Positions 1 to 64,000 of a DNA stretch of 64,000 nucleotides are shown piece by piece (the stretch's first letter is position 1; every line of letters begins with the position of its first letter). The position numbers were made by a program, and so were the translations under genes. Source of the stretch: Pseudomonas asgharzadehiana (GTDB taxonomy: Bacteria > Pseudomonadota > Gammaproteobacteria > Pseudomonadales > Pseudomonadaceae); NCBI RefSeq assembly GCF_019139815.1, contig NZ_CP077079.1, forward strand, positions 4,898,001 to 4,962,000, written 5' to 3'. Under the pieces are notes generated by a model. That model had not been told where the DNA came from, searched no databases, and was given only the letters and a program-made list of their open reading frames with translations.

Positions 1-80
1 ACGCCTACTTTGGCGGGGTTCGCTCCACGGCGTTGGAACACCGCGGGCACAATGATGGAGCCATTGGTTTCAGTGCCCAG
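1..80 (-). pseudogene. Amidase-signature remnant (partial, runs off the left edge)
   Basis: On the minus strand, this stretch reads in one frame as LGTETNGSIIVPA followed by a glycine- and proline-containing stretch. It closely resembles the amidase-signature core GTETDGSIVCPA that carries the catalytic serines. In that frame a TGA lies about 20 codons upstream with no start codon between, and the frame differs from the ORF that ends at position 70. It therefore looks like a detached N-terminal-half fragment of an amidase gene lying downstream of a C-terminal-half fragment. Only 26 codons are visible. Confidence 0.45.
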
Positions 81-855
81 GGTCAGGCGTGGGGTTGTTC
101 AAACGCACGCTGCGATACCCCTGCACCACCACGGCCAGTGATTCCCTCGACCATCGCGCACCGTAGAACCACACCGTAGTGCCGCCCTCGAGTGGCTCGC
201 CAAACCGTGGATACCCAGCCCAACACGCCTCATGGAACGCGGCACTCTGGCTGTCGGATACCAGGGCATCCAGCCGATACTCGTTCACCAGTTCGTCGAT
301 TTCATTGTGGGTGTGCAGGTTGAACTGGAGGCTTGCATCAACCCGTCGTGCCGGTACCGGAACCAGCTTTACCCCGGCCCGACACAGGGTTTCCAGCGCC
401 CGCGTGAAGGGCGGCCGGTGTGCGATAGACGTTTGATCAGGGCCACTCCCGTAGCAGTCGGCAAACCCTATGCGTTTGCCGGACAACCCGTAGACGGTCG
501 TAAACGTGCAATTGTCTTGCACCGGCGGCACCGCCACCATGACTGGCTCCCTTGGGTCGACACCGTTCAAGGCGATCAGCGACAACGAGGGATCCCGCAT
601 GGGCTTTATGGGAAGTGCCGGTGCGTCATAACCCGGGATCGGGACGCGGCTGTCGGCATGCACCTGAGGCAAGGGAACACCACCAAACGCAATGCTGGGC
701 GGGCTCGCGGGTTCGACGGCGGAATGGCAGGTTGCCGTCGCCAGGCCGGTGGATTCCGTGAGCGCGGGCCCCCACGCTCCGATCTGACAACCCATGCCCG
801 GCCACCCATATTTCTTACACTTGCCTTCCATCAGATCTGCCCCCTGAACACTCAT
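70..855 (-). CDS. Amidase-like protein lacking the catalytic core
   Basis: This 261-residue protein resembles the C-terminal half of amidase-signature enzymes. It has a DPREP segment (about residue 100), a GLSGKRIGFADCYGS stretch (about 123-137) like the 'LKGxRIGV' strand after the catalytic domain, an ALETLCRAGVKLVPV helix-strand, and a C-terminal GYPRFGEPLEGG region. The Ser-cisSer-Lys catalytic motifs are missing. The first 50 residues are cysteine- and glycine-rich and match nothing I recognise. A GTETNGSI amidase signature sits immediately downstream in another frame, so the gene is probably a rearranged or decaying amidase and not an active enzyme. A non-enzymatic derivative is possible. 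Similarity is judged by eye only. Confidence 0.5.
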   Translation of the reverse strand: MSVQGADLMEGKCKKYGWPGMGCQIGAWGPALTESTGLATATCHSAVEPASPPSIAFGGVPLPQVHADSRVPIPGYDAPALPIKPMRDPSLSLIALNGVDPREPVMVAVPPVQDNCTFTTVYGLSGKRIGFADCYGSGPDQTSIAHRPPFTRALETLCRAGVKLVPVPARRVDASLQFNLHTHNEIDELVNEYRLDALVSDSQSAAFHEACWAGYPRFGEPLEGGTTVWFYGARWSRESLAVVVQGYRSVRLNNPTPDPGH

Positions 856-937
856 TTTCGGGGATCATCGCACCCTTCATGGGCACGTGTCGCAGTCCTG
901 AAACAGCTTGAAAACTCCTTTTTCCGATCCCCCCTCA

Positions 938-1984
938 TCAGCTCACGAGGGGCTGTTGCGCATCCTGAGTTTCCACCTCCAACCACCATGCATACCCACG
1001 CTCAGGGTGATTCAAACTGAACGCGCGCCCCATCGGCGGCGTGGTAATCGACACATTGCGCTCCCACGCCAGCGCCATGATGCGGTCGAACGGTTCGTGC
1101 CAGGCATGGAAAGCCAGGTCGAAGGTGCCGTTGTGAATCGGCAGCAGCCAACGCCCTTTGAGGTCGATGTGCGCCTGCAGGGTTTGCTCCGGCTGCATGT
1201 GCACGTGTGGCCAGTCGACGTTGTAGGCCCCAGTTTCCATCAGCGTCAGGTCAAATGGGCCGTACTGTTCGCCGATCCGCTTGAAGCCGTCGAAATAACC
1301 GGTGTCACCGCTGAAAAAGATCCGCCGCGCGCCGTCGACCATCACCCAGGAACACCACAGCGTCTGGTTGGCATCAAACAGCCCGCGCCCGGAAAAATGC
1401 TGCGCCGGCGTCGCCACGAAACGAATGCCCTGCACCTCGGTGCCCTGCCACCAATCCAGCTGGCGCACCTTGTCGGCCGCCACGCCCCACTTGACCAGAA
1501 GGTCACCCACGCCCAGCGGCGCAAGAAAATAACGGGTCTTGGCGGCCAGTTGGATGACAGCCTTGCGGTCAAGATGATCGTAGTGGTTGTGGGAAAGAAT
1601 CACCGCTTCCAGCTCAGGCAGCTCATCCAGACTGATCGGTGGCTGGTGAAAGCGCTTGGGGCCGGCCCAACTGAATGGCGAGGCGCGTTCGGCGAATACC
1701 GGGTCGGTCACCCAGAACTTACCGCGCATCTTGAGTAATACGGTGGAATGCCCAAGGCGAAACACGCTGTGATCGGGTGCGGCCAGCAATTGGTCGCGGG
1801 ACAACGGTTGCACCGGAATCGCCCCTACCGGCCGCGTGGTACGCGGTTTGTTGAACAGCATGTTCCAAAAGATACGCAAGGTTTTGCCGAAGCCACCGTG
1901 CGGCACAGGGGGGGCGTTACTGAAATGCGATTTGCCCTGCACGGCGGTGGAGGAAGGGTCGATGCGGGGTGAGACGGTGGCCAT
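938..1984 (-). CDS. MBL-fold metal-dependent hydrolase (NAPE-PLD/RomA-like)
   Basis: This 348-residue protein is a metallo-beta-lactamase-fold hydrolase. The zinc motif SHNHYDHLD is at residues 131-139 (HxHxDH), followed by a TPAQHFSGRG strand and an FSGDTGY motif that supply further metal ligands. The family (UlaG/RomA/N-acyl-phosphatidylethanolamine phospholipase D-like) hydrolyses phosphodiester or lactone bonds; the substrate here is unknown. I chose the ATG at 1984 over the upstream in-frame codon at 2026 because it has an AGGAG site about 9 nt upstream and because the upstream codon falls inside the operator palindrome. The gene is divergent from the TetR gene at 2108, and the palindrome between them suggests direct repression. 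There is no signal peptide, so it is likely cytoplasmic. Confidence 0.85.
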   Translation of the reverse strand: MATVSPRIDPSSTAVQGKSHFSNAPPVPHGGFGKTLRIFWNMLFNKPRTTRPVGAIPVQPLSRDQLLAAPDHSVFRLGHSTVLLKMRGKFWVTDPVFAERASPFSWAGPKRFHQPPISLDELPELEAVILSHNHYDHLDRKAVIQLAAKTRYFLAPLGVGDLLVKWGVAADKVRQLDWWQGTEVQGIRFVATPAQHFSGRGLFDANQTLWCSWVMVDGARRIFFSGDTGYFDGFKRIGEQYGPFDLTLMETGAYNVDWPHVHMQPEQTLQAHIDLKGRWLLPIHNGTFDLAFHAWHEPFDRIMALAWERNVSITTPPMGRAFSLNHPERGYAWWLEVETQDAQQPLVS

Positions 1985-2012
1985 TGCAGAGTGACTCCTA
2001 CGGTCCGCAGCT

Positions 2013-2036
2013 AAACTACACTGCACAGTGTAGTTT
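2013..2036. promoter_or_regulatory. Perfect 11-bp inverted repeat, probable TetR operator
   Basis: The half-site AAACTACACTG at 2013-2023 is followed by a 2-bp spacer (CA) and its exact reverse complement at 2026-2036. It lies 29 bp upstream of the hydrolase start and about 70 bp upstream of the TetR start. Symmetric sites of this length in the gap between a tetR gene and a divergent target are the usual TetR-family operators. Confidence 0.8.
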
Positions 2037-2064
2037 CAAGATTGCAACAAAACCGTTAGCAAGT

Positions 2065-2083
2065 AAACTACCGAGTGTAATTT
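2065..2083. promoter_or_regulatory. Degenerate second TetR-type half-site pair
   Basis: AAACTAC (2065-2071) and AGTGTAATTT (2074-2083) repeat the two arms of the main operator, but with a shorter gap and one changed base. The site sits 25-43 bp before the TetR start codon and could mediate autoregulation. It could also be a chance similarity in AT-rich promoter DNA. Confidence 0.4.
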
Positions 2084-2107
2084 TACTTCAAGAGCCGAAC
2101 GCCACCC

Positions 2108-2734
2108 ATGACTGCCCCTCAGCGCCTCACCGACCGTAAACGCCAAGCCATCGTGGCAGCGGCCATCGCCGAGTTTCGCGAGAACGGTTTCGAGGTCACC
2201 AGCATGGACAAAATCGCCGCCACCGCCGGGGTTTCCAAACGCACCGTGTACAACCACTTCCCCAGCAAGGAAGAGTTGTTCGCCGAAATCCTGCACCAAC
2301 TCTGGGCCAGCAGCGTCGCGCAACTCGATGTCAGCTACGCCAGCGAACGCCCGCTGCGCGAACAATTGCGCGGGTTGCTGGAGGCCAAGATGAAGATGAT
2401 GTCGGATGCCAATTTCCTCGACCTGGCCCGCGTCGCCATCGCTGCGACCATTCATTCGCCGGACCGCGCGCAAGACATGGTCAACCGCCTGAGCCAGCGC
2501 GAAGAAGGTTTCACCCAATGGGTACGTGCCGCCCAGGAAGACGGCCGCCTCTGCTGCACCGACCCGGCGTTTGCCGCCCACCAGATCCAAAGCCTGCTCA
2601 AAGCCTTCGCTTTCTGGCCCCAGATCACCCTCGGCCAACCCATCCTCGACACTGCCAGCCAGGCCAATGTCATCGAGTCGGCCATCGACCTGTTCCTGGC
2701 CGGCTACGAAGTCACTGCCCCGCGCCGCCCATAA
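2108..2734 (+). CDS. TetR/AcrR-family transcriptional regulator
   Basis: This 208-residue protein has a classic TetR N-terminal helix-turn-helix at about residues 12-56 (AEFRENGFEVTSMDKIAATA, then GVSKRTVYNHFPSKEELF). The all-helical C-terminal domain matches the AefR-type ligand-binding and dimerisation module of pseudomonads. It is divergent from the MBL hydrolase at 938-1984. The perfect palindrome at 2013-2036 between them is the likely operator, so the protein probably represses both the hydrolase and itself until an unknown ligand binds. Confidence 0.9.
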   Translation: MTAPQRLTDRKRQAIVAAAIAEFRENGFEVTSMDKIAATAGVSKRTVYNHFPSKEELFAEILHQLWASSVAQLDVSYASERPLREQLRGLLEAKMKMMSDANFLDLARVAIAATIHSPDRAQDMVNRLSQREEGFTQWVRAAQEDGRLCCTDPAFAAHQIQSLLKAFAFWPQITLGQPILDTASQANVIESAIDLFLAGYEVTAPRRP

Positions 2735-2921
2735 AAGGTGTTGCAGGCGCGACATTCCAGGTCGTTTTTGACGCTTTCGCCCTCTGCTCTGCGCAAATGG
2801 CCTGGAAGGACACTGATTATTCCCCTGCGAGTCCCCACAATATTCACCGCGCTTATCCGATCAACGGTTAATCCACCGAGCGTGCATCGCCGTGCAGGTC
2901 AAGCAGCTGAACCGGGAATCT

Positions 2922-3980
2922 ATGGAAAACAGACAAGGCAAAGGGCTTTCGTTTGCCAGACGCATCTACAGGCCAAGGATCATCGGCGCGGCCATGTGCA
3001 GCATCGGCGTGATTGCAGCCCTGTATCCGTTGGCCATGCCTGGCTGGGTCTGGGCATTACTGCTGTTCAATGGCGTGGTCTGGCCTCACCTGGCGTATCA
3101 GTGGGCGGCCCATTCCAAGGTTCCCTATGACGGCGAACAGCGCAACCTGGTGTATGACGCCTTGTTCAGTGGGTTCTGGGTCGCGACGCTGCAGTTCACA
3201 CCGTTAACCAGCGTCACCCTGCTGTCGATGGTGTCCATGAACAACGTGGCCGCCGGCGGCAAACGCCTGTTGATTCGCGGCGCACTGGCCCAACTGTTCG
3301 GCGCCGGGGTGGCCGTGCTGCTGTTTGGCTTGCACTTCAACCCCAGCGTCGGTTTGGTGCAAGTTTATGCCTGCCTGCCGATGCTGACCCTCTACCCGAT
3401 GGCCATCGGCATGGTCTGCTATCAATTGGCGATCAACCTGTCGGCACACAAACGCACCCTCAGCGCGTTAAGCCGCATCGACAGCCTCACCGGCCTGCTC
3501 AATCACGGCTCATGGAAAGACCTGCTGCACCTCACGTTCCACAAGTGCCGGCAGCAACAAAGCCACGCCACCATCGCGCTGATCGATATCGACCACTTCA
3601 AGCAGATCAACGATACCCACGGCCATATCGTCGGCGACGCCGTGCTGCGCCAACTGAGCCTGGAGCTCCGGCGCAACCTGGGGAATAACGACTTGGCGGG
3701 ACGTTATGGCGGCGATGAATTCTGTGTGATTCTTCCGCAGATGCATCAGGAGGAAGCGGCGCGAATCATGGAGCGCATGCGCGAAAAATTCAGCAACTAC
3801 CGTCCCGCGCATATCCCCGAACTGCGCGTGAGCCTGAGCATCGGCCTGGCAGATTTCCATCCTTCCTTCACCGACGCCGCGATGTGGCTGAATGCGGCGG
3901 ACCGGGCGCTGTATGCCGCCAAGGACACCGGGCGCAACCGGGTCAACCTCAGTGAGAAAAAGGTCGTTCACTGCAGTTGA
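2922..3980 (+). CDS. MASE2-GGDEF diguanylate cyclase (AdrA/DgcC-like)
   Basis: This 352-residue inner-membrane enzyme is expected to make cyclic di-GMP from two GTP. An N-terminal MASE2 sensor of several hydrophobic helices (about residues 20-170, beginning RRIYRPRIIG) precedes a GGDEF domain. The domain shows DSLTGLLNHGSW, the substrate-binding IDIDHFKQINDTHGH and an intact RYGGDEF (GGDEF at 263-267). The inhibitory I-site RxxD is replaced by GNND, so product feedback may be weak or absent. MASE2 plus GGDEF is the architecture of AdrA/DgcC. A GTG at 2892 would add ten residues; I prefer the ATG at 2922. The BdlA-like receptor that follows suggests a shared biofilm role. Confidence 0.88.
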   Translation: MENRQGKGLSFARRIYRPRIIGAAMCSIGVIAALYPLAMPGWVWALLLFNGVVWPHLAYQWAAHSKVPYDGEQRNLVYDALFSGFWVATLQFTPLTSVTLLSMVSMNNVAAGGKRLLIRGALAQLFGAGVAVLLFGLHFNPSVGLVQVYACLPMLTLYPMAIGMVCYQLAINLSAHKRTLSALSRIDSLTGLLNHGSWKDLLHLTFHKCRQQQSHATIALIDIDHFKQINDTHGHIVGDAVLRQLSLELRRNLGNNDLAGRYGGDEFCVILPQMHQEEAARIMERMREKFSNYRPAHIPELRVSLSIGLADFHPSFTDAAMWLNAADRALYAAKDTGRNRVNLSEKKVVHCS

Positions 3981-4164
3981 AAGGCCTTACGCACCTCGTC
4001 TGATTCTCCCGTCAGGCCGGCTGAGCGATAGCACAATGCCGCCACTGGTCGCCTACCCAAAAAAGGTCCTGCCCCTGGGGCGAACTTCTTGTCACGCTGA
4101 CCACTCTGAGCCCCTTGTTCCCCCCCCGCTGTCAGAAACAGGACACTGACAATGAGCAGGTCAA

Positions 4165-4187
4165 CCGTAAGGCAGAATGCCTTACGG
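4165..4187. other. 9-bp perfect inverted repeat (hairpin) upstream of the chemoreceptor gene
   Basis: CCGTAAGGC (4165-4173), loop AGAAT, then GCCTTACGG (4179-4187). It lies in the 260-bp gap between the cyclase and the receptor, 53 bp before the preferred receptor start. No T-tract follows, so it is more likely an operator or mRNA leader hairpin than a terminator. Confidence 0.5.
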
Positions 4188-4240
4188 GGACAGGCGCACA
4201 TTCATGGATACCTCACGTCTGCCTGTACGAGCCCCCGAAC

Positions 4241-5560
4241 ATGTTATTCAACGCCCATAAAAAAACCATCAGCCTCTTGCACCACACCCTCGCGCAACAG
4301 GCCAGCCTGCTGAACGCCATCGAGTGCTCCATGGCGGTGATCGAATTCGACCTGCAGGGCCATGTGTTGCGGGCCAATGACAATTTCCTCAAAACCATGG
4401 GCTACCGCGCCGAGCAGATCGTGGGCCAGCCCCACCGTCTGTTGTGTCCCCCCGCGTTCGCCCGTAGCGCCGAGTACCAGCAGTTGTGGTCGAACCTGCG
4501 CAGCGGCCAATTTCAGGCCGGTACGTACGAACGCGTGGGCGACAAGGGGCAGTCGGTGTGGCTGGAGGCAAGCTACAACCCGGTACGTGATGAGGCAGGC
4601 CAAGTGATCAAGGTGGTCAAGTACGCCATGGACGTCACCCACCGCCTGCAGGCCGAGAGCGAAGCCAATGCCAAATTGGCGGCTATCGGCCGGGCAATGG
4701 CGGTGATCGAATTCAACCTCGACGGCACCATCATCACGGCCAATGCGAACTTCCTGCAGCGCATGGGCTACAGCCTGGCGCAGATCCAGGGCCAGCATCA
4801 TCGCCTGTTCTGCCCGGCGCAACTGGCCAACAGTGCGGCCTACAAAGAATTCTGGAAACGTTTGAACCAGGGCGAACTGTTCAGCGGCCAGTTCGAACGC
4901 GTGGACAAAAACGGCCAGACCGTCTGGCTCGAAGCCAACTACAACCCGGTGTATGACGCCAGCGGCCAGCTGTGCAAAGTGGTCAAGTTCGCCTCGGACG
5001 TGACCGCGAGCGTGCAACAACACGCGGCCGATGCGGCCAGCGCGGCCCAGGCGTATCACATTTCCCTGAGTACCCGGGACATCGCCGAAAAAGGCGCCGA
5101 GGTGATCCAGCAAAGCGCCAACGGCATGCGCGACATCGCCGCCGACATCGACGACTCTTCGCACCTGATCGCCAAGCTGGGCGAGCGTTCGCAGCAGATC
5201 ACCACCATCGTCAACACCATTCGCGGCATCGCCGAGCAGACCAACCTGCTGGCCCTCAACGCAGCCATCGAAGCAGCCCGCGCGGGTGAGCAAGGCCGCG
5301 GATTTGCCGTGGTGGCCGACGAAGTCCGGCAATTGGCGGCACGCACCAGTGGCTCAACGGCGGAAATTTCCAGCATGATCGCGATGATCCAGGACGAAAC
5401 CCGCCAGGCCATCGAGAGCATGGACGGCACCCGCGACCGCGCCGCTCAAGCCGTGGACCTGGCCAACCGAGCCGGCACGGTCATCCTGCAGATCCGCGAG
5501 GGCACCAGCGAGGCGGTGCAGGCGGTGAGTGCGTTTGCCAACGAGCGCGCCGGGCGCTAA
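4241..5560 (+). CDS. BdlA-like PAS-PAS methyl-accepting chemotaxis protein
   Basis: This 439-residue soluble chemoreceptor has two tandem PAS domains, each opening with AMAVIEF or SMAVIEFDL (about residues 22-135 and 150-260), and a C-terminal MCP signalling domain. The conserved hairpin tip [20 protein letters not shown] begins near residue 331. There are no transmembrane helices and no HAMP domain. This is the architecture of P. aeruginosa BdlA, which senses redox or nutrient cues and triggers biofilm dispersal in concert with c-di-GMP. The ATG at 4241 fits the family length; the upstream extension to 4115 is unlikely. The neighbouring diguanylate cyclase supports a c-di-GMP link. A simple aerotaxis-type role is the alternative. 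Confidence 0.82.
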
Positions 5561-5641
5561 GCAGGCTACGGGTTATTCATGCGTAAGACAGGTCGCCAGG
5601 GCTATAGTCACCCCCTGTCTTAACGATGACCCGAGCCCGCC

Positions 5642-6160
5642 ATGCACTCAGAAAAGCCCGACACAGCCCCCGTCGACCACCTGCGCTTCCATCGTGCCCA
5701 CGCGCACTTGGCGCCCACCTTTGGCAACGACACCTTTGCGCTCAAGGCTGAAGCGTTCGCGCGCTTCTTTGGCACGCCGACCTTCCTCGGCGCGCAAACC
5801 GCCATCGTGGTGCTGTGGGTGGCATTGAACGCCACCGGCATCACCCACTTCGACGTGTACCCGTTCATCCTGCTCAACCTGGCCTTCAGCCTGCAGTCAG
5901 CCTATGCCGCACCGCTGATTCTGCTGGCCCAGACCCGGCAAGCCGCACGGGATAAAGCCCAGTCAGACGCCGACGCGCAACACCGCGAAGCCCTGGCCAT
6001 CGCCAATACCGAACGCCAGGCCCAGGCCGCGCAGACCACCAGACAACTGCTGGAACTGCTCGAACAAAACACCCGGCTGACAGAAATGACCAAGCAACTG
6101 ACGGAACACATCGAAACCCTGACGTGTGAAATGCATGAGCACTTTGTGAGAAAAACCTGA
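5642..6160 (+). CDS. DUF1003 membrane protein
   Basis: This 172-residue protein belongs to the DUF1003 family. Residues about 35-100 hold two closely spaced membrane segments (FLGAQTAIVVLWVALNA and FDVYPFILLNLAFSLQSAY). Residues 100-165 form a charged, glutamine-rich helix likely to be a cytoplasmic coiled coil. The function of the family is unknown. It stands alone between the chemoreceptor gene and a convergent LysR gene. Confidence 0.8.
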   Translation: MHSEKPDTAPVDHLRFHRAHAHLAPTFGNDTFALKAEAFARFFGTPTFLGAQTAIVVLWVALNATGITHFDVYPFILLNLAFSLQSAYAAPLILLAQTRQAARDKAQSDADAQHREALAIANTERQAQAAQTTRQLLELLEQNTRLTEMTKQLTEHIETLTCEMHEHFVRKT

Positions 6161-6191
6161 AGCCAAGGTCGGTGCAGTTCGCCCCAAACGT

Positions 6192-7073
6192 TCATTTATT
6201 CAAGCGCACGTGCCGTCCCAGCTCGTCAAACAACGTCACCACCGAGCGTAACGCCCGGCAGTCGGGGCGCGTGAGCAACCACAGCGCAGTGTCGTGCCCT
6301 GCCAATGCCGGCCCCAGCGGTTGCAGGGCGTCATCCAATAAAAAGTCGGGCAACGCCGCCACGCCGAGCCCGGCCTTCACCAGTTCGGTGACCGACAACA
6401 TGCTGTTGCAACGATAGCTGGGGCGCACGCCTGGCAGGTGTTCGCGGCGCCAGGCGACGGTGGGGTGGTCGGGCAGGAAATCATCCGGTGCGATCCAGGC
6501 CAACTCGGCCAACTCCCGACCGGCATGGCACCGGGCATAGTCGGCATTGGCACACACGACGTACGACACAGTACCGAGGCAGCGCCCTACAAGATGCTCC
6601 GGTGGCGTCCTGGTCAAGCGTAGGGCGATATCCGCATCACGACGGCTGAGGTTGGCGAAATCATTGGAGGTGCTCAACTCCAGAGTGAGCGCGGGATACT
6701 GCGGCATAAACTGCGCCAGCGCAGGCAGCAGCAGGCCTTGCAGTACCGAGTCGGTACATGTCAGGCGCACCGTGCCGCTGATCACTTCGCCGCCCTGCTC
6801 CACGCCAATGCGCGCGGCCTCCAACGCCTGCTCGGCGCGCTCGGCCTGCTGCGCCAGGGTGCTGGCCAGGCTGGTCGGCAAGTAACCCGCGCGGCTTTTT
6901 TCAAACAGCGTCTGGCCCAGCGCCGCCTCCAGGCGCCGCACCGCGCGGAACACCGTGGACACATCCACGCGCAGCAACGCCGCCGCGCGTGCCAGGCTGC
7001 CGCCGCGCACCAGGGCGAGGATCAGCGACAGGTCGGTATAAGCGATTGAATAGTGCGTGGCCGCATTGAGCAT
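6192..7073 (-). CDS. LysR-family transcriptional regulator
   Basis: This 293-residue LysR-type regulator has an N-terminal winged helix at residues 10-70 (SLARAAALLRVDVSTVFRAV, then RRLEAALGQTLFEK) and a periplasmic-binding-protein-like effector domain beginning near VISGTVRLTCTDSVLQG. The ATG at 7073 gives the family length; the open frame continues upstream to 7847 but that part is antisense to the next gene. It is divergent from the amidotransferase-like gene at 7155, with 81 bp between, so it probably regulates that gene and the overlapping monooxygenase gene. Confidence 0.87.
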   Translation of the reverse strand: MLNAATHYSIAYTDLSLILALVRGGSLARAAALLRVDVSTVFRAVRRLEAALGQTLFEKSRAGYLPTSLASTLAQQAERAEQALEAARIGVEQGGEVISGTVRLTCTDSVLQGLLLPALAQFMPQYPALTLELSTSNDFANLSRRDADIALRLTRTPPEHLVGRCLGTVSYVVCANADYARCHAGRELAELAWIAPDDFLPDHPTVAWRREHLPGVRPSYRCNSMLSVTELVKAGLGVAALPDFLLDDALQPLGPALAGHDTALWLLTRPDCRALRSVVTLFDELGRHVRLNK

Positions 7074-7154
7074 ATGGGTAAACGCCAATATTGATTGCGT
7101 GAGCGCCAATCTATAGTGCACCCCAGCCCCACCACAAGCCATGGAACGCCTACG

Positions 7155-7856
7155 ATGACAACCCGCCCTCTGAGCCTTGCCCTGATCGGTGACTACAACC
7201 CTGAGGTGATCGCCCACCAGGCCATCCCCCTGGCGCTGCAACAGGCTGCCGCCAACTTGGGCGTGACAGTTAACGCCCACTGGCTCGACACCGATACGCT
7301 CACGCACTCCCTGCACGACTTCGACGGTTTCTGGTGCGTGCCCGCCAGCCCCTATCGCGACACCGAAGCCGCACTGCGCGCGATCCGTTTTGCCCGCGAA
7401 CAACGGCGACCGTTCCTCGGCACCTGCGGCGGTTTTCAACATGCGGTGCTGGAATATGCCCGCAACGTACTGGGCTGGGCCGACGCCGAACATGGTGAAC
7501 TGGCTCCGGATGCCAAGCGCGCGGTGATCACGCCCCTGAGCTGCGCCTTGGTGGAAGCGCGCGACACCATACGCTTGGCGCCTTACACACGCATCGCCGA
7601 GGCCTACGACACGCTTGAGGTTGAGGAAGGCTACCGCTGTCGCTATGGCATCAACCCTGATTTTGCCGCGGCGTTGCTCGCACGTGACTTGATAGCCAGC
7701 GGCCACGATTCGGCAGGCGACCTGCGCGCCATCGAGTCGCTGGACCATCCGTTCTTCGTCGCCACCCTGTTCCAACCCGAACGCGCGGCGCTCAAGGGTC
7801 GCACACCACCCTTGGCGCTGGCCTTGCTCAAGGCTTGCCAGGCGCAAACGGCATGA
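7155..7856 (+). CDS. Class I glutamine amidotransferase-like protein (CTP-synthase C-terminal-region related)
   Basis: This 233-residue protein resembles the glutaminase half of CTP synthase. It has the nucleophile elbow LGTCGGFQHAVLE near residue 95, with cysteine as nucleophile, and a C-terminal SLDHPFFVATLFQPE segment with the partner histidine and glutamate. The synthetase half is absent, so it is a stand-alone amidotransferase-like protein of unknown acceptor. The ATG at 7155 was chosen because the family starts with a short basic stretch followed by LALIGDYNPEV. Its stop overlaps the start of the next gene (ATGA), implying translational coupling. Confidence 0.78.
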   Translation: MTTRPLSLALIGDYNPEVIAHQAIPLALQQAAANLGVTVNAHWLDTDTLTHSLHDFDGFWCVPASPYRDTEAALRAIRFAREQRRPFLGTCGGFQHAVLEYARNVLGWADAEHGELAPDAKRAVITPLSCALVEARDTIRLAPYTRIAEAYDTLEVEEGYRCRYGINPDFAAALLARDLIASGHDSAGDLRAIESLDHPFFVATLFQPERAALKGRTPPLALALLKACQAQTA

Positions 7857-8173
7857 TCGCCAAGACGCCCGCCCCGCCCTACTACGCAGTGATTTTCAGC
7901 TCACTGCGCACCGACGGTGACCACGGTTACGTTGAGGCGGCCGGCCGCATGCTGGAACTGGCGCGGGAACAACCAGGCTTCCTCGGGGTGGAATCGGCAC
8001 GAGAAGATGGGCTGGGGATTACCGTGTCGTACTGGAGCAGCAAAGCCGCGATCCTGGCCTGGAAGCAGCAGGCCGAGCACCGCGCCGTGCGTGAGAGAGG
8101 ACGCTCCACCTGGTACGCGGCGTTTCATACGCGGGTGTGCAAGGTGGAACGAGACTATGGATTCGCGCATTGA
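7853..8173 (+). CDS. Antibiotic-biosynthesis-monooxygenase (ABM) domain protein
   Basis: This 106-residue protein has the ferredoxin-like ABM fold. The pattern is YYAVIFSSLR, then AAGRMLELAREQPGFLGVESAR and ITVSYWSSKAAILAWKQQAEHRAVRERGR. Relatives act as small cofactorless oxygenases or detoxify reactive aldehydes; the substrate is unknown. The start at 7853 overlaps the upstream stop by 4 bp, so the two products are probably made together under the divergent LysR regulator. Confidence 0.85.
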   Translation: MIAKTPAPPYYAVIFSSLRTDGDHGYVEAAGRMLELAREQPGFLGVESAREDGLGITVSYWSSKAAILAWKQQAEHRAVRERGRSTWYAAFHTRVCKVERDYGFAH

Positions 8174-8220
8174 AAGGCAGTCGATAACACACTGCAAAAC
8201 CCTGCGGGCAACGCGCAAAC

Positions 8221-8544
8221 CTAGCTCACAAGACTGCGCAACGCGCTGATCTGCGGGATCTCTACCCGGCGCATGTACACGCGCAGCGGCTCGGTGATGT
8301 TGATGCGGTCGTCGATGTTCTGGTCCAGCAACAACCGGATGCGCTCGCGCGACAGGGTCATGGTTTGCCCGGGGGCCGGCAACCAGACGAATTCGGCGGT
8401 GGGGATGATGCCGTCGTCGGCAACGTCCATGCCGAAGGAGTCTTCGCTGAAACGCACGATGTATTGGCCGGTCTTGCGGTTAAGGCCCACAAACCCGTTA
8501 AGTTGGTCGGCGGCCTGGCAGATAAGCTCGGAGGTGATGCGCAT
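8221..8544 (-). CDS. DUF2025 family protein
   Basis: This 107-residue cytoplasmic protein has the conserved opening MRITSELICQAADQLNGFVG and the block YIVRFSEDSFGMDVADD. I recognise these as the Pseudomonas DUF2025 family (PA1123-like). Its function is unknown. The ATG at 8544 has a GAGG site 6 nt upstream and is preferred to the GTG at 8556. Confidence 0.75.
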   Translation of the reverse strand: MRITSELICQAADQLNGFVGLNRKTGQYIVRFSEDSFGMDVADDGIIPTAEFVWLPAPGQTMTLSRERIRLLLDQNIDDRINITEPLRVYMRRVEIPQISALRSLVS

Positions 8545-8776
8545 GGTAAACCTCACTGAAAAGTCCTACATGGACTGGAAAGATGGTTTACACGCGTGGC
8601 GGAAAGTACTGCCCTCTGACGGGGCGGCTGCGAACAAGAGTACTGCAATGCCTGGCAAAAAAAACCGAAAAATTGGCGCGGGCGCACGTTAATGTCGGTT
8701 TGGTGATAGCGCCTTTCGCAATCAATTGTTAAAAAGGAGGCCATCTCAAAGCTACCTCCACGAAAGGACTTCGCAT

Positions 8777-9904
8777 ATGCCTGTCACGTTTACCAAGAGC
8801 GCCTTGCTGCTGGCTCTGATGCTCGGCCTTGGCCAGGCGCAGGCTGCCGACCCGATCAGCCCGGCTGAATTGGCAACTAACGAAGGCATCCCGTACCCCG
8901 CCGTGATCGCCCACCGTGGCGCCTCGTACGACGCGCCTGAATCCACCGCCGCAGCCTACAAGGTCGCGCGTGACCTGGGCGCCGACTATCTGGAGCTGGA
9001 CTTGCAGCGCAGCAAGGACGGCGTGCTGTTCGCCCTGCACGACAACAACCTGCAGCGCACCACCGACGTGGCCACCAAGTTCCCTGAGCGCAAAGACGCG
9101 CCGGCCAACGAATTCACCTGGAAAGAGCTGCAAACCCTCGACGCCGGCAGCTGGTTCAACGCGGCTTACCCGGACCGCGCACGCCCCGGTTTCGCCGGCC
9201 TGAAGATCCTGAGCCTGGACGACATCATCAAGATCGCCGAAGGCAACCCGCAGCACAAACCCGGCCTGTACATCGAAACCAAAGAGCCCAAGCAATTTCC
9301 TGGAATCGAAGCCGACCTGAAAAACAAACTGCTGGATAAAGGCTGGTTGAGTTCCGCCGGTTCCAAGCTGGGCAAGAGCAACACCGGCGTCGGCCAGGGC
9401 AAGGGCCGCGTGGTGCTGCAAACCTTCGAAACCGCCAGCCTCAAAGAGCTGCAAAAAGAAATGCCCAACACCCCGAAAATCCTGCTGTTGTGGGTCGGTG
9501 AAGGCAGCATCGAACCCAAATCCAAGCAGACCTTCGCCGAGTCCGGCGAACCCACCAAGGCCGCCTACTACGCCAAACAAGAGCCGAAGGACGCCGCCGA
9601 GTTCGAAAAATGGGTCGACGAAGCCAAGAGCCTCGGCGCCATCGGCACCGGCCCGTCGGCAGAGCTGACCGATCATGGCGACCAGAGCTACACCGACCTG
9701 GTCAAGCCTGAAATGAACCAGCTGACCCACGACAAAGGCCTGCTGGTGCATGTGTACACCGTGGATGAGCCGGTGGACTTCGAAAAAGTCATGAAGGCCG
9801 GCGTCGATGGCATCTTCACCAACCGCGCCGCCGAACTGCTGAAGTTCTACAAGCGCTGGCCGTCATCGAGCGTGCAGGATTTGCTCAACGACTATAAATA
9901 CTGA
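8777..9904 (+). CDS. glpQ: Periplasmic glycerophosphodiester phosphodiesterase
   Basis: This 375-residue enzyme hydrolyses glycerophosphodiesters to glycerol-3-phosphate and the free alcohol. A signal peptide (residues 1-22, cleavage after AQA) sends it to the periplasm. The family core is clear: VIAHRGASYDAPESTAAAY, LELDLQRSKDGVLFALHDNNLQRTTDV with the catalytic histidines and the metal-binding E and D residues, and the C-terminal GVDGIFTNRA. The ATG at 8777 follows an AAAGGA site and is the only start that gives a proper signal peptide. The next gene begins at the base after its stop. Confidence 0.92.
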   Translation: MPVTFTKSALLLALMLGLGQAQAADPISPAELATNEGIPYPAVIAHRGASYDAPESTAAAYKVARDLGADYLELDLQRSKDGVLFALHDNNLQRTTDVATKFPERKDAPANEFTWKELQTLDAGSWFNAAYPDRARPGFAGLKILSLDDIIKIAEGNPQHKPGLYIETKEPKQFPGIEADLKNKLLDKGWLSSAGSKLGKSNTGVGQGKGRVVLQTFETASLKELQKEMPNTPKILLLWVGEGSIEPKSKQTFAESGEPTKAAYYAKQEPKDAAEFEKWVDEAKSLGAIGTGPSAELTDHGDQSYTDLVKPEMNQLTHDKGLLVHVYTVDEPVDFEKVMKAGVDGIFTNRAAELLKFYKRWPSSSVQDLLNDYKY

Positions 9905-10570
9905 GTGAAGGCCCCATGGTCAGGCCGCCTGTGGCTGGGGCGCGACTACGGCTTGATCCTCGGCGAGCTGGGGCGTACCGCGCCCCATGCGCACTACGCC
10001 CATCAGTTGATGTTCTGCCCCGGCGGCGCCATCACGGTCCGCCTCAATGGCCAGATCACCGTGGCCCAGCGCTTGTTTATCCCTTCGCGAAAAACCCATG
10101 CCATTCTCGACAGCGAGGGTGAGGTGCGGGTGCTGTACGCCGAACCCGCCGTATTTGATACCGCCCCTTTGCAACAGCTGTTGACCGGCGCCGACTTGTC
10201 ACTGGACGCCCTGCACCAACTGCCCCGGCGCAGCCTCGGTGATCCACGCCTGGAGCGCGCCCTCGACACCTTGGACCAACAGCTCGGCGGCAAGGTGTCG
10301 GCCCAGGCTTTGGCCGAGGTGGCACATTTGTCACTGAGCCAGTTGGAACGCCTGTTCACCCATCAGTTGGGTTTGCCGGTGCGCCGCCTGGTGGTGTGGC
10401 GACGATTGCGCGTCGCCCTGGGATTGGCGCTCGCCGGCAGTACGTTGACCGAGGCTGCCCATGCCGCAGGCTTTGCCGATTCGGCGCACTTCTCGCGGAC
10501 CATGAAGCAGTTGTTCGGCGTAACGGCCGCCGCATCGCTGCGCCAACTGAACGTGCAATTTCTAGCGTAA
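9905..10570 (+). CDS. AraC-family transcriptional regulator
   Basis: This 221-residue protein has an N-terminal cupin-like sensor (HAHYAHQLMFCPGGAITVRLNG) and a C-terminal AraC double helix-turn-helix (LAEVAHLSLSQLERLFTHQLG and EAAHAAGFADSAHFSRTMKQ). The start is a GTG at 9905, immediately after and in frame with the glpQ stop. The ATG at 9916 is out of frame. The arrangement suggests termination-reinitiation coupling with glpQ. The 3' end overlaps the convergent hydroxylase gene by 9 bp. Confidence 0.82.
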   Translation: MKAPWSGRLWLGRDYGLILGELGRTAPHAHYAHQLMFCPGGAITVRLNGQITVAQRLFIPSRKTHAILDSEGEVRVLYAEPAVFDTAPLQQLLTGADLSLDALHQLPRRSLGDPRLERALDTLDQQLGGKVSAQALAEVAHLSLSQLERLFTHQLGLPVRRLVVWRRLRVALGLALAGSTLTEAAHAAGFADSAHFSRTMKQLFGVTAAASLRQLNVQFLA

Positions 10571-11425
10571 CTCTTCCGGCAGCGGCGGCTCCTTGCGCAC
10601 GCAAACGGGCAGGAACGGATCACGCAACTGCGCCCCATAGGCCACTGGAAAATCCGGGCGACTGCCAATGCCCAGATCCCCCGGCCCCATGCGATAGCGG
10701 TCGCGATAAAACGCCGTGCCCAGCAGCCAGTCCCAGAGGTTGAAAAACAGGCCGAAATTGACATCCCCGGCGCGGCCGTACTTCATGTGATGAAACCGAT
10801 GCACGGGTGCCCAGGCGAACACCCAGCGCAGCGGCCCCAGGCGCATATCCACATTGGAATGCTGCAGCAACAGTTGAACGGCAATAGCCAGGGCCAACAG
10901 CTGCGCCACCTCCAGCGGGATGCCCAGCAGGATCAGCGGCAGCAAGCCGGCAGTCGCTTCCAGCATCTGGTGTAACGGGTGCTTCATCAAACCGTTGAAC
11001 CCGTAGAGCCGCTGCACGCTGTGGTGCACCGCATGCAAACGCCACAGCGGCGCGATGCGGTGGCTGGCGTAATGCATCAAGGTAATGCCTGCGTCGGCGA
11101 GTACGATGGCCATCAGCAGTTGCTCCCACAACGGCCAACCACGCGGCCAGATGCTTTCGAACGCCAACAGCGCAGTCAGCCCCGGCAGCATCAGCAGGCC
11201 CACGGCATTCAGGCTTTCGTTGACCAACGCGTGGAGCGTATCGCGCCGCCGGTCCCCCAGGCTGCGATTCCACTGCGGCTCATAGGGCAACCACTGCTCC
11301 ATGAAAAATGACACCCCTACCGCCGTGGCAAACACCAGCACCAGCCCATTTGGCTGCGCGATGGCCCAACCGATAAATCCCGTCATAAACGCCGGTGCAT
11401 AGATCCAGCTCATTAACCGTTTCAT
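10562..11425 (-). CDS. Sterol desaturase / fatty acid hydroxylase family membrane protein
   Basis: This 287-residue integral membrane di-iron enzyme has about four to five hydrophobic segments. The histidine clusters that bind iron are HYASH, LHAVHHS and HRFHHMKYG, and HPLH adds more. The family hydroxylates or desaturates lipids; the substrate here is not predictable. I chose the ATG at 11425 because an AAGGAGA site lies 7-8 nt upstream and the protein then starts with a typical N-in membrane helix. It is divergent from the small PepSY gene. Confidence 0.85.
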   Translation of the reverse strand: MKRLMSWIYAPAFMTGFIGWAIAQPNGLVLVFATAVGVSFFMEQWLPYEPQWNRSLGDRRRDTLHALVNESLNAVGLLMLPGLTALLAFESIWPRGWPLWEQLLMAIVLADAGITLMHYASHRIAPLWRLHAVHHSVQRLYGFNGLMKHPLHQMLEATAGLLPLILLGIPLEVAQLLALAIAVQLLLQHSNVDMRLGPLRWVFAWAPVHRFHHMKYGRAGDVNFGLFFNLWDWLLGTAFYRDRYRMGPGDLGIGSRPDFPVAYGAQLRDPFLPVCVRKEPPLPEELR

Positions 11426-11488
11426 CCGAGTCTCCTTCCAAGTGAGCCCCAGCATGAAAGTGTCGGCGGCGGGTGGATTGAACAAACT

Positions 11489-11529
11489 GCGCAACCACTT
11501 GACATAATTAAGCGTGAATTAAGTTGCGC
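11489..11529. promoter_or_regulatory. Interrupted inverted repeat GCGCAAC...GTTGCGC between divergent genes
   Basis: GCGCAAC (11489-11495) and its exact complement GTTGCGC (11523-11529) flank an AT-rich centre that contains a smaller TAATT/AATTA repeat. The site lies midway between the hydroxylase start (11425) and the PepSY start (11578), so it may be an operator shared by both promoters. No regulator is encoded next to it. Confidence 0.4.
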
Positions 11530-11577
11530 GGGATAACCTGATCCCACTTAAACAGCTCACCCCCAGAAGGACACACC

Positions 11578-11892
11578 ATGAAAACCATGACCACTTTGTT
11601 CGCCGCCGCGGCCCTGACTCTGACTGCCGGCCTGGCCCAGGCTGATGTTCGTCCGGACCACATCGAAGGCTTGGTCAAATCCGGCGCCGTCATGCAGTTC
11701 GACAAACTCAACGCAGCCGCCGTAGCCACCCACCCAGGGGCGACGATTACCGATACCGAACTGGACACCAAACACGGTGTAGCCAATGAATATGTGTACG
11801 AAGTCGACCTGACTGACACGGCGGGCAAGAAGTTTGAAGTCAAGCTCGACGCCAAGACCGGCGCCGTACTCGAAAACAAGCAAGACACTTGA
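11578..11892 (+). CDS. Small periplasmic PepSY-domain protein
   Basis: This 104-residue exported protein has a signal peptide at residues 1-22 (cleavage after AQA). One PepSY-like unit follows, with VANEYVYEVDLTDTAGKKFE and VKLDAKTGAVLENKQDT, the typical strand pair ending in DAKTGxVL. PepSY domains are thought to restrain proteases or partner with two-component sensors, but no partner gene is adjacent. A strong intrinsic terminator follows 14 bp after the stop, so it is monocistronic. Confidence 0.85.
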   Translation: MKTMTTLFAAAALTLTAGLAQADVRPDHIEGLVKSGAVMQFDKLNAAAVATHPGATITDTELDTKHGVANEYVYEVDLTDTAGKKFEVKLDAKTGAVLENKQDT

Positions 11893-11905
11893 GTCACCCC
11901 GCTGT

Positions 11906-11941
11906 AAAACCGCGCCACCTTCGGGTGGCGCGGTTTTTTTA
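11906..11941 (+). terminator. Intrinsic terminator after the PepSY gene
   Basis: A GC-rich stem ACCGCGCCACC / GGTGGCGCGGT closes on a TTCG loop and is followed by seven T residues. It would stop transcription rightwards after the PepSY gene. Confidence 0.92.
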
Positions 11942-12042
11942 TGGGCGCCGCTAAACCGTCACATAACCGTCATACCGCCTTGCAATGATTCGCCTACGCG
12001 ATCCTGTGAAACGTCCTACAGGCGCTTTCTCTGCGAGCCTCC

Positions 12043-13062
12043 ATGAACCACAGCATTGACCACAGCCATCAGGACTCCGATCTGTTTGGCTTGCTTTACG
12101 GTTTTCGTTTTCGCCCAGGTGAAAAGGCGGAACAGATTGATTCAGCCGCTGCGCTGGCGGCGCTGACAAGCCCTCAAGACCCCGAAGAGTTTTTGTGGCT
12201 GCACCTGAACCTGGCCCACGCCGCCTGTGAGCGCTGGATGCAGACGCACCTGCAATTGCCCGAAGAGTTCTTCGAAGCCCTGCACGAGGGCTCGCGCTCC
12301 ACGCGGATCGAGCACGTCGACTCGGCCTTGTTGGCGGTGGTCAACGACGTGGTGTTCAACTTCAGCAGTTTGGTTTCGTCGGACATTTCCACGCTGTGGG
12401 TATGCGCCCGCAGCCGCCTGCTGGTCAGCGCGCGCCTGCAACCGCTGCACTCGGTGGACAAACTGCGCTCATCGGTAAAGGCCGGTGAGCGCTTTCGCTC
12501 GCCCCTGGAGTTGCTGGTGCATTTGCTGCGCGACCAGGGCGAAGTACTCACGCAGATCGTGCGCAAGACCAGCCTCAGCGTCGACCATATCGAAGACCAG
12601 TTGCTGTCCTCGCGCCTGTCCACCAACCGCGCTGAATTGGGCGCCGCGCGCCGCGTGCTGGTGCGCCTGCAGCGCCTGCTGGCGCTGGAGCCGGGGTCGC
12701 TGCTGCGCCTGCTCAACCGTCCACCGCAATGGCTGCAAAAGGAAGACGTCAAGGAACTGCGCAAATCTACCGAGGAGTTTGCGCTGGTCATCAACGACCT
12801 GACGGCCTTGGGCGAACGAATCAAGTTATTGCAGGAAGAGATCGCCGCTAACCTCAACGAGCAAAGCAACCGCACGTTGTTCACCCTCACGGTGGTCACG
12901 GTGCTGGCGTTGCCGATCAACATCATCGCCGGTTTCTTTGGCATGAACGTGGGCGGTGTACCGCTTTCACAAGACCCCGAGGGGTTCTGGATTCTGGTGG
13001 CGCTGGTCGCGACATTCACGCTGATCGCGGGGCGCTGGGCCTTTCGCAAATTCTCGAATTGA
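12043..13062 (+). CDS. zntB: CorA-family zinc transporter ZntB
   Basis: This 339-residue protein has a large cytoplasmic funnel domain and two C-terminal transmembrane helices (TLFTLTVVTVLALPINIIAGFF and FWILVALVATFTLIAGRW). The pore signature GMN is at the first helix end as FFGMNVGGVPL, and the GGVPL tail is characteristic of ZntB as opposed to CorA. It moves Zn2+ across the inner membrane. The N-terminal domain 'GFRFRPGEKAE...EEFLWLHLNLAH' also fits. It is monocistronic. Confidence 0.88.
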   Translation: MNHSIDHSHQDSDLFGLLYGFRFRPGEKAEQIDSAAALAALTSPQDPEEFLWLHLNLAHAACERWMQTHLQLPEEFFEALHEGSRSTRIEHVDSALLAVVNDVVFNFSSLVSSDISTLWVCARSRLLVSARLQPLHSVDKLRSSVKAGERFRSPLELLVHLLRDQGEVLTQIVRKTSLSVDHIEDQLLSSRLSTNRAELGAARRVLVRLQRLLALEPGSLLRLLNRPPQWLQKEDVKELRKSTEEFALVINDLTALGERIKLLQEEIAANLNEQSNRTLFTLTVVTVLALPINIIAGFFGMNVGGVPLSQDPEGFWILVALVATFTLIAGRWAFRKFSN

Positions 13063-13219
13063 AAGGCGACCGGCTGTGGGAAAGGGTAGATCGCAGGGCT
13101 CTACGGGGTGTTGTAGACGAGCGGCATAGCCAATTTCACAAACAGTGACTTATCGCAGCATCTCTGTAACATTCTGCAATGACTATGAACGACATCCTTC
13201 ATTACCTGGATGCTCCGGC

Positions 13220-14836
13220 ATGGCCACCCCTTCCCTGACTGCTTCCACACACACCTCGACTGCCAACCCCAAACCCAGGCTGGACAAGAAACCCGGCCTG
13301 GTGACGGTGATCATTTTCTTCGCCGTGCTCGCCATGGGCCTGCTGTTCACCGCCTACAGCCTGATGCACGACATGAGGGAGCTGGGCACGGTGGTCACCA
13401 CCTGGACGCCGTTCCTGCTGCTGGGCGTGGCGCTGCTGATCGCCCTCGGCTTTGAGTTCGTCAATGGCTTCCACGACACCGCCAACGCGGTGGCGACGGT
13501 GATCTACACCAACTCGCTGCCGCCGCATTTCGCGGTGGTGTGGTCGGGTTTCTTCAATTTCCTCGGGGTGCTGCTGTCCAGCGGCGCGGTGGCCTTCGGC
13601 ATCATCGCCCTGCTGCCCGTCGAGCTGATTTTACAGGTGGGCTCCTCGGCCGGCTTCGCAATGATTTTTGCGCTGCTGATCGCCGCGATCCTGTGGAACC
13701 TGGGTACCTGGTGGCTGGGCCTGCCGGCGTCGTCGTCCCATACACTGATCGGTTCGATCATCGGCGTGGGCGTGGCCAATGCCCTGATGCACGGGCGTGA
13801 CGGCACCAGCGGTGTGGACTGGAGCCAGGCGATCAAGATCGGTTACGCGCTGCTCCTGTCGCCACTGATCGGCTTCGCGTTTGCCGCATTGCTGTTGCTG
13901 GCCCTGCGCGCCTTCGTGAAAAACCGCGCGCTGTACAAGGCCCCCAAAGGTGACACCCCGCCGCCATGGTGGATTCGCGGCATGCTGATCGCCACCTGCA
14001 CCGGTGTGTCGTTCGCCCACGGTTCCAACGACGGGCAAAAAGGCATGGGGCTGATCATGTTGATCCTGGTCGGCACCCTGCCGATGGCCTACGCACTGAA
14101 CCGCACGATGCCGGCCGAGCAATCGTTGCAGTTTGCGGCGGTGGCGGAAGTCACCCAGGTGGCCTTGATGAAAACCGCGCCGCAGGCACTGGCGGCTGAC
14201 CCACGGCCGATCCTGTCGACCTACGTGCGCACCAAGGAAGCCACCCCGCAACTGGTACCGGCCCTGGCGGCCCTCACCGGGCATATCGGCGAAGAGGTAA
14301 AAGGCTACGGCTCCCTGGCCAAGGTCCCCGCCGAAGCGGTGGGCAACGTACGTAACGACATGTACCTGACCAGCGAAACCATCCGCTTGATGGACAAGGG
14401 CAAAGTCGGCAATTTTGACGCCGACACCCAAGGCAAGCTGCAACTGTTCAAGCAACAGATCGATAACTCCACGCGCTTTATTCCGCTGTGGGTCAAGATC
14501 GCCGTGGCCATCGCATTGGGCCTGGGCACCATGGTCGGCTGGAAGCGCATCGTGGTCACCGTCGGCGAAAAAATCGGCAAGACCCACATGACCTACGCCC
14601 AGGGCGCCTCGGCGGAAACCGTGGCGATGCTGACCATCGGCGCGGCCGATATGTATGGGTTGCCGGTATCGACCACCCATGTGTTGTCGTCCGGTGTGGC
14701 GGGCACCATGGTGGCCAATGGCGGTGGGTTGCAGATGCGGACCATCCGCAATCTGTTGATGGCCTGGGTGTTGACATTGCCGGCAGCGATTCTTCTGTCG
14801 GGCAGCCTCTACTGGCTGTTCACCAAGCTTTTCTGA
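13220..14836 (+). CDS. PiT-family inorganic phosphate transporter
   Basis: This 538-residue membrane protein carries both inverted PiT signature repeats: GFEFVNGFHDTANAVATVI near residue 78 and VSFAHGSNDGQKGMGLI near residue 265. It also has the conserved GAADMYGLPVSTTHVLSSGVAGTM near the C-terminus. It imports phosphate, usually as a metal-phosphate complex, with protons or Na+. It is the long type with a hydrophilic insert (about residues 320-420) between membrane halves. The ATG at 13220 was taken because the upstream GTG at 13145 has no ribosome site. I saw no convincing Pho box upstream. Confidence 0.9.
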   Translation: MATPSLTASTHTSTANPKPRLDKKPGLVTVIIFFAVLAMGLLFTAYSLMHDMRELGTVVTTWTPFLLLGVALLIALGFEFVNGFHDTANAVATVIYTNSLPPHFAVVWSGFFNFLGVLLSSGAVAFGIIALLPVELILQVGSSAGFAMIFALLIAAILWNLGTWWLGLPASSSHTLIGSIIGVGVANALMHGRDGTSGVDWSQAIKIGYALLLSPLIGFAFAALLLLALRAFVKNRALYKAPKGDTPPPWWIRGMLIATCTGVSFAHGSNDGQKGMGLIMLILVGTLPMAYALNRTMPAEQSLQFAAVAEVTQVALMKTAPQALAADPRPILSTYVRTKEATPQLVPALAALTGHIGEEVKGYGSLAKVPAEAVGNVRNDMYLTSETIRLMDKGKVGNFDADTQGKLQLFKQQIDNSTRFIPLWVKIAVAIALGLGTMVGWKRIVVTVGEKIGKTHMTYAQGASAETVAMLTIGAADMYGLPVSTTHVLSSGVAGTMVANGGGLQMRTIRNLLMAWVLTLPAAILLSGSLYWLFTKLF

Positions 14837-14850
14837 CACACCATCGCTTG

Positions 14851-14882
14851 AATGTGGAAGGGGGCTTGCTCCCTTCCACATG
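14851..14882. repeat. Single REP element (convergent gene ends)
   Basis: A hairpin with arms TGTGGAAGGG and CCCTTCCACA sits between the convergent ends of the phosphate transporter gene and pxpC. It is a variant of the REP family repeated at nine other places in the window and may act as a bidirectional terminator. Confidence 0.85.
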
Positions 14883-14896
14883 AGTACCGTGCGGTG

Positions 14897-15871
14897 TCAG
14901 TGACTAAAGAGTGCAGCCATCGCCTTCAGCCGTTTTTTGTACACCCGCCGCGCCTCCAACGCTTCCTCCAGCGTCACCGCCACAAACCCCGCCCGCTGGT
15001 TCGGCTGCATCTGCCCGATCAAATCCAGGTCGGCACTGATCACCGTGCCGATCATTGCGTAGCCGCCGCCCGACACCGCATCGCGATGCAACACGATCGG
15101 TTCCAGCCCCGCCGGCACCTGGATCGAGCCGATGGGGTAGCAACTGTCGACGATATTCGAAGGGTCCGAGCCCGCACCAAATGGCTGCTCCCGTGGCTGG
15201 AAGCTCAACGCGCTGCCGCCCTTGAAGCGATAACCGATGCGGTCGGCTTCGGAGCCGACTGTCCACGGCTCGGCAAAAAAGCTGTGTTTGGCCGTATCCA
15301 TCAGGCGTTCGTAATACAGACCGGGCACCACGCGCAGGGTAATGTCGCCGCCCACCGAGCGGCGCAAAGCCATCGGCAGGCTGTTACCCGCCCGGCCCTG
15401 CCCGCTCGCCACGCCGATGGGCAGTTCGTCGCCCTCCTGCAAACGCCGCCCGTGAAACCCACCCAGTGCGCCGAGGGTATAAGTGGAGCGGCTGCCGAGC
15501 ACCTGCGGCACGTCGATGCCACCGGCCACCGCAAGGTACGTGCGCGCACCGGCCTGGGGAAATTCGAAGCGCAATACCTGCCCCGCGCGCACGTGAAAGG
15601 CGGTGTCCTGGTGCACCACTTCACCGTCCAGACGCGGCGACATCAATGCGCCGCTTAACGCCACTAACGCATCCTGCCGGAACGCCAACTCAGGCCCGAT
15701 CAACGTGCACTCCAGGCCCGCCGCGCCGAGTGGGTTGCCCACCAGATGGTTGGCCGCGCTCAACGCATATTGGTCCAGCGCGCCCGAAGGCGGGATGCCC
15801 AAGTGGTAATAACCTTCGCGCCCAAGGTCCTGCACGGAGGTGGCGAGACCGGGCTTGAGCACTTTGATCAT
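14897..15871 (-). CDS. pxpC: 5-oxoprolinase subunit C
   Basis: This 324-residue protein has the biotin-dependent carboxyltransferase fold of KipA/PxpC, beginning [32 protein letters not shown], the canonical start of the family. With PxpA and PxpB it cleaves 5-oxoproline (pyroglutamate) to glutamate using ATP. It is the last gene of pxpA-pxpB-pxpC, and its start overlaps the pxpB stop by 4 bp. Confidence 0.93.
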   Translation of the reverse strand: MIKVLKPGLATSVQDLGREGYYHLGIPPSGALDQYALSAANHLVGNPLGAAGLECTLIGPELAFRQDALVALSGALMSPRLDGEVVHQDTAFHVRAGQVLRFEFPQAGARTYLAVAGGIDVPQVLGSRSTYTLGALGGFHGRRLQEGDELPIGVASGQGRAGNSLPMALRRSVGGDITLRVVPGLYYERLMDTAKHSFFAEPWTVGSEADRIGYRFKGGSALSFQPREQPFGAGSDPSNIVDSCYPIGSIQVPAGLEPIVLHRDAVSGGGYAMIGTVISADLDLIGQMQPNQRAGFVAVTLEEALEARRVYKKRLKAMAALFSH

Positions 15872-16746
15872 GCCAACGCCTCCTGCAGGGTTTTCGGATA
15901 ACCGATCGGGTCGGCGAGGAACGCATCGAGGGAAAACTCCACCGGGCGGATACGCAGGTCGAAACGTCCCGCGTCCACCTCGGCGAGGGCCCGGTCGTAG
16001 GCTTCGCGGTCAATCGGTTTGAACTGCACGATGTCACCGGGGCGGAAGAACACCATATGTTCCTTGAGGTAGGCCAACTGCTGCGCCGGGTCATAGATCG
16101 GTGCCGGGGTCACGCCGAACATCTGGTAACCGCCGGCGCCGCGCACCGAGTAGATACAACCGAAACAACCGCCGTGCCCCAGGGTGAGTTTCGGTGTGTC
16201 GGTGCGTGGGCGCAGGTACTTGGGCACCTGCAATTGCCGCGCGCGCTCGACCATCTGGAACATGAACGGCAGACCCGCAACAAACCCGACCATCGACACA
16301 AACCACGGCGCGCCGCTGTGGGCGGCGATAAACGCGTCCACATCGGCCAGGCCATTGATGCGTGCGGCGTACTCCAGGTCGGTACCGCTGGGGTCTTGAT
16401 GGCGGTCGCGAAAACGCATCAAGGTCTCCAAGGTCCAGGGGTCGTTGTAGAGCACCGGGATTTCGATGATGCGCGTGTGCAGACGGCGTTCGGCCACGGC
16501 CTGGGCTTCGGCGCTTTGCACGGCGTCGAGCAGCACATGAGGCGCGATGCGGTCGGGGTCGAAGCGGACCTGGAACGAGGCGTTGGCCAGGCACACATCC
16601 AGCACACCGTCCAGCGCCAGGCGCTCCACCGCGCGGGTCACGGCCATGCCCTTGAAAAACGCCTCCAGCGACATGCTGTCGCTGACCTCGGCAAACAGGT
16701 GTTCATCACCGCCGAAGCTGTAGCGGATGGGCGACGTTTCAGCCAT
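15868..16746 (-). CDS. pxpB: 5-oxoprolinase subunit B
   Basis: This 292-residue protein is the KipI/PxpB-type allophanate-hydrolase subunit 1 homologue. It has [15 protein letters not shown] at the N-terminus, [16 protein letters not shown] in the middle, and the family signature [10 protein letters not shown] followed by the PKYLRPRT and [19 protein letters not shown] motifs. The start at 16746 overlaps the end of pxpA by 8 bp, indicating tight translational coupling. In the enzyme it acts with PxpC on the phosphorylated intermediate made by PxpA. Confidence 0.93.
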
Positions 16747-17545
16747 GGGTGTTCCTCGGGTGGGATGAGCGGGCCTGCCCGATGACACAAGCCGCGTTGC
16801 GCACCGCAATCCCCGCTTGGTCCAACGCTTCGCGGGTGGCTTCCACCAGTTCCAGCGCACCGGGGGTGTCGCTGTGCAGGCAGATCGAATCGAACTCGAT
16901 AACCAGGTCTTCGCCTTCCACGGTTCGCACCAGCCCGGTCTGGCAAGCCCGCAGCACACGTGCCGCGACCGTTGCGGGGTCCAACGCCCGGACCTTACGG
17001 GTAAACACAATGGAGCCGCTCAGATCATATTCACGATCGGCATAAAACTCGCGCACCACCGGGTGCCCAAGCTCCTTGGCCACCTGCCAGATCACCGAGT
17101 TGGGCATGCAGTACAGCAGCAGCGTCGGCTCGACGACTTGCAGGTTTTGCACCAGCAGTCGCGCGGCTTCTTCGTCGCGGGCCAAGTGCATGTAGAGCGC
17201 GCCGTGGGGCTTGATGTGTTGCAGGCTGACGCCCTGGGCACGGGCAATTTCACGCAGGGCGCCCAGTTGGTAGAGCATGTCGTCCACCAATTCCTGGGCC
17301 GGCGCATTGATGTGCCTGCGGCCAAACCCCACCAGGTCGCGAAAGCCTGGGTGCGCGCCGATGGCCACGCCCAGTTGCTTGGCGCGTTCGACGGTACGGC
17401 GCATGGTGCCGGGGTCGCCGGCATGGAAGCCGGTGGCGATATTGGCCGAGCTGATATAGGCCATCAGTTCTGCATCGACACCATCGCCGATGGTCCAGGG
17501 GCCGAAGCCTTCGCCCATGTCCGAGTTGAAATCCACTGCCTGCAT
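16739..17545 (-). CDS. pxpA: 5-oxoprolinase subunit A (LamB/YcsF family)
   Basis: This 268-residue protein has the LamB/YcsF family start [14 protein letters not shown], then [37 protein letters not shown] and [17 protein letters not shown]. It starts ATP-dependent ring opening of 5-oxoproline. I chose the ATG at 17545, which has a GGAG site about 8 nt upstream; the open frame continues to 18271 only as antisense of the LysR gene. It is the first gene of the operon and divergent from LysR at 17663. Confidence 0.93.
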
Positions 17546-17612
17546 CAAGGTCGCTCCGCCAAGGTAATGCTGGAAAAGTAGGCGCGGCTTGACCCCTTGG
17601 GAAGATCTATTA

Positions 17613-17632
17613 TCAGATGGCCCTTCTTCTGA
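17613..17632. promoter_or_regulatory. Probable LysR-box between pxpA and its divergent regulator
   Basis: TCAGA (17613-17617) and TCTGA (17628-17632) form a dyad with a 10-bp gap, inside a wider TTATC...GATAA frame. LysR regulators typically bind interrupted dyads of this size (T-N11-A type) between divergent promoters. The site lies 31 bp before the LysR start and 68 bp before pxpA. Confidence 0.5.
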
Positions 17633-17662
17633 AAAACAGATAACCCGATGCTGGGAGCGATG

Positions 17663-18580
17663 ATGTCCCTGACCTTGCGCCAAGTGCGTTACTTCATCGC
17701 CACCGCCGAGATCGGCCAGATCTCCCAGGCGGCGATTCACCTGAATATCTCCCAGTCGGCGGTGACCACGGCGATCAAGGAGCTGGAGGCGATGCTCGGC
17801 GTGCAGCTGTTTGTGCGCTCGGCCCAGGGCATGAACCTGACCGACGCCGGGCGGCATTTTCTCAACCGCGCCTATGTGATTGCGCGCAGTGTCGACGATG
17901 CGTTGAACAGCCCCCTGCCCGACCATCGCGCCAGCGGCGTACTGCGCCTGGCCGCCAGTTACACGGTGCTCGGTTACTTCCTGCCCCACCACTTGCAGCG
18001 CCTGGAGCATTGGCATCCGGACGTGACCATCGAGGTGTTCGAGCAGGAGCGCCAGGCCATCGAACAGGGCTTGCTCGACGGCCAGTTCGACATGGCCGTG
18101 GTGCTCACTGCCAACCTGACCCACCCCGATATCGTCTCCGAAATCCTGTTTAACTCGGAACGGCGCCTGTGGCTGCCCAGCCATCACCCACTGTGCGAAC
18201 ACGCCAGCGTCAGCCTGGCCGAGGTGGCCCGGCACCCCTACATCCTGCTCACCGTGGATGAAGCCGAACACAGCGCCATGCGCTACTGGGAACAGGCCGG
18301 GCAGACACCCAAGGTGCGGCTGCGCACCAGTTCGGTGGAGGCGGTACGCAGCATGGTCGCCAACGGCAGCGGCGTGGCGATCCTGTCAGACCTGGTGCAC
18401 CGGCCCTGGTCACTGGAAGGCAAGCGCATCGAAACCCTGACCGTCACTGACCCCGTCACGCCCATGAGCGTCGGCCTGGCCTGGCACCGCGAGCGTGCGT
18501 TTACCCCGGCGATGCAGGCGCTGCGCGATTACTTCCACGACGCGTTCCTGGCGCCGCAGCAGTTGTCGGCGCGGCGTTAA
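17663..18580 (+). CDS. LysR-family regulator, probable pxp operon regulator
   Basis: This 305-residue LysR-type protein has the N-terminal [23 protein letters not shown] with [18 protein letters not shown], then an effector-binding domain. Three in-frame ATGs (17648, 17660, 17663) are possible. The GGGAG at 17653-17657 favours 17663. It is divergent from pxpABC with 117 bp between and is the obvious candidate to sense 5-oxoproline or a related metabolite. Its 3' end overlaps the next convergent LysR gene by 4 bp. Confidence 0.87.
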
Positions 18581-19473
18581 AGATGGGTTTGCACGATGGC
18601 CGCCAACCAGTCCATGAACACCCGCACCCGCAATGGCAAATGCCGCTGCCCGGCGTAGAGTAACGACACGTCCAGGGGCGGCGCCGGGTACTGCGGCAGT
18701 ACCGCGATCAGCTCGCCGCTGGCCAACTCATCGCCGATGCCCAGGGCCGGCACCTGGATAATCCCGAAGCCGCCCAGGCACGCCGACTTGTACGCATCGG
18801 TGCTGCTGACAGTGACACGCCCAGCCATGGGGATACGTTGCACTTTGTTGCCTTGCAGGTATTCGAACCCCGCCGAGCGCGAACCCAACGGTCGCACGTA
18901 GTGCACCAAGTGGTGGCCGGCCAAGTCAGCCAGGGTTTGCGGCACACCAAAGCGTTGCAGGTAGGCGGCGCTGACACAGTTGATCATCGGCATGCTGCAC
19001 AGCAGCCGCGCCACCACCGTCTGGTCCGGTTGCGCGCCGACCCGCAACACGCAATCAAACCCTTCGGCGAGCAGGTCGACCTGGCGGTCGGTGGTGCTGA
19101 TTTCCAGCTCGATCAGCGGGTGCGCGGCCATGAACTGCGGCAGGCGCGGCAAGATCAAATCGCGGGCCATCACGTTGGGCATGTCCACACGGATGCGCCC
19201 GGCCAACTGCGCTTCATCCTGGCGGAACAGGCCTTCCAGCTCGTCCATATGGGCCAGCAGATCCTTGCTGCGCTCATACAAAACGCGGCCGTCCTGGGTG
19301 GCTTGCACCTTGCGCGTGGTGCGTTGCAACAGGCGCGCACCGAGCAGTTCTTCCAATGCCTGCACATGCTCGGACACCGTGGAGCGCGGCAGCCCCAGGC
19401 TCTCGCCGGCCTGGGTAAAACTCGACAGTTCGGTAACGCGCACAAAGGTGCGCAGCAACTCCAACTTGTTCAT
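18577..19473 (-). CDS. LysR-family regulator (paired with an SDR gene)
   Basis: This 298-residue regulator begins MNKLELLRTFVRVTELSSFT, with the HTH recognition stretch GLPRSTVSEHVQALEELLG, as in the CrgA/DmlR-like group. The effector domain runs to the end. It is divergent from the SDR oxidoreductase at 19581 (107 bp apart) and probably controls it. Such LysR/SDR pairs are common in pseudomonads and often respond to aldehydes or quinones, but the signal is not known here. Confidence 0.88.
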   Translation of the reverse strand: MNKLELLRTFVRVTELSSFTQAGESLGLPRSTVSEHVQALEELLGARLLQRTTRKVQATQDGRVLYERSKDLLAHMDELEGLFRQDEAQLAGRIRVDMPNVMARDLILPRLPQFMAAHPLIELEISTTDRQVDLLAEGFDCVLRVGAQPDQTVVARLLCSMPMINCVSAAYLQRFGVPQTLADLAGHHLVHYVRPLGSRSAGFEYLQGNKVQRIPMAGRVTVSSTDAYKSACLGGFGIIQVPALGIGDELASGELIAVLPQYPAPPLDVSLLYAGQRHLPLRVRVFMDWLAAIVQTHL

Positions 19474-19580
19474 GGATTGTTCGCCTTATCCGGCCAGTGA
19501 TTCCGGTTCTGCTCTGTTTATCACGTTATAAGCGGACAAATACACTCGGTCCCACGCTCACATCTGAAGAGGACTGCACC

Positions 19581-20339
19581 ATGACCCGTAAAATCGCACT
19601 CATCACCGGCGCCAGCCGTGGCCTGGGCAAGAACGCCGCGCTGCATCTGGCGGCGCAAGGCGTCGACATCATCGGCACTTACCACAACAAGGCCGACGAA
19701 GCGCAAGCCTTGGTAGCGCAGATCGAACAATTGGGTGGCCGCGCCGCCATGCTCAAGCTGGACGTGAGCCAGAGCGCGACCTTCGGCGCTTTCGTCGGTG
19801 AAGTGGCCGGCGTGCTCAAGGAAGTTTTCGCACAGGATCACTTCGACTTTCTGATCAATAACGCCGGTATCGGCATTCACGCCAGCTTTGCTGAAACCAC
19901 CGAGGAGCAGTTCGATCAACTGGTGGCGATTCAATTCAAGGGCCCTTTCTTCCTGACCCAGAAGTTGCTGCCGTTGATCCGCGACGGTGGGCGCATCCTT
20001 AACGTCTCCAGCGGCCTGGCGCGCTTCAGCCTGCCAGGTTACGCGGCCTATGCGGCGATGAAAGGCGCGATGGAAGTGCTGACCCGCTACCAGGCCAAGG
20101 AATTGGGCGGGCGCGGCATCAGCGTCAACGTCCTCGCACCCGGCGCCATCGAGACCGATTTCGGCGGCGGCGCCGTGCGCGACAACGCCAGCCTGAATGC
20201 CATGGTCGCCAGCAACACCGCGCTGGGCCGCGCCGGTTTACCGGATGACATTGGCGGGGCCATCGCCAGCCTGTTGGCCGACGGCAGCCACTGGATCACC
20301 GGCCAACGGATCGAGGCCTCGGGCGGTATGTTTTTGTAG
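19581..20339 (+). CDS. Short-chain dehydrogenase/reductase
   Basis: This 252-residue classical SDR has the NAD(P)-binding motif TGASRGLGKNAA at residues 10-21, NNAG, the catalytic serine in NVSSG, and the tyrosine-lysine pair YAAMK. The C-terminus HWITGQRIEASGGMFL is typical. The substrate is unknown. The start at 19581 has an AGAGGA site. The last 102 bp are overlapped on the other strand by the 3' end of the PACE transporter ORF. Confidence 0.9.
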   Translation: MTRKIALITGASRGLGKNAALHLAAQGVDIIGTYHNKADEAQALVAQIEQLGGRAAMLKLDVSQSATFGAFVGEVAGVLKEVFAQDHFDFLINNAGIGIHASFAETTEEQFDQLVAIQFKGPFFLTQKLLPLIRDGGRILNVSSGLARFSLPGYAAYAAMKGAMEVLTRYQAKELGGRGISVNVLAPGAIETDFGGGAVRDNASLNAMVASNTALGRAGLPDDIGGAIASLLADGSHWITGQRIEASGGMFL

Positions 20340-20750
20340 GAGCTTTTCGCGCAGCACGTCATACCCCCAGTGATACACATAGGTATACGGCAGGAAGAAC
20401 AGCAGTATGCCGATGTCGAGGACAAACGCCTGCAACAGGCTGATCTTCAGCCACGCCGCGATCAACGGCACGCACACCAGGATCAGCCCGCCTTCGAACA
20501 GCAACGCATGGAGCACGCGGGTCCAGGCGGTGTTGGCCAGTTGCAGGCGCACCTTGAGGCGGTCGAACAGGCCGTTGAAAATCACGTTCCATGTCAGCGC
20601 CATAAGGCTGATCGCCAGGGTGACCATGCCCATTTCCAGGGCCGGCTTGCCCATGATCCACGCCAGCAAGGGCGTACAGATCAACAACGCCAAGGCTTCG
20701 AAACCAATGGCTTGGCACACGCGTTCAGCGATGGATTTGGTAGGGCTCAT
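20238..20750 (-). CDS. PACE-family multidrug efflux transporter
   Basis: This 170-residue inner-membrane protein is built from two bacterial-transmembrane-pair units (four helices). Family landmarks are ERVCQAIGFEALALLICTP, LTWNVIFNGLFDR, RVLHALLFEGGLILVCVPLIA and FLPYTYVYHWGYDVLRE. PACE proteins such as AceI export biocides like chlorhexidine and short-chain diamines. Members usually have about 145-150 residues. Here the ORF runs about 30 residues longer into the antisense of the SDR gene, with a non-membrane tail that is probably incidental. It is divergent from a LysR gene, the usual arrangement for PACE regulation. Confidence 0.85.
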   Translation of the reverse strand: MSPTKSIAERVCQAIGFEALALLICTPLLAWIMGKPALEMGMVTLAISLMALTWNVIFNGLFDRLKVRLQLANTAWTRVLHALLFEGGLILVCVPLIAAWLKISLLQAFVLDIGILLFFLPYTYVYHWGYDVLREKLLQKHTARGLDPLAGDPVAAVGQQAGDGPANVIR

Positions 20751-20838
20751 GACCGGTCTCCGTGAGTGAGGAAGGTTGCCATGATCACCCCTTGTCTCGA
20801 TACTTCATAACCAATAACCATCGATCAAGGCGATAGTC

Positions 20839-21693
20839 ATGGCCTCTCATGAAGTGCTGCAGGCGTTTGTCCAGGCGGCGACCCAAGGCTCGTTTTCCGC
20901 AGCCGCGCGCAAGCTGGGCAAGAGCCAGTCCACCGTCAGCGCGGCAGTGGCCAGCCTGGAGATTGACTTGGATGTGGTGCTGTTCGACCGCAGCAGCCGC
21001 AAACCAGCCCTCACCCCGGCCGGCCATGTGTTGCTGCAACGCGCCGAGCAGGTGCTGGAGGCCAGCAGCCGCTTGGAACTGGCGGCGAGCCAGTTGGCCC
21101 AGGGCCTGGAGCCGAAGCTGACCATCGCCATGTCCGATACCTACCAATCCGACCGTTTCGAGTGCGCCCTCAGCGCATTTGAACAGCGCTATCCGGACCT
21201 AGAGCTGGAATGCCTGATCGCCGAATGCGAAGACTTGATTGCCTTGGTGCAGAGCGGTCGGGCGCAGATTGCGTTTATTGAGCACCAGGCGGTTTACCCG
21301 CCGGACCTGACCTGCGCAACCGTGGACGAGCGCACGGAAATTGCGTTGTTCGTGTCGCCGAAACACCCGTTGGCGGCGCTCAAGTCCATCACCGCACACG
21401 CCCTGCAACAACACCGCGAATTGCGCCTGGCCAGCATCATCAACCCGAATGAAACCCGCGCCACCGGGCGCGTCTGGTCGGCACCCAGTTACCTGATGCT
21501 GATGGAGATGGCCCAACTGGGTTTCGGCTGGGCACCGATTCCGCGCTGGCTGGTAGAGCGGTTTGGCGGCGGGCAACTGGTCGAACTCACCGCACGCAGT
21601 TGGCCGCGTTCGGTGGCGGTGGATGCGCTGTGGTCGCGCCACCACGCGCCGGGGCCGGCGGGGAGTTGGTTGTTGGGCAAGATGCTGGAGTGA
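20839..21693 (+). CDS. LysR-family regulator, probable PACE transporter activator
   Basis: This 284-residue LysR protein has the HTH in residues 1-60 (VLQAFVQAATQGSFSAAARK, then GKSQSTVSAAVASLEIDL) and an effector domain with TIAMSDTYQSDRFE. It is divergent from the PACE efflux gene with 88 bp between them, matching the AceR-AceI layout of known PACE systems. Regulation of the transporter is an inference from position. A REPIN follows the stop. Confidence 0.87.
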   Translation: MASHEVLQAFVQAATQGSFSAAARKLGKSQSTVSAAVASLEIDLDVVLFDRSSRKPALTPAGHVLLQRAEQVLEASSRLELAASQLAQGLEPKLTIAMSDTYQSDRFECALSAFEQRYPDLELECLIAECEDLIALVQSGRAQIAFIEHQAVYPPDLTCATVDERTEIALFVSPKHPLAALKSITAHALQQHRELRLASIINPNETRATGRVWSAPSYLMLMEMAQLGFGWAPIPRWLVERFGGGQLVELTARSWPRSVAVDALWSRHHAPGPAGSWLLGKMLE

Positions 21694-21725
21694 CGAGCAC
21701 TGCCGGTGCTGACACTGAGATCACC

Positions 21726-21816
21726 TGTGGGAGGGGGCTTGCTCCCGATGGCGGTGTGACAGTATCCGATGTGCTGGCTGAACCACCGCTATCGGGAGCA
21801 AGCCCCCTCCCACAGT
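21726..21816. repeat. REPIN (two inverted REP elements)
   Basis: The left arm CTGTGGGAGGGGGCTTGCTC and the right arm GAGCAAGCCCCCTCCCACAG are perfect reverse complements flanking about 50 bp of variable DNA. It sits between a LysR gene and the sigma factor gene, both of which end here (convergent). Confidence 0.93.
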
Positions 21817-21823
21817 TTGATCT

Positions 21824-23110
21824 TCATTGCATGGACGATTTGAGTTCAGCCAGGCGGCTGTCAAGAAAGCGCTGTTCCGGGACCTGCTGGGTCAGGGACA
21901 GGGCTTTTTCGTATGCCAGGCGTGCGTCTTCCCACCGCCCCAACCGCCGGCAGAACTCCCCACGCGCCGAGTGTGCCAAGTGGTAATCGAGCAATTCGCC
22001 GCGCGCCAGGATCGCTTCCACCTGCTGCAACCCCGCCAGCGGCCCATCACGCATGGCCAGTGCCACCGCGCGGTTCAACTCGATCACCGGCGACGGCATG
22101 GCCCTGAGCAATACATCGTAAAGCCCGACAATTTGCGGCCAGTCCGTTTGCCCTGCGCTCGGCGCCTCGGCATGCACCGCCGCAATGGCCGCTTGCAGGC
22201 AGTAGGGGCCGAAGCGCCGCGTGGTCAGCGCGCGTTCCACCAGCGTGCAGCCTTCGGCAATCAGGGACGCATCCCACAACGAACGGTCCTGTTCATCCAA
22301 CAGCACCAGTTCGCCATTGGCCGAGGTACGCGCCGCGCGGCGAGATTCGTGCAGCAGCATCAGCGCCAGCAGGCCCATCACTTCCGGTTCCGCCAGCAAT
22401 TCCATGAGCAAGCGCGCCAGGCGAATGGCTTCGCCGGTTAATGCTTCGCGGGTGAGGTCGGCGCCCATGGACGCCGAATAGCCTTCATTGAACACCAGGT
22501 AAATCACGCGCAATACGCTGTCGAGGCGCTCGGGCAATTCGGCCAGGGACGGTACTTGATAGGGGATTTTCGCCTCACGGATCTTGCCCTTGGCGCGCAC
22601 GATGCGCTGGGCGATGGTGGTGGGCGTGACGAGAAACGCATGGGCAATTTCTTCAGTGGTGAGGTCGCAGATCTCGCGCAAGGTCAGCGCCGCCTGGGCA
22701 TCAGGTGCCAGCGCGGGATGGCAACAGGTGAAGATCAGGCGCAGGCGATCGTCTTGCACGTCTTCAACGCTCCAGTCGGCCGCTTCCAGTTCGTCGGCCT
22801 GCGCTTGCAACAACGGGGTGAACCGCGCCTGGCGGCGCAGGCGGTCGATGGCCTTGAAGCGCCCGGTGGAGACCAGCCAGGCGCGGGGGTTGTTGGGTAC
22901 GCCGTCCTGCGGCCAGCGTTCGACCGCGACGAAGAACGCCTCGTGGAGGGCTTCTTCGGCGAGGTCGAAATCACCCAGCAGGCGGATCAGCGTGGCGAGC
23001 ACGCGCCGCGATTCACTGCGGTAGATCGCCTCGATCTGCGGCGTCAATCGCGCATGCCTTCGGTCGAGGCTCTGGCCCCGGCCATTATGAAAACCCATGG
23101 CTTGGCGCAT
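21824..23110 (-). CDS. ECF42-type RNA polymerase sigma factor with C-terminal TPR-like extension
   Basis: This 428-residue protein carries sigma-70 region 2 (about 25-95, LLGDFDLAEEALHEAFFVAVERWP and RAWLVSTGRFKAIDRLRR) and region 4 (about 130-180, LTTEEIAHAFLVTPTTIAQRIVRAK). The roughly 230-residue C-terminal helical extension includes a TPR-like repeat (REFCRRLGRWEDARLAYEKAL). This is the ECF42 architecture. It has no anti-sigma gene; ECF42 factors are instead genetically linked to DGPF (YCII) proteins, exactly as here with the gene at 23194. The start could be 23110 or 23098; neither has a good ribosome site. Confidence 0.85.
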   Translation of the reverse strand: MRQAMGFHNGRGQSLDRRHARLTPQIEAIYRSESRRVLATLIRLLGDFDLAEEALHEAFFVAVERWPQDGVPNNPRAWLVSTGRFKAIDRLRRQARFTPLLQAQADELEAADWSVEDVQDDRLRLIFTCCHPALAPDAQAALTLREICDLTTEEIAHAFLVTPTTIAQRIVRAKGKIREAKIPYQVPSLAELPERLDSVLRVIYLVFNEGYSASMGADLTREALTGEAIRLARLLMELLAEPEVMGLLALMLLHESRRAARTSANGELVLLDEQDRSLWDASLIAEGCTLVERALTTRRFGPYCLQAAIAAVHAEAPSAGQTDWPQIVGLYDVLLRAMPSPVIELNRAVALAMRDGPLAGLQQVEAILARGELLDYHLAHSARGEFCRRLGRWEDARLAYEKALSLTQQVPEQRFLDSRLAELKSSMQ

Positions 23111-23193
23111 TGATCAAGCAGCTGATGGACGGTTCAAACGCGGCAGGTTGTCGGAACATGGGAAAAACCTCCTGATTGTTGGGATTGTTGTAC

Positions 23194-23538
23194 TCAGAGA
23201 TTCAATTCGCGCACCGGGCGCACTTCCACGCTGCCGACCCGAGCAGCCGGGATGCCGCCGGCTACCTGGAGCGCTTCGTTAAGGTCCCGGGCTTCGATCA
23301 GGTAAAAGCCGGCGAGCTGCTCCTTGGTTTCGGCAAACGGCCCGTCGGTGATCGACAGCTTGCCGTTGCGCATGCGCACGGTGGTGGCGGTGCTCACTGA
23401 CTCCAGCGGCTCGGCGGCAAGCATGCGCCCGCTGGCCTGGATGGCCTGGGCGTAAGCGAGGCATTCCGGGTCGGCAGGGCTGTCGGGCGAGGTGTGCAGC
23501 ACCTGTTCGTTGCTGTAGATCAGGCACAGGTATTTCAT
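23194..23538 (-). CDS. YCII-related (DGPF) protein
   Basis: This 114-residue ferredoxin-like protein begins MKYLCLIYSNEQ and contains the family mark ITDGPFAETKEQLAGFYLIEA, with RPVRELNL at the end. DGPF proteins are the typical targets and partners of ECF41/ECF42 sigma factors; their chemistry is unknown. It lies upstream of the sigma factor gene on the same strand and has a GGAG site before its ATG at 23538. Confidence 0.9.
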   Translation of the reverse strand: MKYLCLIYSNEQVLHTSPDSPADPECLAYAQAIQASGRMLAAEPLESVSTATTVRMRNGKLSITDGPFAETKEQLAGFYLIEARDLNEALQVAGGIPAARVGSVEVRPVRELNL

Positions 23539-23580
23539 GGCGTTCTCCGTTTTCGGACTATTGACTATAGTTCGCGACGC

Positions 23581-24000
23581 TCAAGGTTTCAGGTCGAACA
23601 GCGCGGTGCCTGTGGCCATATCGAACGGGGCCGACCAATGCTCATGCACCACTTTCCATTCGCCATTGAATCGCTGATAACCGGCGGTGACGCGCATCCA
23701 GCAGGCCTTTACCTCGCCATCCGGCCCGGCGCCGCCGCAATGGGCCAGCCAGTGGGCAAAGGCGCTGTCCTGGGCCTGCACGATGCGCAGTTCGTGGAAC
23801 TCGAAAATACCGGGGCCAGGGCAGTGCTCCATGCACGCCTTCCAGTGTTCGCGGTAAGCGGCCTTGCCCTTGAATTGCAGGGCGCTAACGGCGTCGAACG
23901 AGACGATATCGTCGGCGTAATAGCTGACAATTTTGTCGATATCACGGGCCAGTACGGCGTGTTTCCAGTGTTCGATCAGGGTGTTGATTGCAGTGCTCAT
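23581..24000 (-). CDS. SnoaL-like / DUF4440 nuclear-transport-factor-2-fold protein
   Basis: This 139-residue cytoplasmic protein has the NTF2-like cone fold pattern: IEHWKHAVLARDIDKIVSYYADDIVSFD, FKGKAAYREHWKACM, and the C-terminal strands RVTAGYQRFNGEWKVVHEHWS. Such proteins are ketosteroid-isomerase-like enzymes or binding proteins. It precedes the DGPF protein and sigma factor genes on the same strand and is probably co-transcribed; an AGGAG site lies 8 nt before the ATG. Confidence 0.87.
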   Translation of the reverse strand: MSTAINTLIEHWKHAVLARDIDKIVSYYADDIVSFDAVSALQFKGKAAYREHWKACMEHCPGPGIFEFHELRIVQAQDSAFAHWLAHCGGAGPDGEVKACWMRVTAGYQRFNGEWKVVHEHWSAPFDMATGTALFDLKP

Positions 24001-24144
24001 GGTGTTGACTCCTGGGATGGAAAATCATGGAAGACACCCTTAGTCGAACGCGCCGTGGGCCAATCGACAGACCGTTGAAAAATAATTTCAACCCCGCCAA
24101 ACCCGATAGACTGCGGCCTTACTTGCAGCCGTTCGGACACCCCG

Positions 24145-24660
24145 ATGCACACCCGCCTGGTCGATTACGCCGCGCTGACAGCCACACAGCAACAGCACGT
24201 CAGCGCCATCGAAGTGCATCCCGAGCAGTTACCGTTTTGCGGCGACATGTATTGCGCGCTCAATAGCCTGTTGGCTAAACCCAGCCCCGGCGTCAAAGGC
24301 TTTGCGCTGCTGGCCGATGATTTCCCCGTGGCCTTCCTGTTGCTCAAGCGCCCGCCGTGCCTGCCGCACTGGGCCGACGAACACAGCGCCACGCTGCATG
24401 CCTTGCAGGTGGATCGCCGGCAACAGGGCCGTGGGTTCGGCAAGGCGTGCCTGCAGGCATTGCCGGCGGCGGCGCTTGAGGCGTGGCCGCAGATCAAGGC
24501 GTTGGAGTTGTCGGTGGATACCGACAATGTGGCGGCGATGGGCTTGTATCTGGGGCTCGGATGGGTGGACAGCGGCGAGGCCTATAAAGGGCGGGTGGGC
24601 TACGAGCGCAGGTTGAGGTGGGTGTTTGGTCGGGCCACCGTTGACACTGCCGAAATGTAA
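24145..24660 (+). CDS. GNAT-family N-acetyltransferase
   Basis: This 171-residue protein has the acetyl-CoA-binding pyrophosphate loop VDRRQQGRGFGKACLQAL at about residues 92-109. A following ELSVDTDNVAAMGLYLGLGW segment is the typical beta4-helix-beta5 end of GNAT enzymes. The acceptor is unknown. The gene runs up to the promoter of the HipB-like gene; its stop overlaps one arm of an inverted repeat there. Confidence 0.87.
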   Translation: MHTRLVDYAALTATQQQHVSAIEVHPEQLPFCGDMYCALNSLLAKPSPGVKGFALLADDFPVAFLLLKRPPCLPHWADEHSATLHALQVDRRQQGRGFGKACLQALPAAALEAWPQIKALELSVDTDNVAAMGLYLGLGWVDSGEAYKGRVGYERRLRWVFGRATVDTAEM

Positions 24661-24702
24661 CGTATATATGACTTCACCTTTCAAAAGTAACGAATACGTA
24701 AC
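24657..24702. promoter_or_regulatory. Repeated GTAAC/GTTAC motif, probable autoregulatory operator of the HipB-like gene
   Basis: GTAACGTATA (24657-24666) and AATACGTAAC (24693-24702) form an imperfect inverted repeat (8 of 10 positions), with a further GTAACG at 24687-24692. The distal arm touches the ATG at 24703. HipB-type antitoxins repress their own operon through short inverted repeats, so these are the likely binding sites. Confidence 0.5.
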
Positions 24703-24957
24703 ATGGACGCCTCGGTTATTACCCAACGACTCGGTCATCAAATCCGCGCCATGCGCCTCAATCGGGGCTATAAACAGGCCGACCTGGCGAAGCTTGCGGG
24801 CATTACCCGGCAGAAACTGATTGAAATTGAACAAGGAAGCCTCTCGGTTTCCATGAATGCTTACGCCCGGGTGATGGCGGCCTTGGGCAGCGAGGTCAAA
24901 TTGGTACCCGTGACCCTGCCGACGCTGGAGGAGTTAGAGGATTTGTTCGATGAATAG
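24703..24957 (+). CDS. HipB-like XRE-family DNA-binding antitoxin (orphan)
   Basis: This 84-residue XRE helix-turn-helix protein (LGHQIRAMRLNRGYKQADLA, then AGITRQKLIEIEQG) has a C-terminal strand SEVKLVPVTLPTLEELEDL as in HipB antitoxins. HipB normally neutralises the kinase HipA, encoded just downstream with an ATGA-type overlap. Here an ATG does overlap the stop, at 24950, and opens like a HipA start, but that frame closes after 22 codons. The toxin gene is therefore lost and this is an orphan. It probably still represses its own promoter. Confidence 0.75.
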   Translation: MDASVITQRLGHQIRAMRLNRGYKQADLAKLAGITRQKLIEIEQGSLSVSMNAYARVMAALGSEVKLVPVTLPTLEELEDLFDE

Positions 24958-25113
24958 CCCAACGCTTCGAGTGCGTACCCCAAACACGCATCCAGACGTT
25001 CCTCCAGACGCTTGAAGTCGTGCTCAAGCGCGAAGACGATTACTGCCGGTCAGCGCCTGAAGTGGCGAAAGCCATACGGCAATCCGCTGAGGTTTACCAA
25101 CGCAGCTTTGGTG
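24950..25113 (+). pseudogene. hipA remnant with large internal deletion
   Basis: The ATG at 24950 overlaps the hipB stop and opens MNSPTLRV, like a HipA N-terminus, then stops after 22 codons. From about 24990, one base shifted, the frame reads ...IQTFLQTLEVVLKREDDY and ends EVYQRSFGG before a TGA at 25111-25113. This resembles the helical C-terminal end of HipA. Over 1 kb of the usual gene (about 440 codons) is missing between the two parts. The assignment rests on position and pattern only. Confidence 0.5.
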
Positions 25114-25163
25114 GCTGAGGTGCCTCTGCAGGCGCCGGCAAGCCGGCACCCGCATGATTGCAG

Positions 25164-25646
25164 TCAGCCGCGCTCTCCAACCGGTAACCAGATCTCCACT
25201 GTGCCCGTGCCTTTGCGCGCATCAAAATCGGCGCTGTAGCGCTCGAAATCCGCGCCCATCACCTTGTAGCCCGAGTGCGGCAGCCACTCGAACATGATGC
25301 GCTCGTAGGTCTGTTCCAACGCCTGCACCGGGCCGTGATGCGGGAACACGGCATAGTTGAGCGGTGGAATTTCGATCACTTCAAAGTTGCTCGGCACCGC
25401 GCTTTTAGCCGGGACTTCCACGCCGGCCATGTAATCGAATTCGCCATGGTGGGGGTTATGGCAAACCCCATAGGTCACACCGCCGACACGCTTTTTGATG
25501 TCTTTGACGCAGGTGTCGAACAACTCCCACAACCTGGGTATATCGCCGACGGTGGCCTTCGAATAACGCCCTTGTACCCCGGCGATCACCAGCGCCTTGC
25601 CTGCTTCCATGCGTGGCTCCAGCGGTTGTCTTGTCTGCTGATCCAT
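25164..25646 (-). CDS. GyrI-like / AraC effector-binding-domain protein
   Basis: This 160-residue stand-alone effector-binding (GyrI/SOUL-like) protein lacks a DNA-binding domain. Landmarks are ALVIAGVQGRYSK near the start, the middle strand YGVCHNPHHGEFDYMAGVEV, and NYAVFPHHGPVQALEQTYERIMFEWLPHSGY. Members bind small amphipathic molecules or inhibit gyrase. The ATG at 25646 has a GAAGGAGA site and is preferred to the codon at 25676. Confidence 0.87.
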   Translation of the reverse strand: MDQQTRQPLEPRMEAGKALVIAGVQGRYSKATVGDIPRLWELFDTCVKDIKKRVGGVTYGVCHNPHHGEFDYMAGVEVPAKSAVPSNFEVIEIPPLNYAVFPHHGPVQALEQTYERIMFEWLPHSGYKVMGADFERYSADFDARKGTGTVEIWLPVGERG

Positions 25647-25841
25647 ACGAACAGTCTCCTTCTTATGAGGGAACAAACCCGCATCGAGTATAGGGGCATT
25701 TTCACGCAGCGCTTCAACCGGAAAATTTTCCTACGCATCTAGACAACTGGCCATCACGGACCGTATTGTCTGCCCCGCAGGCCACCGCAGTGGCCGACGT
25801 CGCTCGGACGGTTCCGGGCGCTTACGTACTTCGAGGCAACA

Positions 25842-27053
25842 ATGGCCGAACAAGGTTCGCCGCGCCGCTTTGCGCGCATCGATCGACTCCCCCCTTACGT
25901 ATTCAACATCACTGCCGAGCTGAAGATGGCTGCGCGTCGGCGCGGCGAAGACATCATCGACTTGAGCATGGGTAACCCCGACGGCGCCACGCCGCCGCAC
26001 ATCGTCGAAAAACTCGTGCAAGTGGCCCAGCGTGAAGACACCCACGGCTACTCCACCTCCAAAGGTATTCCGCGGCTGCGCCGGGCGATTTCGCGCTGGT
26101 ACAAAGACCGCTATGAAGTGGACATCGACCCCGAGTCGGAAGCCATTGTGACCATTGGTTCAAAAGAAGGCCTGGCGCACTTGATGCTGGCCACGCTGGA
26201 CCAGGGCGACACTGTGCTGGTGCCCAACCCGAGCTACCCGATTCACATCTACGGCGCGGTGATTGCCGGCGCCCAAGTGCGCTCGGTGCCGCTGGTGCCC
26301 GGCGTGGACTTCTTCGACGAGCTGGAGCGGGCGATTCGCGGCTCGATCCCCAAGCCGAAGATGATGATTCTCGGCTTCCCGTCCAACCCCACCGCGCAGT
26401 GCGTGGAGCTGGATTTCTTTGAACGGGTGATTGCGCTGGCCAAGCAATACGACGTGCTGGTGATCCACGACCTGGCCTACGCCGATATCGTCTACGACGG
26501 CTGGAAAGCCCCGTCGATCATGCAGGTGCCGGGCGCCAAGGACGTTGCGGTGGAGTTTTTCACCCTGTCCAAGAGCTACAACATGGCCGGCTGGCGCATC
26601 GGCTTTATGGTGGGCAACCCGGAACTGGTCAACGCCCTGGCCCGCATCAAGAGTTACCACGACTACGGCACCTTCACCCCGCTGCAGGTGGCGGCGATTG
26701 CGGCATTGGAAGGCGACCAGCAATGCGTGAAAGACATCGCCGAGCAATACCGCCAGCGCCGCAATGTGCTGGTCAAGGGCCTGCATGAGCTGGGTTGGAT
26801 GGTCGAGAACCCGAAGGCGTCGATGTACGTCTGGGCCAAGATCCCCGAACAGTACGCCGCCATGGGCTCGCTGGAATTTGCCAAGAAGCTGCTGCTGGAG
26901 GCCAAGGTGTGCGTGTCACCGGGCATCGGCTTTGGTGAGTATGGGGATGATCATGTGCGCTTTGCGCTGATCGAGAACCAAGACCGGATTCGCCAGGCGG
27001 TACGCGGGATTCGCGGGATGTTCAGGGCGGATGGGCTAGTCGCTAAAGCCTGA
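25842..27053 (+). CDS. alaC: Alanine transaminase (AlaC-type)
   Basis: This 403-residue class I/II PLP aminotransferase converts pyruvate and glutamate to alanine and 2-oxoglutarate. Motifs are [18 protein letters not shown] near residue 42, [33 protein letters not shown], and the PLP lysine in [16 protein letters not shown]. The sequence matches AlaC of enterobacteria and pseudomonads. A GAGG site precedes the ATG. It stands alone and ends in a REP hairpin shared with the convergent gluconate transporter gene. Confidence 0.9.
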
Positions 27054-27066
27054 ATCTGACTCGGTC

Positions 27067-27098
27067 AAAATGTGGGAGCAAGCCCCCTCCCACATTTT
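27067..27098. repeat. Single REP hairpin between convergent genes
   Basis: The arms AAAATGTGGGAG and CTCCCACATTTT enclose CAAGCCCC. With an A-run on one side and a T-run on the other, it can work as a terminator in both directions, for alaC and for gntP. Confidence 0.88.
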
Positions 27099-27133
27099 AA
27101 TTGGGTTATCAGCCCGGTTTCATTGGGTGTCTG

Positions 27134-28486
27134 TTAGACCACCAACGACAGCAGCATGATGAAGATCAGTGCCACGATGGACAGGATGGTCTCCATCGCC
27201 GTCCAGGTCTTGAAGGTTTCTGCCACGGTCATGTTGAAGTACTGCTTCACCAGCCAGAATCCCGCATCGTTGACGTGAGACAAGATCAACGAGCCCGCCC
27301 CCGTCGCCAACACCAGCAATTCGCGGTTAACCCCTGGGATCATTCCTACCACCGGCACCACGATGCCCGCGCCAGTGATGGTCGCCACGGTCGCGGAACC
27401 GGTGGCCACGCGGATCACCGCCGCCACCAGCCACGCCAGCAGAATCGGGTTGATCTGCGCGTTCACCGCCATATGGCCGATCACGTCACCCACGCCGCTG
27501 GTCACCAGCATCTGCTTGAAGCCACCACCGGCACCGATGATCAGGATGATCGCGGCGGTGGGCGCCAGGCTTGCGTCGAGCAGCTTGAGGATCTGCTTGG
27601 CGTGGATGCCCTGGCGAGTGCCGAAGGTATACAGCGACAGCAGCAGCGCCAGCAGCAAGGCGGTGATCGGGTGACCGATCATGTCCATCCAGTTGCGCAC
27701 TACGTTGCCTTCGGCAAACGCGATGTCGGCGAAGGTTTTGAGCAGCATCAGGAACACCGGCAACAGCACGGTGACCAGGGTGATGCCGAAGCTTGGCAGC
27801 GACTTGTTATCGGTCTCGCGGGCCAGTTGGTCGACCAGCTCCTGGGACGGGTTGCCGGGGATGTACTTGGCGATGAACGTACCGAAGATCGGGCCGGCAA
27901 TGATGGCAGTCGGCAGGGCGACGATCAGGCCGTACAGGATGGTCTTGCCGATGTCCGCGCCAAACACGCCGATGGCCAGCAGCGGGCCCGGATGCGGTGG
28001 CACCAGGCCGTGCACCGCCGACAGGCCGGCCAGCAGCGGGATGCCGATCTTGATCAACGACACGCCGGTGCGGCGCGCAACAATAAACACCAGCGGGATC
28101 AGCAGTACAAAACCGATCTCGAAGAACAGCGGGATGCCCACCAGGAAGGCGGCAAACATCATGGCCCACTGGACCTTGTCCTTGCCGAAAGCGCGGATCA
28201 GGGTCTGGGCGATCTGATCGGCGCCGCCGGATTCGGCCATCATCTTGCCGAGCATGGTGCCCAGCGCGAGGATGATGCCGACAAAGCCGAGCACCCCGCC
28301 AAAACCGTCCTGGAACGCCTTGATGATCTTGTCCACGGGCATGCCCGAGGTCAGGCCGAGGAAGCCGGCCGCGATGATCAACGCAATAAAGGGGTGAACC
28401 TTGAACTTGGTGATCAGAACGATCAACCCGATGATGGTGACGACTGCATCTAGCAGCAGGTACGACTCGTGGGACATGCCAAACAT
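27134..28486 (-). CDS. gntP: GntP-family gluconate:H+ symporter
   Basis: This 450-residue inner-membrane protein has 12-14 hydrophobic segments of the GntP family. Examples are IIGLIVLITKFKVHPFIALI at the start and GLVPPHPGPLLA, the conserved family motif, near residue 180. It imports gluconate, which the neighbouring kinase GntK phosphorylates to 6-phosphogluconate for the Entner-Doudoroff pathway. AGGAGAG lies 6 nt before the ATG at 28486. A GntR-type operator at 28543 sits in the gap after gntK, so it may have its own regulated promoter. Confidence 0.92.
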   Translation of the reverse strand: MFGMSHESYLLLDAVVTIIGLIVLITKFKVHPFIALIIAAGFLGLTSGMPVDKIIKAFQDGFGGVLGFVGIILALGTMLGKMMAESGGADQIAQTLIRAFGKDKVQWAMMFAAFLVGIPLFFEIGFVLLIPLVFIVARRTGVSLIKIGIPLLAGLSAVHGLVPPHPGPLLAIGVFGADIGKTILYGLIVALPTAIIAGPIFGTFIAKYIPGNPSQELVDQLARETDNKSLPSFGITLVTVLLPVFLMLLKTFADIAFAEGNVVRNWMDMIGHPITALLLALLLSLYTFGTRQGIHAKQILKLLDASLAPTAAIILIIGAGGGFKQMLVTSGVGDVIGHMAVNAQINPILLAWLVAAVIRVATGSATVATITGAGIVVPVVGMIPGVNRELLVLATGAGSLILSHVNDAGFWLVKQYFNMTVAETFKTWTAMETILSIVALIFIMLLSLVV

Positions 28487-28542
28487 GGGGGTCTCTCCTG
28501 TTTGTTGTTGTTATTAAAGCGGGTGTTGAATTTCCTGCCGGG

Positions 28543-28554
28543 GATAGCGCTATC
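28543..28554. promoter_or_regulatory. GntR operator, gntK-gntP gap
   Basis: GATAGCGCTATC is a perfect 12-bp palindrome 57 bp before the gntP start. The central AGCGCT is repeated at 29122 and 29273. A central CG dyad is typical of LacI-family operators and fits the GntR encoded at 29319. Confidence 0.85.
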
Positions 28555-28569
28555 TTTTCCGGCAAAAAA

Positions 28570-29103
28570 TTAATCAGTTCGTTCAAAACCGTGCAGAAGC
28601 CACCAGGCGTTGGTTTGCTCGGCCAGGGCCTCAACGCTGTCTTCGCTGGCGTTGAGGGCCAGGGTCAGCGGCTCGCCTTTGGGCGATTCAAGGGTGGCGA
28701 ACTGGCTGTCTATGAGGCTTGCCGGCATGAAATGGCCGGGGCGATGGGACACGCGGTCCGAGGCCACTTCACGGGTCAGTTCCAAAAAGACGAAACCCAG
28801 GCCCGGCGCGGCTTCACGCAGGTGGTCGCGGTATTTCTTCTTCAGGGCTGAACAGGTGAGCACCGGATGTTCACCGGCTTTAAGAGAGCGGCGCAGTTCA
28901 TCGCAGAGGATGTCGAGCCAGCCGGCGCGGTCGTCGTCGTCGAGGGGGTGGCCTGCGCTCATCTTTTCGATGTTGGCGGCGGGGTGAAAGCTGTCGCCTT
29001 CAATGGCAGTGGCGCCGTTCAGCCGGCACAGGGCCTCGCTGACACTGGTCTTGCCGCAGCCGGCGACGCCCATGATGACCAGGGCGGTAACAGGTTGACT
29101 CAT
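28570..29103 (-). CDS. gntK: Gluconokinase
   Basis: This 177-residue P-loop kinase phosphorylates gluconate to 6-phosphogluconate. The Walker A motif is IMGVAGCGKTSV (residues 10-21). EGDSFHPAANIEKMSAGHPLDDDDRAGWLD is the gluconokinase-specific substrate segment, and LTCSALKKKYRDHLR follows. The ATG at 29103 has GAGGTG 5 nt upstream; the codon at 29115 is rejected. It is upstream of gntP on the same strand and divergent from gntR. The second GntR operator lies 18 bp upstream of its start. Confidence 0.94.
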   Translation of the reverse strand: MSQPVTALVIMGVAGCGKTSVSEALCRLNGATAIEGDSFHPAANIEKMSAGHPLDDDDRAGWLDILCDELRRSLKAGEHPVLTCSALKKKYRDHLREAAPGLGFVFLELTREVASDRVSHRPGHFMPASLIDSQFATLESPKGEPLTLALNASEDSVEALAEQTNAWWLLHGFERTD

Positions 29104-29121
29104 GAAACACCTCAAGACGCA

Positions 29122-29133
29122 GATAGCGCTACC
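29122..29133. promoter_or_regulatory. GntR operator in front of gntK
   Basis: GATAGCGCTACC differs from the perfect palindrome at 28543 by one base. Its position just before the gntK ribosome site fits repression by promoter or early-transcript blocking. Confidence 0.8.
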
Positions 29134-29272
29134 TTTGCACGCCTTGAGGCGAGTGCAAAAACAGGCTTTTCCCGCGCCGTCTTGTCATTTTTATGGAGTG
29201 ACGCGTGCATCCGCTCCAATCATTTGAACCGGATCAGGCAACCCAGAGTTCAATAATTTGCAGCCATTTGGA

Positions 29273-29284
29273 GACAGCGCTACC
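29273..29284. promoter_or_regulatory. GntR operator in front of gntR
   Basis: GACAGCGCTACC is a third copy of the AGCGCT-centred site, 35 bp before the gntR start, suggesting that GntR represses its own gene. Confidence 0.75.
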
Positions 29285-29318
29285 TTAGTGCCTCGATTTT
29301 TGTTTGGCAAGCCGCCTG

Positions 29319-30347
29319 ATGACCTCCAAGAACGATAAAAATACGCGCACCACGGGTCGCCCGACCCTTAACGAAGTCGCCCGCCTGGCCGGCGTCAGCC
29401 CGATTACCGCTTCCCGCGCCTTGCGTGGCATCAGCACCGTGGCCGTTGAGCTGGTCGAAAAAGTGCAGCACGCCGCCGCCGAACTCAACTACGTGGTCAA
29501 CCCCGCCGCCCGCGCCCTGGCCTCGGCCCAGAGCCATTCGGTGGTGGTATTGGTGCCGTCGTTGTCCAACCTGCTGTTCATCGAAACCCTCGAAGCCATT
29601 CACCAGGTGCTGCGGCCCAAGGGCTTCGAAGTGCTGATCGGCAACTCCCACTATTCGCGCGATGAAGAAGAAAACCTGCTGCGCAACTACATGGCCTACC
29701 AGCCTCGGGGTTTGCTGCTGACGGGGTTCGATCGCACCGAAAGCGCCCGACGGATGGTCGAGGCCAGTAACGTGCCCTGCGTATACATGATGGACCTGGA
29801 CCCGAATGCGGGCGTGAACTGCGTGGGCTTCTCGCAACTGGCCGCGGGCGAAACAGCGGCGGCGCATTTATTGTCCCGTGGGCGCAAACGCCTGGCCTAT
29901 ATCGGCGCCCAGTTGGACCAACGCACCCTGCTGCGCGGCGAAGGGTTCCGCCGGGCATTGCAACAGGCGGGCAAGTACGACCCGGCGTTGGAACTGCTCA
30001 CGCCGCGCCCGTCTTCCGTGGGGCTGGGCGGTGAGTTGTTTTTGCAACTGCTGGCCGCGCATCCGGATGTGGATGCGGTCTTCTTCGGCAACGACGACCT
30101 GGCCCATGGCGCCCTGCTGGAAGCGATGCGCCATGGTATTAAAGTGCCGGAGCGCGTGGCGGTGCTGGGCTTCAACGACTTGCCCGCGTCGGCGTTCATG
30201 GTGCCGCGCTTGAGCAGCATCAGCACGCCACGGGAAGCCATTGGCCGGCGCGCGGCGGAACATTTGTTGACGATCATGGCGGGTAACAAGATCGCCAAAC
30301 CGGTGGTGGATATGGGGTTTGAGTTGCAGGTACGGGAAAGCACGTAA
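29319..30347 (+). CDS. gntR: LacI-family gluconate utilisation repressor
   Basis: This 342-residue LacI-family repressor has the HTH and hinge at residues 12-65 (PTLNEVARLAGVSPITASRA, then LRGISTVAVELVEKVQ and ALASAQS). The sugar-binding-protein-like core reads VVVLVPSLSNLLFIETLEAI and VFFGNDDLAHGAL, with LSSISTPREAIGRRA at the end. The TTG at 29304 is a possible earlier start; I prefer the ATG at 29319. It is divergent from gntK-gntP. The three AGCGCT palindromes are its probable operators, and gluconate or 6-phosphogluconate is the likely inducer. Confidence 0.92.
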   Translation: MTSKNDKNTRTTGRPTLNEVARLAGVSPITASRALRGISTVAVELVEKVQHAAAELNYVVNPAARALASAQSHSVVVLVPSLSNLLFIETLEAIHQVLRPKGFEVLIGNSHYSRDEEENLLRNYMAYQPRGLLLTGFDRTESARRMVEASNVPCVYMMDLDPNAGVNCVGFSQLAAGETAAAHLLSRGRKRLAYIGAQLDQRTLLRGEGFRRALQQAGKYDPALELLTPRPSSVGLGGELFLQLLAAHPDVDAVFFGNDDLAHGALLEAMRHGIKVPERVAVLGFNDLPASAFMVPRLSSISTPREAIGRRAAEHLLTIMAGNKIAKPVVDMGFELQVREST

Positions 30348-30419
30348 GACGCCTGTAAGACGGGGCTGACATCGCGGTAAGCCCCTTGCCCGGTTGCCTA
30401 CGCTTACGTCAGAATCCGC

Positions 30420-30640
30420 CGGCTTGTGTGCCTGGGAGGTGGTCTTTAAGGTTGGCCGGTCGCTGAATTTTTCGGTGATCGGGTTTAGTAGCCCGACTAT
30501 TGGTCACTCTTAGTGCATGAGCCTTTTCTGTTTTATGGCGGCTGTGCGTAGGGCATCTTCGGGTGCGCCGGCTTTGAGTGTCCACCGGTCTACTAACCTG
30601 CGTACAGCTGCCACCCTCGTTGAGTAGCGATGAGGTATCA
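30420..30640 (+). ncRNA. Candidate structured RNA leader with three-way junction
   Basis: In a 314-bp gap without a long gene, the + strand can fold into a strong multi-stem RNA. P1 pairs 30537-30552 with 30597-30612 (16 bp, three of them G-U wobbles). Inside, GCAUC (30553-30557) pairs with GGUGC around a UUCG loop, and GCCGG (30567-30571) pairs with CCGGU (30585-30589). CGGGUU/AGCCCG forms a hairpin just upstream (about 30480-30495), and CUCGUU/GAUGAG another just downstream. The element ends shortly before the small ORF at 30662. From memory, closely similar sequences precede DUF3077/DUF6124 genes in other pseudomonads. The function is unknown. Confidence 0.6.
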
Positions 30641-30661
30641 GCCACATCAGGTACGTCAACA

Positions 30662-30892
30662 ATGCAAAGCATCCCCACGCATACGCTCTTCACTGTCACT
30701 CCTGGTTCCTCCACCGAAACCCTGCTGATCAACAGCTACGAAACCGTGTCTGCCGTGAGCACCTTGTTGCTCGACCTGTCCAATGACCTCAGTGGTAAAC
30801 AGCGTGATGTGGCATTGGCCATTCATCAACTGAGCGAGCTGTCCGTCTTGCTGGTGGGCAAAGCCATGGACCAACATACTCCGCGCTGTTAA
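30662..30892 (+). CDS. Small DUF3077/DUF6124-like protein
   Basis: This 76-residue protein has the core LFTVTPGSSTETLLINSYE with TVSAVSTLLLDLSNDLSGKQ and RDVALAIHQLSELSVLLVGKAM. I recognise it as the helical motif of small Pseudomonas DUF3077/DUF6124 proteins, which are multicopy and of unknown function. Members are often longer (about 90-120 residues), so the N-terminus may be truncated. An earlier in-frame GTG at 30578 lies inside the leader's stem region and has no ribosome site. A truncated REPIN follows. Confidence 0.6.
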   Translation: MQSIPTHTLFTVTPGSSTETLLINSYETVSAVSTLLLDLSNDLSGKQRDVALAIHQLSELSVLLVGKAMDQHTPRC

Positions 30893-30907
30893 GACCTTTA
30901 CTCGGTC

Positions 30908-30994
30908 AAAATGTGGGAGGGGGCTTGCTCCCGATGACGGCGTGTCAGCCAAGTATTCATTAGCTGGACCACTGCTATCGGGAGCAAGCCCCCT
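30908..30994. repeat. REPIN with truncated right arm
   Basis: The left REP AAATGTGGGAGGGGGCTTGC is complete. The right copy reads GGGAGCAAGCCCCC and then breaks off to TTGTTTTAC, so the terminal TCCCACATTT is missing. The truncation shows loss of part of the outer stem after insertion. Confidence 0.85.
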
Positions 30995-31078
30995 TGTTTT
31001 ACCGTGCCCGCTTGGGCATCTCGCCGTAGCGTGCAGGCCCTGCTAGATTGTCTCCCTCTCCACTGCCAGGGAATCACC

Positions 31079-31714
31079 ATGGGACACTCACTGAAAATCC
31101 TCGGCCGCACCTCTTCCATCAATGTGCGCAAAGTACTCTGGACCTGCCACGAACTGGGCATCGACTACGCGCACGAGGACAACTGGGGCATCGGCTTCAA
31201 ACCCACCCAATCCGCCGAATTCCTCGCCCTCAACCCCAACGCGCAAATACCGGTGCTGATCGACGACCATGGCGTGCTGTGGGAATCCAACACCATCTGC
31301 CGCTACCTCGTCAGCCTCTATCAGCGCCACGACCTGTTGCCCGCCGAACCCGCGCCACGGGCGCGGGTGGAGCAATGGATGGACTGGCAGGCCACCGAAC
31401 TCAATCCGTCTTGGGGTTACGCTTTCCATGCCTTGGTGCGCCAGCACCCCGACTATCAGGACCCGGAGCGTATCAAGGCCGGTGTAAAGGCCTGGAACGA
31501 CAAGATGGGTCTGCTGGAGCAGCAGCTCGCGAAAACAAAGGCCTACGTCGCCGGTGAAGAGTTCACCCTGGCCGACATCCTCATCGGCCTTTCGGTGCAC
31601 CGTTGGCGCATGACACTCCCGGAGCATCCGCCCTACCCTGCCATCGCGGCCTACTACGAACGCCTCAGGCAACATCAGGGCTTCAAGAACTTCGCCCTCG
31701 ACGGTCACAACTAG
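31079..31714 (+). CDS. Glutathione S-transferase
   Basis: This 211-residue GST has a thioredoxin-like N-terminal domain (LKILGRTSSINVRKVLWTCH, then NPNAQIPVLIDDHGVLWESNTICRYL) and an all-helical C-terminal domain (AYVAGEEFTLADILIGLSVHRW, the N-capping box region). The catalytic residue is probably the serine near residue 12-13. It conjugates glutathione to electrophiles; the substrate is unknown. AGGGA precedes the ATG at 31079. Confidence 0.9.
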   Translation: MGHSLKILGRTSSINVRKVLWTCHELGIDYAHEDNWGIGFKPTQSAEFLALNPNAQIPVLIDDHGVLWESNTICRYLVSLYQRHDLLPAEPAPRARVEQWMDWQATELNPSWGYAFHALVRQHPDYQDPERIKAGVKAWNDKMGLLEQQLAKTKAYVAGEEFTLADILIGLSVHRWRMTLPEHPPYPAIAAYYERLRQHQGFKNFALDGHN

Positions 31715-31753
31715 AATCGGCAAGACGTTTTCCCGAGTCGGACGGCAACGCCT

Positions 31754-31787
31754 GGCCGCTGGCGGCACAAGTCTTGCCGCAGCGGCC
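31754..31787. other. Strong GC-rich hairpin between the GST gene and a hypothetical gene
   Basis: GGCCGCTGGCGGC (31754-31766) pairs with GCCGCAGCGGCC (31776-31787), with one bulged base and a 9-nt loop. An outer CGGCAAGAC/GTCTTGCCG pair also exists and would compete with this fold. No T-run follows, so it is a transcript structure of unknown role. The rest of the 161-bp gap shows nothing else. Confidence 0.5.
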
Positions 31788-31875
31788 ATGCCATCCCCAA
31801 CAAACACGGGGCTTTGATGCCCGGCACGCTATTTGCTCCAGCGGTTGCACCGTACATTTTCCCAGGTGACCGATC

Positions 31876-32373
31876 ATGCTGGTTAACAACAACACCCAAG
31901 CCCTGTCGACCGTGCAACAGATCAAGCGGCCCGACATGGACCCCGCCAACGCCGCCGCCAGCGCGCTGTACAGCGGTGCCCTGCAAGCGGTGCAACAAAG
32001 CGTGACCGTGCCGGCCGCGCAGAAGGAACTGGACAAGGCGACCGATCGTATCGATGAAGCCTTCGCCAAGACCCGCGTGCAGTTACAGGCCAGCGCAGCA
32101 ACCAGCGATGTGCCGTCGACCACGGCAGCTTCGGGCGCGCGCGCCGAGTTCACCGACTACATGAGCAAATCCCCGGCCGAGCGGATTCGTGAGCAGTTGC
32201 TCAAGGAGCAAGGCTTGACCGAGGCGGATGTGCAGACCATGTCGCAGGAAAAACAGGACGCTATTTCCAAGCAAGTGGCCGAGCGCCTCAAGCAGCAGCA
32301 AGAGCAGCAGGTAGCGGCGAAAACGGCAGACCCGCAGGCCCGGACAGTGAAAGAAACCCTGGCGGCAATCTAG
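31876..32373 (+). CDS. Hypothetical helical protein
   Basis: I do not recognise this 165-residue protein. It has no signal peptide or membrane segment. It is rich in Ala, Gln, Lys and Glu, with long predicted helices. The segment ARAEFTDYMSKSPAERIREQLLKEQGLTEADVQ looks like a conserved helical motif, followed by a glutamine-rich tail (ERLKQQQEQQVAAKTADP). It stands alone with a CDS-like codon pattern, between a GST gene and a convergent LysR gene. Confidence 0.7.
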   Translation: MLVNNNTQALSTVQQIKRPDMDPANAAASALYSGALQAVQQSVTVPAAQKELDKATDRIDEAFAKTRVQLQASAATSDVPSTTAASGARAEFTDYMSKSPAERIREQLLKEQGLTEADVQTMSQEKQDAISKQVAERLKQQQEQQVAAKTADPQARTVKETLAAI

Positions 32374-32445
32374 GCCGCGCCGCTGGCCTGATGCGTGTGG
32401 TTTGAGCGGGCGATCAAAACGATGACAGGGGTTTGCGCAAGGCTG

Positions 32446-33315
32446 CTATTGAGCCAGCATTTGCAACAAGGCGCTGGCACTGGAGGACAGCGGGCGTCGT
32501 GGGGTTGCCACCAGCGCAAATTCACGATGCACCGGCACCTTCAACGGCATGACGCGCAAGCCTCGGCGCTCGACGGGCAAGGTCATTTCCGGCACCAGGG
32601 TCACGCCCACTCCTTCACGCACCAGGCTGAAGGCGCTGCTCCATTCGCGCACTTGCACGCGGATATCGCCCAGCGCCAGCCCGGCCTCGGCGCCAAGGCT
32701 GCGGGCATTGGCGGTGCAGCCGCCGGTGGCGAGTACAAAGGGTTGTTGAAGTAATTCTTCCAGCGACACGCTGGCCTCAGAGGGGCGCTGTGCCAGTGCA
32801 TGGTCCGCGGGCAATACTGCCAGCCACAGGTCACGCCCCAGCAATGTGGCATTGCGCTCAGGCTGGGGGTTGAGCACCACGCCCAGGTCAATCAGGCCGG
32901 CCTCGAGCAAGGTGTCCACTTCGCTGTCGGTCACTTCAAGGGGAGTGACCTCGATACCTGGATACAACTGGGCGAAACGCTGCAACTGCGGCGTTAGAAA
33001 CTTAGCCAGCACACTCGGGAAACTGGCGATACGAATGCTCCCACGCAGCATCGGCCGGGCATGATCCACAGTGCGGCGAATCGTCTGCAAGGCGCCCAGC
33101 ATCACCCGCGCCTGTTCGATCACGCTCAATCCCAGGGCAGTGGGCAAGGTGTTGCGCGGGGCTCGGGTGAACAGTTGCGCGCCCAGGGCCGCCTCCATGC
33201 CGGCCATGGCCTGGCTGGCGGCGGATTGGGTCATGCCCACGCGCTCGGCGGCGGCGGTGATGCTGCCGTGGTCGGCCACGGCCACCAGAAGGCGCCAGTG
33301 CATCAGATTCATCAT
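32446..33315 (-). CDS. LysR-family regulator (paired with a GST gene)
   Basis: This 289-residue LysR-type protein has the HTH LLVAVADHGSITAAAERVGM with TQSAASQAMAGMEAALGAQL, and an effector domain. Two adjacent ATGs (33315, 33312) are possible; AAGGACAG lies about 10 nt upstream. It is divergent from the GST gene at 33413 (97 bp), which it probably regulates. The open frame continues upstream of 33315 only as antisense of the GST. Confidence 0.87.
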   Translation of the reverse strand: MMNLMHWRLLVAVADHGSITAAAERVGMTQSAASQAMAGMEAALGAQLFTRAPRNTLPTALGLSVIEQARVMLGALQTIRRTVDHARPMLRGSIRIASFPSVLAKFLTPQLQRFAQLYPGIEVTPLEVTDSEVDTLLEAGLIDLGVVLNPQPERNATLLGRDLWLAVLPADHALAQRPSEASVSLEELLQQPFVLATGGCTANARSLGAEAGLALGDIRVQVREWSSAFSLVREGVGVTLVPEMTLPVERRGLRVMPLKVPVHREFALVATPRRPLSSSASALLQMLAQ

Positions 33316-33412
33316 GGCAGTCGCTGTCCTTATGGCAGGGCGCTGAAGGTTTAATTTTACCCACGGTGGCATGCCCGCGAGACTGGCGCAAATTCTGCGG
33401 AGCCGCCCCCTG

Positions 33413-34015
33413 ATGAAACTGTACTTTTCTCCAAACGCCTGCTCCCTCGCCCCGCATATCGTGCTGCGCGAATTGGCGCTGCCCTTTGACCTGGTGCGAG
33501 TCGACAACCAGGCAAAAACCACCGCCGATGGCGAAGATTTCTTGCAGATCAATCCCAAGGGTTATGTGGCGGCGCTGCAACTGGACAATGGTCAGGTGCT
33601 GACCGAAGCCAGCGCCATCCTGCAATACCTCGCCGACCTCAAACCCGACGCTGAGTTGGCCCCGGCCAATGGCAGCTGGGAGCGCGTGCGCTTGCAGGAA
33701 TGGCTGAACTTCATTGCCAGCGAAGTGCATGGCGGGTTAGCGGTGTTCTTCAACAGCGCGATCCAAGGTGACATCAAGGCGATGTTCATGGCCACGCTAT
33801 TCAAGCGCTTTGCGATTCTGGTACAGACGCTGGAGCGGCAGGACTACTTGATGGGTTCACAGTTTTCGGTAGCGGATGTGTATTTGTTCGTGGTGCTGCG
33901 CTGGGCCGACATTCACGCGATCAATCTGCGCGAGTGGCCGGCGCTGGCAGCGTTTCAACAACGGGTAAGTGCACGGCCAACGGTGATTGCCGCGTTGGCC
34001 GCTGAAAACCGCTGA
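33413..34015 (+). CDS. Glutathione S-transferase (beta-class-like)
   Basis: This 200-residue GST starts MKLYFSPNACSLAPHIVLRE, the beta-class pattern with a conserved Cys and Ser at residues 10-11. The cis-proline region NPKGYVAALQLDNGQVLTEA then supplies the EA glutathione contact. The C-terminal domain has the N-capping box SQFSVADVYLFVVLRW. It detoxifies electrophiles or protects against oxidative damage. It is preceded by the divergent LysR gene. Confidence 0.9.
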   Translation: MKLYFSPNACSLAPHIVLRELALPFDLVRVDNQAKTTADGEDFLQINPKGYVAALQLDNGQVLTEASAILQYLADLKPDAELAPANGSWERVRLQEWLNFIASEVHGGLAVFFNSAIQGDIKAMFMATLFKRFAILVQTLERQDYLMGSQFSVADVYLFVVLRWADIHAINLREWPALAAFQQRVSARPTVIAALAAENR

Positions 34016-34026
34016 AGCTAAGGTGA

Positions 34027-34143
34027 TCAGTGCCCGAACAGCCCGGTTTCGGTCTTCTTGGCTTTTTTGTCGGCACGTTTTTCATCGGCGGTCTTTGCCG
34101 GTTTTTTCTTCGAGGCTTTCTTTGAATCCATACCTTTGGCCAT
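34027..34143 (-). CDS. Small lysine-rich protein (38 aa)
   Basis: This 38-residue basic protein begins MAKGMDSKKASKKKPAKTAD and ends KTETGLFGH. About a third of the residues are lysine, so the calculated pI must be very high. Pseudomonas genomes carry similar short KKxKKT proteins of unknown function; nucleic-acid or polyphosphate binding is a guess. It is convergent with the GST gene and separated from its stop by 11 bp. Confidence 0.6.
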   Translation of the reverse strand: MAKGMDSKKASKKKPAKTADEKRADKKAKKTETGLFGH

Positions 34144-34247
34144 GCTGCGTACTCCACTGTAAGGGGATGCAGCATTGGGTATACCACCTATTACCCGGCA
34201 GAAGGCGCTTATAATCGCCGGCTCTTCATAACGCGTGCTTGAACACC

Positions 34248-34655
34248 ATGCCCGAGTTGCCCATTGATCTGCTGGCAGAGCCCCTGTGGCCGCTGCTGAA
34301 CAAGTTTTATCGCCGCCATGACTCTTCGATGAAAGCCCTCAAGGGTGGACGACTATGGGTTGTGCGGGATACAGAAATTGTGGCCGGGCTGTGCCTGAGC
34401 CCCGTGGTGGGTGGGCAGTGGCTGACGGGGATGTTCGTCGACCCGGCCTATCGCGGCCAGGGGCTGGCGACGCGGTTGATTCAACAGGCGGTCGCCGGGG
34501 TGGACGGCACGGTGTGGCTGCTGTGCCATCCGGATCTGGAAGGTTTGTATCAGCGCATGGGGTTTTCCCAGGACACCGTGCTGCCGCAGTCGCTAAGTGA
34601 GCGGTTGGTGCGCTACAGGCGTAATAAGCCAATGATTGCGATGGGTTTGCAATAA
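34248..34655 (+). CDS. GNAT-family N-acetyltransferase (small)
   Basis: This 135-residue minimal GNAT enzyme has the binding loop FVDPAYRGQGLATRLIQQAV (about residues 63-82), then a short core and GLYQRMGF near the end. The acceptor is unknown. The ATG at 34248 is preferred to the in-frame TTG at 34239. It is convergent with the deformylase gene. Confidence 0.87.
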   Translation: MPELPIDLLAEPLWPLLNKFYRRHDSSMKALKGGRLWVVRDTEIVAGLCLSPVVGGQWLTGMFVDPAYRGQGLATRLIQQAVAGVDGTVWLLCHPDLEGLYQRMGFSQDTVLPQSLSERLVRYRRNKPMIAMGLQ

Positions 34656-34701
34656 CCAGGGTAGCGAGGCAAGCCCTCCACCCGTTTGATCGGTGTGGAC
34701 G

Positions 34702-35241
34702 TTATTCGTCGGCCGTCGGATCCATGTCCGGGAACATCACCTCGATAAATCCGAACTTGCTGAAATCGGTAATCCGCGACGGGTACAACCGACCGATCAG
34801 GTGATCGCATTCATGCTGCACCACCCGCGCATGGAAACCGTCGGCAAAACGCACAATCGGCTCGCCCTTCGGGTCAAACCCCTCATAGCGAATCTGCTGG
34901 TAACGGTTCACCGCGCCGCGTAACCCCGGCACGGAAAGGCAGCCTTCATAGCCCTCTTCCAACACCGAACTGAGCGGCGTGATCAGCGGGTTGATCAGGA
35001 TGGTCTGCGGTACCGGCGGTGCATCCGGGTAACGTTCGCTGGCTTCGAAGCCAAAGATCACCAATTGCAGGTCCACGCCGATCTGCGGCGCGGCCAGGCC
35101 TACGCCACCGACATGCTCCATGGTCTGGAACATGTCGTCGATCAATTGCCACAGCTCGGGGCTGTCGAACATTTCCGGCGGAACCGCAGGGGCGATGCGC
35201 AGCAGGCGTTCGTCGCCCATTTTCAGGATGTCACGGATCAT
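34702..35241 (-). CDS. def: Peptide deformylase
   Basis: This 179-residue metalloenzyme removes the N-formyl group from nascent proteins. All three motifs are intact: [11 protein letters not shown] (about residues 45-55), EGCLSVPG (about 98-105), and QHECDHLIG (about 142-150) with the HExxDH metal ligands. Its start overlaps the stop of the YihY/BrkB gene by 4 bp. Because the chromosome usually also has a def next to fmt, this is probably a second deformylase. I cannot check that from this window. Confidence 0.93.
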
Positions 35242-36188
35242 TGATCAGGCTCGACGGGGGTGGGTTTGGAGTGGTCCCGGCCGAGACCGGAGACATGCTG
35301 TTTTTCTTGCGCGGGCTCATCGATCCCCTTCGCGCCGGGCGCCTTGCCTTCGGCCGACATGTGCTCGATCACTGCATTCATCTCGGCACCGAGCAGCAGC
35401 ACGGCGGCCGAAATGTAGAAGTACAGCAGCAGCACAATGATCGCGCCGATACTGCCATACATGGCGTTGTAGTCGGCAAAGGTTTTGACGTAATAACCAA
35501 AGCCCAGCGACGCGACGATCCACACCACCACCGCCAACACCGAGCCTGGGGTGATAAAGCGGAATTGCTGCTCCACGTCGGGCATCACGTAGTACATGAG
35601 GGCCACGGCGAACATCAGCAGAATCACGATCAGCGGCCAGCGCACGATGGTCCACAGGGTAACCACGAACTCCTGCATGCCGATCTGCCCGGCCAGCCAC
35701 TCCATCACCTGCGGGCCGAGCACCATCAGCGCGGCGGCGGCCAGCAGCATGCCGGCGATGCCGACGGTGTAGAAAATCGACAGCGGGAAACGCTTCCAGA
35801 TCGGCCGGCCTTCCACCACATCGTAGGCGGCGTTCATCGCGCTCATCATCAGGCGCACGCCGGCTGAAGCGGTCCACAACGCAATCACGATACCCACCGA
35901 AAGCAGGCCGCCCTTGGACTGTTGCAACTGGTCGATCACCGGGTTGACCTGCTCCAGGGCCTGGGGCGGCAATACCAGCTCCGACTGCAGGCGCAGCCAA
36001 CTGAAAAAGTCCGGCAAGTGCAGGAAACCGATCAGGGCAATCAGGAACAGCAGGAAGGGAAACAGCGAAAACAGCATCTGGTAGGCCAGTGCCGAAGCGT
36101 AGGTGGACATCTCGTCATCGACGAATTCCTTGACGGTGCGCGCCAGTACCTTGTGCAGCTTGAGACCATCGAGAACCGGAAAGATCAT
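35238..36188 (-). CDS. YihY/BrkB-family inner-membrane protein
   Basis: This 316-residue protein has six hydrophobic segments. The family pattern includes [28 protein letters not shown] near residue 30, [20 protein letters not shown], and the [20 protein letters not shown] segment. A charged cytoplasmic tail follows. Members are often called virulence factor BrkB or tRNA-processing RNase BN, but the latter assignment is wrong for YihY; the function is unclear. It is translationally coupled to def. Confidence 0.88.
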
Positions 36189-36311
36189 AGCGTCTCCTTT
36201 CGCCGCAAAGAGGGTGAGGTCGTGGGCGACTCAGGGGCCGTTTTCTACATCAAAGTAGCCCATTTGGCGACTTTGAAACAATTTCGAAAGTTTAGTTGCA
36301 GTAACCGATAC

Positions 36312-36336
36312 AAAAACGGCCATCCGTGGATGGCCG
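36312..36336 (-). terminator. Intrinsic terminator after csbD
   Basis: On the minus strand CGGCCATCC and GGATGGCCG form a 9-bp stem followed by five T residues, 33 bp after the csbD stop. Confidence 0.88.
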
Positions 36337-36368
36337 CAGCGCTGCATCAAGACCGCCGGCATATCGAT

Positions 36369-36554
36369 TTACCGGGTGGCTTTTTTTACCGCATCTTTGG
36401 TATCGCCGACCGCTTGCTGCACTTCGCCTTTCTTCTCCTGGATCACACCTTCCGCGCGCAGCTTGTCGTTGCCGGTGACTTTGCCGACGCCTTGCTTGAT
36501 GTTGCCAGCTGCTTCGTTCGCCAAACCTTTTGCCTTATCTGATGTGCTGCTCAT
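36369..36554 (-). CDS. CsbD-family stress protein
   Basis: This 61-residue hydrophilic protein has the CsbD pattern: [20 protein letters not shown], then [22 protein letters not shown]. CsbD-like proteins are induced by general or osmotic stress; their mechanism is unknown. The ATG at 36554 has a GGAGA site. It is monocistronic, with the terminator at 36312. Confidence 0.9.
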
Positions 36555-36754
36555 GGTATTTCTCCGAAGGAACAATCAAAGGTTTTGGTCATTGCGTAGC
36601 GATTGACCCGAGGCCGTTCGACAGAGTTTCAATTATTTTGCGGCAGGCATTTCATCGAAAGCGGCAGGTTTGGCTTTATGTTTTGTGGCCAACCCACGAG
36701 AATGCCCGGCACATTCAGGCTATAACGCTGAATAACAGATCCCGTAGGAAGGTT

Positions 36755-37132
36755 ATGAAACTCAATAAAGCACAGGCCATCGCCCGCAGAAACCAGGAAT
36801 TGGGCGGTGCCGTACTCGGCGTCAACAACTGCCACTTCACCGACCTGGACCGCAAACGCAACATCTGGTGGTTCGACCTGCCGGTAGGCCGTATTGCCGT
36901 CGGCCAGTACGAGTGGATTCACCTGTTGATGCACAACGCCGAGTCCGACCAGTTGCTGCACCTGAAGGTGCCGACGGCGTTCCTGCGTGAGAAGCTCGAA
37001 GGCTTGGTGGTGCGTAACGCGGGCAAGCGCAGCCCGGAGATCACCCTGGAGCTGAGCGCGGACAAGGATTCGTTCTTGAAGGATGTACGCCCGGCGGGTG
37101 CGGGTGTGAGCTTCGCGCAGTTCGCCCTGTAA
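36755..37132 (+). CDS. Hypothetical protein, conserved in Pseudomonas
   Basis: I do not assign a family to this 125-residue protein. It is soluble and probably alpha/beta (HFTDLDRKRNIWWFDLPVGR, then EWIHLLMHNAESDQLLHLKVP, and PEITLELSADKDSF). A strong TAGGAAGG ribosome site precedes the ATG, and codon use matches its neighbours, so it is a real gene. A REP hairpin follows. Confidence 0.7.
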   Translation: MKLNKAQAIARRNQELGGAVLGVNNCHFTDLDRKRNIWWFDLPVGRIAVGQYEWIHLLMHNAESDQLLHLKVPTAFLREKLEGLVVRNAGKRSPEITLELSADKDSFLKDVRPAGAGVSFAQFAL

Positions 37133-37144
37133 GCACACAGGACA

Positions 37145-37181
37145 AAAAATGTGGGAGGGGCGCACCGTCCCTCCCACATTT
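37145..37181. repeat. Single REP hairpin (convergent ends)
   Basis: The arms AAATGTGGGAGGG and CCCTCCCACATTT surround a loop GCGCACCGT. It sits between the hypothetical gene and the end of fadD1 and may terminate both. Confidence 0.87.
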
Positions 37182-37189
37182 GGACCGGG

Positions 37190-38881
37190 TTACTTTTTAA
37201 GGCCGAGTTTCTTCAACTCTTCATCACGCAACTCACGCCGCAGGATCTTGCCCACGTTGGTGGTCGGCAGCGCATCGCGGAACTCCACGGCCTTGGGCAC
37301 CTTGTAGCCGGTGACGTTGGCGCGCATGTGTTCCATCACCTGCTCCTTGGTCAGGGTGGCGCCCGGCTTGACCACGATGAAGATCTTGATGTGCTCCCCG
37401 GACTTTTCGTCCGGCACACCAATGGCCGCGCATTGCAGCACGCCCGGCAGGGTGGCCAGTACGTCTTCCAGCTCGTTGGGGTACACGTTGAAGCCCGAGA
37501 CCAGGATCATGTCCTTCTTGCGGTCGACAATGCGCATGTAGCCATCCGGCTGGATGATCGCGATATCACCGGTTTTTAGCCAGCCTTCGCTGTCGAGCAT
37601 CTCGTCGGTGGCGTCCTGGCGCTGCCAGTAGCCTTTCATCACCTGCGGGCCCTTGACGCACAGCTCGCCGACTTCCCCCAGGGCCAACTCGACGCCGTCA
37701 TCGGTGATGACCTTGCACAGGGTCGAGGGCACCGGAATGCCGATGGTGCCAAGCTGGATATGCTGGATCGGGTTGACCGTGGCCACCGGGCTGGTTTCGG
37801 TCATGCCGTAGCCTTCGCAGATGCCACAGCCGGTCACGGCTTTCCAGCGTTCGGCGGCCGCCAGTTGCAGGGCCATGCCGCCCGACAGGGTGACCTTGAG
37901 CGCGGAGAAATCCAGCTTGCGAAAGGCTTCGTTGTTGCACAGCGCCACAAACAGCGTGTTAAGGCCGACAAAGCCACTGAACTTCCACTTGGACAGTTCC
38001 TTGACCATCGCCGGCAAGTCACGCGGGTTGCTGATCAGGATGTTGTGGTTGCCGATCAGCATCATCGCCATGCAATGAAAGGTGAAAGCATAGATGTGAT
38101 ACAGCGGCAGCGGCGTGATCAGGATCTCGCAACCTTCGTTGAGGTTGGAGCCCATCAGTGCCTTGCACTGCAACATGTTGGCGACCAGGTTGCGGTGGGT
38201 GAGCATCGCCCCCTTGGCCACGCCGGTGGTGCCGCCGGTGTATTGCAGCACGGCCACCTCGCTGCTGGCCGGGCTGGCATCGCTGACCGGCTGGCCATGG
38301 CCTTTGGCGAGCACATCGTTGAACTTGATCGCGTGCGGCAAGTGGTACGCCGGGACCATTTTCTTCACGTACTTGATGACACTGTTGATCAGCAGGCGCT
38401 TGAGCGGCGGCAGCAGGTCGGCGACTTCGGTGACAATCACGTGCTTGACGGCGGTCTTGGGCACGACCTTTTCCGCCAGATGCGCCATGTTGGCCAGGCA
38501 GACCAGGGCCTTGGCGCCGGAATCGTTGAATTGGTGTTCCATTTCCCGCGCGGTGTACAGCGGGTTGGTGTTGACCACGATCAGGCCGGCACGGATGGCA
38601 CCGAACACGGCGACGGGATATTGCAGGACGTTGGGCAGTTGCACGGCGATTCGGTCGCCGGGCTTCAAGTCGGTGTGCTGTTGCAGGTACGCGGCGAAGG
38701 CGCCGGACAATTCGTACAACTCACCGTAGGTGATTGTCTTGCCCAGGTTGCTGAAAGCCGGTTTGTTGGCGAAGCGCTGGCAGGACTGCTTCAGTACCGC
38801 CTGAATATTTGGATACTCGTCTGGATTGATGTCTGCAGCAATCCCGGCGGGGTACTTATCCTTCCAAAAGTCTTCGTGCAT
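37190..38881 (-). CDS. fadD1: Long-chain fatty acid CoA ligase FadD1
   Basis: This 563-residue acyl-CoA synthetase activates fatty acids for beta-oxidation with ATP and CoA. The AMP-binding signature YTGGTTGVAKGAMLTHRN is near residue 215. The FACS region reads GYGMTETSPVAT and GWLKTGDIAIIQPDGYMRIVDRKKDMIL, and the catalytic lysine lies in the C-terminal GKILRRELR. It is the second of two adjacent paralogues. Gene order together with the hydrolase and MaoC genes matches PA3299-PA3302 of P. aeruginosa, where this position is fadD1. Confidence 0.9.
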   Translation of the reverse strand: MHEDFWKDKYPAGIAADINPDEYPNIQAVLKQSCQRFANKPAFSNLGKTITYGELYELSGAFAAYLQQHTDLKPGDRIAVQLPNVLQYPVAVFGAIRAGLIVVNTNPLYTAREMEHQFNDSGAKALVCLANMAHLAEKVVPKTAVKHVIVTEVADLLPPLKRLLINSVIKYVKKMVPAYHLPHAIKFNDVLAKGHGQPVSDASPASSEVAVLQYTGGTTGVAKGAMLTHRNLVANMLQCKALMGSNLNEGCEILITPLPLYHIYAFTFHCMAMMLIGNHNILISNPRDLPAMVKELSKWKFSGFVGLNTLFVALCNNEAFRKLDFSALKVTLSGGMALQLAAAERWKAVTGCGICEGYGMTETSPVATVNPIQHIQLGTIGIPVPSTLCKVITDDGVELALGEVGELCVKGPQVMKGYWQRQDATDEMLDSEGWLKTGDIAIIQPDGYMRIVDRKKDMILVSGFNVYPNELEDVLATLPGVLQCAAIGVPDEKSGEHIKIFIVVKPGATLTKEQVMEHMRANVTGYKVPKAVEFRDALPTTNVGKILRRELRDEELKKLGLKK

Positions 38882-39157
38882 GGAAAGCCCACTCCTCAGC
38901 GACGCGAATTCATCATCGCATTTGATGCGATTATTATTGGTGTATGTTTTTTTAAGGTGAATCTGGCGCTTTCAAGCAGGCCTAGACGTCACAAAGCGCG
39001 CCGAGAGTAGCAGCTTTGCCAAGGGCCGACTAGAGCCAAACGAGGGCCCCACAGTCACTATCATGACTGTCCTACAATATTTGGTCACACTTTAAACAAA
39101 GCCGAAATGCCTCAGCGAGAGGCTCTGGAATAAGGCTTTCAGCACAACATAAAACAC
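38882..39157. other. Intergenic region between fadD2 and fadD1
   Basis: This is the non-repeat part of a 383-bp gap. It has an AT-rich stretch (about 38930-38960) and a TTTAAACAAA segment near 39090 that could belong to the fadD1 promoter. I see no ORF, no clear operator and no terminator. The remainder of the gap is the REPIN at 39158. Confidence 0.5.
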
Positions 39158-39250
39158 ATGTGGGAGGGGGCTTGCTCCCGATGGCAGTGGGTCAGTCACA
39201 CAGTTGGTGACTGAACGCCGCCATCGGGAGCAAGCCCTCTCCCACATTTT
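39158..39250. repeat. REPIN between fadD2 and fadD1
   Basis: The left arm ATGTGGGAGGGGGCTTGCTC and the right arm GAGCAAGCCCTCTCCCACAT flank about 50 bp. One base differs between the arms. It lies just after the fadD2 stop and could separate the two transcripts. Confidence 0.92.
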
Positions 39251-39264
39251 GAATCTATTTCAAC

Positions 39265-40953
39265 TCAGGCGATGTCGCGCAGCTCACGCCGCAAAATTTT
39301 CCCTACCGGCGTCATCGGCAACGAATCGCGCAGCACAATCTGCTTGGGTACCTTATAGCCCGTGAAGTTGGCCTTGCAGTAACTCTTGAGCTCTTCAAGG
39401 CTCACGCCTTCGGCACGCGCCACCACGAACAGCTTCACCGCCTCGCCCGTGCGTTCGTCCGGCACGCCGATCACCGCACAGTTGGCCACCCCCGGGTGAG
39501 CCATCACCACGTCTTCGATTTCATTGGGGTACACATTGAAACCGGAGACGATGATCAGGTCTTTCTTGCGATCGACAATCCGTACAAAACCATCCTCATC
39601 AATCACCGCGATATCGCCAGTCCTGAGCCAGCCTTCCGCGTCCAGAGCCTCGGCGGTGGCGGCCGGCTGCTGCCAGTAGCCCTTCATCACCTGCGGCCCC
39701 TTGATGCACAACTCGCCGCGTTCACCCAGGGGCAACTCGACGCCATCATCATCAATCACCTTCATCGCGGTGGCCGGCACCGGAATGCCCACGGTGCCGA
39801 GGCGCGATTTGTTGCCATAGGGGTTGGTACTCGCCACGGGCGAGGTTTCCGTCAGGCCGTAGCCCTCGCCAATCGCACAGCCGGTCAGTTGCTCCCAGCG
39901 CTCGGCCGTGGCCTTGATCAGTGCGGTGCCGCCGGAGTTGGTGAGTTTGAGGTGGGAGAAATCCAGGCTCTTGAAGTCGGGGTGGTCCATCAACGCCACA
40001 AACAGCGTGTTGAGCCCCAGCAGCCCGGTAAAGCGCCACTTTTTCAGCTCCTTGATAAACCCGCCGATGTCCCGGGGGTTGGTGATGAGCACGTTGTGGT
40101 TGCCCGAGACCATCATGCACATGCAATTGGCGGTGAAGGCGTAGATATGGTAAAGCGGCAGCGGCGCGATCATCACCTCCTGCCCTTCCTTGATCAGCGG
40201 GTGGCCGTCCTCGCCGGTTTGCGACATGCAGGCACGCACCTGCTGCATGTTCGCCACCAGGTTGCCATGGGTGAGCATCGCGCCCTTGGCCAGGCCGGTG
40301 GTGCCGCCGGTGTATTGCAGCACGGCGATGTCATCCAGGCTCACCGGATGGCGCGTTACGCCCAGGCCGGCGCCCATGCGCAGCGCGCGCTTGAACGACA
40401 CCGCGCGCGGCAGGTGATAGGCGGGGACCATTTTCTTCACCTTGTCGACCACGGTATTGATCAGCCAGCCTTTGGCGGCGGGCATGAAGTCGCCCATCCT
40501 GGCCTCGATCAGGTAGTCGATCTCGGTATCGTTGCACACCTCCTGTACCCGCGAACCGAACAGGTTGAGGTAGACCAGCGCACGCACGCCGGCGTCCTTG
40601 AACTGGTGGCGCATCTCGCGCGGGGTGTACAGCGGGTTAGTGTTGACCACGATCAGGCCGGCGCGCAGGGCGCCGAACACGGCAATCGGGTAATGCAGCA
40701 GGTTGGGCATTTGCACGGCGATGCGCTCGCCGGGCTTGAGGTCGGTGTGCTGTTGCAGGTAGCCGGCGAACGCCGCACTCTGGCGTTCAAGCTCGGCGTA
40801 GGTCAGGGTAATGCCCATGTTGCTGAACGCCGGACGGTCGGCAAAGGTCTTGCAGGAACGCTCGAAGACCTCGATCACCGACTTGTAGGCCGAGAGGTCG
40901 ATGGCATTGGGAACCCCCGCCGCGCGTTTGTCATTCCAGAAATCAGGTTGCAT
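39265..40953 (-). CDS. fadD2: Long-chain fatty acid CoA ligase FadD2
   Basis: This 562-residue acyl-CoA synthetase is the paralogue of FadD1. The AMP-binding motif YTGGTTGLAKGAMLTHGN is near residue 215, followed by GYGLTETSPVAS, GWLRTGDIAVIDEDGFVRIVDR and the terminal GKILRRELRD. It is first in the tandem pair. The gap before fadD1 carries a REPIN, so each gene may have its own promoter. In P. aeruginosa the two FadDs differ in chain-length preference; I cannot judge that from sequence. Confidence 0.9.
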   Translation of the reverse strand: MQPDFWNDKRAAGVPNAIDLSAYKSVIEVFERSCKTFADRPAFSNMGITLTYAELERQSAAFAGYLQQHTDLKPGERIAVQMPNLLHYPIAVFGALRAGLIVVNTNPLYTPREMRHQFKDAGVRALVYLNLFGSRVQEVCNDTEIDYLIEARMGDFMPAAKGWLINTVVDKVKKMVPAYHLPRAVSFKRALRMGAGLGVTRHPVSLDDIAVLQYTGGTTGLAKGAMLTHGNLVANMQQVRACMSQTGEDGHPLIKEGQEVMIAPLPLYHIYAFTANCMCMMVSGNHNVLITNPRDIGGFIKELKKWRFTGLLGLNTLFVALMDHPDFKSLDFSHLKLTNSGGTALIKATAERWEQLTGCAIGEGYGLTETSPVASTNPYGNKSRLGTVGIPVPATAMKVIDDDGVELPLGERGELCIKGPQVMKGYWQQPAATAEALDAEGWLRTGDIAVIDEDGFVRIVDRKKDLIIVSGFNVYPNEIEDVVMAHPGVANCAVIGVPDERTGEAVKLFVVARAEGVSLEELKSYCKANFTGYKVPKQIVLRDSLPMTPVGKILRRELRDIA

Positions 40954-41165
40954 TATTCTTGTCCTCTGTACCTGAAGGTGTCCGGCCGCTTATAAAAAGC
41001 GGAGCTTTGGGGACGTTAGCAGCTATAGCCAAACAGGCAAATACACTCAATCGTGTCATTGATTGTATGAATCTTGTCCCTGACGCGTAGGCAGATACCC
41101 CGCCCTCTGGCAGATGAGCTATACACTGCAACGACCCCCGAGCAACCTTGAAGAAAGGACGCGTC

Positions 41166-42110
41166 ATGAACCACAGCACCCACTGGCTGACCGCGAATGA
41201 CCACAGCCGCCTGTACGTCAATCAATGGATGCCCGACGAGCCGGCCCATGCGGTGGTCATGCTGTCCCACGGCATGGCCGAGCACAGCGGGCGCTATGCG
41301 CGGTTGGCCAAGGCCCTGTGCGCCGCCGGCTATGGTGTCTATGCGCCGGACCAGCGTGGCCACGGCCGCACCGCCGATGAAGGCACGCTGGGGTTGTACG
41401 CCGAGGAGGATGGTTGGAACAAAGTGGTGGGCGACCTGGCGAGTCTCAACCAGCACATTGGCCAGCAGCACCCAGGGTTGCCGATCATATTGTTGGGCCA
41501 CAGCATGGGCAGCTACATCGCCCAGGCCTACCTGTTGCACCACAGCGCCAGCCTGCACGGGGCGATTCTCAGTGGGTCGAATTTCCAGCCGGTGGCGCTA
41601 TACCGCGCCGCCCGCGTGATCGCCCGCGCCGAGCGTGTGCGCCAGGGTTTGCGCGGTCGCAGCGCGCTGATCGAGTTCCTGTCGTTCGGCTCGTTCAACA
41701 AAGCGTTCAAGCCCAACCGCACGGCGTTCGACTGGCTCACCCGCGACCCCGCAGAGGTGGACAAGTACATCAATGACCCGCTTTGCGGTTTTCGCTGCAC
41801 CAACCAACTGTGGGTCGATTTGCTCGGCGGCTTGCAGCAAATCAGCAAAGCGTCCAACCTCGCGCAGATCGATCCGGGCCTGCCGATCCTGGTCATAGGC
41901 GGCGAATGTGATCCGGTGAGTGAGGGCAAGCGTCTCAACAGTCTGGCCACCGCCCTGCGTGAGGCCGGCTGTCAGCATTTGCAACTCAATATCTACCCGC
42001 AGGCGCGTCACGAAGTGTTCAACGAAACCAACCGCGATGAAGTCACCGCGGATGTGCTGACGTGGCTCGACCAGGCCCTGACCCTGCGCAGGCCGGTCCA
42101 CTGCGAATAA
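41166..42110 (+). CDS. Alpha/beta hydrolase (monoacylglycerol-lipase / lysophospholipase-like)
   Basis: This 314-residue alpha/beta hydrolase has the Hydrolase_4 pattern: VVMLSHGMAEHSGRYARLAKAL near residue 38, YAPDQRGHGRT, the nucleophile elbow GHSMGSYIAQ, the acid in IGGECDPVSEG and the histidine in YPQARHEVFNE. It probably releases fatty acids from monoacylglycerols or lysophospholipids, feeding the adjacent FadD ligases. The ATG at 41166 has an AAGGA site and is divergent from fadD2. Confidence 0.88.
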   Translation: MNHSTHWLTANDHSRLYVNQWMPDEPAHAVVMLSHGMAEHSGRYARLAKALCAAGYGVYAPDQRGHGRTADEGTLGLYAEEDGWNKVVGDLASLNQHIGQQHPGLPIILLGHSMGSYIAQAYLLHHSASLHGAILSGSNFQPVALYRAARVIARAERVRQGLRGRSALIEFLSFGSFNKAFKPNRTAFDWLTRDPAEVDKYINDPLCGFRCTNQLWVDLLGGLQQISKASNLAQIDPGLPILVIGGECDPVSEGKRLNSLATALREAGCQHLQLNIYPQARHEVFNETNRDEVTADVLTWLDQALTLRRPVHCE

Positions 42111-42167
42111 ATTCCGCTTAAAAATCAGCCTGTTAAATTACCGATTAGCCACAGGATGCACCTTTAG

Positions 42168-42638
42168 ATGACCCAGGTAACCAATACCCCTTACGAAGCC
42201 CTCGAAGTCGGCCAGACCGCCAGCTACAGCAAGACCGTCGAAGAGCGCGATATCCAGTTGTTCGCCGCCATGTCCGGCGACCACAACCCGGTGCACCTGG
42301 ATGCCGAATACGCCAAGGCCACCCTGTTCAAGGAGCGTATCGCCCATGGCATGTTCAGCGGCGCGTTGATCAGTGCAGCCGTGGCCTGCGAGCTGCCTGG
42401 GCCGGGCACCATCTATATTGGCCAGCAGATGAGCTTTCAAAAACCGGTCAAGATCGGCGACACCCTGACCGTGCGCCTGGAAATCCTTGAAAAACTGCCG
42501 AAGTTTCGCGTACGCATCGCCACCCGTGTGTTCAACCAGCGCGATGAACTGGTAGTGGATGGCGAGGCCGAGATCCTCGCGCCACGCAAGCAGCAAGTCG
42601 TGACCCTGACCGAACTGCCGCCGATCAGCATTGGTTGA
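42168..42638 (+). CDS. MaoC-family (R)-specific enoyl-CoA hydratase (PhaJ-type)
   Basis: This 156-residue hot-dog-fold protein has the hydratase-2 motif FAAMSGDHNPVHLDAEYAKA with the Asp and His catalytic pair, then IAHGMFSGALISAAVACELPGPG. PhaJ enzymes convert trans-2-enoyl-CoA from beta-oxidation into (R)-3-hydroxyacyl-CoA, precursor for polyhydroxyalkanoate. Position after fadD1, fadD2 and the hydrolase matches PA3302 (PhaJ1 by my memory). Confidence 0.87.
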   Translation: MTQVTNTPYEALEVGQTASYSKTVEERDIQLFAAMSGDHNPVHLDAEYAKATLFKERIAHGMFSGALISAAVACELPGPGTIYIGQQMSFQKPVKIGDTLTVRLEILEKLPKFRVRIATRVFNQRDELVVDGEAEILAPRKQQVVTLTELPPISIG

Positions 42639-42664
42639 TTGCACTTTCATCATCAACACACAAC

Positions 42665-42760
42665 AAATGTGGGAGGGGGCTTGCTCCCGATCGCGGTAGG
42701 TCAGGCACTTTATCGGTGACTGAACCACTGCCATCGGGGGCAAGCCCCCTCCCAGATTTT
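42665..42760. repeat. REPIN after the hydratase gene
   Basis: The arms AAATGTGGGAGGGGGCTTGC and GCAAGCCCCCTCCCAGATTT flank about 55 bp. The right arm has one substitution (CAGATT for CACATT) and runs into a T-run. It separates the convergent ends of the hydratase gene and the four-helix-bundle gene. Confidence 0.92.
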
Positions 42761-42775
42761 TTTACTGCGTAGGGC

Positions 42776-43243
42776 TTACGACTGAGCGCGTGCCTGGTTA
42801 CGCAGGGCTTTTACCTGATCATGGTTGCGCTGTGCGCCATGGTACTGGCGCTCAACCAGGTCACGAATGCCCAGCAGGTTGTGCTGGTTGATCTTCTCGA
42901 TCGCTTCACGGTAAGCCTTGAGTGCATGGTCTTCACCGCGCTCGGCTTCGTTCAGCACAGCCTCTTCGTCTTTGCCGGTCACCATCGACTTCACGTCGAC
43001 CCAGCCACGGTGCAGTGCGCCGGCGACGCTGCCGGAATCTTCCGGATCACCACCCAATGCACGCACAGCGGTTTTCAGTTCGGCAGCGGCAGTCGCGCAA
43101 TCAGCGGAGCGCTTGGCGAACAGCGCTTTGAGTTCTGGGTGCTTGATGTCTTCGGCACATTCCTTGAAACCCTTCTGGCCGTCGATGCTGGTCTCGATCA
43201 GGTCGTTGAGTACAGAGATCGATTCTTTATTGATGTCAGTCAT
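42776..43243 (-). CDS. PA2169-type four-helix-bundle protein (DUF2383)
   Basis: This 155-residue cytoplasmic protein has the ferritin-like DUF2383 pattern: ISVLNDLIETSIDGQKGFKECAEDI, HPELKALFAKRSADC, and ERGEDHALKAYREAIEKI with carboxylate and histidine residues that could bind metal. PA2169-family proteins are stress-associated and of unknown function. It is monocistronic, divergent from the DUF3820 gene. Confidence 0.85.
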   Translation of the reverse strand: MTDINKESISVLNDLIETSIDGQKGFKECAEDIKHPELKALFAKRSADCATAAAELKTAVRALGGDPEDSGSVAGALHRGWVDVKSMVTGKDEEAVLNEAERGEDHALKAYREAIEKINQHNLLGIRDLVERQYHGAQRNHDQVKALRNQARAQS

Positions 43244-43449
43244 TTTTCAATTCCTTATGTGGGTTGAGGAAGGTTGCCTAGATGATTGCAGCGCTCATGC
43301 CAGGTTTTGAAAAATTATTTTCCTTTGAATTTTCAATAAGTTATGAATTATTGAACCATCTGTATGTACGTTATTTGCATGATCTGTCATTTGGCCTTCA
43401 TGCAGAATGCCTGTATTTTCCAAGGTCTCGACGCAAGCGGCCGATCCCC

Positions 43450-43686
43450 ATGAACCCCGAAAAACTCGAACTACTGATCACCCGCCAAATGCCCTTCGGC
43501 AAATACAAGGGCCGGATCATCGCCGACCTGCCGGGGCCTTACCTGAACTGGTTTGCCCGCGAAGGCTTCCCCCACGGCGAGCTGGGTGGTTTGCTGGCGT
43601 TGATGCAGGAAATCGACCACAACGGCCTGGCCGAATTACTTGAACCGCTACGCGCGAAACACGGCAAACCAGCCCCTCGCCATTGA
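43450..43686 (+). CDS. DUF3820 family small protein
   Basis: This 78-residue protein has the DUF3820 core MPFGKYKGRIIADLPGPYLNWFAREGF. The family is annotated as a putative quorum-sensing-regulated virulence factor by homology to P. aeruginosa data, which does not establish a function. The gene is followed 14 bp later by the aminotransferase gene, so they may be one transcript. The longer open frame upstream to 43282 lacks a ribosome site. Confidence 0.82.
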   Translation: MNPEKLELLITRQMPFGKYKGRIIADLPGPYLNWFAREGFPHGELGGLLALMQEIDHNGLAELLEPLRAKHGKPAPRH

Positions 43687-43700
43687 CTAAGAGCCCCGCC

Positions 43701-44876
43701 ATGCCAAGGAACGCAGATAACGAAGATCACTGGCAGGCCATCGCCCGGTGCTATGACGTGGAACCGGGCCCGATCAATCTGGAAAACGGCTACTTCGGGC
43801 GCATGAGCCGTCCGGTGCAGGCGCAGTACCTGGACCACGTCGCGTTTATCAACCGCAGCAATTCGCTGCACGTGCGCCAACGCTTCGAGACCGGCGAAAA
43901 CGTCGAGATCCGACGCCAACTGGCCGGGTTGATCGATGTCGACCCGGAGTCCGTCGCCTTCACGCGCAATGCCACCGAAGCCTTGCAGTCGCTGATCCGC
44001 AACTACAACCGTCTGCAACCGGGCGACCAGGTGTTGATCAGTGACCTGGAGTACGACACGGTCAAAGGCGCCATGCGCTGGCTGACGGATGTTCGCGGGG
44101 TCGAAGTAGTCGAACTGTCCCACACGCACCCGGCGAGTTTCGACAGCCTGGTGCAGACGTATCGCGATGCCTTCGCCCAGCACCCGCGTTTAAAGCTGAT
44201 GGCGCTGACCCACGTCACCCACCGCACCGGTCTGGTAATGCCGGTTGCGGCGATTGCCAAGGCCGCTCGCGAGCATGGCATCGATGTGATCCTCGACGGT
44301 GCCCACGCCCTGGGCCAAATCGAGTTCAACCTGGCCGACTTGGGTATCCAGTTCGCCGGCTTCAACCTGCACAAGTGGATTGGCGCGCCGCTGACGCTCG
44401 GCTTTCTCTATATCGCTCCCGAGCGCTTGGCCGATATCGACCCGGATATGGGCGAGTTCCACTACCCCGCCACCGATGTACGCGCACGTACGTCCTACAG
44501 CACGCCGAATTTTCCGGCGCTGATGACCCTTCCGCTGGTGTTTGAAGAACATCGGGCATTGGGCGGCGCGGCGGCCAAGGGGGCGCGGGTCAATTACCTG
44601 CGCGACCTTTGGGTGAGCCGGGTACGGCCGTTGGAAGGGATCGAGGTGCTGACGTCGGATGATCCGCGGCTTTATTGCGGGATCACCGCGTTCAAGTTCA
44701 TGGGGCGCGATCAGCCAGTCATGGTGGATCGGTTGCTCAAGGAGTACGGCCTGTTTACCACGACGCGAACAGGAGCGGCGTTCGGTACCTGCATTCGGGT
44801 GACGCCGGGGTTGCTGACATCGGCGGCAGACATGAGTGTGCTGGTCGACGCCATTACCCAGCTAAACACACGCTGA
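43701..44876 (+). CDS. Class V aminotransferase (cysteine-desulfurase/isopenicillin-N-epimerase-like)
   Basis: This 391-residue PLP enzyme of fold type I, class V, has LENGYFGRMS near residue 28, FTRNATEALQSLIRNY, the VILDGAHALGQIEFNLADLG strand with the PLP-binding Asp and His, and the PLP lysine in FAGFNLHKWIGAPLTLGFLY. Members include cysteine desulfurases and isopenicillin N epimerase. No active-site cysteine loop stands out, so epimerase- or lyase-type chemistry is more likely. It is preceded by the DUF3820 gene and followed by a REP. Confidence 0.8.
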   Translation: MPRNADNEDHWQAIARCYDVEPGPINLENGYFGRMSRPVQAQYLDHVAFINRSNSLHVRQRFETGENVEIRRQLAGLIDVDPESVAFTRNATEALQSLIRNYNRLQPGDQVLISDLEYDTVKGAMRWLTDVRGVEVVELSHTHPASFDSLVQTYRDAFAQHPRLKLMALTHVTHRTGLVMPVAAIAKAAREHGIDVILDGAHALGQIEFNLADLGIQFAGFNLHKWIGAPLTLGFLYIAPERLADIDPDMGEFHYPATDVRARTSYSTPNFPALMTLPLVFEEHRALGGAAAKGARVNYLRDLWVSRVRPLEGIEVLTSDDPRLYCGITAFKFMGRDQPVMVDRLLKEYGLFTTTRTGAAFGTCIRVTPGLLTSAADMSVLVDAITQLNTR

Positions 44877-44907
44877 AAATGTGGGAGGGGCTCGCCCCTT
44901 CCCACCT
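44877..44907. repeat. Single REP hairpin (degenerate)
   Basis: The arms TGTGGGAGGGG and CCCCTTCCCACC are imperfect. It starts at the last base of the aminotransferase stop codon and probably serves as its terminator or mRNA end-protector. Confidence 0.8.
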
Positions 44908-44942
44908 TCGGTTTTGTGGCGCTGTCGCGATTTTTTACAGGC

Positions 44943-44975
44943 AAAAAAAAGCGGTACACCGACCAAGTGCACCGC
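44943..44975 (-). terminator. Intrinsic terminator of the zwf-pgl-eda operon
   Basis: On the minus strand the stem GCGGTGCAC/GTGTACCGC (8 of 9 positions paired) is followed by eight T residues. It lies about 45 bp after the eda stop at 45019. Confidence 0.88.
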
Positions 44976-45018
44976 AAAAATGCCGTTAAGCACAGCAACA
45001 ACGATTCGATAAATCAGC

Positions 45019-45684
45019 TCAATCGAGCAGCGCCAGCGCCTGTGCGGTGACTTCCTGGATGCGGGCCCAGTCGCCGTTCTTGACCCACTCCGGGTCCAGC
45101 ATCCAGCTACCGCCCACGCACATCACGTTTTTCAACGCCATGTAGCTTTTGATATTGGCCGGGCCGACGCCGCCGGTCGGGCAGAACTTCACTTCGCCGA
45201 ACGGGCCGCCCAGGGCCTTGATTGCGGCAACGCCGCCGCTGACTTCGGCCGGGAACAGCTTGAAGCGGCGGTAGCCCAGGCCATAGCCTTCCATGATTCC
45301 GGAGGCATTGCTGATGCCCGGCAGTAATGGGATCGGGCTGTGTACCGAGGCTTCCAGCAAGTCGCGGGTGATGCCGGGGGTGACGATAAATTGCGAGCCT
45401 GCCACTTCAGCCGCTTCGAGCATATGGCGGTCGAGCACAGTGCCGGCACCGGTGCACAGTTCCGGGCGCTGCTCACGCAACACCTGGATGGCCTTGAGGC
45501 CGAACTCGGAACGCAGGGTCACTTCCAATGCGGTCAAGCCACCGGCTGCCAGGGCATCGGCCAGCGGCAAAATGTCCTGTTCACGGGCAATGGTGATCAC
45601 CGGCAGGATCCGCGCCTTGGCGCAGAGGCTGTCGATCAGGGCAACTTTATCCGCCATGGACACGGTCGGTTGTGGGCTTTTCAT
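45019..45684 (-). CDS. eda: KDPG aldolase (2-keto-3-deoxy-6-phosphogluconate aldolase)
   Basis: This 221-residue class I aldolase splits KDPG into pyruvate and glyceraldehyde-3-phosphate. Family features are ILPVITIAREQDILPLADAL near residue 25, EVTLRSEFGL with the catalytic Glu, the Schiff-base lysine in RRFKLFPAEVSGG, and KFCPTGGVG. The ATG at 45684 has AAGGA upstream; an alternative start at 45705 overlaps the pgl stop (ATGA). It is the last gene of zwf-pgl-eda. Confidence 0.93.
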   Translation of the reverse strand: MKSPQPTVSMADKVALIDSLCAKARILPVITIAREQDILPLADALAAGGLTALEVTLRSEFGLKAIQVLREQRPELCTGAGTVLDRHMLEAAEVAGSQFIVTPGITRDLLEASVHSPIPLLPGISNASGIMEGYGLGYRRFKLFPAEVSGGVAAIKALGGPFGEVKFCPTGGVGPANIKSYMALKNVMCVGGSWMLDPEWVKNGDWARIQEVTAQALALLD

Positions 45685-45701
45685 AGCGGCTGATCCTTGG
45701 C

Positions 45702-46415
45702 TCATGGGCACCAGTAAATCTCTAATGTAGGTTGCAAAAACGCGCGAATCGGCATGGCCGCAACATCGTCACTGGCCAGGGCCGCGCTCAAGGTGGTCAA
45801 CTTCGAACTGCCGGAAATCGACAGCACGGTGTAATTGGCCGTGGCCAGCAACGCGCGACTCATGGTCAGGCGCTGATGCGGCACGGTCGGCGCCAGCATC
45901 GGCCAGCAACGGCGGGTACCGTCGGCCTTCAGCGCTTCGGCGAGGTTCGGGCTGTTGGGAAACAGCGAAGCGGTGTGGCCGTCATCGCCCATGCCCAGCA
46001 CCAGCACATCAATGGCCGGCAGTTCGGCCAGCAGGCGATCGGCCTGCTCGGCAGCGTCTTCAAGGGTTGGCGTCGCGCTGTACAAGCTCAAAAACCTGGC
46101 CTTGGCCGCCGGGCCTTGCAACAGGTGCTGCTTCAACAAACCGGCATTGCTGTCGGCGTGCTCCACCGGCACCCAGCGTTCATCGGCCAGGGTAATGGTG
46201 ACCTTTGACCAGTCCAGGCCTTGCTTGGCCAGGTTCTGGAAAAACGCCACGGGGCTGCGGCCACCGGACACCACCAGGGTCGCTTCGCCACGGGCGCTGA
46301 TGGCCACGCGCAATTGCTCGGCCACGTCATTGGCCAGGCCCTCCGCCAGCAGCACCGGCGAACGGTACTCATGGGCCGTTACGCCCTGAGGCAGTTTCAA
46401 TTCAGATATCGCCAT
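45702..46415 (-). CDS. pgl: 6-phosphogluconolactonase
   Basis: This 237-residue enzyme hydrolyses 6-phosphogluconolactone to 6-phosphogluconate. Family marks are [20 protein letters not shown] near residue 47, [21 protein letters not shown], and [20 protein letters not shown]. The ATG at 46415 has a GGGAGG site 8 nt upstream and overlaps the end of zwf by 14 bp, indicating translational coupling. The protein serves the glucose-6-phosphate to 6-phosphogluconate step. Confidence 0.93.
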
Positions 46416-47868
46416 ACCACGACCTCCCATCCCGCGTGATCAGTGCAATGGAGCTCATCGGCCCCCAAGACCCCGCCGCATACGGCTTGGGCGCGTCACC
46501 GGATTTCTTCCACCCGGCGATCAACTGGTCACACCATTTCCACGCGGCTTCGATTTCATCTTTGCGAACAAACAGGTTCTGATTACCGCGCATCACTTCC
46601 AACAGCAAACGCTCGTACGCATCGGGGATGCGCGCGCTGCGATAAGTGTCGGAAAAATTCAGTTGCAGTGGGCCGCTGCGCAGTTGCATGCCCTTGTCCA
46701 GGCCCTGTTCCTTGGTCATTACACGCAAGGAGATACCTTCATCCGGCTGCAGGCGAATGATCAGTTTGTTGCTGATCTGCAAGCGCTGCTCGGGGGCGAA
46801 GATGTAGTGGGACGGTTCCTTGAAGTGGATAACGATCTGCGACAGTTTTTGCGGCATGCGTTTGCCGGTACGCAGGTAGAACGGCACCCCGGCCCAACGC
46901 CAGTTACGGATATCGGCCCGCAGCGCGACGAAGGTTTCGGTGTCGCTCTGGGTATTGGAATTCTCTTCTTCCAGGTAACCCGGCACCGGTTTGCCGGCGC
47001 TGTAGCCGGCGATGTACTGGCCGCGTACCACCTGGGTGGTCAGGCCATCCGGGCTTATGGGCGCCAGGGCCTTGAGCACCTTGACCTTCTCGTCACGGAT
47101 ACTGTCGGCGGACAAGTCGGCCGGCGGGTCCATGGCAATCAGGCAAAGCAGTTGCAGCAGGTGGTTCTGGATCATGTCGCGCAGTTGGCCGGCCTTGTCG
47201 AAATAACCCCAACGGCCTTCGATACCGACCTGCTCGGCCACGGTGATTTCCACGTGGGAAATGTAGTTCTGGTTCCACTGGGTTTCGAACAGGCTATTGG
47301 CGAACCGTAGGGCAATGAGGTTCTGGACGGTCTCTTTGCCAAGGTAGTGGTCGATGCGGTAGGTGCGGTTCTCCGCAAAGAACTGCGCCACGGCGTCGTT
47401 GACCTTGCGCGAGGACTCCAGGTCCGAACCGATGGGCTTTTCCAGCACGACGCGGGTGTTTTGCGCCAGGCCGACCTTGGACAGGTTCTCGCAGATCGCC
47501 CCGTACACCGCCGCTGGCGTGGCGAAGTAGGCGATCAGGCATTGCTCGGTGCCGGTTATTTCGGCCAAGGCCACATAATCGTCGGCCTTCATGAAGTCGA
47601 CGTGTACGTAGGTCAGGCGCGCCAGGAACCGCTGGGCGATGGTCTCTTCCAGTTCTTTGCCGACGTATTTGCGCAGTTCTTTTTCGATATGGGCCAGGTG
47701 CTGTTGCTCGGAGCCGGCTTCACGGGCCAGGGCCAGGATGCGCGTATCGTCGTGCAGCAGCCCGGCGCCATCGAGTTGATAGAGGGCAGGAAATAACTTG
47801 CGCAGCGCCAGATCACCCAAGGCGCCAAACAGGGCAAAGGTGCAGGGTTCTACGGTTATCAAAGGCAT
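46402..47868 (-). CDS. zwf: Glucose-6-phosphate 1-dehydrogenase
   Basis: This 488-residue dehydrogenase oxidises glucose-6-phosphate with NAD(P)+. The nucleotide-binding motif [20 protein letters not shown] is near residue 12, and the active-site [19 protein letters not shown] with its catalytic histidine and lysine is near residue 173. It is first in zwf-pgl-eda and divergent from hexR, with a HexR-type site between them. Pseudomonads often have several zwf genes; this copy by position is the hexR-linked zwf-1. Confidence 0.95.
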
Positions 47869-47933
47869 GATGTTTGTTCTTTTATCAAGTTAAGCTACAA
47901 ATACCTTTTTTCAAGGTATCACTCAAGGAAAAA

Positions 47934-47949
47934 TGTAGTAATAACCACA
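47934..47949. promoter_or_regulatory. Probable HexR operator between zwf and hexR
   Basis: The site TGTAGTAATAACCACA resembles the HexR consensus of gamma-proteobacteria (TGTARTWWWATTACA as I remember it) with two or three changes in the right half. It is 66 bp from the zwf start and 130 bp from the hexR start. HexR releases this DNA when it binds KDPG. Confidence 0.65.
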
Positions 47950-48078
47950 ACATTTTGCCGAAATGCGCATTCCGAGTGGTGGTGTTCAGCTACCCTCAGT
48001 AGGATAGGCCACCGCGAAAAGCCACTCGTCGATTGGCTGCCGCCCTTTATTTGCATCGTCGCCCGAAGGAAAGACTGA

Positions 48079-48948
48079 ATGGACCGCGTGCGAAATCTTC
48101 TGGAACAGATCCGGAACCGCCTCGAAGAATTGAACAAGGCCGAGAAAAAAGTCGCCGAGGTCATCCTGCTCAACCCGCAGCAGGCGACCCGCTTCTCTAT
48201 CGCCGCTCTCGCCCAAGCCGCGTCGGTCAGTGAACCGACGGTCAACCGTTTCTGCCGTTCGTTCGGCGTCAGCGGTTACCCTGAACTCAAATTGCAACTG
48301 GCGCAAAGCCTGGCCAGTGGCGCGGCCTATGTCAGCCGCGCCGTGGAGGCCGATGATAACCCTGAGGCCTATACCCAGAAGATCTTCGGCAGCGCCATCG
48401 CCTCCCTGGACAGTGCCTGCCAGGCGCTGGACCCCGCCCTTATCAGCAAGGCCGTGGACCTGTTGATCCAGGCGCGGCAGATCCACTTCTTCGGCCTGGG
48501 CGCTTCAGCCCCGGTGGCGATGGATGCCTTGCACAAATTCTTCCGCTTCAACCTGTCGGTCACCGCCCATGCCGACGTGCTGATGCAGCGCATGATCGCG
48601 TCGGTGGCGCATACCGGCGAGCTGTTCGTGATTATTTCCTACACCGGGCGTACGCGTGAACTGGTGGAAGTAGCCCGTATCGCCCGCGAAAACGGTGCCT
48701 CCGTGCTGGGCGTGACCGCCGAGAACTCGCCGCTGGCCAAGGCCAGTACAGTGAGCCTGAATATTCCGTTGCCGGAAGACACCGACATCTACATGCCGAT
48801 GACTTCGCGGATCATCCAGCTGACGGTACTGGACGTGCTGGCCACCGGCATGACCTTGCGTCGCGGGGTGGATTTCCAGCCGCATTTGCGCAAGATCAAA
48901 GAGAGTTTGAATGACAGCCGGTATCCGGTTGGGGATGAGTTCAACTAA
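48079..48948 (+). CDS. hexR: RpiR-family regulator HexR
   Basis: This 289-residue RpiR-type repressor has an N-terminal HTH ([20 protein letters not shown], then [20 protein letters not shown]) and a C-terminal sugar-isomerase SIS domain ([20 protein letters not shown] and [20 protein letters not shown]). HexR represses zwf, pgl, eda and other glucose genes and is relieved by 2-keto-3-deoxy-6-phosphogluconate. It is divergent from zwf, the conserved arrangement in Pseudomonas. Confidence 0.94.
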
Positions 48949-49006
48949 GCCGGCCTGTGTGTTGGCTTCACTGGCCCTATCGGGGGCAAGTCGAATCGTC
49001 GCACCG

Positions 49007-49852
49007 CTAAACCCCCGCTCTCGCCTGCAAACTCAGGTGCGCCCTCTCCCCCGGCGCCAAACTGGCACCGGCCATCGCCGACTCCACGCACACAAACCCC
49101 GACGCCTCGTTGAAACTGACGCCCAACAGCGGCCGGCTGCCAGGATGCCATACCACGGTGTCAGCGCTGTCGCCGGTGTCGATACACAGTTCGCGCTGCC
49201 AGGCGTGGTCCTTGAGGTGTAACTCACCCTCATGCTGGAATACCCGCTGGCACCCACCGTCCACCCGCAATTCGCCTTCCTGCTGGCAAGCCTGACGATT
49301 GAGCTGGTCATAACCTTGAGCGCCGTCGAGCCCAGACAGCGCTATCTCGTCGACGTGACCAATACGCCAGTAAGCGTGCAAAGCATGGCTCAACTGGCAC
49401 GGCAACTCGTCCTGATGCTCGGTGCTCAGGCGCAGCTCCAGGGTTTCGCCCAGGTGCGCATGCAAGTCCACCTGCCAATCGCACAGCTGCAATTGCCAGT
49501 GCAGGCGCACGCCTTCGTCGTCGGTGCTGCTGTCGAGCAGTTTCCAGTCGATCAAGCGCGCCCAACCATGGGACGGCCAGGCATTCTCGCTGGGGTGGCG
49601 GCCATACCACGGCCAGCACACCGGCACGCCACCCCGTATGGCACCGACTTGCGGCCACTTGGCCGCGCACCACAGCCATGGTTTCTGGCCACGGGGCTGA
49701 AAATGCAGCAGTTGCGCGCCCTGACGACTGAACACCGCCTGGCACAGCGGATGGTCGATCACCAACACGTCGCGCATCTGAAAGCGCTCCCAGGCAAACA
49801 CCGGACGCTCGCGCAGGGATTTGAAAAAGCGTTGCAGCGGTTGCTCATGCAT
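49007..49852 (-). CDS. D-hexose-6-phosphate mutarotase
   Basis: This 281-residue aldose-1-epimerase-type protein (YeaD-like) interconverts alpha and beta anomers of glucose-6-phosphate. The pattern includes AVFSRQGAQLLHFQPRGQKPWLWCA, then the substrate motif GGVPVCWPWYGRH with the conserved CWPWFG-like core, SHGWARLIDW with the catalytic His, and HALHAYWRIGHV. It lies downstream of oprB on the same strand; the oprB terminator at 49888 lies between, so it may use read-through or its own promoter. Confidence 0.88.
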   Translation of the reverse strand: MHEQPLQRFFKSLRERPVFAWERFQMRDVLVIDHPLCQAVFSRQGAQLLHFQPRGQKPWLWCAAKWPQVGAIRGGVPVCWPWYGRHPSENAWPSHGWARLIDWKLLDSSTDDEGVRLHWQLQLCDWQVDLHAHLGETLELRLSTEHQDELPCQLSHALHAYWRIGHVDEIALSGLDGAQGYDQLNRQACQQEGELRVDGGCQRVFQHEGELHLKDHAWQRELCIDTGDSADTVVWHPGSRPLLGVSFNEASGFVCVESAMAGASLAPGERAHLSLQARAGV

Positions 49853-49887
49853 GTGCCACGGTCCTGAATATCTTCACAGTGCCACCC

Positions 49888-49917
49888 AAAAAAAAGCGGA
49901 TAGCCATGGCTACCCGC
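49888..49917 (-). terminator. Intrinsic terminator after oprB
   Basis: On the minus strand a near-perfect palindromic stem GCGGGTAGCC/GGCTATCCGC is followed by eight T residues, about 40 bp after the oprB stop. Confidence 0.9.
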
Positions 49918-49955
49918 AAAATGCGCACAGAGAGAAGGAGCTTATCGCAACAGCG

Positions 49956-51302
49956 TTAGAACGTAGACTGGATTTTCAGGCCAGCCACCAACGCGTTGTC
50001 GACTTTATCCACGCCGCCAGGTTGCACGACGTACTGCAGGTTGGGACGCACGGTCAGCCAGTTGGTAACGTGGAAGCCGTAGTTGATTTCGAAGTTGTAT
50101 TCGGTTTCGCGGATCGGCGTGTACAACGGGTTGTCGTAATCGCTGACACCATTGGCGGCATTGAGCAGTTCGGCGTTTTTCTTCACGTCGTTGTTGACGT
50201 GCAGGCGCGCGGCGCCAATGCCGACGTCGTCTTTTGGACGCGCATCGAATGGGCCTTTGTACACCAGCATGAGCGACTGATAGTTGTCGACCAGGTTGGT
50301 TTCCTTGTCGTGGAAGGTCGCGTTGGCCGCGATGTTCAGACCACGGGAAGCGTCGCCGTTATGCGTGGTGAGTTGCTGTTGGGCAACGAACCAGTAGCCT
50401 TTCTTGCTGCTGCGGGTACGGAAGTCTGCGCCAGTGAGGACAGCATTGCCGCCGTTGACGTCTTCACGTACATCCGGAGCATCGGCCGCGCTCTTGTAGT
50501 AACCCACACGGTATTCGCCCGGCAGGTTATTAACCTTCGGCGACCAGACCAATTCCACCGGAATCACGGTGCCCTTGGTGCCGCTGCCGCTGAGCTTGAA
50601 GCCGTTGCCGTGTTCCAGCTGCGATGGGTTCTGGTTGTAGGCACCGATTTGCGCATACAGCTCTGGCGTGATGTTGTACTTCACGCGGATCGCCGCCTGG
50701 CTGACCGGCCAGTTGTACCAGGTGTTCACGTAGTTACCGACCTGGGAGCCGCAGAACGACAGGTTCTGGAAGTCGCACGGGAAGGTGTTGAAGTCTTCGC
50801 CTTCACCGAAGTAACCGAGTTTCACATCCAGTTTGTTGTCGAACATCTGGTGCTGGATCCAGAACTGGGTCAGACGCACCATGTGGCCACGACCGTAGAC
50901 TTCCATGGACGAACTCAGCGTGCCGGCACGCGGGTCGCCAATGCGGTCGTTGGAAATGTTCTGGCCATTACGGTTGGTGAACTGGATCTTGGCTTGGGTG
51001 TTGTCCCAGCCCCACAGTTTTTGCAGGTCCAGTGCCACGCCCAGACCGAACTGGTCGGAGTAGCGACCGGTCTTGTCGTCGTTGAAGCCACCGTGGGCGT
51101 TGTAGCCCATCTCCCCTACGTAGTCAGCCTTGATGTCGATACCTTGCTCGATCAGCTTGGTACGTTCGCCGCCCCAATCGCCGGTCATCCACTTGGAATC
51201 GGCGCTGAATGCATCGGCCGCCATCGCATTGGCGGACAATACCAGGGCTGCTGCCGCTGACAATTGGCAGATCAGCCGGGTGTTGTTGTGTTGCTTTTTC
51301 AT
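49956..51302 (-). CDS. oprB: Carbohydrate-selective porin OprB
   Basis: This 448-residue outer-membrane porin has a signal peptide (residues 1-28, cleavage after AMA). The mature start KWMTGDWGGERTKLIEQGID is the OprB family signature. Aromatic-rich beta strands run to the C-terminal VAGLKIQSTF, ending in phenylalanine as outer-membrane barrels do. It passes glucose and other sugars to the periplasm, where GtsA captures them. It follows gtsABCD on the same strand with an 87-bp AT-rich gap that may hold an extra promoter. Confidence 0.93.
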   Translation of the reverse strand: MKKQHNNTRLICQLSAAAALVLSANAMAADAFSADSKWMTGDWGGERTKLIEQGIDIKADYVGEMGYNAHGGFNDDKTGRYSDQFGLGVALDLQKLWGWDNTQAKIQFTNRNGQNISNDRIGDPRAGTLSSSMEVYGRGHMVRLTQFWIQHQMFDNKLDVKLGYFGEGEDFNTFPCDFQNLSFCGSQVGNYVNTWYNWPVSQAAIRVKYNITPELYAQIGAYNQNPSQLEHGNGFKLSGSGTKGTVIPVELVWSPKVNNLPGEYRVGYYKSAADAPDVREDVNGGNAVLTGADFRTRSSKKGYWFVAQQQLTTHNGDASRGLNIAANATFHDKETNLVDNYQSLMLVYKGPFDARPKDDVGIGAARLHVNNDVKKNAELLNAANGVSDYDNPLYTPIRETEYNFEINYGFHVTNWLTVRPNLQYVVQPGGVDKVDNALVAGLKIQSTF

Positions 51303-51389
51303 CCCTACATCCTCGTCTTTATTGTTATTAAACTGTTTTTATCTAACGCGGGTTACATTTTTTTCAATTAAAACAATACGTTACCTGCT

Positions 51390-52550
51390 TCAGCGACCCT
51401 TGAATTGGGCCACATTGTCGGCATGCCCCTGTGCGGGCAATGAAGAAGCGGTGCCCAGGCGCTCGCCGGTGTTGGCGTCGAACAACAAGACCTTGGCCGG
51501 GTCGAATTGCAGGGTCAGCGTCTCCCCCACTTGGGGTGCTACGTCCGGTGCAAGACGGCAGCACACCTTGGTGTCATTGAGCTGCACGAACACCAGGGTG
51601 TCCGGGCCGGTGGGCTCGGTGACCTGGACTTCGGCACGAATGCTCGACGACCCATTGCCTTCCCCCGTCGCCAGCACGATTTGCTCCGGGCGCAGGCCCA
51701 GGATCACATCGCGGTCTTCCAGGCCCGTGTCGTTCATGCTCAGCGGCAATTCGCAACGGGCCTGGCCGCTGTCGAGCAGCGCAACCAAATGACCGTCTTT
51801 GCGTTTTAGGCGCATGGGAACGAAGTTCATGGGTGGTGAACCGATAAAGCTTGCCACAAATAGGTTAGCAGGGTCGTTGTAAATTTCTTTCGGCGTGCCG
51901 AATTGTTGGATGATGCCGTCCTTCATCACCGCCACTTTGTCGCCCAGGGTCATCGCCTCGATCTGGTCGTGGGTCACATAAACCGTGGTGGTCTTGAGGC
52001 GCTGGTGCATCAGCTTCATTTCGGTGCGCATCTCGACGCGCAGCTTGGCGTCGAGGTTGGACAGCGGTTCGTCGAACAGGTAGATCTTCGGGCGACGCGC
52101 CAGCGCACGGCCCATGGCCACCCGCTGTTGCTGACCACCGGAGAGTTGGCCCGGCTTGCGATTGAGCAGGTGCTCGATCTGCAGCAGCTTGGCCACGCGC
52201 GCCACTTCAGCGTCGATGTCGGCTTGCGGCATCTTGCGGATCTTGAGGCCGAACTCGATGTTCTCGCGCACGCTCATGGTCGGGTACAGCGCGTAGGACT
52301 GGAACACCATGGCGATGTCACGATCCTTGGGGCTCATGCCGCTCACGTCCTGGTCGCCGATCATGATCGCGCCACCGGTGATAGTCTCCAGGCCGGCGAT
52401 GCAGTTCATCAGCGTGGATTTACCACAGCCCGATGGGCCGACCAGGATCAGGAATTCGCCTTCCTTGATCGACAGTTCGATGTTCTTCAAGGTGTCGGGC
52501 AGGCCGGCGCCATAGGTCTTGTTTACATTGCGAAGTTCAAGCGTAGCCAT
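51390..52550 (-). CDS. gtsD: Sugar ABC transporter ATP-binding protein (GtsD/MalK-type)
   Basis: This 386-residue ATPase has Walker A GPSGCGKST near residue 38, the Q-loop, the signature LSGGQQQRVAMGRAL near residue 135, Walker B KIYLFDEPLSNLDAKL, and the switch histidine in VYVTHDQIEAMTLGDKV. A MalK-like C-terminal regulatory OB domain follows (about 240-370). It powers the GtsB/GtsC permease. Only 2 bp separate it from gtsC, so it belongs to the same operon. Confidence 0.93.
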   Translation of the reverse strand: MATLELRNVNKTYGAGLPDTLKNIELSIKEGEFLILVGPSGCGKSTLMNCIAGLETITGGAIMIGDQDVSGMSPKDRDIAMVFQSYALYPTMSVRENIEFGLKIRKMPQADIDAEVARVAKLLQIEHLLNRKPGQLSGGQQQRVAMGRALARRPKIYLFDEPLSNLDAKLRVEMRTEMKLMHQRLKTTTVYVTHDQIEAMTLGDKVAVMKDGIIQQFGTPKEIYNDPANLFVASFIGSPPMNFVPMRLKRKDGHLVALLDSGQARCELPLSMNDTGLEDRDVILGLRPEQIVLATGEGNGSSSIRAEVQVTEPTGPDTLVFVQLNDTKVCCRLAPDVAPQVGETLTLQFDPAKVLLFDANTGERLGTASSLPAQGHADNVAQFKGR

Positions 52551-52552
52551 GA

Positions 52553-53398
52553 TTACCCCTTGACCGCGCCGGCCGTGAGGCCGCGCACGAAATACTTGCC
52601 TGCGATCACATAGACCAGCAGGGTCCGCAGCCCGGCGATCATCGCCGCCGCCATATCCACGTTATATTCCTTGGCCCCGGTGCTGGTGTTGACCAGGTTG
52701 TTCAGCGCCACTGTGATGGGCTGGGAGTCGCCGCTGGAGAACACCACACCGAACAGGAAGTCGTTCCAGATCTGGGTGAACTGCCAGATCAGGCAGACCA
52801 TGATGATCGGGGTCGACATCGGCAGAATGATCTGACGGAAGATGGTGAAAAAGCCCGCACCGTCCAGGCGTGCCGCCTTGATCAGCGCATCCGGGATGCT
52901 CACGTAGTAGTTACGGAAGAACAGCGTGGTAAACGCCAGGCCGTAGACGACGTGCACAAACACCAGGCCCGTGGTGGTGCTGGCCAGGCCCATCTTGCCG
53001 AGGGTGAACGACGCCGGCAGCAGTACGGTCTGGAACGGCAGGAAGCAGCCGAACAGCAGCAAGCCGAAGAACAACTGCGAACCGCGGAAACGCCAGAACG
53101 ACAGCACGTAGCCATTCAGCGCACCGATGGCGGTGGAGATGAGCACGGCCGGAACGGTGATCTTGATCGAGTTCCAGAAGTAACCATCCACCGTATCCCA
53201 GGCCTTGATCCAGCCAATGCCGGTGACTACGGTCGGCCAGCTCAGCAGGTTGCCGGTGGTGATGTCTTCCGGGGTCTTGAAGCTGGTGAGCAACATCACC
53301 ACCAGCGGCACCAGGTACAGCAGCACCGCGAGAATCAGCACCGCGTAGATCGCGATGCGACTCAGGCTGATGGCAGGTTTGGAAGCGAGACTAGTCAT
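52553..53398 (-). CDS. gtsC: Sugar ABC transporter permease (GtsC)
   Basis: This 281-residue MalG-type permease has six transmembrane segments. The EAA loop near residue 190 (VSIPDALIKAARLDGAGFFT) contacts the ATPase. Its start overlaps the end of gtsB by 8 bp, implying translational coupling. With GtsB it forms the inner-membrane channel for glucose or mannose. Confidence 0.92.
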   Translation of the reverse strand: MTSLASKPAISLSRIAIYAVLILAVLLYLVPLVVMLLTSFKTPEDITTGNLLSWPTVVTGIGWIKAWDTVDGYFWNSIKITVPAVLISTAIGALNGYVLSFWRFRGSQLFFGLLLFGCFLPFQTVLLPASFTLGKMGLASTTTGLVFVHVVYGLAFTTLFFRNYYVSIPDALIKAARLDGAGFFTIFRQIILPMSTPIIMVCLIWQFTQIWNDFLFGVVFSSGDSQPITVALNNLVNTSTGAKEYNVDMAAAMIAGLRTLLVYVIAGKYFVRGLTAGAVKG

Positions 53399-54299
53399 TA
53401 CGTTTGGTCCTCAGCTCGGAGTAGAGGTAAGGCACGATGATCGCGAGGATCGCACCGAGCATCAGGATTGCACTGGCCGACCCCATGCCCATCTGGCCAC
53501 GGCTGAAGGTGAACGAGTACATGAACATGGCAGGCAGGTCGGACGAGTAGCCCGGGCCACCGGCGGTCATTGCCGCCACCAGGTCGAAGCTCTTGATGGC
53601 GATGTGCGCCAGGATCATCACCGCGCTGAAGAACACCGGACGCAGGCTGGGCAGCACCACGCTCCAGTAGATGCGCGGCAGGCTCGCGCCGTCGATCTGG
53701 GCCGCACGGATGATCGATTGATCAACACCACGCAGGCCAGCGAGAAACATTGCCATGATAAAACCCGAGGCTTGCCACACAGCCGCGATCACCAGGCAGT
53801 AAACGACACGGTCCGGATCGATCAGCCAGTCCAGGCGGAAACCTTCCCAGCCCCAGTCACGCAGGAGTTTGTCCAGGCCCATGCCTGGGTTGAGCAGCCA
53901 TTTCCAGGCGGTACCGGTGACGATCATCGAGAGCGCCATCGGGTACAGGTAAATGGTGCGGATAAAGCCTTCGCGACGGATTTTCTGGTCGAGGAAAATC
54001 GCCAGCGTCACGCCGATCACCAGGGTGATGCCGATGAACATGCCGCCAAACAGCGCCAGGTTCTTGCTCGCCACCCACCAGCGATCGTTGTCGAACAACC
54101 GCTCGTATTGCGCAAGGCCCGCCCATTTGTAACTCGGCAGGAATGTGGAGGTGGTGAACGACAACACGAACGTCCACAGGATGTAGCCGTAGAAGCCCAC
54201 CAACACGATGAACATGCTGGGCGCCAGCACCAGTTTGGGTAGCCAGCGCTGCAGTGCATCGAACGGCGAGGCTTTGCTGAACACAGCAACAGAACTCAT
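53391..54299 (-). CDS. gtsB: Sugar ABC transporter permease (GtsB)
   Basis: This 302-residue MalF-type permease has about six transmembrane segments. Its EAA loop (GVDQSIIRAAQIDGASLPRI) is near residue 205. The ATG at 54299 is preferred to the TTG at 54311, although neither ribosome site is strong. A hairpin-containing gap of 104 bp separates it from gtsA, unlike the tight overlaps further down the operon. Confidence 0.92.
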   Translation of the reverse strand: MSSVAVFSKASPFDALQRWLPKLVLAPSMFIVLVGFYGYILWTFVLSFTTSTFLPSYKWAGLAQYERLFDNDRWWVASKNLALFGGMFIGITLVIGVTLAIFLDQKIRREGFIRTIYLYPMALSMIVTGTAWKWLLNPGMGLDKLLRDWGWEGFRLDWLIDPDRVVYCLVIAAVWQASGFIMAMFLAGLRGVDQSIIRAAQIDGASLPRIYWSVVLPSLRPVFFSAVMILAHIAIKSFDLVAAMTAGGPGYSSDLPAMFMYSFTFSRGQMGMGSASAILMLGAILAIIVPYLYSELRTKRND

Positions 54300-54342
54300 G
54301 GGAAAATCCAATACAGAGAAAAAGGACTACAGCTTGCAGGGG

Positions 54343-54388
54343 CCGGCTCGTGGGGTGAGCGAGCTTGCTCCCTCACTCCAAAAGCCGG
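54343..54388 (-). other. Intercistronic stem-loop between gtsA and gtsB
   Basis: The outer arms CCGGC (54343-54347) and GCCGG (54384-54388) enclose an inner GTGGGGTGAGC/GCTCCCTCAC stem. It falls just after the gtsA stop, inside the operon. The inner part resembles a degenerate REP (GAGCAAGCTCGCTCA on the minus strand). Such hairpins often protect the mRNA of the binding protein and raise its level over the permease. Confidence 0.6.
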
Positions 54389-54403
54389 GTTCCTACAACG
54401 GTG

Positions 54404-55690
54404 TTACTTGGCGGACTTGATCGCAGCGCCCAGTTTCTTGGCAGTGTCGGCCGGGTCGGCTTTCGGGTCGTTGATGTAGTTGGTCACGACGTCAAAGAAC
54501 GCACCTTGCACAGCCAGGGTGGTGGCCATGTTGTGCGCCATGCTCGGCTGCAGGCCACCGGTCTTGGCGTCTGCCAGGAAGTCCTTGGCGGCGGTCTGGG
54601 CACAGGAGTCAAAGCCGTAGGAATCCATTTTGTTCAGCATGTCGTTGCGCACAGGGATCGAGCCCTTGTTGATGCTGAACACTTTCTGGAAGTTCTCACC
54701 CAGCACGACTTTGGCGATGTCCTGCTGACCGGCAGCCGTGCCTTTGTCTTTCTGCTTGAACACCGCCAGGGAGTCGATGTTGTAGGTGAAGGCTTTGTCG
54801 GTGCCAGGGAACGCTACGCACTCGTAGTCCTTGCCCGCGACTTTCTTGGCGGCGGTCCATTCGGACTTGGCCCAGTCACCCATGATCTGCATGCCGGCCT
54901 TGCCGTTGATGACCTTGCCCGCTTCGAGGTTCCAGTCCTGGCCTTTGCCGTCGACGTCCATGTAGGTCGCGACTTTCTTCAGCTCAGTAAGGGCCTTGAC
55001 CATTTCCGGACCGGTCAGAGCGCCGTTATCCAGGTCGACCAGGGCTTTTTTGTAGCCATCAGCGCCCATCACCGACAGAACCACCGCTTCGAACACAGTG
55101 CTGTCCTGCCATGGCTGGCCACCGTGGGCGAGCGCGATGAAGCCCGCTTTCTTCAGCTTGTCGCCGGCTGCGTAGAATTCTTCAAGGGTGGTGGGGTTCT
55201 TGGTGATGCCGGCTTTCTTGAAGACTTCCGGGTTGATCCACAGCCAGTTCACGCGGTGGATGTTCACCGGCACGGCCACGTAGTCACCTTCGTACTTCAC
55301 GGTGTCGGAGACTTTCTTGTCGAGCAGGGAATCCCATTTTTCTTCTTTGGCCACGTCTTTCAGGACGTCGGTGTCGAGCAGGCCAGTGGACGCCCATTCC
55401 TGGATGTCGGGGCCTTTGATCTGGGCCACGCCTGGCGGGTTGCCGGCGACCGCGCGGCTTTTGAGCACGGTCATGGCCGTGGCGCCGCCGCCACCTGCGA
55501 CGGCACCGTCTTTCCAGGTGAAGCCGTCTTTCTCAACTTGGGCCTTCAGGACATCTACAGCCGCTTTTTCGCCACCCGAGGTCCACCAATGCACAACTTC
55601 AACCGTCCCTTTGGAGTCGGCGGCAAATGCACTGAGGGGGAACAACGAGGCAACGGAAATAGCTACGGCGAGGCGATTAATCGCGTTCAT
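54404..55690 (-). CDS. gtsA: Glucose/mannose ABC transporter substrate-binding protein (GtsA)
   Basis: This 428-residue periplasmic binding protein has a signal peptide at residues 1-23 (cleavage after AFA). The family-1 solute-binding pattern begins [21 protein letters not shown], with [20 protein letters not shown] in the middle and [19 protein letters not shown] later. It captures glucose or mannose for GtsBCD. It is first in gtsABCD; the 38-bp element at 55773 lies upstream. Confidence 0.93.
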
Positions 55691-55772
55691 CTGAATACCT
55701 TTTCTTGTTGTTATGCATGCAAGTCTGGAGCTTGCGCTGCACGGAGTTTAAACATGGTTTTTTTGAGCGCAG

Positions 55773-55810
55773 GTAACAAAGGGATGCACAAATGTCACCA
55801 CCTGGTGACA
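55773..55810 (-). promoter_or_regulatory. 38-bp conserved element upstream of gtsA (copy 1)
   Basis: On the plus strand it runs from GTAAC through AAATGTCACCA to GGTGACA. It contains a perfect 8-bp dyad TGTCACCA-CC-TGGTGACA (55793-55810). Read on the minus strand it lies 83 bp before the gtsA start codon. It matches copy 2 at 57117 in 29 of 38 positions without gaps. It also overlaps the last codon and stop of the AGE gene. Confidence 0.65.
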
Positions 55811-57054
55811 TAGCGTCCAGCGCCTAAAGCGCTGGCCATGCTAGGTGCCAAAGGCAGTGCAGGCAGCACTACCGCTTGCCAGGCATGGTACAGGTCCGGC
55901 TTGCCACCCCAGATGTTGCAGCTGGGCTGGTTGTGCGGGCTGAGTTCGTGGTGCCAGCTGCCGTGGCGGCGGTCGATGAAATGGGTCTCGCAAAACTCCC
56001 AGAAGCGTCGGTACCAGGTTTCATAGTGAAGCTCACCGGTACGCTTGAGCAGGGCCTGGGCCGCGGCGCTGGCCTCGGCGTGGGTCCAATGCAGGCGCTC
56101 GCGCACCACCGGCTGATGCTGCCAGTCCAGCGTGTAGACGATGCCGGGGGCGCCGTCCACGCTCCAGGCGTATTCGCAGGCACTGGCGAAAAGCCCCTTG
56201 GCATCGCTGACCAGCCAATCCGGCGTGACCAGGCCGGCCTGCAGGCGCGCAGCCTCCAGGTGCAGCACCAGGCGCGCCCACTCGAAACCGTGGCCAGGGG
56301 TGATGCCATAAGGGCGGAAGCCGTCGGCGGGGTTGTCTTCGTTGTAACCGTGCACGGGTTGCCAGCGGCTGTCGAAATGCTCGATCACCATGAATTGGTT
56401 GTCGGCGGCATGACGGTGGATCACCCGCTCAACGATGCGCAACGCGCGGTCGAGCCACCGCGTGTCACCCGTGACATCCGCCAGCGCCAGAAAGGCTTCG
56501 GTGGCGTGCATATTGCTGTTGGCGCCGCGATAGGCTTCGATACCGCTCCAGTCTTGGGCAAACGATTCGAGCATCGCGCCCTCCTCCTCGCTCCAGAAGA
56601 ACTGGTCGATGATGTGAATGGCGTCATTGAGCAGGGTTTGCGCACCGGGAGCCCCCGCCACCACCGCAGAGCTGGCCGCCAGGGCGACGAACGCATGCAG
56701 GTAGGCCGCCTTGCCAGTGTTGCCATCCTGGGCGTGTGGCGCGGCGAACCAACCGCCGTGCTCGCTATCGCGCAAAGGGCCACGCAGGGCCGCCACACCG
56801 TGTTCAACCCATTCGGCATACCCCGGCAGCCCCATGGCATGGGCCATGGCGAAACTGTGGGTCATGCGGGCGGTGTTCATGGTTTCGGCGCGGGCACTGG
56901 CCGCAAGGCGGCCTTTATCGTCCAGGTTGCCGAACCCGTCCGGCAGACGGGACGACTTGGCGAATGACAGCAGGCGCTGGCCTTCGGCGGCAAGCCAGGC
57001 GTGATGGGCAGGTGCATTCAGCCAACTGCTGGCAGGCAGTGGTTGCGTGGTCAT
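55795..57054 (-). CDS. AGE-family sugar epimerase/isomerase (D-mannose isomerase-like)
   Basis: This 419-residue (alpha/alpha)6-barrel enzyme has family marks RMTHSFAMAHAMG with a catalytic histidine, YLHAFVALAASS, RGANSNMHATEAFLALAD, ITPGHGFEWARLVLHLEAA and SWHHELSPHNQPSCNIWGGKPDLYHAWQAV. Members such as YihS interconvert mannose, fructose and glucose, which suits a position directly upstream of the gtsABCD sugar importer. It may be co-transcribed with gts or share its regulation through the element at 57117. Confidence 0.9.
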   Translation of the reverse strand: MTTQPLPASSWLNAPAHHAWLAAEGQRLLSFAKSSRLPDGFGNLDDKGRLAASARAETMNTARMTHSFAMAHAMGLPGYAEWVEHGVAALRGPLRDSEHGGWFAAPHAQDGNTGKAAYLHAFVALAASSAVVAGAPGAQTLLNDAIHIIDQFFWSEEEGAMLESFAQDWSGIEAYRGANSNMHATEAFLALADVTGDTRWLDRALRIVERVIHRHAADNQFMVIEHFDSRWQPVHGYNEDNPADGFRPYGITPGHGFEWARLVLHLEAARLQAGLVTPDWLVSDAKGLFASACEYAWSVDGAPGIVYTLDWQHQPVVRERLHWTHAEASAAAQALLKRTGELHYETWYRRFWEFCETHFIDRRHGSWHHELSPHNQPSCNIWGGKPDLYHAWQAVVLPALPLAPSMASALGAGRYVTRW

Positions 57055-57116
57055 GGGTGGCCCTTATTGTTTTTGGTGGGGTGACGGGAGTCTAAACAAG
57101 GGCGTGAGAGGGGCAA

Positions 57117-57154
57117 GTAACGAAGGGGATCATAAATGTCACCAAGCAGTGACA
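57117..57154 (-). promoter_or_regulatory. 38-bp conserved element upstream of the AGE isomerase gene (copy 2)
   Basis: On the plus strand it runs GTAACGAAGGGG...AAATGTCACCA then AGCAGTGACA. The dyad TGTCAC/GTGACA is at 57137-57154. Read on the minus strand it lies 62 bp before the start codon of the AGE gene. It is aligned without gaps to copy 1 at 55773. Confidence 0.65.
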
Positions 57155-57192
57155 ATGCTACAAGCGAGCGTGATTCAACTCTCGACAATGAT

Positions 57193-57227
57193 CCAAATGT
57201 GGGAGCAAACCCCCTCCCACATTTTGG
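57193..57227. repeat. Single REP hairpin
   Basis: The arms CCAAATGTGGGAG and CTCCCACATTTTGG enclose CAAACCCC. It lies between the AGE gene promoter region and the end of the coiled-coil protein gene, so it probably terminates transcription coming from the right. Confidence 0.88.
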
Positions 57228-57237
57228 CCAGCTTTAG

Positions 57238-58083
57238 TCATTGAGCCTGCGGGGTGATCTTCGCCGGCGTATTGAGCTGCTGCTGCAGGTTCTGCACCTG
57301 GCTCTGCAAGGTAGTGATATTGCGCGTGGTCTGGATGCGGAAGACGTCGAACTCTTTATTGGTGGGTGCATCGCTGTTGGCCGGCTGGGCGTCCTGTGCG
57401 CTTTTAAGCACTACGAGGTCCTGCTCCAGGCGGGCAATGGCCGCGCTCGGGTTGCCTTGTTTCTTCAGGGCGGCAACGTCGGCCACCAGTTCCTTTATCT
57501 CGGCATCGCGCTTGCCGGCATCGCCTTGCGCGGCCTTGAGGCTGGCCACGGCGTCGGTCAGGGCTTGTACCTGGCCTTGCAACTTGCTGTTGGCAGTGGA
57601 GAGGTCGGCGGTGCTGGCGGTCATTTGCGCCAGGCGCTTGTCCAGTTCGGTGGCCTGGCCGGCGACGCCGAGTTGCTGCTTGCCCTGCTCCTGCAACTGG
57701 CTTTCCAACTGTTTGATCTGCGACTTCAGCGCTTCGCTGCCGTTATTCACGCTGGCTTGGCTGGCGACGACCCTGCCGGAAATGTCCTGCAGGCGCCCCG
57801 CCGCTTCTTCGCTGATGCGTGCAAAGCTTTCCTGGGTGGCAACCAACTGCTGGCCCATCAGGGAGATCTGCTGGAAACTCCACCAGGCCAAGCCGGCAAA
57901 GGCGATCAGCAGCGCGCCGATCAATGCCCACAACGGGCCGGTGCTGGCACTCTTGACCTTGACTACCGGTGTGTTGCGCGAACGCACCGAAGTGGCCGGG
58001 GAAGGTTCGAAATCATCGTCATCCCCTGGATCGGCCCGCAGGCTGGGAACGTTGTCGAAGTCGTCGTTGGCATCGTTACGCAT
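57238..58083 (-). CDS. Coiled-coil inner-membrane protein of unknown function
   Basis: This 281-residue protein has an acidic cytoplasmic N-terminus (residues 1-40, rich in Asp), one transmembrane segment (about 50-70, LWALIGALLIAFAGLAWWSF), and a long periplasmic region of heptad-rich coiled coil (about 75-270, with SQIKQLESQLQEQG, then KLQGQVQALTDAVASLKAAQ). I assign no function; a structural or scaffold role in the envelope is plausible. Confidence 0.75.
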   Translation of the reverse strand: MRNDANDDFDNVPSLRADPGDDDDFEPSPATSVRSRNTPVVKVKSASTGPLWALIGALLIAFAGLAWWSFQQISLMGQQLVATQESFARISEEAAGRLQDISGRVVASQASVNNGSEALKSQIKQLESQLQEQGKQQLGVAGQATELDKRLAQMTASTADLSTANSKLQGQVQALTDAVASLKAAQGDAGKRDAEIKELVADVAALKKQGNPSAAIARLEQDLVVLKSAQDAQPANSDAPTNKEFDVFRIQTTRNITTLQSQVQNLQQQLNTPAKITPQAQ

Positions 58084-58166
58084 GAATCAACCCTGAATCG
58101 CTGAAATGGCTGGCGGGAACGCCAGGCGACGGGAGTATAAACCGCAGTCCCATCGCACTGATCGAC

Positions 58167-58190
58167 CGGGAACCACCCATTCGGTTCCCG
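58167..58190. other. Hairpin downstream of the epimerase gene
   Basis: CGGGAACC and GGTTCCCG form a perfect 8-bp stem around a 7-9 nt loop. No T-run lies on the minus side, so it is a weak terminator candidate at most. Confidence 0.5.
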
Positions 58191-58210
58191 ATGTGTTGCC
58201 TGGTGTGACC

Positions 58211-59209
58211 TTACTTGCCACCCGGGTCCTGGGCTTTCCACCAACCGCAGAACTCGTCGAGGGCGGCCCACAGGCTGACCTTGGGCTCGTAGTCCAGATA
58301 ATGCCTGGCCCGGCTGATGTCGAGGGTGAAATCTTTGTTCATGACTTGCATGCCCAGGCGCGATAACGCCGGCTCCGGTCGCCCCGGCCACAGGGCGCAG
58401 AAAGCTTCGTTCAACGCCGCCACGCTGTAGGACAAGCCGTAGGATCGATAACGGGTCACCTGGGGTAACTCCATTTGGCGCATCACGTAGTTCACCACAT
58501 CCCACACCGGCACCGGCGCGCCGTTGCTGATGTTGTAGGCCCTGCCCAGCGCCGAGCCAGGGGCCAGCAAGCTGCTGAGCAGTGCTTCATTGAGGTTGTG
58601 GATGCTGGTGAAGTCGACCTTGTTCAGACCGTCGCCGACAATCGCCAGGCGGTTCTTGCGCTGCATTTTAAGCAGGCGCGGGAAGATGCTCATATCGCCG
58701 GCGCCGGTAACAAAACGTGGGCGCAGGGCCAGCACTTCAAGGCCGAACTCCTGGGCACCGAACACTTTCTGCTCAGCCAGGTACTTGGTGGCCGCATAGG
58801 GATGCTTGAAGCGCTTGGGCACTTGTTCTTCAGTCAGGCCCAGATGGTCGCGACCATCAAAATAGATCGACGGCGACGACAGGTGTACCAGGCGCCCAAC
58901 CCGCTGTTTCAGGCAGGCCTCGACGACGTTTTCGGTGACCAGCACGTTGCCCTGGTGAAAATCCTGGTAACGCCCCCACAGCCCCACGGCACCGGCGCAG
59001 TGCACCACCGCTTCGACATCGCGGCACAGGTCGCGCACCAGGTCGGCATCATTGAGGTCACCCTGGATAAACTCGGCACCGCGCCGTACCAGGTGCTCCA
59101 CGCCCTCGGCGCGGCGCCCGTTAACCCGCACGTCCAGGCCCTGCTCCAGGGCGAAACGCGCAAAGCGCCCGCCAATGAAGCCGCTTGCGCCGGTGACCAG
59201 AATCTTCAT
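58211..59209 (-). CDS. NAD-dependent epimerase/dehydratase (3-beta-HSD-like SDR)
   Basis: This 332-residue extended SDR has the Rossmann motif VTGASGFIGGRFARFALEQG at residues 5-24, the acidic residue pattern for NAD, HCAGAVGLWG, and the active-site YAATKYLAEQK (YxxxK) near residue 138. Relatives act on steroid, terpenoid or nucleotide-sugar substrates; the actual one is unknown. It is monocistronic on the minus strand between the coiled-coil gene and argP. Confidence 0.85.
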   Translation of the reverse strand: MKILVTGASGFIGGRFARFALEQGLDVRVNGRRAEGVEHLVRRGAEFIQGDLNDADLVRDLCRDVEAVVHCAGAVGLWGRYQDFHQGNVLVTENVVEACLKQRVGRLVHLSSPSIYFDGRDHLGLTEEQVPKRFKHPYAATKYLAEQKVFGAQEFGLEVLALRPRFVTGAGDMSIFPRLLKMQRKNRLAIVGDGLNKVDFTSIHNLNEALLSSLLAPGSALGRAYNISNGAPVPVWDVVNYVMRQMELPQVTRYRSYGLSYSVAALNEAFCALWPGRPEPALSRLGMQVMNKDFTLDISRARHYLDYEPKVSLWAALDEFCGWWKAQDPGGK

Positions 59210-59261
59210 GTGTTACCCCGTGTTCTTTCGTTTTTCATTGCTGTTGCCTTGACGCCCGCTG

Positions 59262-60155
59262 TCAGTCCAACGGCACCAACCATTGACCACACGCCTGGGC
59301 CAGATGGTCGGTCAACAGGCCCAACAATTGCCCGCCGCTGCGCCAATGATGCCAGTACAACGGCACATCGATCGGTTTATCGGGCAATAACTCCACTAAC
59401 ACGCCCTTTTCCAACTGGTGGCGCACCTGCAATTCCGGCACCAGCCCCCAGCCCAGCCCGGCCTCCGTGAGCCGGATAAAGCCTTCGGACGATGGGCATA
59501 AATGATGCTCGAAACCACCGTCCACCCCGAGGGATGCCAGGTAGCGATGCTGCAGGAAATCGTCCGGGCCAAACACCAGCGCGGGCGTGCGCGCCAGTTG
59601 ATCGGCGCGCACGCCTTGCGGGAAATGCCGGGTAATAAAGGCCGGGCTGGCCAATGCGCGGTAGCGCATGGCGCCGAGCAGCAGGCTGCGGGCTCCGGCT
59701 ACCGGGCGTTCGCTGGCGCAAATGCAGGCCGCCACTTCACCGGCGCGCATCCGCTTGAGGCTGACGGCCTGGTCTTCAACAACCAAGTCGAGCAACAGAT
59801 GTTGCTCGGCGCAAAATTCGCTGACCGCCTCGGCCCACCACGTCGCCAGGCTGTCGGCGTTGAGGGCGATACGCAGGCGTTCGGGCATGCCCTCTTCATC
59901 CAGCGCCGGCACCTGGCTTTGCAGGTCACGTTCCAGCAAGCGCACCTGTTGCACGTGATTGAGCAGGCGTCGGCCGATATCGGTGGGCGTCGGCGGCGTG
60001 GCCCGCACTAGCACCGGCTGGCCGACGCGCGCCTCCAGCAACTTGATGCGCTGGGAGATCGCCGATTGCGACAGCCCCAGCACCTGGGCGCCGCGCTCGA
60101 AGCCAGCCTGTTCCACTACGGCCGCGAGGGCAGACAGTAATTTATAGTCGAACAT
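59262..60155 (-). CDS. argP: ArgP (IciA)-family LysR regulator
   Basis: This 297-residue LysR protein begins MFDYKLLSALAAVVEQAGFE with the HTH GLSQSAISQRIKLLEARVGQ, the hallmark ArgP start. It activates the divergent argO exporter when arginine or lysine accumulates. Gene order argP-argO-sodB-bifA is as in P. aeruginosa PA4363-PA4367. There are 91 bp between argP and argO. Confidence 0.9.
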   Translation of the reverse strand: MFDYKLLSALAAVVEQAGFERGAQVLGLSQSAISQRIKLLEARVGQPVLVRATPPTPTDIGRRLLNHVQQVRLLERDLQSQVPALDEEGMPERLRIALNADSLATWWAEAVSEFCAEQHLLLDLVVEDQAVSLKRMRAGEVAACICASERPVAGARSLLLGAMRYRALASPAFITRHFPQGVRADQLARTPALVFGPDDFLQHRYLASLGVDGGFEHHLCPSSEGFIRLTEAGLGWGLVPELQVRHQLEKGVLVELLPDKPIDVPLYWHHWRSGGQLLGLLTDHLAQACGQWLVPLD

Positions 60156-60246
60156 CAGTTTCTCTAATGAGCGATCAGCAATATTGGTTTTTCTTATACA
60201 GCCTCGACCCCGAGAATGACCAGCATCGCCTTGAGGATCTTTATTT

Positions 60247-60849
60247 ATGTGGCAAAGCTATATGAACGGACTGCTGGTGGCCCTTGGCCTGATCATGGCA
60301 ATCGGTACGCAAAATGCGTTTGTCCTGGCTCAGAGCCTGCGCCGCGAGCATCACCTGCCCGTCGCTGCCCTGTGTGTGATCTGTGATGCCGTGCTGGTGG
60401 CTGCCGGGGTTTTCGGCTTGGCGACGGTGCTGGCGCAGAGCCCGATACTGTTAGCCGTGGCGCGTTGGGGCGGTGCGGCATTCCTGTTGTGGTACGGCAC
60501 GTGCGCGCTACGCAGGGCGTGTTCGAAACAGAGCCTGGACCAGGGCGCCAGTCTCAAGACCCGCTCATTGCGCGCCGTGCTGCTCAGTGCCCTGGCGGTG
60601 ACCCTGCTCAACCCCCATGTCTACCTGGACACCGTGCTGCTGATCGGCTCCCTGGGCGCGCAACAAACCGAACCGGGCGCTTACGTGGCGGGGGCGGCCA
60701 GCGCGTCGTTCCTGTGGTTCGCCACGCTGGCACTCGGCGCGGCATGGCTGGCGCCCTGGCTCGCACGCCCGGCGACCTGGCGGCTGCTGGATCTGTTGGT
60801 GGCCGTGATGATGTTCAGCGTGGCCTATCAGTTAATAAGCGCGCCTTGA
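60247..60849 (+). CDS. argO: LysE/ArgO-family amino acid exporter
   Basis: This 200-residue inner-membrane protein has six hydrophobic segments of the LysE family. The signature ALGLIMAIGTQNAFVLAQSLRR is at residues 14-35, and ALAVTLLNPHVYLDTVLLIG near residue 118 matches the second conserved segment. It exports arginine or lysine, controlled by ArgP. GAGGA precedes the ATG at 60247. Confidence 0.9.
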   Translation: MWQSYMNGLLVALGLIMAIGTQNAFVLAQSLRREHHLPVAALCVICDAVLVAAGVFGLATVLAQSPILLAVARWGGAAFLLWYGTCALRRACSKQSLDQGASLKTRSLRAVLLSALAVTLLNPHVYLDTVLLIGSLGAQQTEPGAYVAGAASASFLWFATLALGAAWLAPWLARPATWRLLDLLVAVMMFSVAYQLISAP

Positions 60850-61026
60850 ACTTATTCCAAAAGGCTCTGGAACCTCTATCCCACACAGTTGTTGCGTGGT
60901 TTTGCCGCACCCCCGGTGCTATGATCCTGCCCCTGCGCCGCAAAGAGTACAAACTCCCCGGCGCTTGTTTGGCCGCCCGTGATCGGCCTTGCGCTCACCG
61001 CAACTGACCTGATTAGGAGAATTATC

Positions 61027-61623
61027 ATGGCTTTCGAATTGCCGCCGCTGCCCTACGCACACGATGCCCTGCAGCCGCACATCTCCAAGGAAACCTTGGA
61101 GTACCACCACGACAAGCACCACAACACCTATGTCGTGAACCTGAACAACCTGGTGCCAGGCACCGAGTTCGAAGGCAAGACCCTGGAAGAGATCGTTAAA
61201 TCCTCTTCGGGCGGTATCTTCAACAACGCCGCTCAGGTCTGGAACCACACCTTCTACTGGAACTGCCTGGCGCCAAACGCCGGTGGCCAACCTACCGGCG
61301 CACTGGCTGAAGCTATCAACGCAGCGTTCGGTTCGTTCGACAAGTTCAAGGAAGAATTCACCAAGACGTCCGTCGGCACCTTCGGTTCCGGTTGGGGCTG
61401 GCTGGTGAAAAAAGCTGACGGTTCCCTGGCCCTGGCCAGCACCATCGGCGCCGGCAACCCACTGACCAACGGCGACACCCCGCTGCTGACCTGCGACGTA
61501 TGGGAACACGCCTACTACATCGACTACCGCAACGTGCGTCCCAAGTATGTGGAAGCGTTCTGGAACCTGGTCAACTGGAAGTTCGTGGCTGAGCAGTTCG
61601 AAGGCAAGACCTTCACTGCCTAA
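61027..61623 (+). CDS. sodB: Iron superoxide dismutase
   Basis: This 198-residue dismutase converts superoxide to peroxide and oxygen. Metal ligands are visible in order: His in [13 protein letters not shown] near residue 27, His in [16 protein letters not shown] near residue 74, and Asp and His in [14 protein letters not shown] near residue 157. The WNHTFYW and YIDYRN pattern is typical of FeSOD. TTAGGAGA precedes the ATG. A strong terminator follows. In pseudomonads sodB is kept low by the PrrF sRNAs under iron limitation. Confidence 0.95.
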
Positions 61624-61642
61624 GCAACGCGTGCAGTAGAAA

Positions 61643-61669
61643 GAGCCCGGCGATCGCCGGGCTTTTTTG
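61643..61669 (+). terminator. Intrinsic terminator after sodB
   Basis: A perfectly palindromic stem GCCCGGCGATCGCCGGGC (61645-61662) is followed by six T residues, 20 bp after the sodB stop. Confidence 0.95.
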
Positions 61670-61779
61670 TGGGCGCTTGAAAATGCACGCCGTGCAGGAA
61701 GTGTGGAACTCACTGAAACGAATTCGCCACCCAGACGACGAGAGAAATACCTCTCTCAGTTCATGTAGGAGACTCCGCA

Positions 61780-61980
61780 ATGGATCCGTTATCGATGGGT
61801 ATGTCGGCATTGTCATCAGTGATGCCAGTCGTCGGCCAAGGCCTGGATTTGCTGGGCAAAGGCTTGGATGTGCTCGGGAAGATCGTGGACGCAAAAAGCA
61901 CGAGCGCCAATCAGGACCCAGGCAAAATCGGCGCCGATACGCACCAGAGCAACACTGTTCAGATCAGTTACAACGCATAA
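61780..61980 (+). CDS. Small amphipathic-helix protein with heptad repeat (66 aa)
   Basis: I do not recognise this 66-residue protein. It begins MDPLSMGMSALSSVMPVVGQ, then repeats GLDLLGK and GLDVLGK in register, and ends with a polar tail (TSANQDPGKIGADTHQSNTV). The helix is amphipathic with hydrophobic Leu, Val and Ile on one face. A TAGGAGA site before the ATG and its position between sodB and bifA make it a real gene. No cysteine, signal peptide or membrane span is clear; a secreted or peripheral membrane role is possible. Confidence 0.6.
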   Translation: MDPLSMGMSALSSVMPVVGQGLDLLGKGLDVLGKIVDAKSTSANQDPGKIGADTHQSNTVQISYNA

Positions 61981-62046
61981 AACAGCGGGTCCCGCCAGGC
62001 GGGATAGCCAAAAGGTTCGCGCCCTTTGGGCCCCGCGCCACACCAG

Positions 62047-62072
62047 AGAGCGGCGGATTTTATCCGCCCTCT
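62047..62072. other. Hairpin between the small ORF and bifA
   Basis: GGCGGAT (62052-62058) pairs with ATCCGCC (62062-62068), with an outer AGAG/CTCT extension and one bulged C. It has no T-run. It may be a weak terminator after the small gene or part of the bifA leader. Confidence 0.5.
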
Positions 62073-62199
62073 TCCTGCCCCACCTGCATTCGACCGCTTC
62101 CCGTTACCCCACGCCCCAATGTTCCTTTGACGGCCGCCATCAGATTGCCAATACTCATGGCATATTGAAGGCCACCCGCATGAGACAAGGAATGCCCCT

Positions 62200-64000
62200 T
62201 TGAAGCTGGAACTCAAAAACAGCTTGTCGGTGAAGTTGCTAAGGGTGGTGCTGCTCTCGGCATTGATCGTTGGCGTGGCGCTGAGCGTGGCGCAGATCGT
62301 GTTCGATGCTTATAAGACACGCCAGGCCGTAGCCGGCGATGCCCAGCGCATCCTCGACATGTTTCGCGACCCTTCGACCCAGGCCGTCTACAGCCTGGAC
62401 CGCGAAATGGGCATGCAGGTGATCGAAGGGCTGTTTCAGGACGAGGCCGTGCGCATGGCCTCCATCGGCCATCCCAACGAGACCATGCTGGCGGAAAAAA
62501 GCCGCGCGTTGCAGCAGTCCCCCAGCCGCTGGCTGACCGACCTGATTCTTGGCCAGGAACGCACCTTCACCACTGCATTGGTTGGCAAAGGCCCGTACAG
62601 CGAGTATTACGGCGACCTGAGCCTGACCCTCGACACCGCCACCTACGGCAAGGGTTTTATTGTCAGCTCGGTGGTCATCTTTATTTCCGGCGTGTTACGC
62701 GCGCTGGCCATGGGCCTGGTGCTGTACCTGGTGTATCACTGGCTGCTGACCAAACCGTTGTCGCGGATAATCGAACACCTGACCTCCATCAATCCGGATC
62801 GGCCCAGCGAGCATAAGATCCCGCAACTCAAGGGGCACGAGCACAACGAGTTGGGGCTGTGGATCAACACCGCCAACCAGTTGCTGGAATCCATCGAACG
62901 CAACACCCACCTGCGCCACGAAGCCGAAAGCAGCCTGTTGCGCATGGCCCAGTACGATTTCCTGACCGGTCTGCCCAACCGCCAGAAGCTGCAGGAGCAA
63001 CTGGACAAGATCCTGATCGATGCCGGTCGCCGGCAACGCCGGGTGGCGGTGTTATGTGTAGGGTTGGATGACTTTAAAAGCATCAACGAGCAGTTCACCT
63101 ACCAGGCCGGCGACAAATTGCTGCTGGCCCTGGCCGACCGCTTGCGTGCCCATAGTGGCCGCCTTGGGACCCTCGCGCGTCTGGGCGGCGACCAGTTCGC
63201 CCTGGTGCAGGCCGACATCGACCAACCTTACGAAGCCGCCGAGCTGGCGCAAAGCATCCTCGACGACCTGGAAGCGGAATTCGCCCTCGACCACGAGCAG
63301 ATCCGTCTGCGCGCCACTATCGGCATCACCCTGTTCCCCGAAGACGGCGACAGCACCGAAAAGCTGCTGCAAAAGGCCGAACAGACCATGACCCTGGCCA
63401 AGAGCCGTTCGCGCAACCGCTATCAGTTCTATATCGCCAGCGTCGACAGCGAAATGCGCCGCCGCCGCGAACTGGAGAAAGACCTGCGCGACGCGTTGAG
63501 CCGCGACCAGTTTCACTTGGTGTACCAACCGCAGATCAGCTACCGCGATCAGCACGTGGTGGGCGTGGAAGCGCTGATTCGCTGGCAGCACCCGGAGCAT
63601 GGGCTGGTACCGCCGGACCTGTTCATCCCACTGGCCGAGCAGAACGGCACCATTATTGCGATCGGTGAATGGGTGCTGGACCAGGCCTGCCGCCAATTGC
63701 GCGAATGGCACGACCAGGGCTTCACCGCCCTGCGCATGGCGGTCAACCTGTCCACCGTGCAGTTGCACCACTCCGAATTGCCGAGGGTGGTCAACAACCT
63801 GATGCAGATCTACCGCCTGCCGCCGCGCAGCCTGGAGCTGGAAGTCACCGAGACCGGCCTGATGGAAGACATCAGCACCGCCGCCCAGCACCTGTTGAGC
63901 CTGCGCCGCTCCGGTGCGTTGATCGCCATCGATGACTTCGGCACCGGCTACTCGTCCCTGAGCTACCTCAAGAGCCTGCCGCTGGACAAGATCAAGATCG
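62200..64000 (+). CDS. bifA: GGDQF-EAL c-di-GMP phosphodiesterase BifA (partial, 3' end beyond the window)
   Basis: The first 600 residues are visible. Two membrane segments (about 12-32 and 152-182) flank a periplasmic sensor. Then follow a HAMP-like linker and a degenerate GGDEF domain (LGGDQF, GGDQF at 329-333). The EAL domain begins near residue 457 (GVEALIRW). The DDFGTGYSSLSYL loop near the end is intact. GGDQF plus an active EAL just downstream of sodB matches P. aeruginosa BifA (PA4367), which degrades c-di-GMP, limits biofilm and allows swarming. The start is TTG at 62200, with AAGGA at 62187-62191; no ATG fits the frame. Confidence 0.9.
   Translation, partial: MKLELKNSLSVKLLRVVLLSALIVGVALSVAQIVFDAYKTRQAVAGDAQRILDMFRDPSTQAVYSLDREMGMQVIEGLFQDEAVRMASIGHPNETMLAEKSRALQQSPSRWLTDLILGQERTFTTALVGKGPYSEYYGDLSLTLDTATYGKGFIVSSVVIFISGVLRALAMGLVLYLVYHWLLTKPLSRIIEHLTSINPDRPSEHKIPQLKGHEHNELGLWINTANQLLESIERNTHLRHEAESSLLRMAQYDFLTGLPNRQKLQEQLDKILIDAGRRQRRVAVLCVGLDDFKSINEQFTYQAGDKLLLALADRLRAHSGRLGTLARLGGDQFALVQADIDQPYEAAELAQSILDDLEAEFALDHEQIRLRATIGITLFPEDGDSTEKLLQKAEQTMTLAKSRSRNRYQFYIASVDSEMRRRRELEKDLRDALSRDQFHLVYQPQISYRDQHVVGVEALIRWQHPEHGLVPPDLFIPLAEQNGTIIAIGEWVLDQACRQLREWHDQGFTALRMAVNLSTVQLHHSELPRVVNNLMQIYRLPPRSLELEVTETGLMEDISTAAQHLLSLRRSGALIAIDDFGTGYSSLSYLKSLPLDKIKI

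Follow-up and report, generated by a model that had tools for sequence, protein, structure and literature searches.

A C4 antisense RNA, a member of the known Rfam family RF01695, is encoded on the + strand at positions 30531..30618 of the window, the 64,000-nucleotide stretch of Pseudomonas asgharzadehiana DNA analysed here (77 bits, where the gathering score is 45, E 2.6e-13). The folded element in front of the small gene is thus a known antisense RNA, as in one of the options of the sequence-only reading, that of a small RNA. It very probably belongs to a complete P1/P7-type C4 antisense control cassette which has multiplied on the Pseudomonas chromosome, and of which the window copy has had its target exchanged, with repression of its own gene probably weakened or lost.

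The C4 element and the layout of its cassette

The closing stem of C4 comprises 17 bp (30536-30552 with 30597-30613), with a GG present at its start; its three G-U pairs had been recognised in the sequence-only reading, but its length had been given as 16 bp. Both of the inner hairpins described earlier are localised within this stem, the first (30553-30566) with a UUCG loop and the second (30567-30589) with a 13-nt loop. Compared with 100 dinucleotide shuffles, the fold of the 301-nt region 30400-30700 is better than every one of them (z -2.58).

Selection at the RNA level, previously argued from the G-U pairs, is strongly supported by the covariance analysis of aligned copies that had been proposed as a check. 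The alignment, which was sequence-based rather than fitted to the structure, comprised 37 C4 copies (36 distinct), namely all 12 from the own genome plus 25 taken from the 30 loci L013-L042, with five omitted as resembling others. For the 27 base pairs of the Rfam structure, pairing is intact in 98.8% of the cells, and 17 of these pairs show changes on both sides. Cells changed on both sides number 76 versus 15.7 in shuffles, a value reached in none of 500 shuffles, although kinship among the sequences alone can exceed such shuffles. None of the 500 shuffles reached any of the five covariation measures, and sliding the partners abolishes the signal. The long closing stem with two inner hairpins that characterises C4 is supported by covariation, except in the third helix (30567-30589), where variation is one-sided only and no pair is changed on both sides. 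When copies are compared, few parts vary as much as the terminal loop. The presence of a structured RNA 5' of a gene had also suggested a riboswitch-like leader, yet a ligand-binding riboswitch is barely credible here: the Rfam family is an antisense family, no riboswitch signal was found, and the copy-specific parts are antisense pairings, the variable terminal loop matching the leader and the start region. Both the assignment to this Rfam family and the way in which the copies vary led to its rejection.

The features of the cassette, with the loop types A and B as defined among the orthologs below, are as follows.

30424..30452, + strand: promoter-like sequence TTGTGT-17 nt-TAAGGT, read from the sequence
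30446..30499, + strand: leader with two hairpins, c4-a1b1 (RF03163) at a sub-threshold 36.1 bits in Rfam
30482..30491, + strand: leader linker-site, inside the hairpin 30480-30495 (-8.0 kcal/mol with the C4 linker)
30500..30514, + strand: leader loop-site (-12.8 kcal/mol with the C4 loop)
30531..30618, + strand: C4 antisense RNA (RF01695), from Rfam (77 bits) and covariation
30572..30584, + strand: C4 terminal loop CTTTGAGTGTCCA, 13 nt, antisense segment ("loop"), from alignment to the Rfam structure and copy comparison
30590..30596, + strand: C4 linker CTACTAA, second antisense segment ("linker"), 3' of the loop, from the same alignment and comparison
30619..30628, + strand: downstream linker-site pairing with the C4 linker, with one mismatch in the window copy
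30619..30690, + strand: approximate minimal type B tract inside a type A copy (62-63% identity to L357)
30648..30661, + strand: ribosome-binding region, the position of the start loop-site in type A orthologs, mismatched here (-6.5)
30662..30892, + strand: DUF6124 gene, 76 aa, predicted two-helix hairpin (Pfam E 6e-26; AlphaFold2)

Loop and linker are used as neutral names; the excerpts of PMC5320573 consulted describe P1 with b' on the ribosome-binding site and a' upstream, and in that scheme the C4 terminal loop corresponds to b'. Against c4-a1b1, a described C4 target leader, the leader does not reach the gathering score of 46.7 (E 1.6e-7, with 551 bases searched), and both antisense segments of the window C4 are complementary to targets in this leader, as is characteristic of C4. 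A strict sigma-70 scan of the window found no promoter. The pattern TTGnnn-17-TAnnnT occurs 5' of 71 of 125 C4 copies, beginning approximately 110-150 nt ahead of C4, versus a mean of 3.1 (maximum 9) in 200 shuffles. The cassette is flanked by genes named by resemblance as coding for a LacI-type regulator and a glutathione S-transferase (GST)-like protein. A REP-like palindrome (GTGGGAGGGGGCTTGCTCCCGATG and its inverse) is found 3' of the DUF6124 gene at 30906-31000, and comparable stretches also occur elsewhere in the own genome and in relatives.

This layout would be consistent with a single transcript, with a predicted start near 30459, running through a leader with two target sites, C4, two further target sites and the DUF6124 gene, where the second downstream target would normally cover the start region of the small gene. 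In phages P1 and P7, RNase P cuts C4 from the transcript and C4 blocks translation at its target (PMC5320573, PMC12197685, both in part); in P1 it controls ant (PMC12197685, in part). By analogy, C4 would be cut out of the Pseudomonas transcript, pair with the sites and block translation, with the processing, the repression and the direction of the effect all presumed to follow these phages. In the window copy the leader pairing would remain, while repression via the start region would be weak or lost.

Spread of C4 and the genes downstream of it

The sequence-only reading had pointed to near-identical sequences in other pseudomonads and proposed a genus-wide search, and such relatives were found in many genomes. 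With at most 27 candidates scored per genome, C4 was found in 138 of 149 genomes of the genus (E <= 1e-3, own genome included), 137 of them over the cut-off, with no match in 11. Twelve copies are encoded in the own genome, while eight chosen single-contig genomes contain 125 copies (42, 30, 15, 12, 10, 10, 3 and 3), 120 of which are over the cut-off. In an order-level set, 29 of 194 genomes contain C4, three of the genus and 26 others, the latter with one to six copies each, except one with 14. DUF6124 is found in two of these 194 genomes, both of the genus, and C4 was absent from all 14 control genomes.

Among the eight genomes, C4 is located no more than 800 nt upstream and on the same strand in 60 of 76 DUF6124 and 21 of 28 DUF3077 hits (E <= 1e-3; some genes are counted under both models), and a DUF6124 or DUF3077 gene is found downstream of 79 of the 125 C4 copies. 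Ten other proteins encoded 3' of C4 were compared with Pfam, of which two match Bro-N, one reaches DUF3077 and seven have no match; one of the Bro-N proteins matches anti-repressor Ant families in PHROGs. One own-genome copy (L012) has no DUF hit downstream and no start-region match, and is apparently decayed. The proteins of 60 aa or more that are encoded downstream of C4 were compared for an N-terminal tag of MxKxTPNPP type, which occurs in 49 of 58 DUF6124, eight of 19 DUF3077 and six of 43 other proteins, the latter six including a Bro-N protein and its near copy. The tag is common to different domain families, as if the start region moved with the cassette.

The window ORF 30662-30892 (+) matches Pfam DUF6124, so that of the earlier label of a DUF3077/DUF6124-like gene the second part stands; DUF3077 gave no match up to E 10 and none in NCBIfam. 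An AlphaFold2 model of the protein (pLDDT 88, pTM 0.67) predicts a two-helix hairpin, which is too generic to assign a function. The best match in a PDB sequence search reached only E 0.29, a viral fold search with the model gave no match at E <= 0.001, PADLOC gave no hit, and PHROGs yielded a weak match (E 0.006) to a PHROG of unknown function. In the phage and plasmid collections the window protein had no match at E 1e-3; C4 is, however, followed by a DUF6124 gene beside prtR in the phage record EU982300, indicating that this search missed distant members. DUF6124 genes lacking C4 are divergent from LexA/CI-type S24-peptidase repressors at four loci tested (L113, L117, L120 and L122). A role of DUF6124 in repressor-controlled or DNA-damage responses is hinted at, as a lead only.

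The Pseudomonas copies resemble the C4 of P1 and P7 (RF01695, RF03163) in their fold, in the leader targets before and the gene-start targets after C4, and in the two antisense segments. At least two of them precede a Bro-N gene, as C4 precedes ant in the phages. In contrast to P1/P7, they are chromosomal, number up to 42 per genome, mostly precede DUF6124/DUF3077 genes and carry copy-specific codes, the window copy being mismatched at the start region. The Group 1 sRNAs of Acinetobacter baumannii are likewise C4-type RNAs, present in several chromosomal copies, with a variable antisense loop, and are apparently processed from longer transcripts (PMC5320573, in part); while the excerpts of that paper assign no cis target gene to these, most Pseudomonas copies match the gene that directly follows them. 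An upstream and a downstream target on one transcript are likewise shared with the phage P4 CI RNA (seqA/seqC) and Gifsy-1 IsrK/STnc1160 (PMC4825925, in part). Termination by the Pseudomonas C4 would be hypothetical, and the isrK model (RF01394) scores only 23.7 bits in the window, under its gathering score of 50.

C4 and c4-a1b1 are listed in PMC2864571, and many C4-type RNAs in Acinetobacter as well as predictions in Pseudomonadales are noted in PMC5320573 (both in part). DUF3077 is mentioned with Pseudomonas in excerpts of a paper on furfural tolerance. The openly licensed literature yielded no paper on DUF6124, and nothing on C4 antisense RNA with prophage and Pseudomonas fluorescens. Although the RNA family has been described before, no account of the amplified DUF6124/DUF3077 cassettes was found in this openly licensed literature, and one may exist elsewhere.

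Copy-specific antisense codes

Pairing between C4 and its own targets was compared with pairing to the targets of siblings, the other copies of the same genome, for 114 copies from six genomes, each followed by an ORF of 60 aa or more. The loop pairs with its own start region at -11.56 kcal/mol versus -6.41 for siblings, a difference reached in none of 2000 permutations, and the own start region is the best or tied for best in 66 of the 114 copies, where approximately six are expected, leaving 48 for which the own target is not best. The linker similarly favours its own downstream site (-9.05 versus -5.37 kcal/mol; own best in 70/114). In the leader the averages are -10.98 versus -8.18 kcal/mol for the loop (own best in 38/114) and -9.46 versus -6.79 kcal/mol for the linker (39/114). 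Helices of at least 8 bp between loop and start region are formed in 68 of 120 own pairs versus 7.6% of foreign pairs; in 28 of the 120 copies, including that of the window, the helix is shorter than 7 bp, some start codons perhaps being misassigned. That pairing at the start region is specific to each copy speaks for translational control in the C4 cassette family, while the leader pairing leaves room for control at the leader. The specificity of the codes suggests that dozens of similar antisense RNAs with separate targets can coexist in one cell.

On an earlier measure, covering 140 nt downstream, the own target of the window copy ranks only approximately ninth among its 12 possible targets. 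A trans target for the window C4 among the 12 copies of its own genome was considered and rejected, the best site (-12.9) being located approximately 55 nt past a start codon rather than at a ribosome-binding site.

The C4 copies might alternatively act in trans as an immunity repertoire against phages with C4-controlled genes, which is one option proposed for Acinetobacter (PMC5320573, in part). C4-like patterns do occur in 72 stretches of viral contigs, and matches were found in four of 50,697 phage records. For 74 viral start regions (79 C4 hits less five dropped for want of a parsed loop or start), the loops of one genome (G017) cover 47, above all 20 shuffles (maximum 38). The other five of the six genomes did not exceed all 20 shuffles, however, the own-genome loops cover 19 of the 74 regions with at least 9 bp against a shuffled mean of 11.7 and up to 27, and most copies examined match their own target in cis, making such a repertoire very improbable. 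In the viral contigs with C4 (L242-L313), a family of small proteins of approximately 52 aa (MTALIPSKIRALAHRRMALAALHANSS...) is often encoded directly after C4.

Orthologs of the cassette and the mosaic copy in the window

Thirty loci encoding homologs of the GST were compared, of which 17 have the regulator nearby. Seven of these 17 contain the cassette, nine lack it, with about 43 bp between the regulator and GST genes at one cassette-free locus, and one (L336) contains a different unit. This unit of L336, also composed of C4 and DUF6124, occupies the same LacI-GST gap in reverse orientation. The 13 other loci were left out as they lack the regulator; at L339, among these, C4 is on the other strand. 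The suggestion that the element is mobile and carries a cargo gene fits in part: the copy number varies (up to 42 per genome, none in 11 of 149), and at one intergenic site some loci have the unit and others lack it, with a different unit found there in inverted orientation. A transposase or end repeats were not identified.

A genome scan for relatives of the DUF6124 gene found 106, of which 80 were kept. C4 is located upstream in 72 of the 80, and the eight without a detectable C4, all at this locus, retain the gene. These eight also retain the leader hairpin, in which the linker-site is present as such or as a variant, and because of this C4 was probably lost by deletion. Hairpins hiding the Shine-Dalgarno sequence were sought in these eight orthologs, with inconsistent folds. 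The reading of DUF6124 as a strong toxin is weakened by the same eight orthologs, which keep the gene without a detectable C4.

Two scans gave 29 orthologs with C4 (7 + 22), all of which differ, while four pairs share the loop and leader core. Loop type A is found in 12 of these orthologs plus the window, type B in ten, and four other types in six. Pairing of the loop with the leader ranges from -10.0 to -20.1 in all 29 orthologs, the window copy included. Downstream, the 12 other type A loops pair at -12.4 to -15.6 and the six loops of other types at -11.2 to -17.0. The ten type B loops reach -8.8 to -11.6, with the best match after the start codon in seven, across it in one and upstream in two. 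The downstream linker-site is altered in the window copy and in L354.

The window loop pairs with its own start region at only -6.5, the weakest of the 29 orthologs. On the window's downstream region this own loop is surpassed by loops of type B (-12.2), by two other types (-14.7 and -13.4) and by one variant type A loop (-10.0). Downstream complementarity is present on average in the family; in the window copy the loop pairing is -6.5 and the linker-site has a mismatch. Since the loop/start pairing is the weakest of the 29 and loops of other types fit better, C4 repression of the window's own DUF6124 gene is probably weakened or lost.

The origin of this mismatch was traced by comparison with L357 (P. 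lactucae), the type A ortholog that is closest by its GST protein (91.5%). The window is 98% identical to it in the leader targets, 98% in the 5' half of C4, 100% in the loop and 97% in the 3' half. Beyond C4 the identity falls to 63% up to the start codon and 62% over the first ten codons, and rises again to 88% in mid-gene and 97% at the gene's 3' end. The two segments that diverge from L357 are instead 88-93% and 79-100% identical to seven of the eight type B copies compared, the eighth (L368) showing 74% and 79%. A short recombination tract spanning approximately 30619-30690 or longer, through which the target would have been exchanged and the antisense kept, explains this pattern of identities.

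When loops were swapped between types, the own loop averaged -14.06 on leaders versus -10.06 for loops of other types, and -12.29 versus -8.81 on downstream regions. It beats every loop of another type on only five of the 29 leaders and on 17 of the 29 downstream regions; that it is so often beaten is due in part to two long, G-rich loop types with broad binding. On average, the comparison therefore supports a loop and targets that have changed together, more clearly so downstream than in the leader.

The pairing retained by all orthologs is that with the leader, and the window copy might act mainly there, with C4 pairing to nascent transcripts and causing early termination as negative feedback, while control at the start region is secondary. 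The phage P4 CI RNA, which pairs with upstream and downstream targets and terminates transcription, offers an analogy through seqA (PMC4825925, in part), and the presence of the leader pairing in all 29 orthologs, where that of the loop with the start region varies from -6.5 to -17.0, agrees with it. Terminator-like stems between leader and C4 were observed in 13 of 125 copies and, among 30 high-scoring copies, in 14, both counted without a shuffle control. No terminator-like site was found in the window at 30340-31010, however, nor in 112 of the 125 copies; preference for the own target over those of siblings is stronger at the start region than in the leader; and the swap control, with the own loop best on so few leaders, weakens this alternative further. 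It is considered rather unlikely, and a translational control cassette with an exchanged target is preferred for the window copy.

A more far-reaching scenario, put forward here as speculative and on balance doubtful, is that Pseudomonas has made a phage immunity switch into a family of antisense-gene cassettes on its chromosomes, each with a code of its own, which evolve through the swapping of parts. Codes would be re-matched by joint change of loop and target, short tracts would exchange the target without the antisense, and some lineages would drop C4, each step altering the control of DUF6124/DUF3077; in mismatched copies, the pairing of loop and leader might serve as transcriptional feedback. 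The identification of the C4 cassettes connects many small and so far unexplained genes of one major genus of bacteria with a defined RNA switch, and a single locus offers natural mismatch and deletion variants with which the effect of each pairing may be tested.
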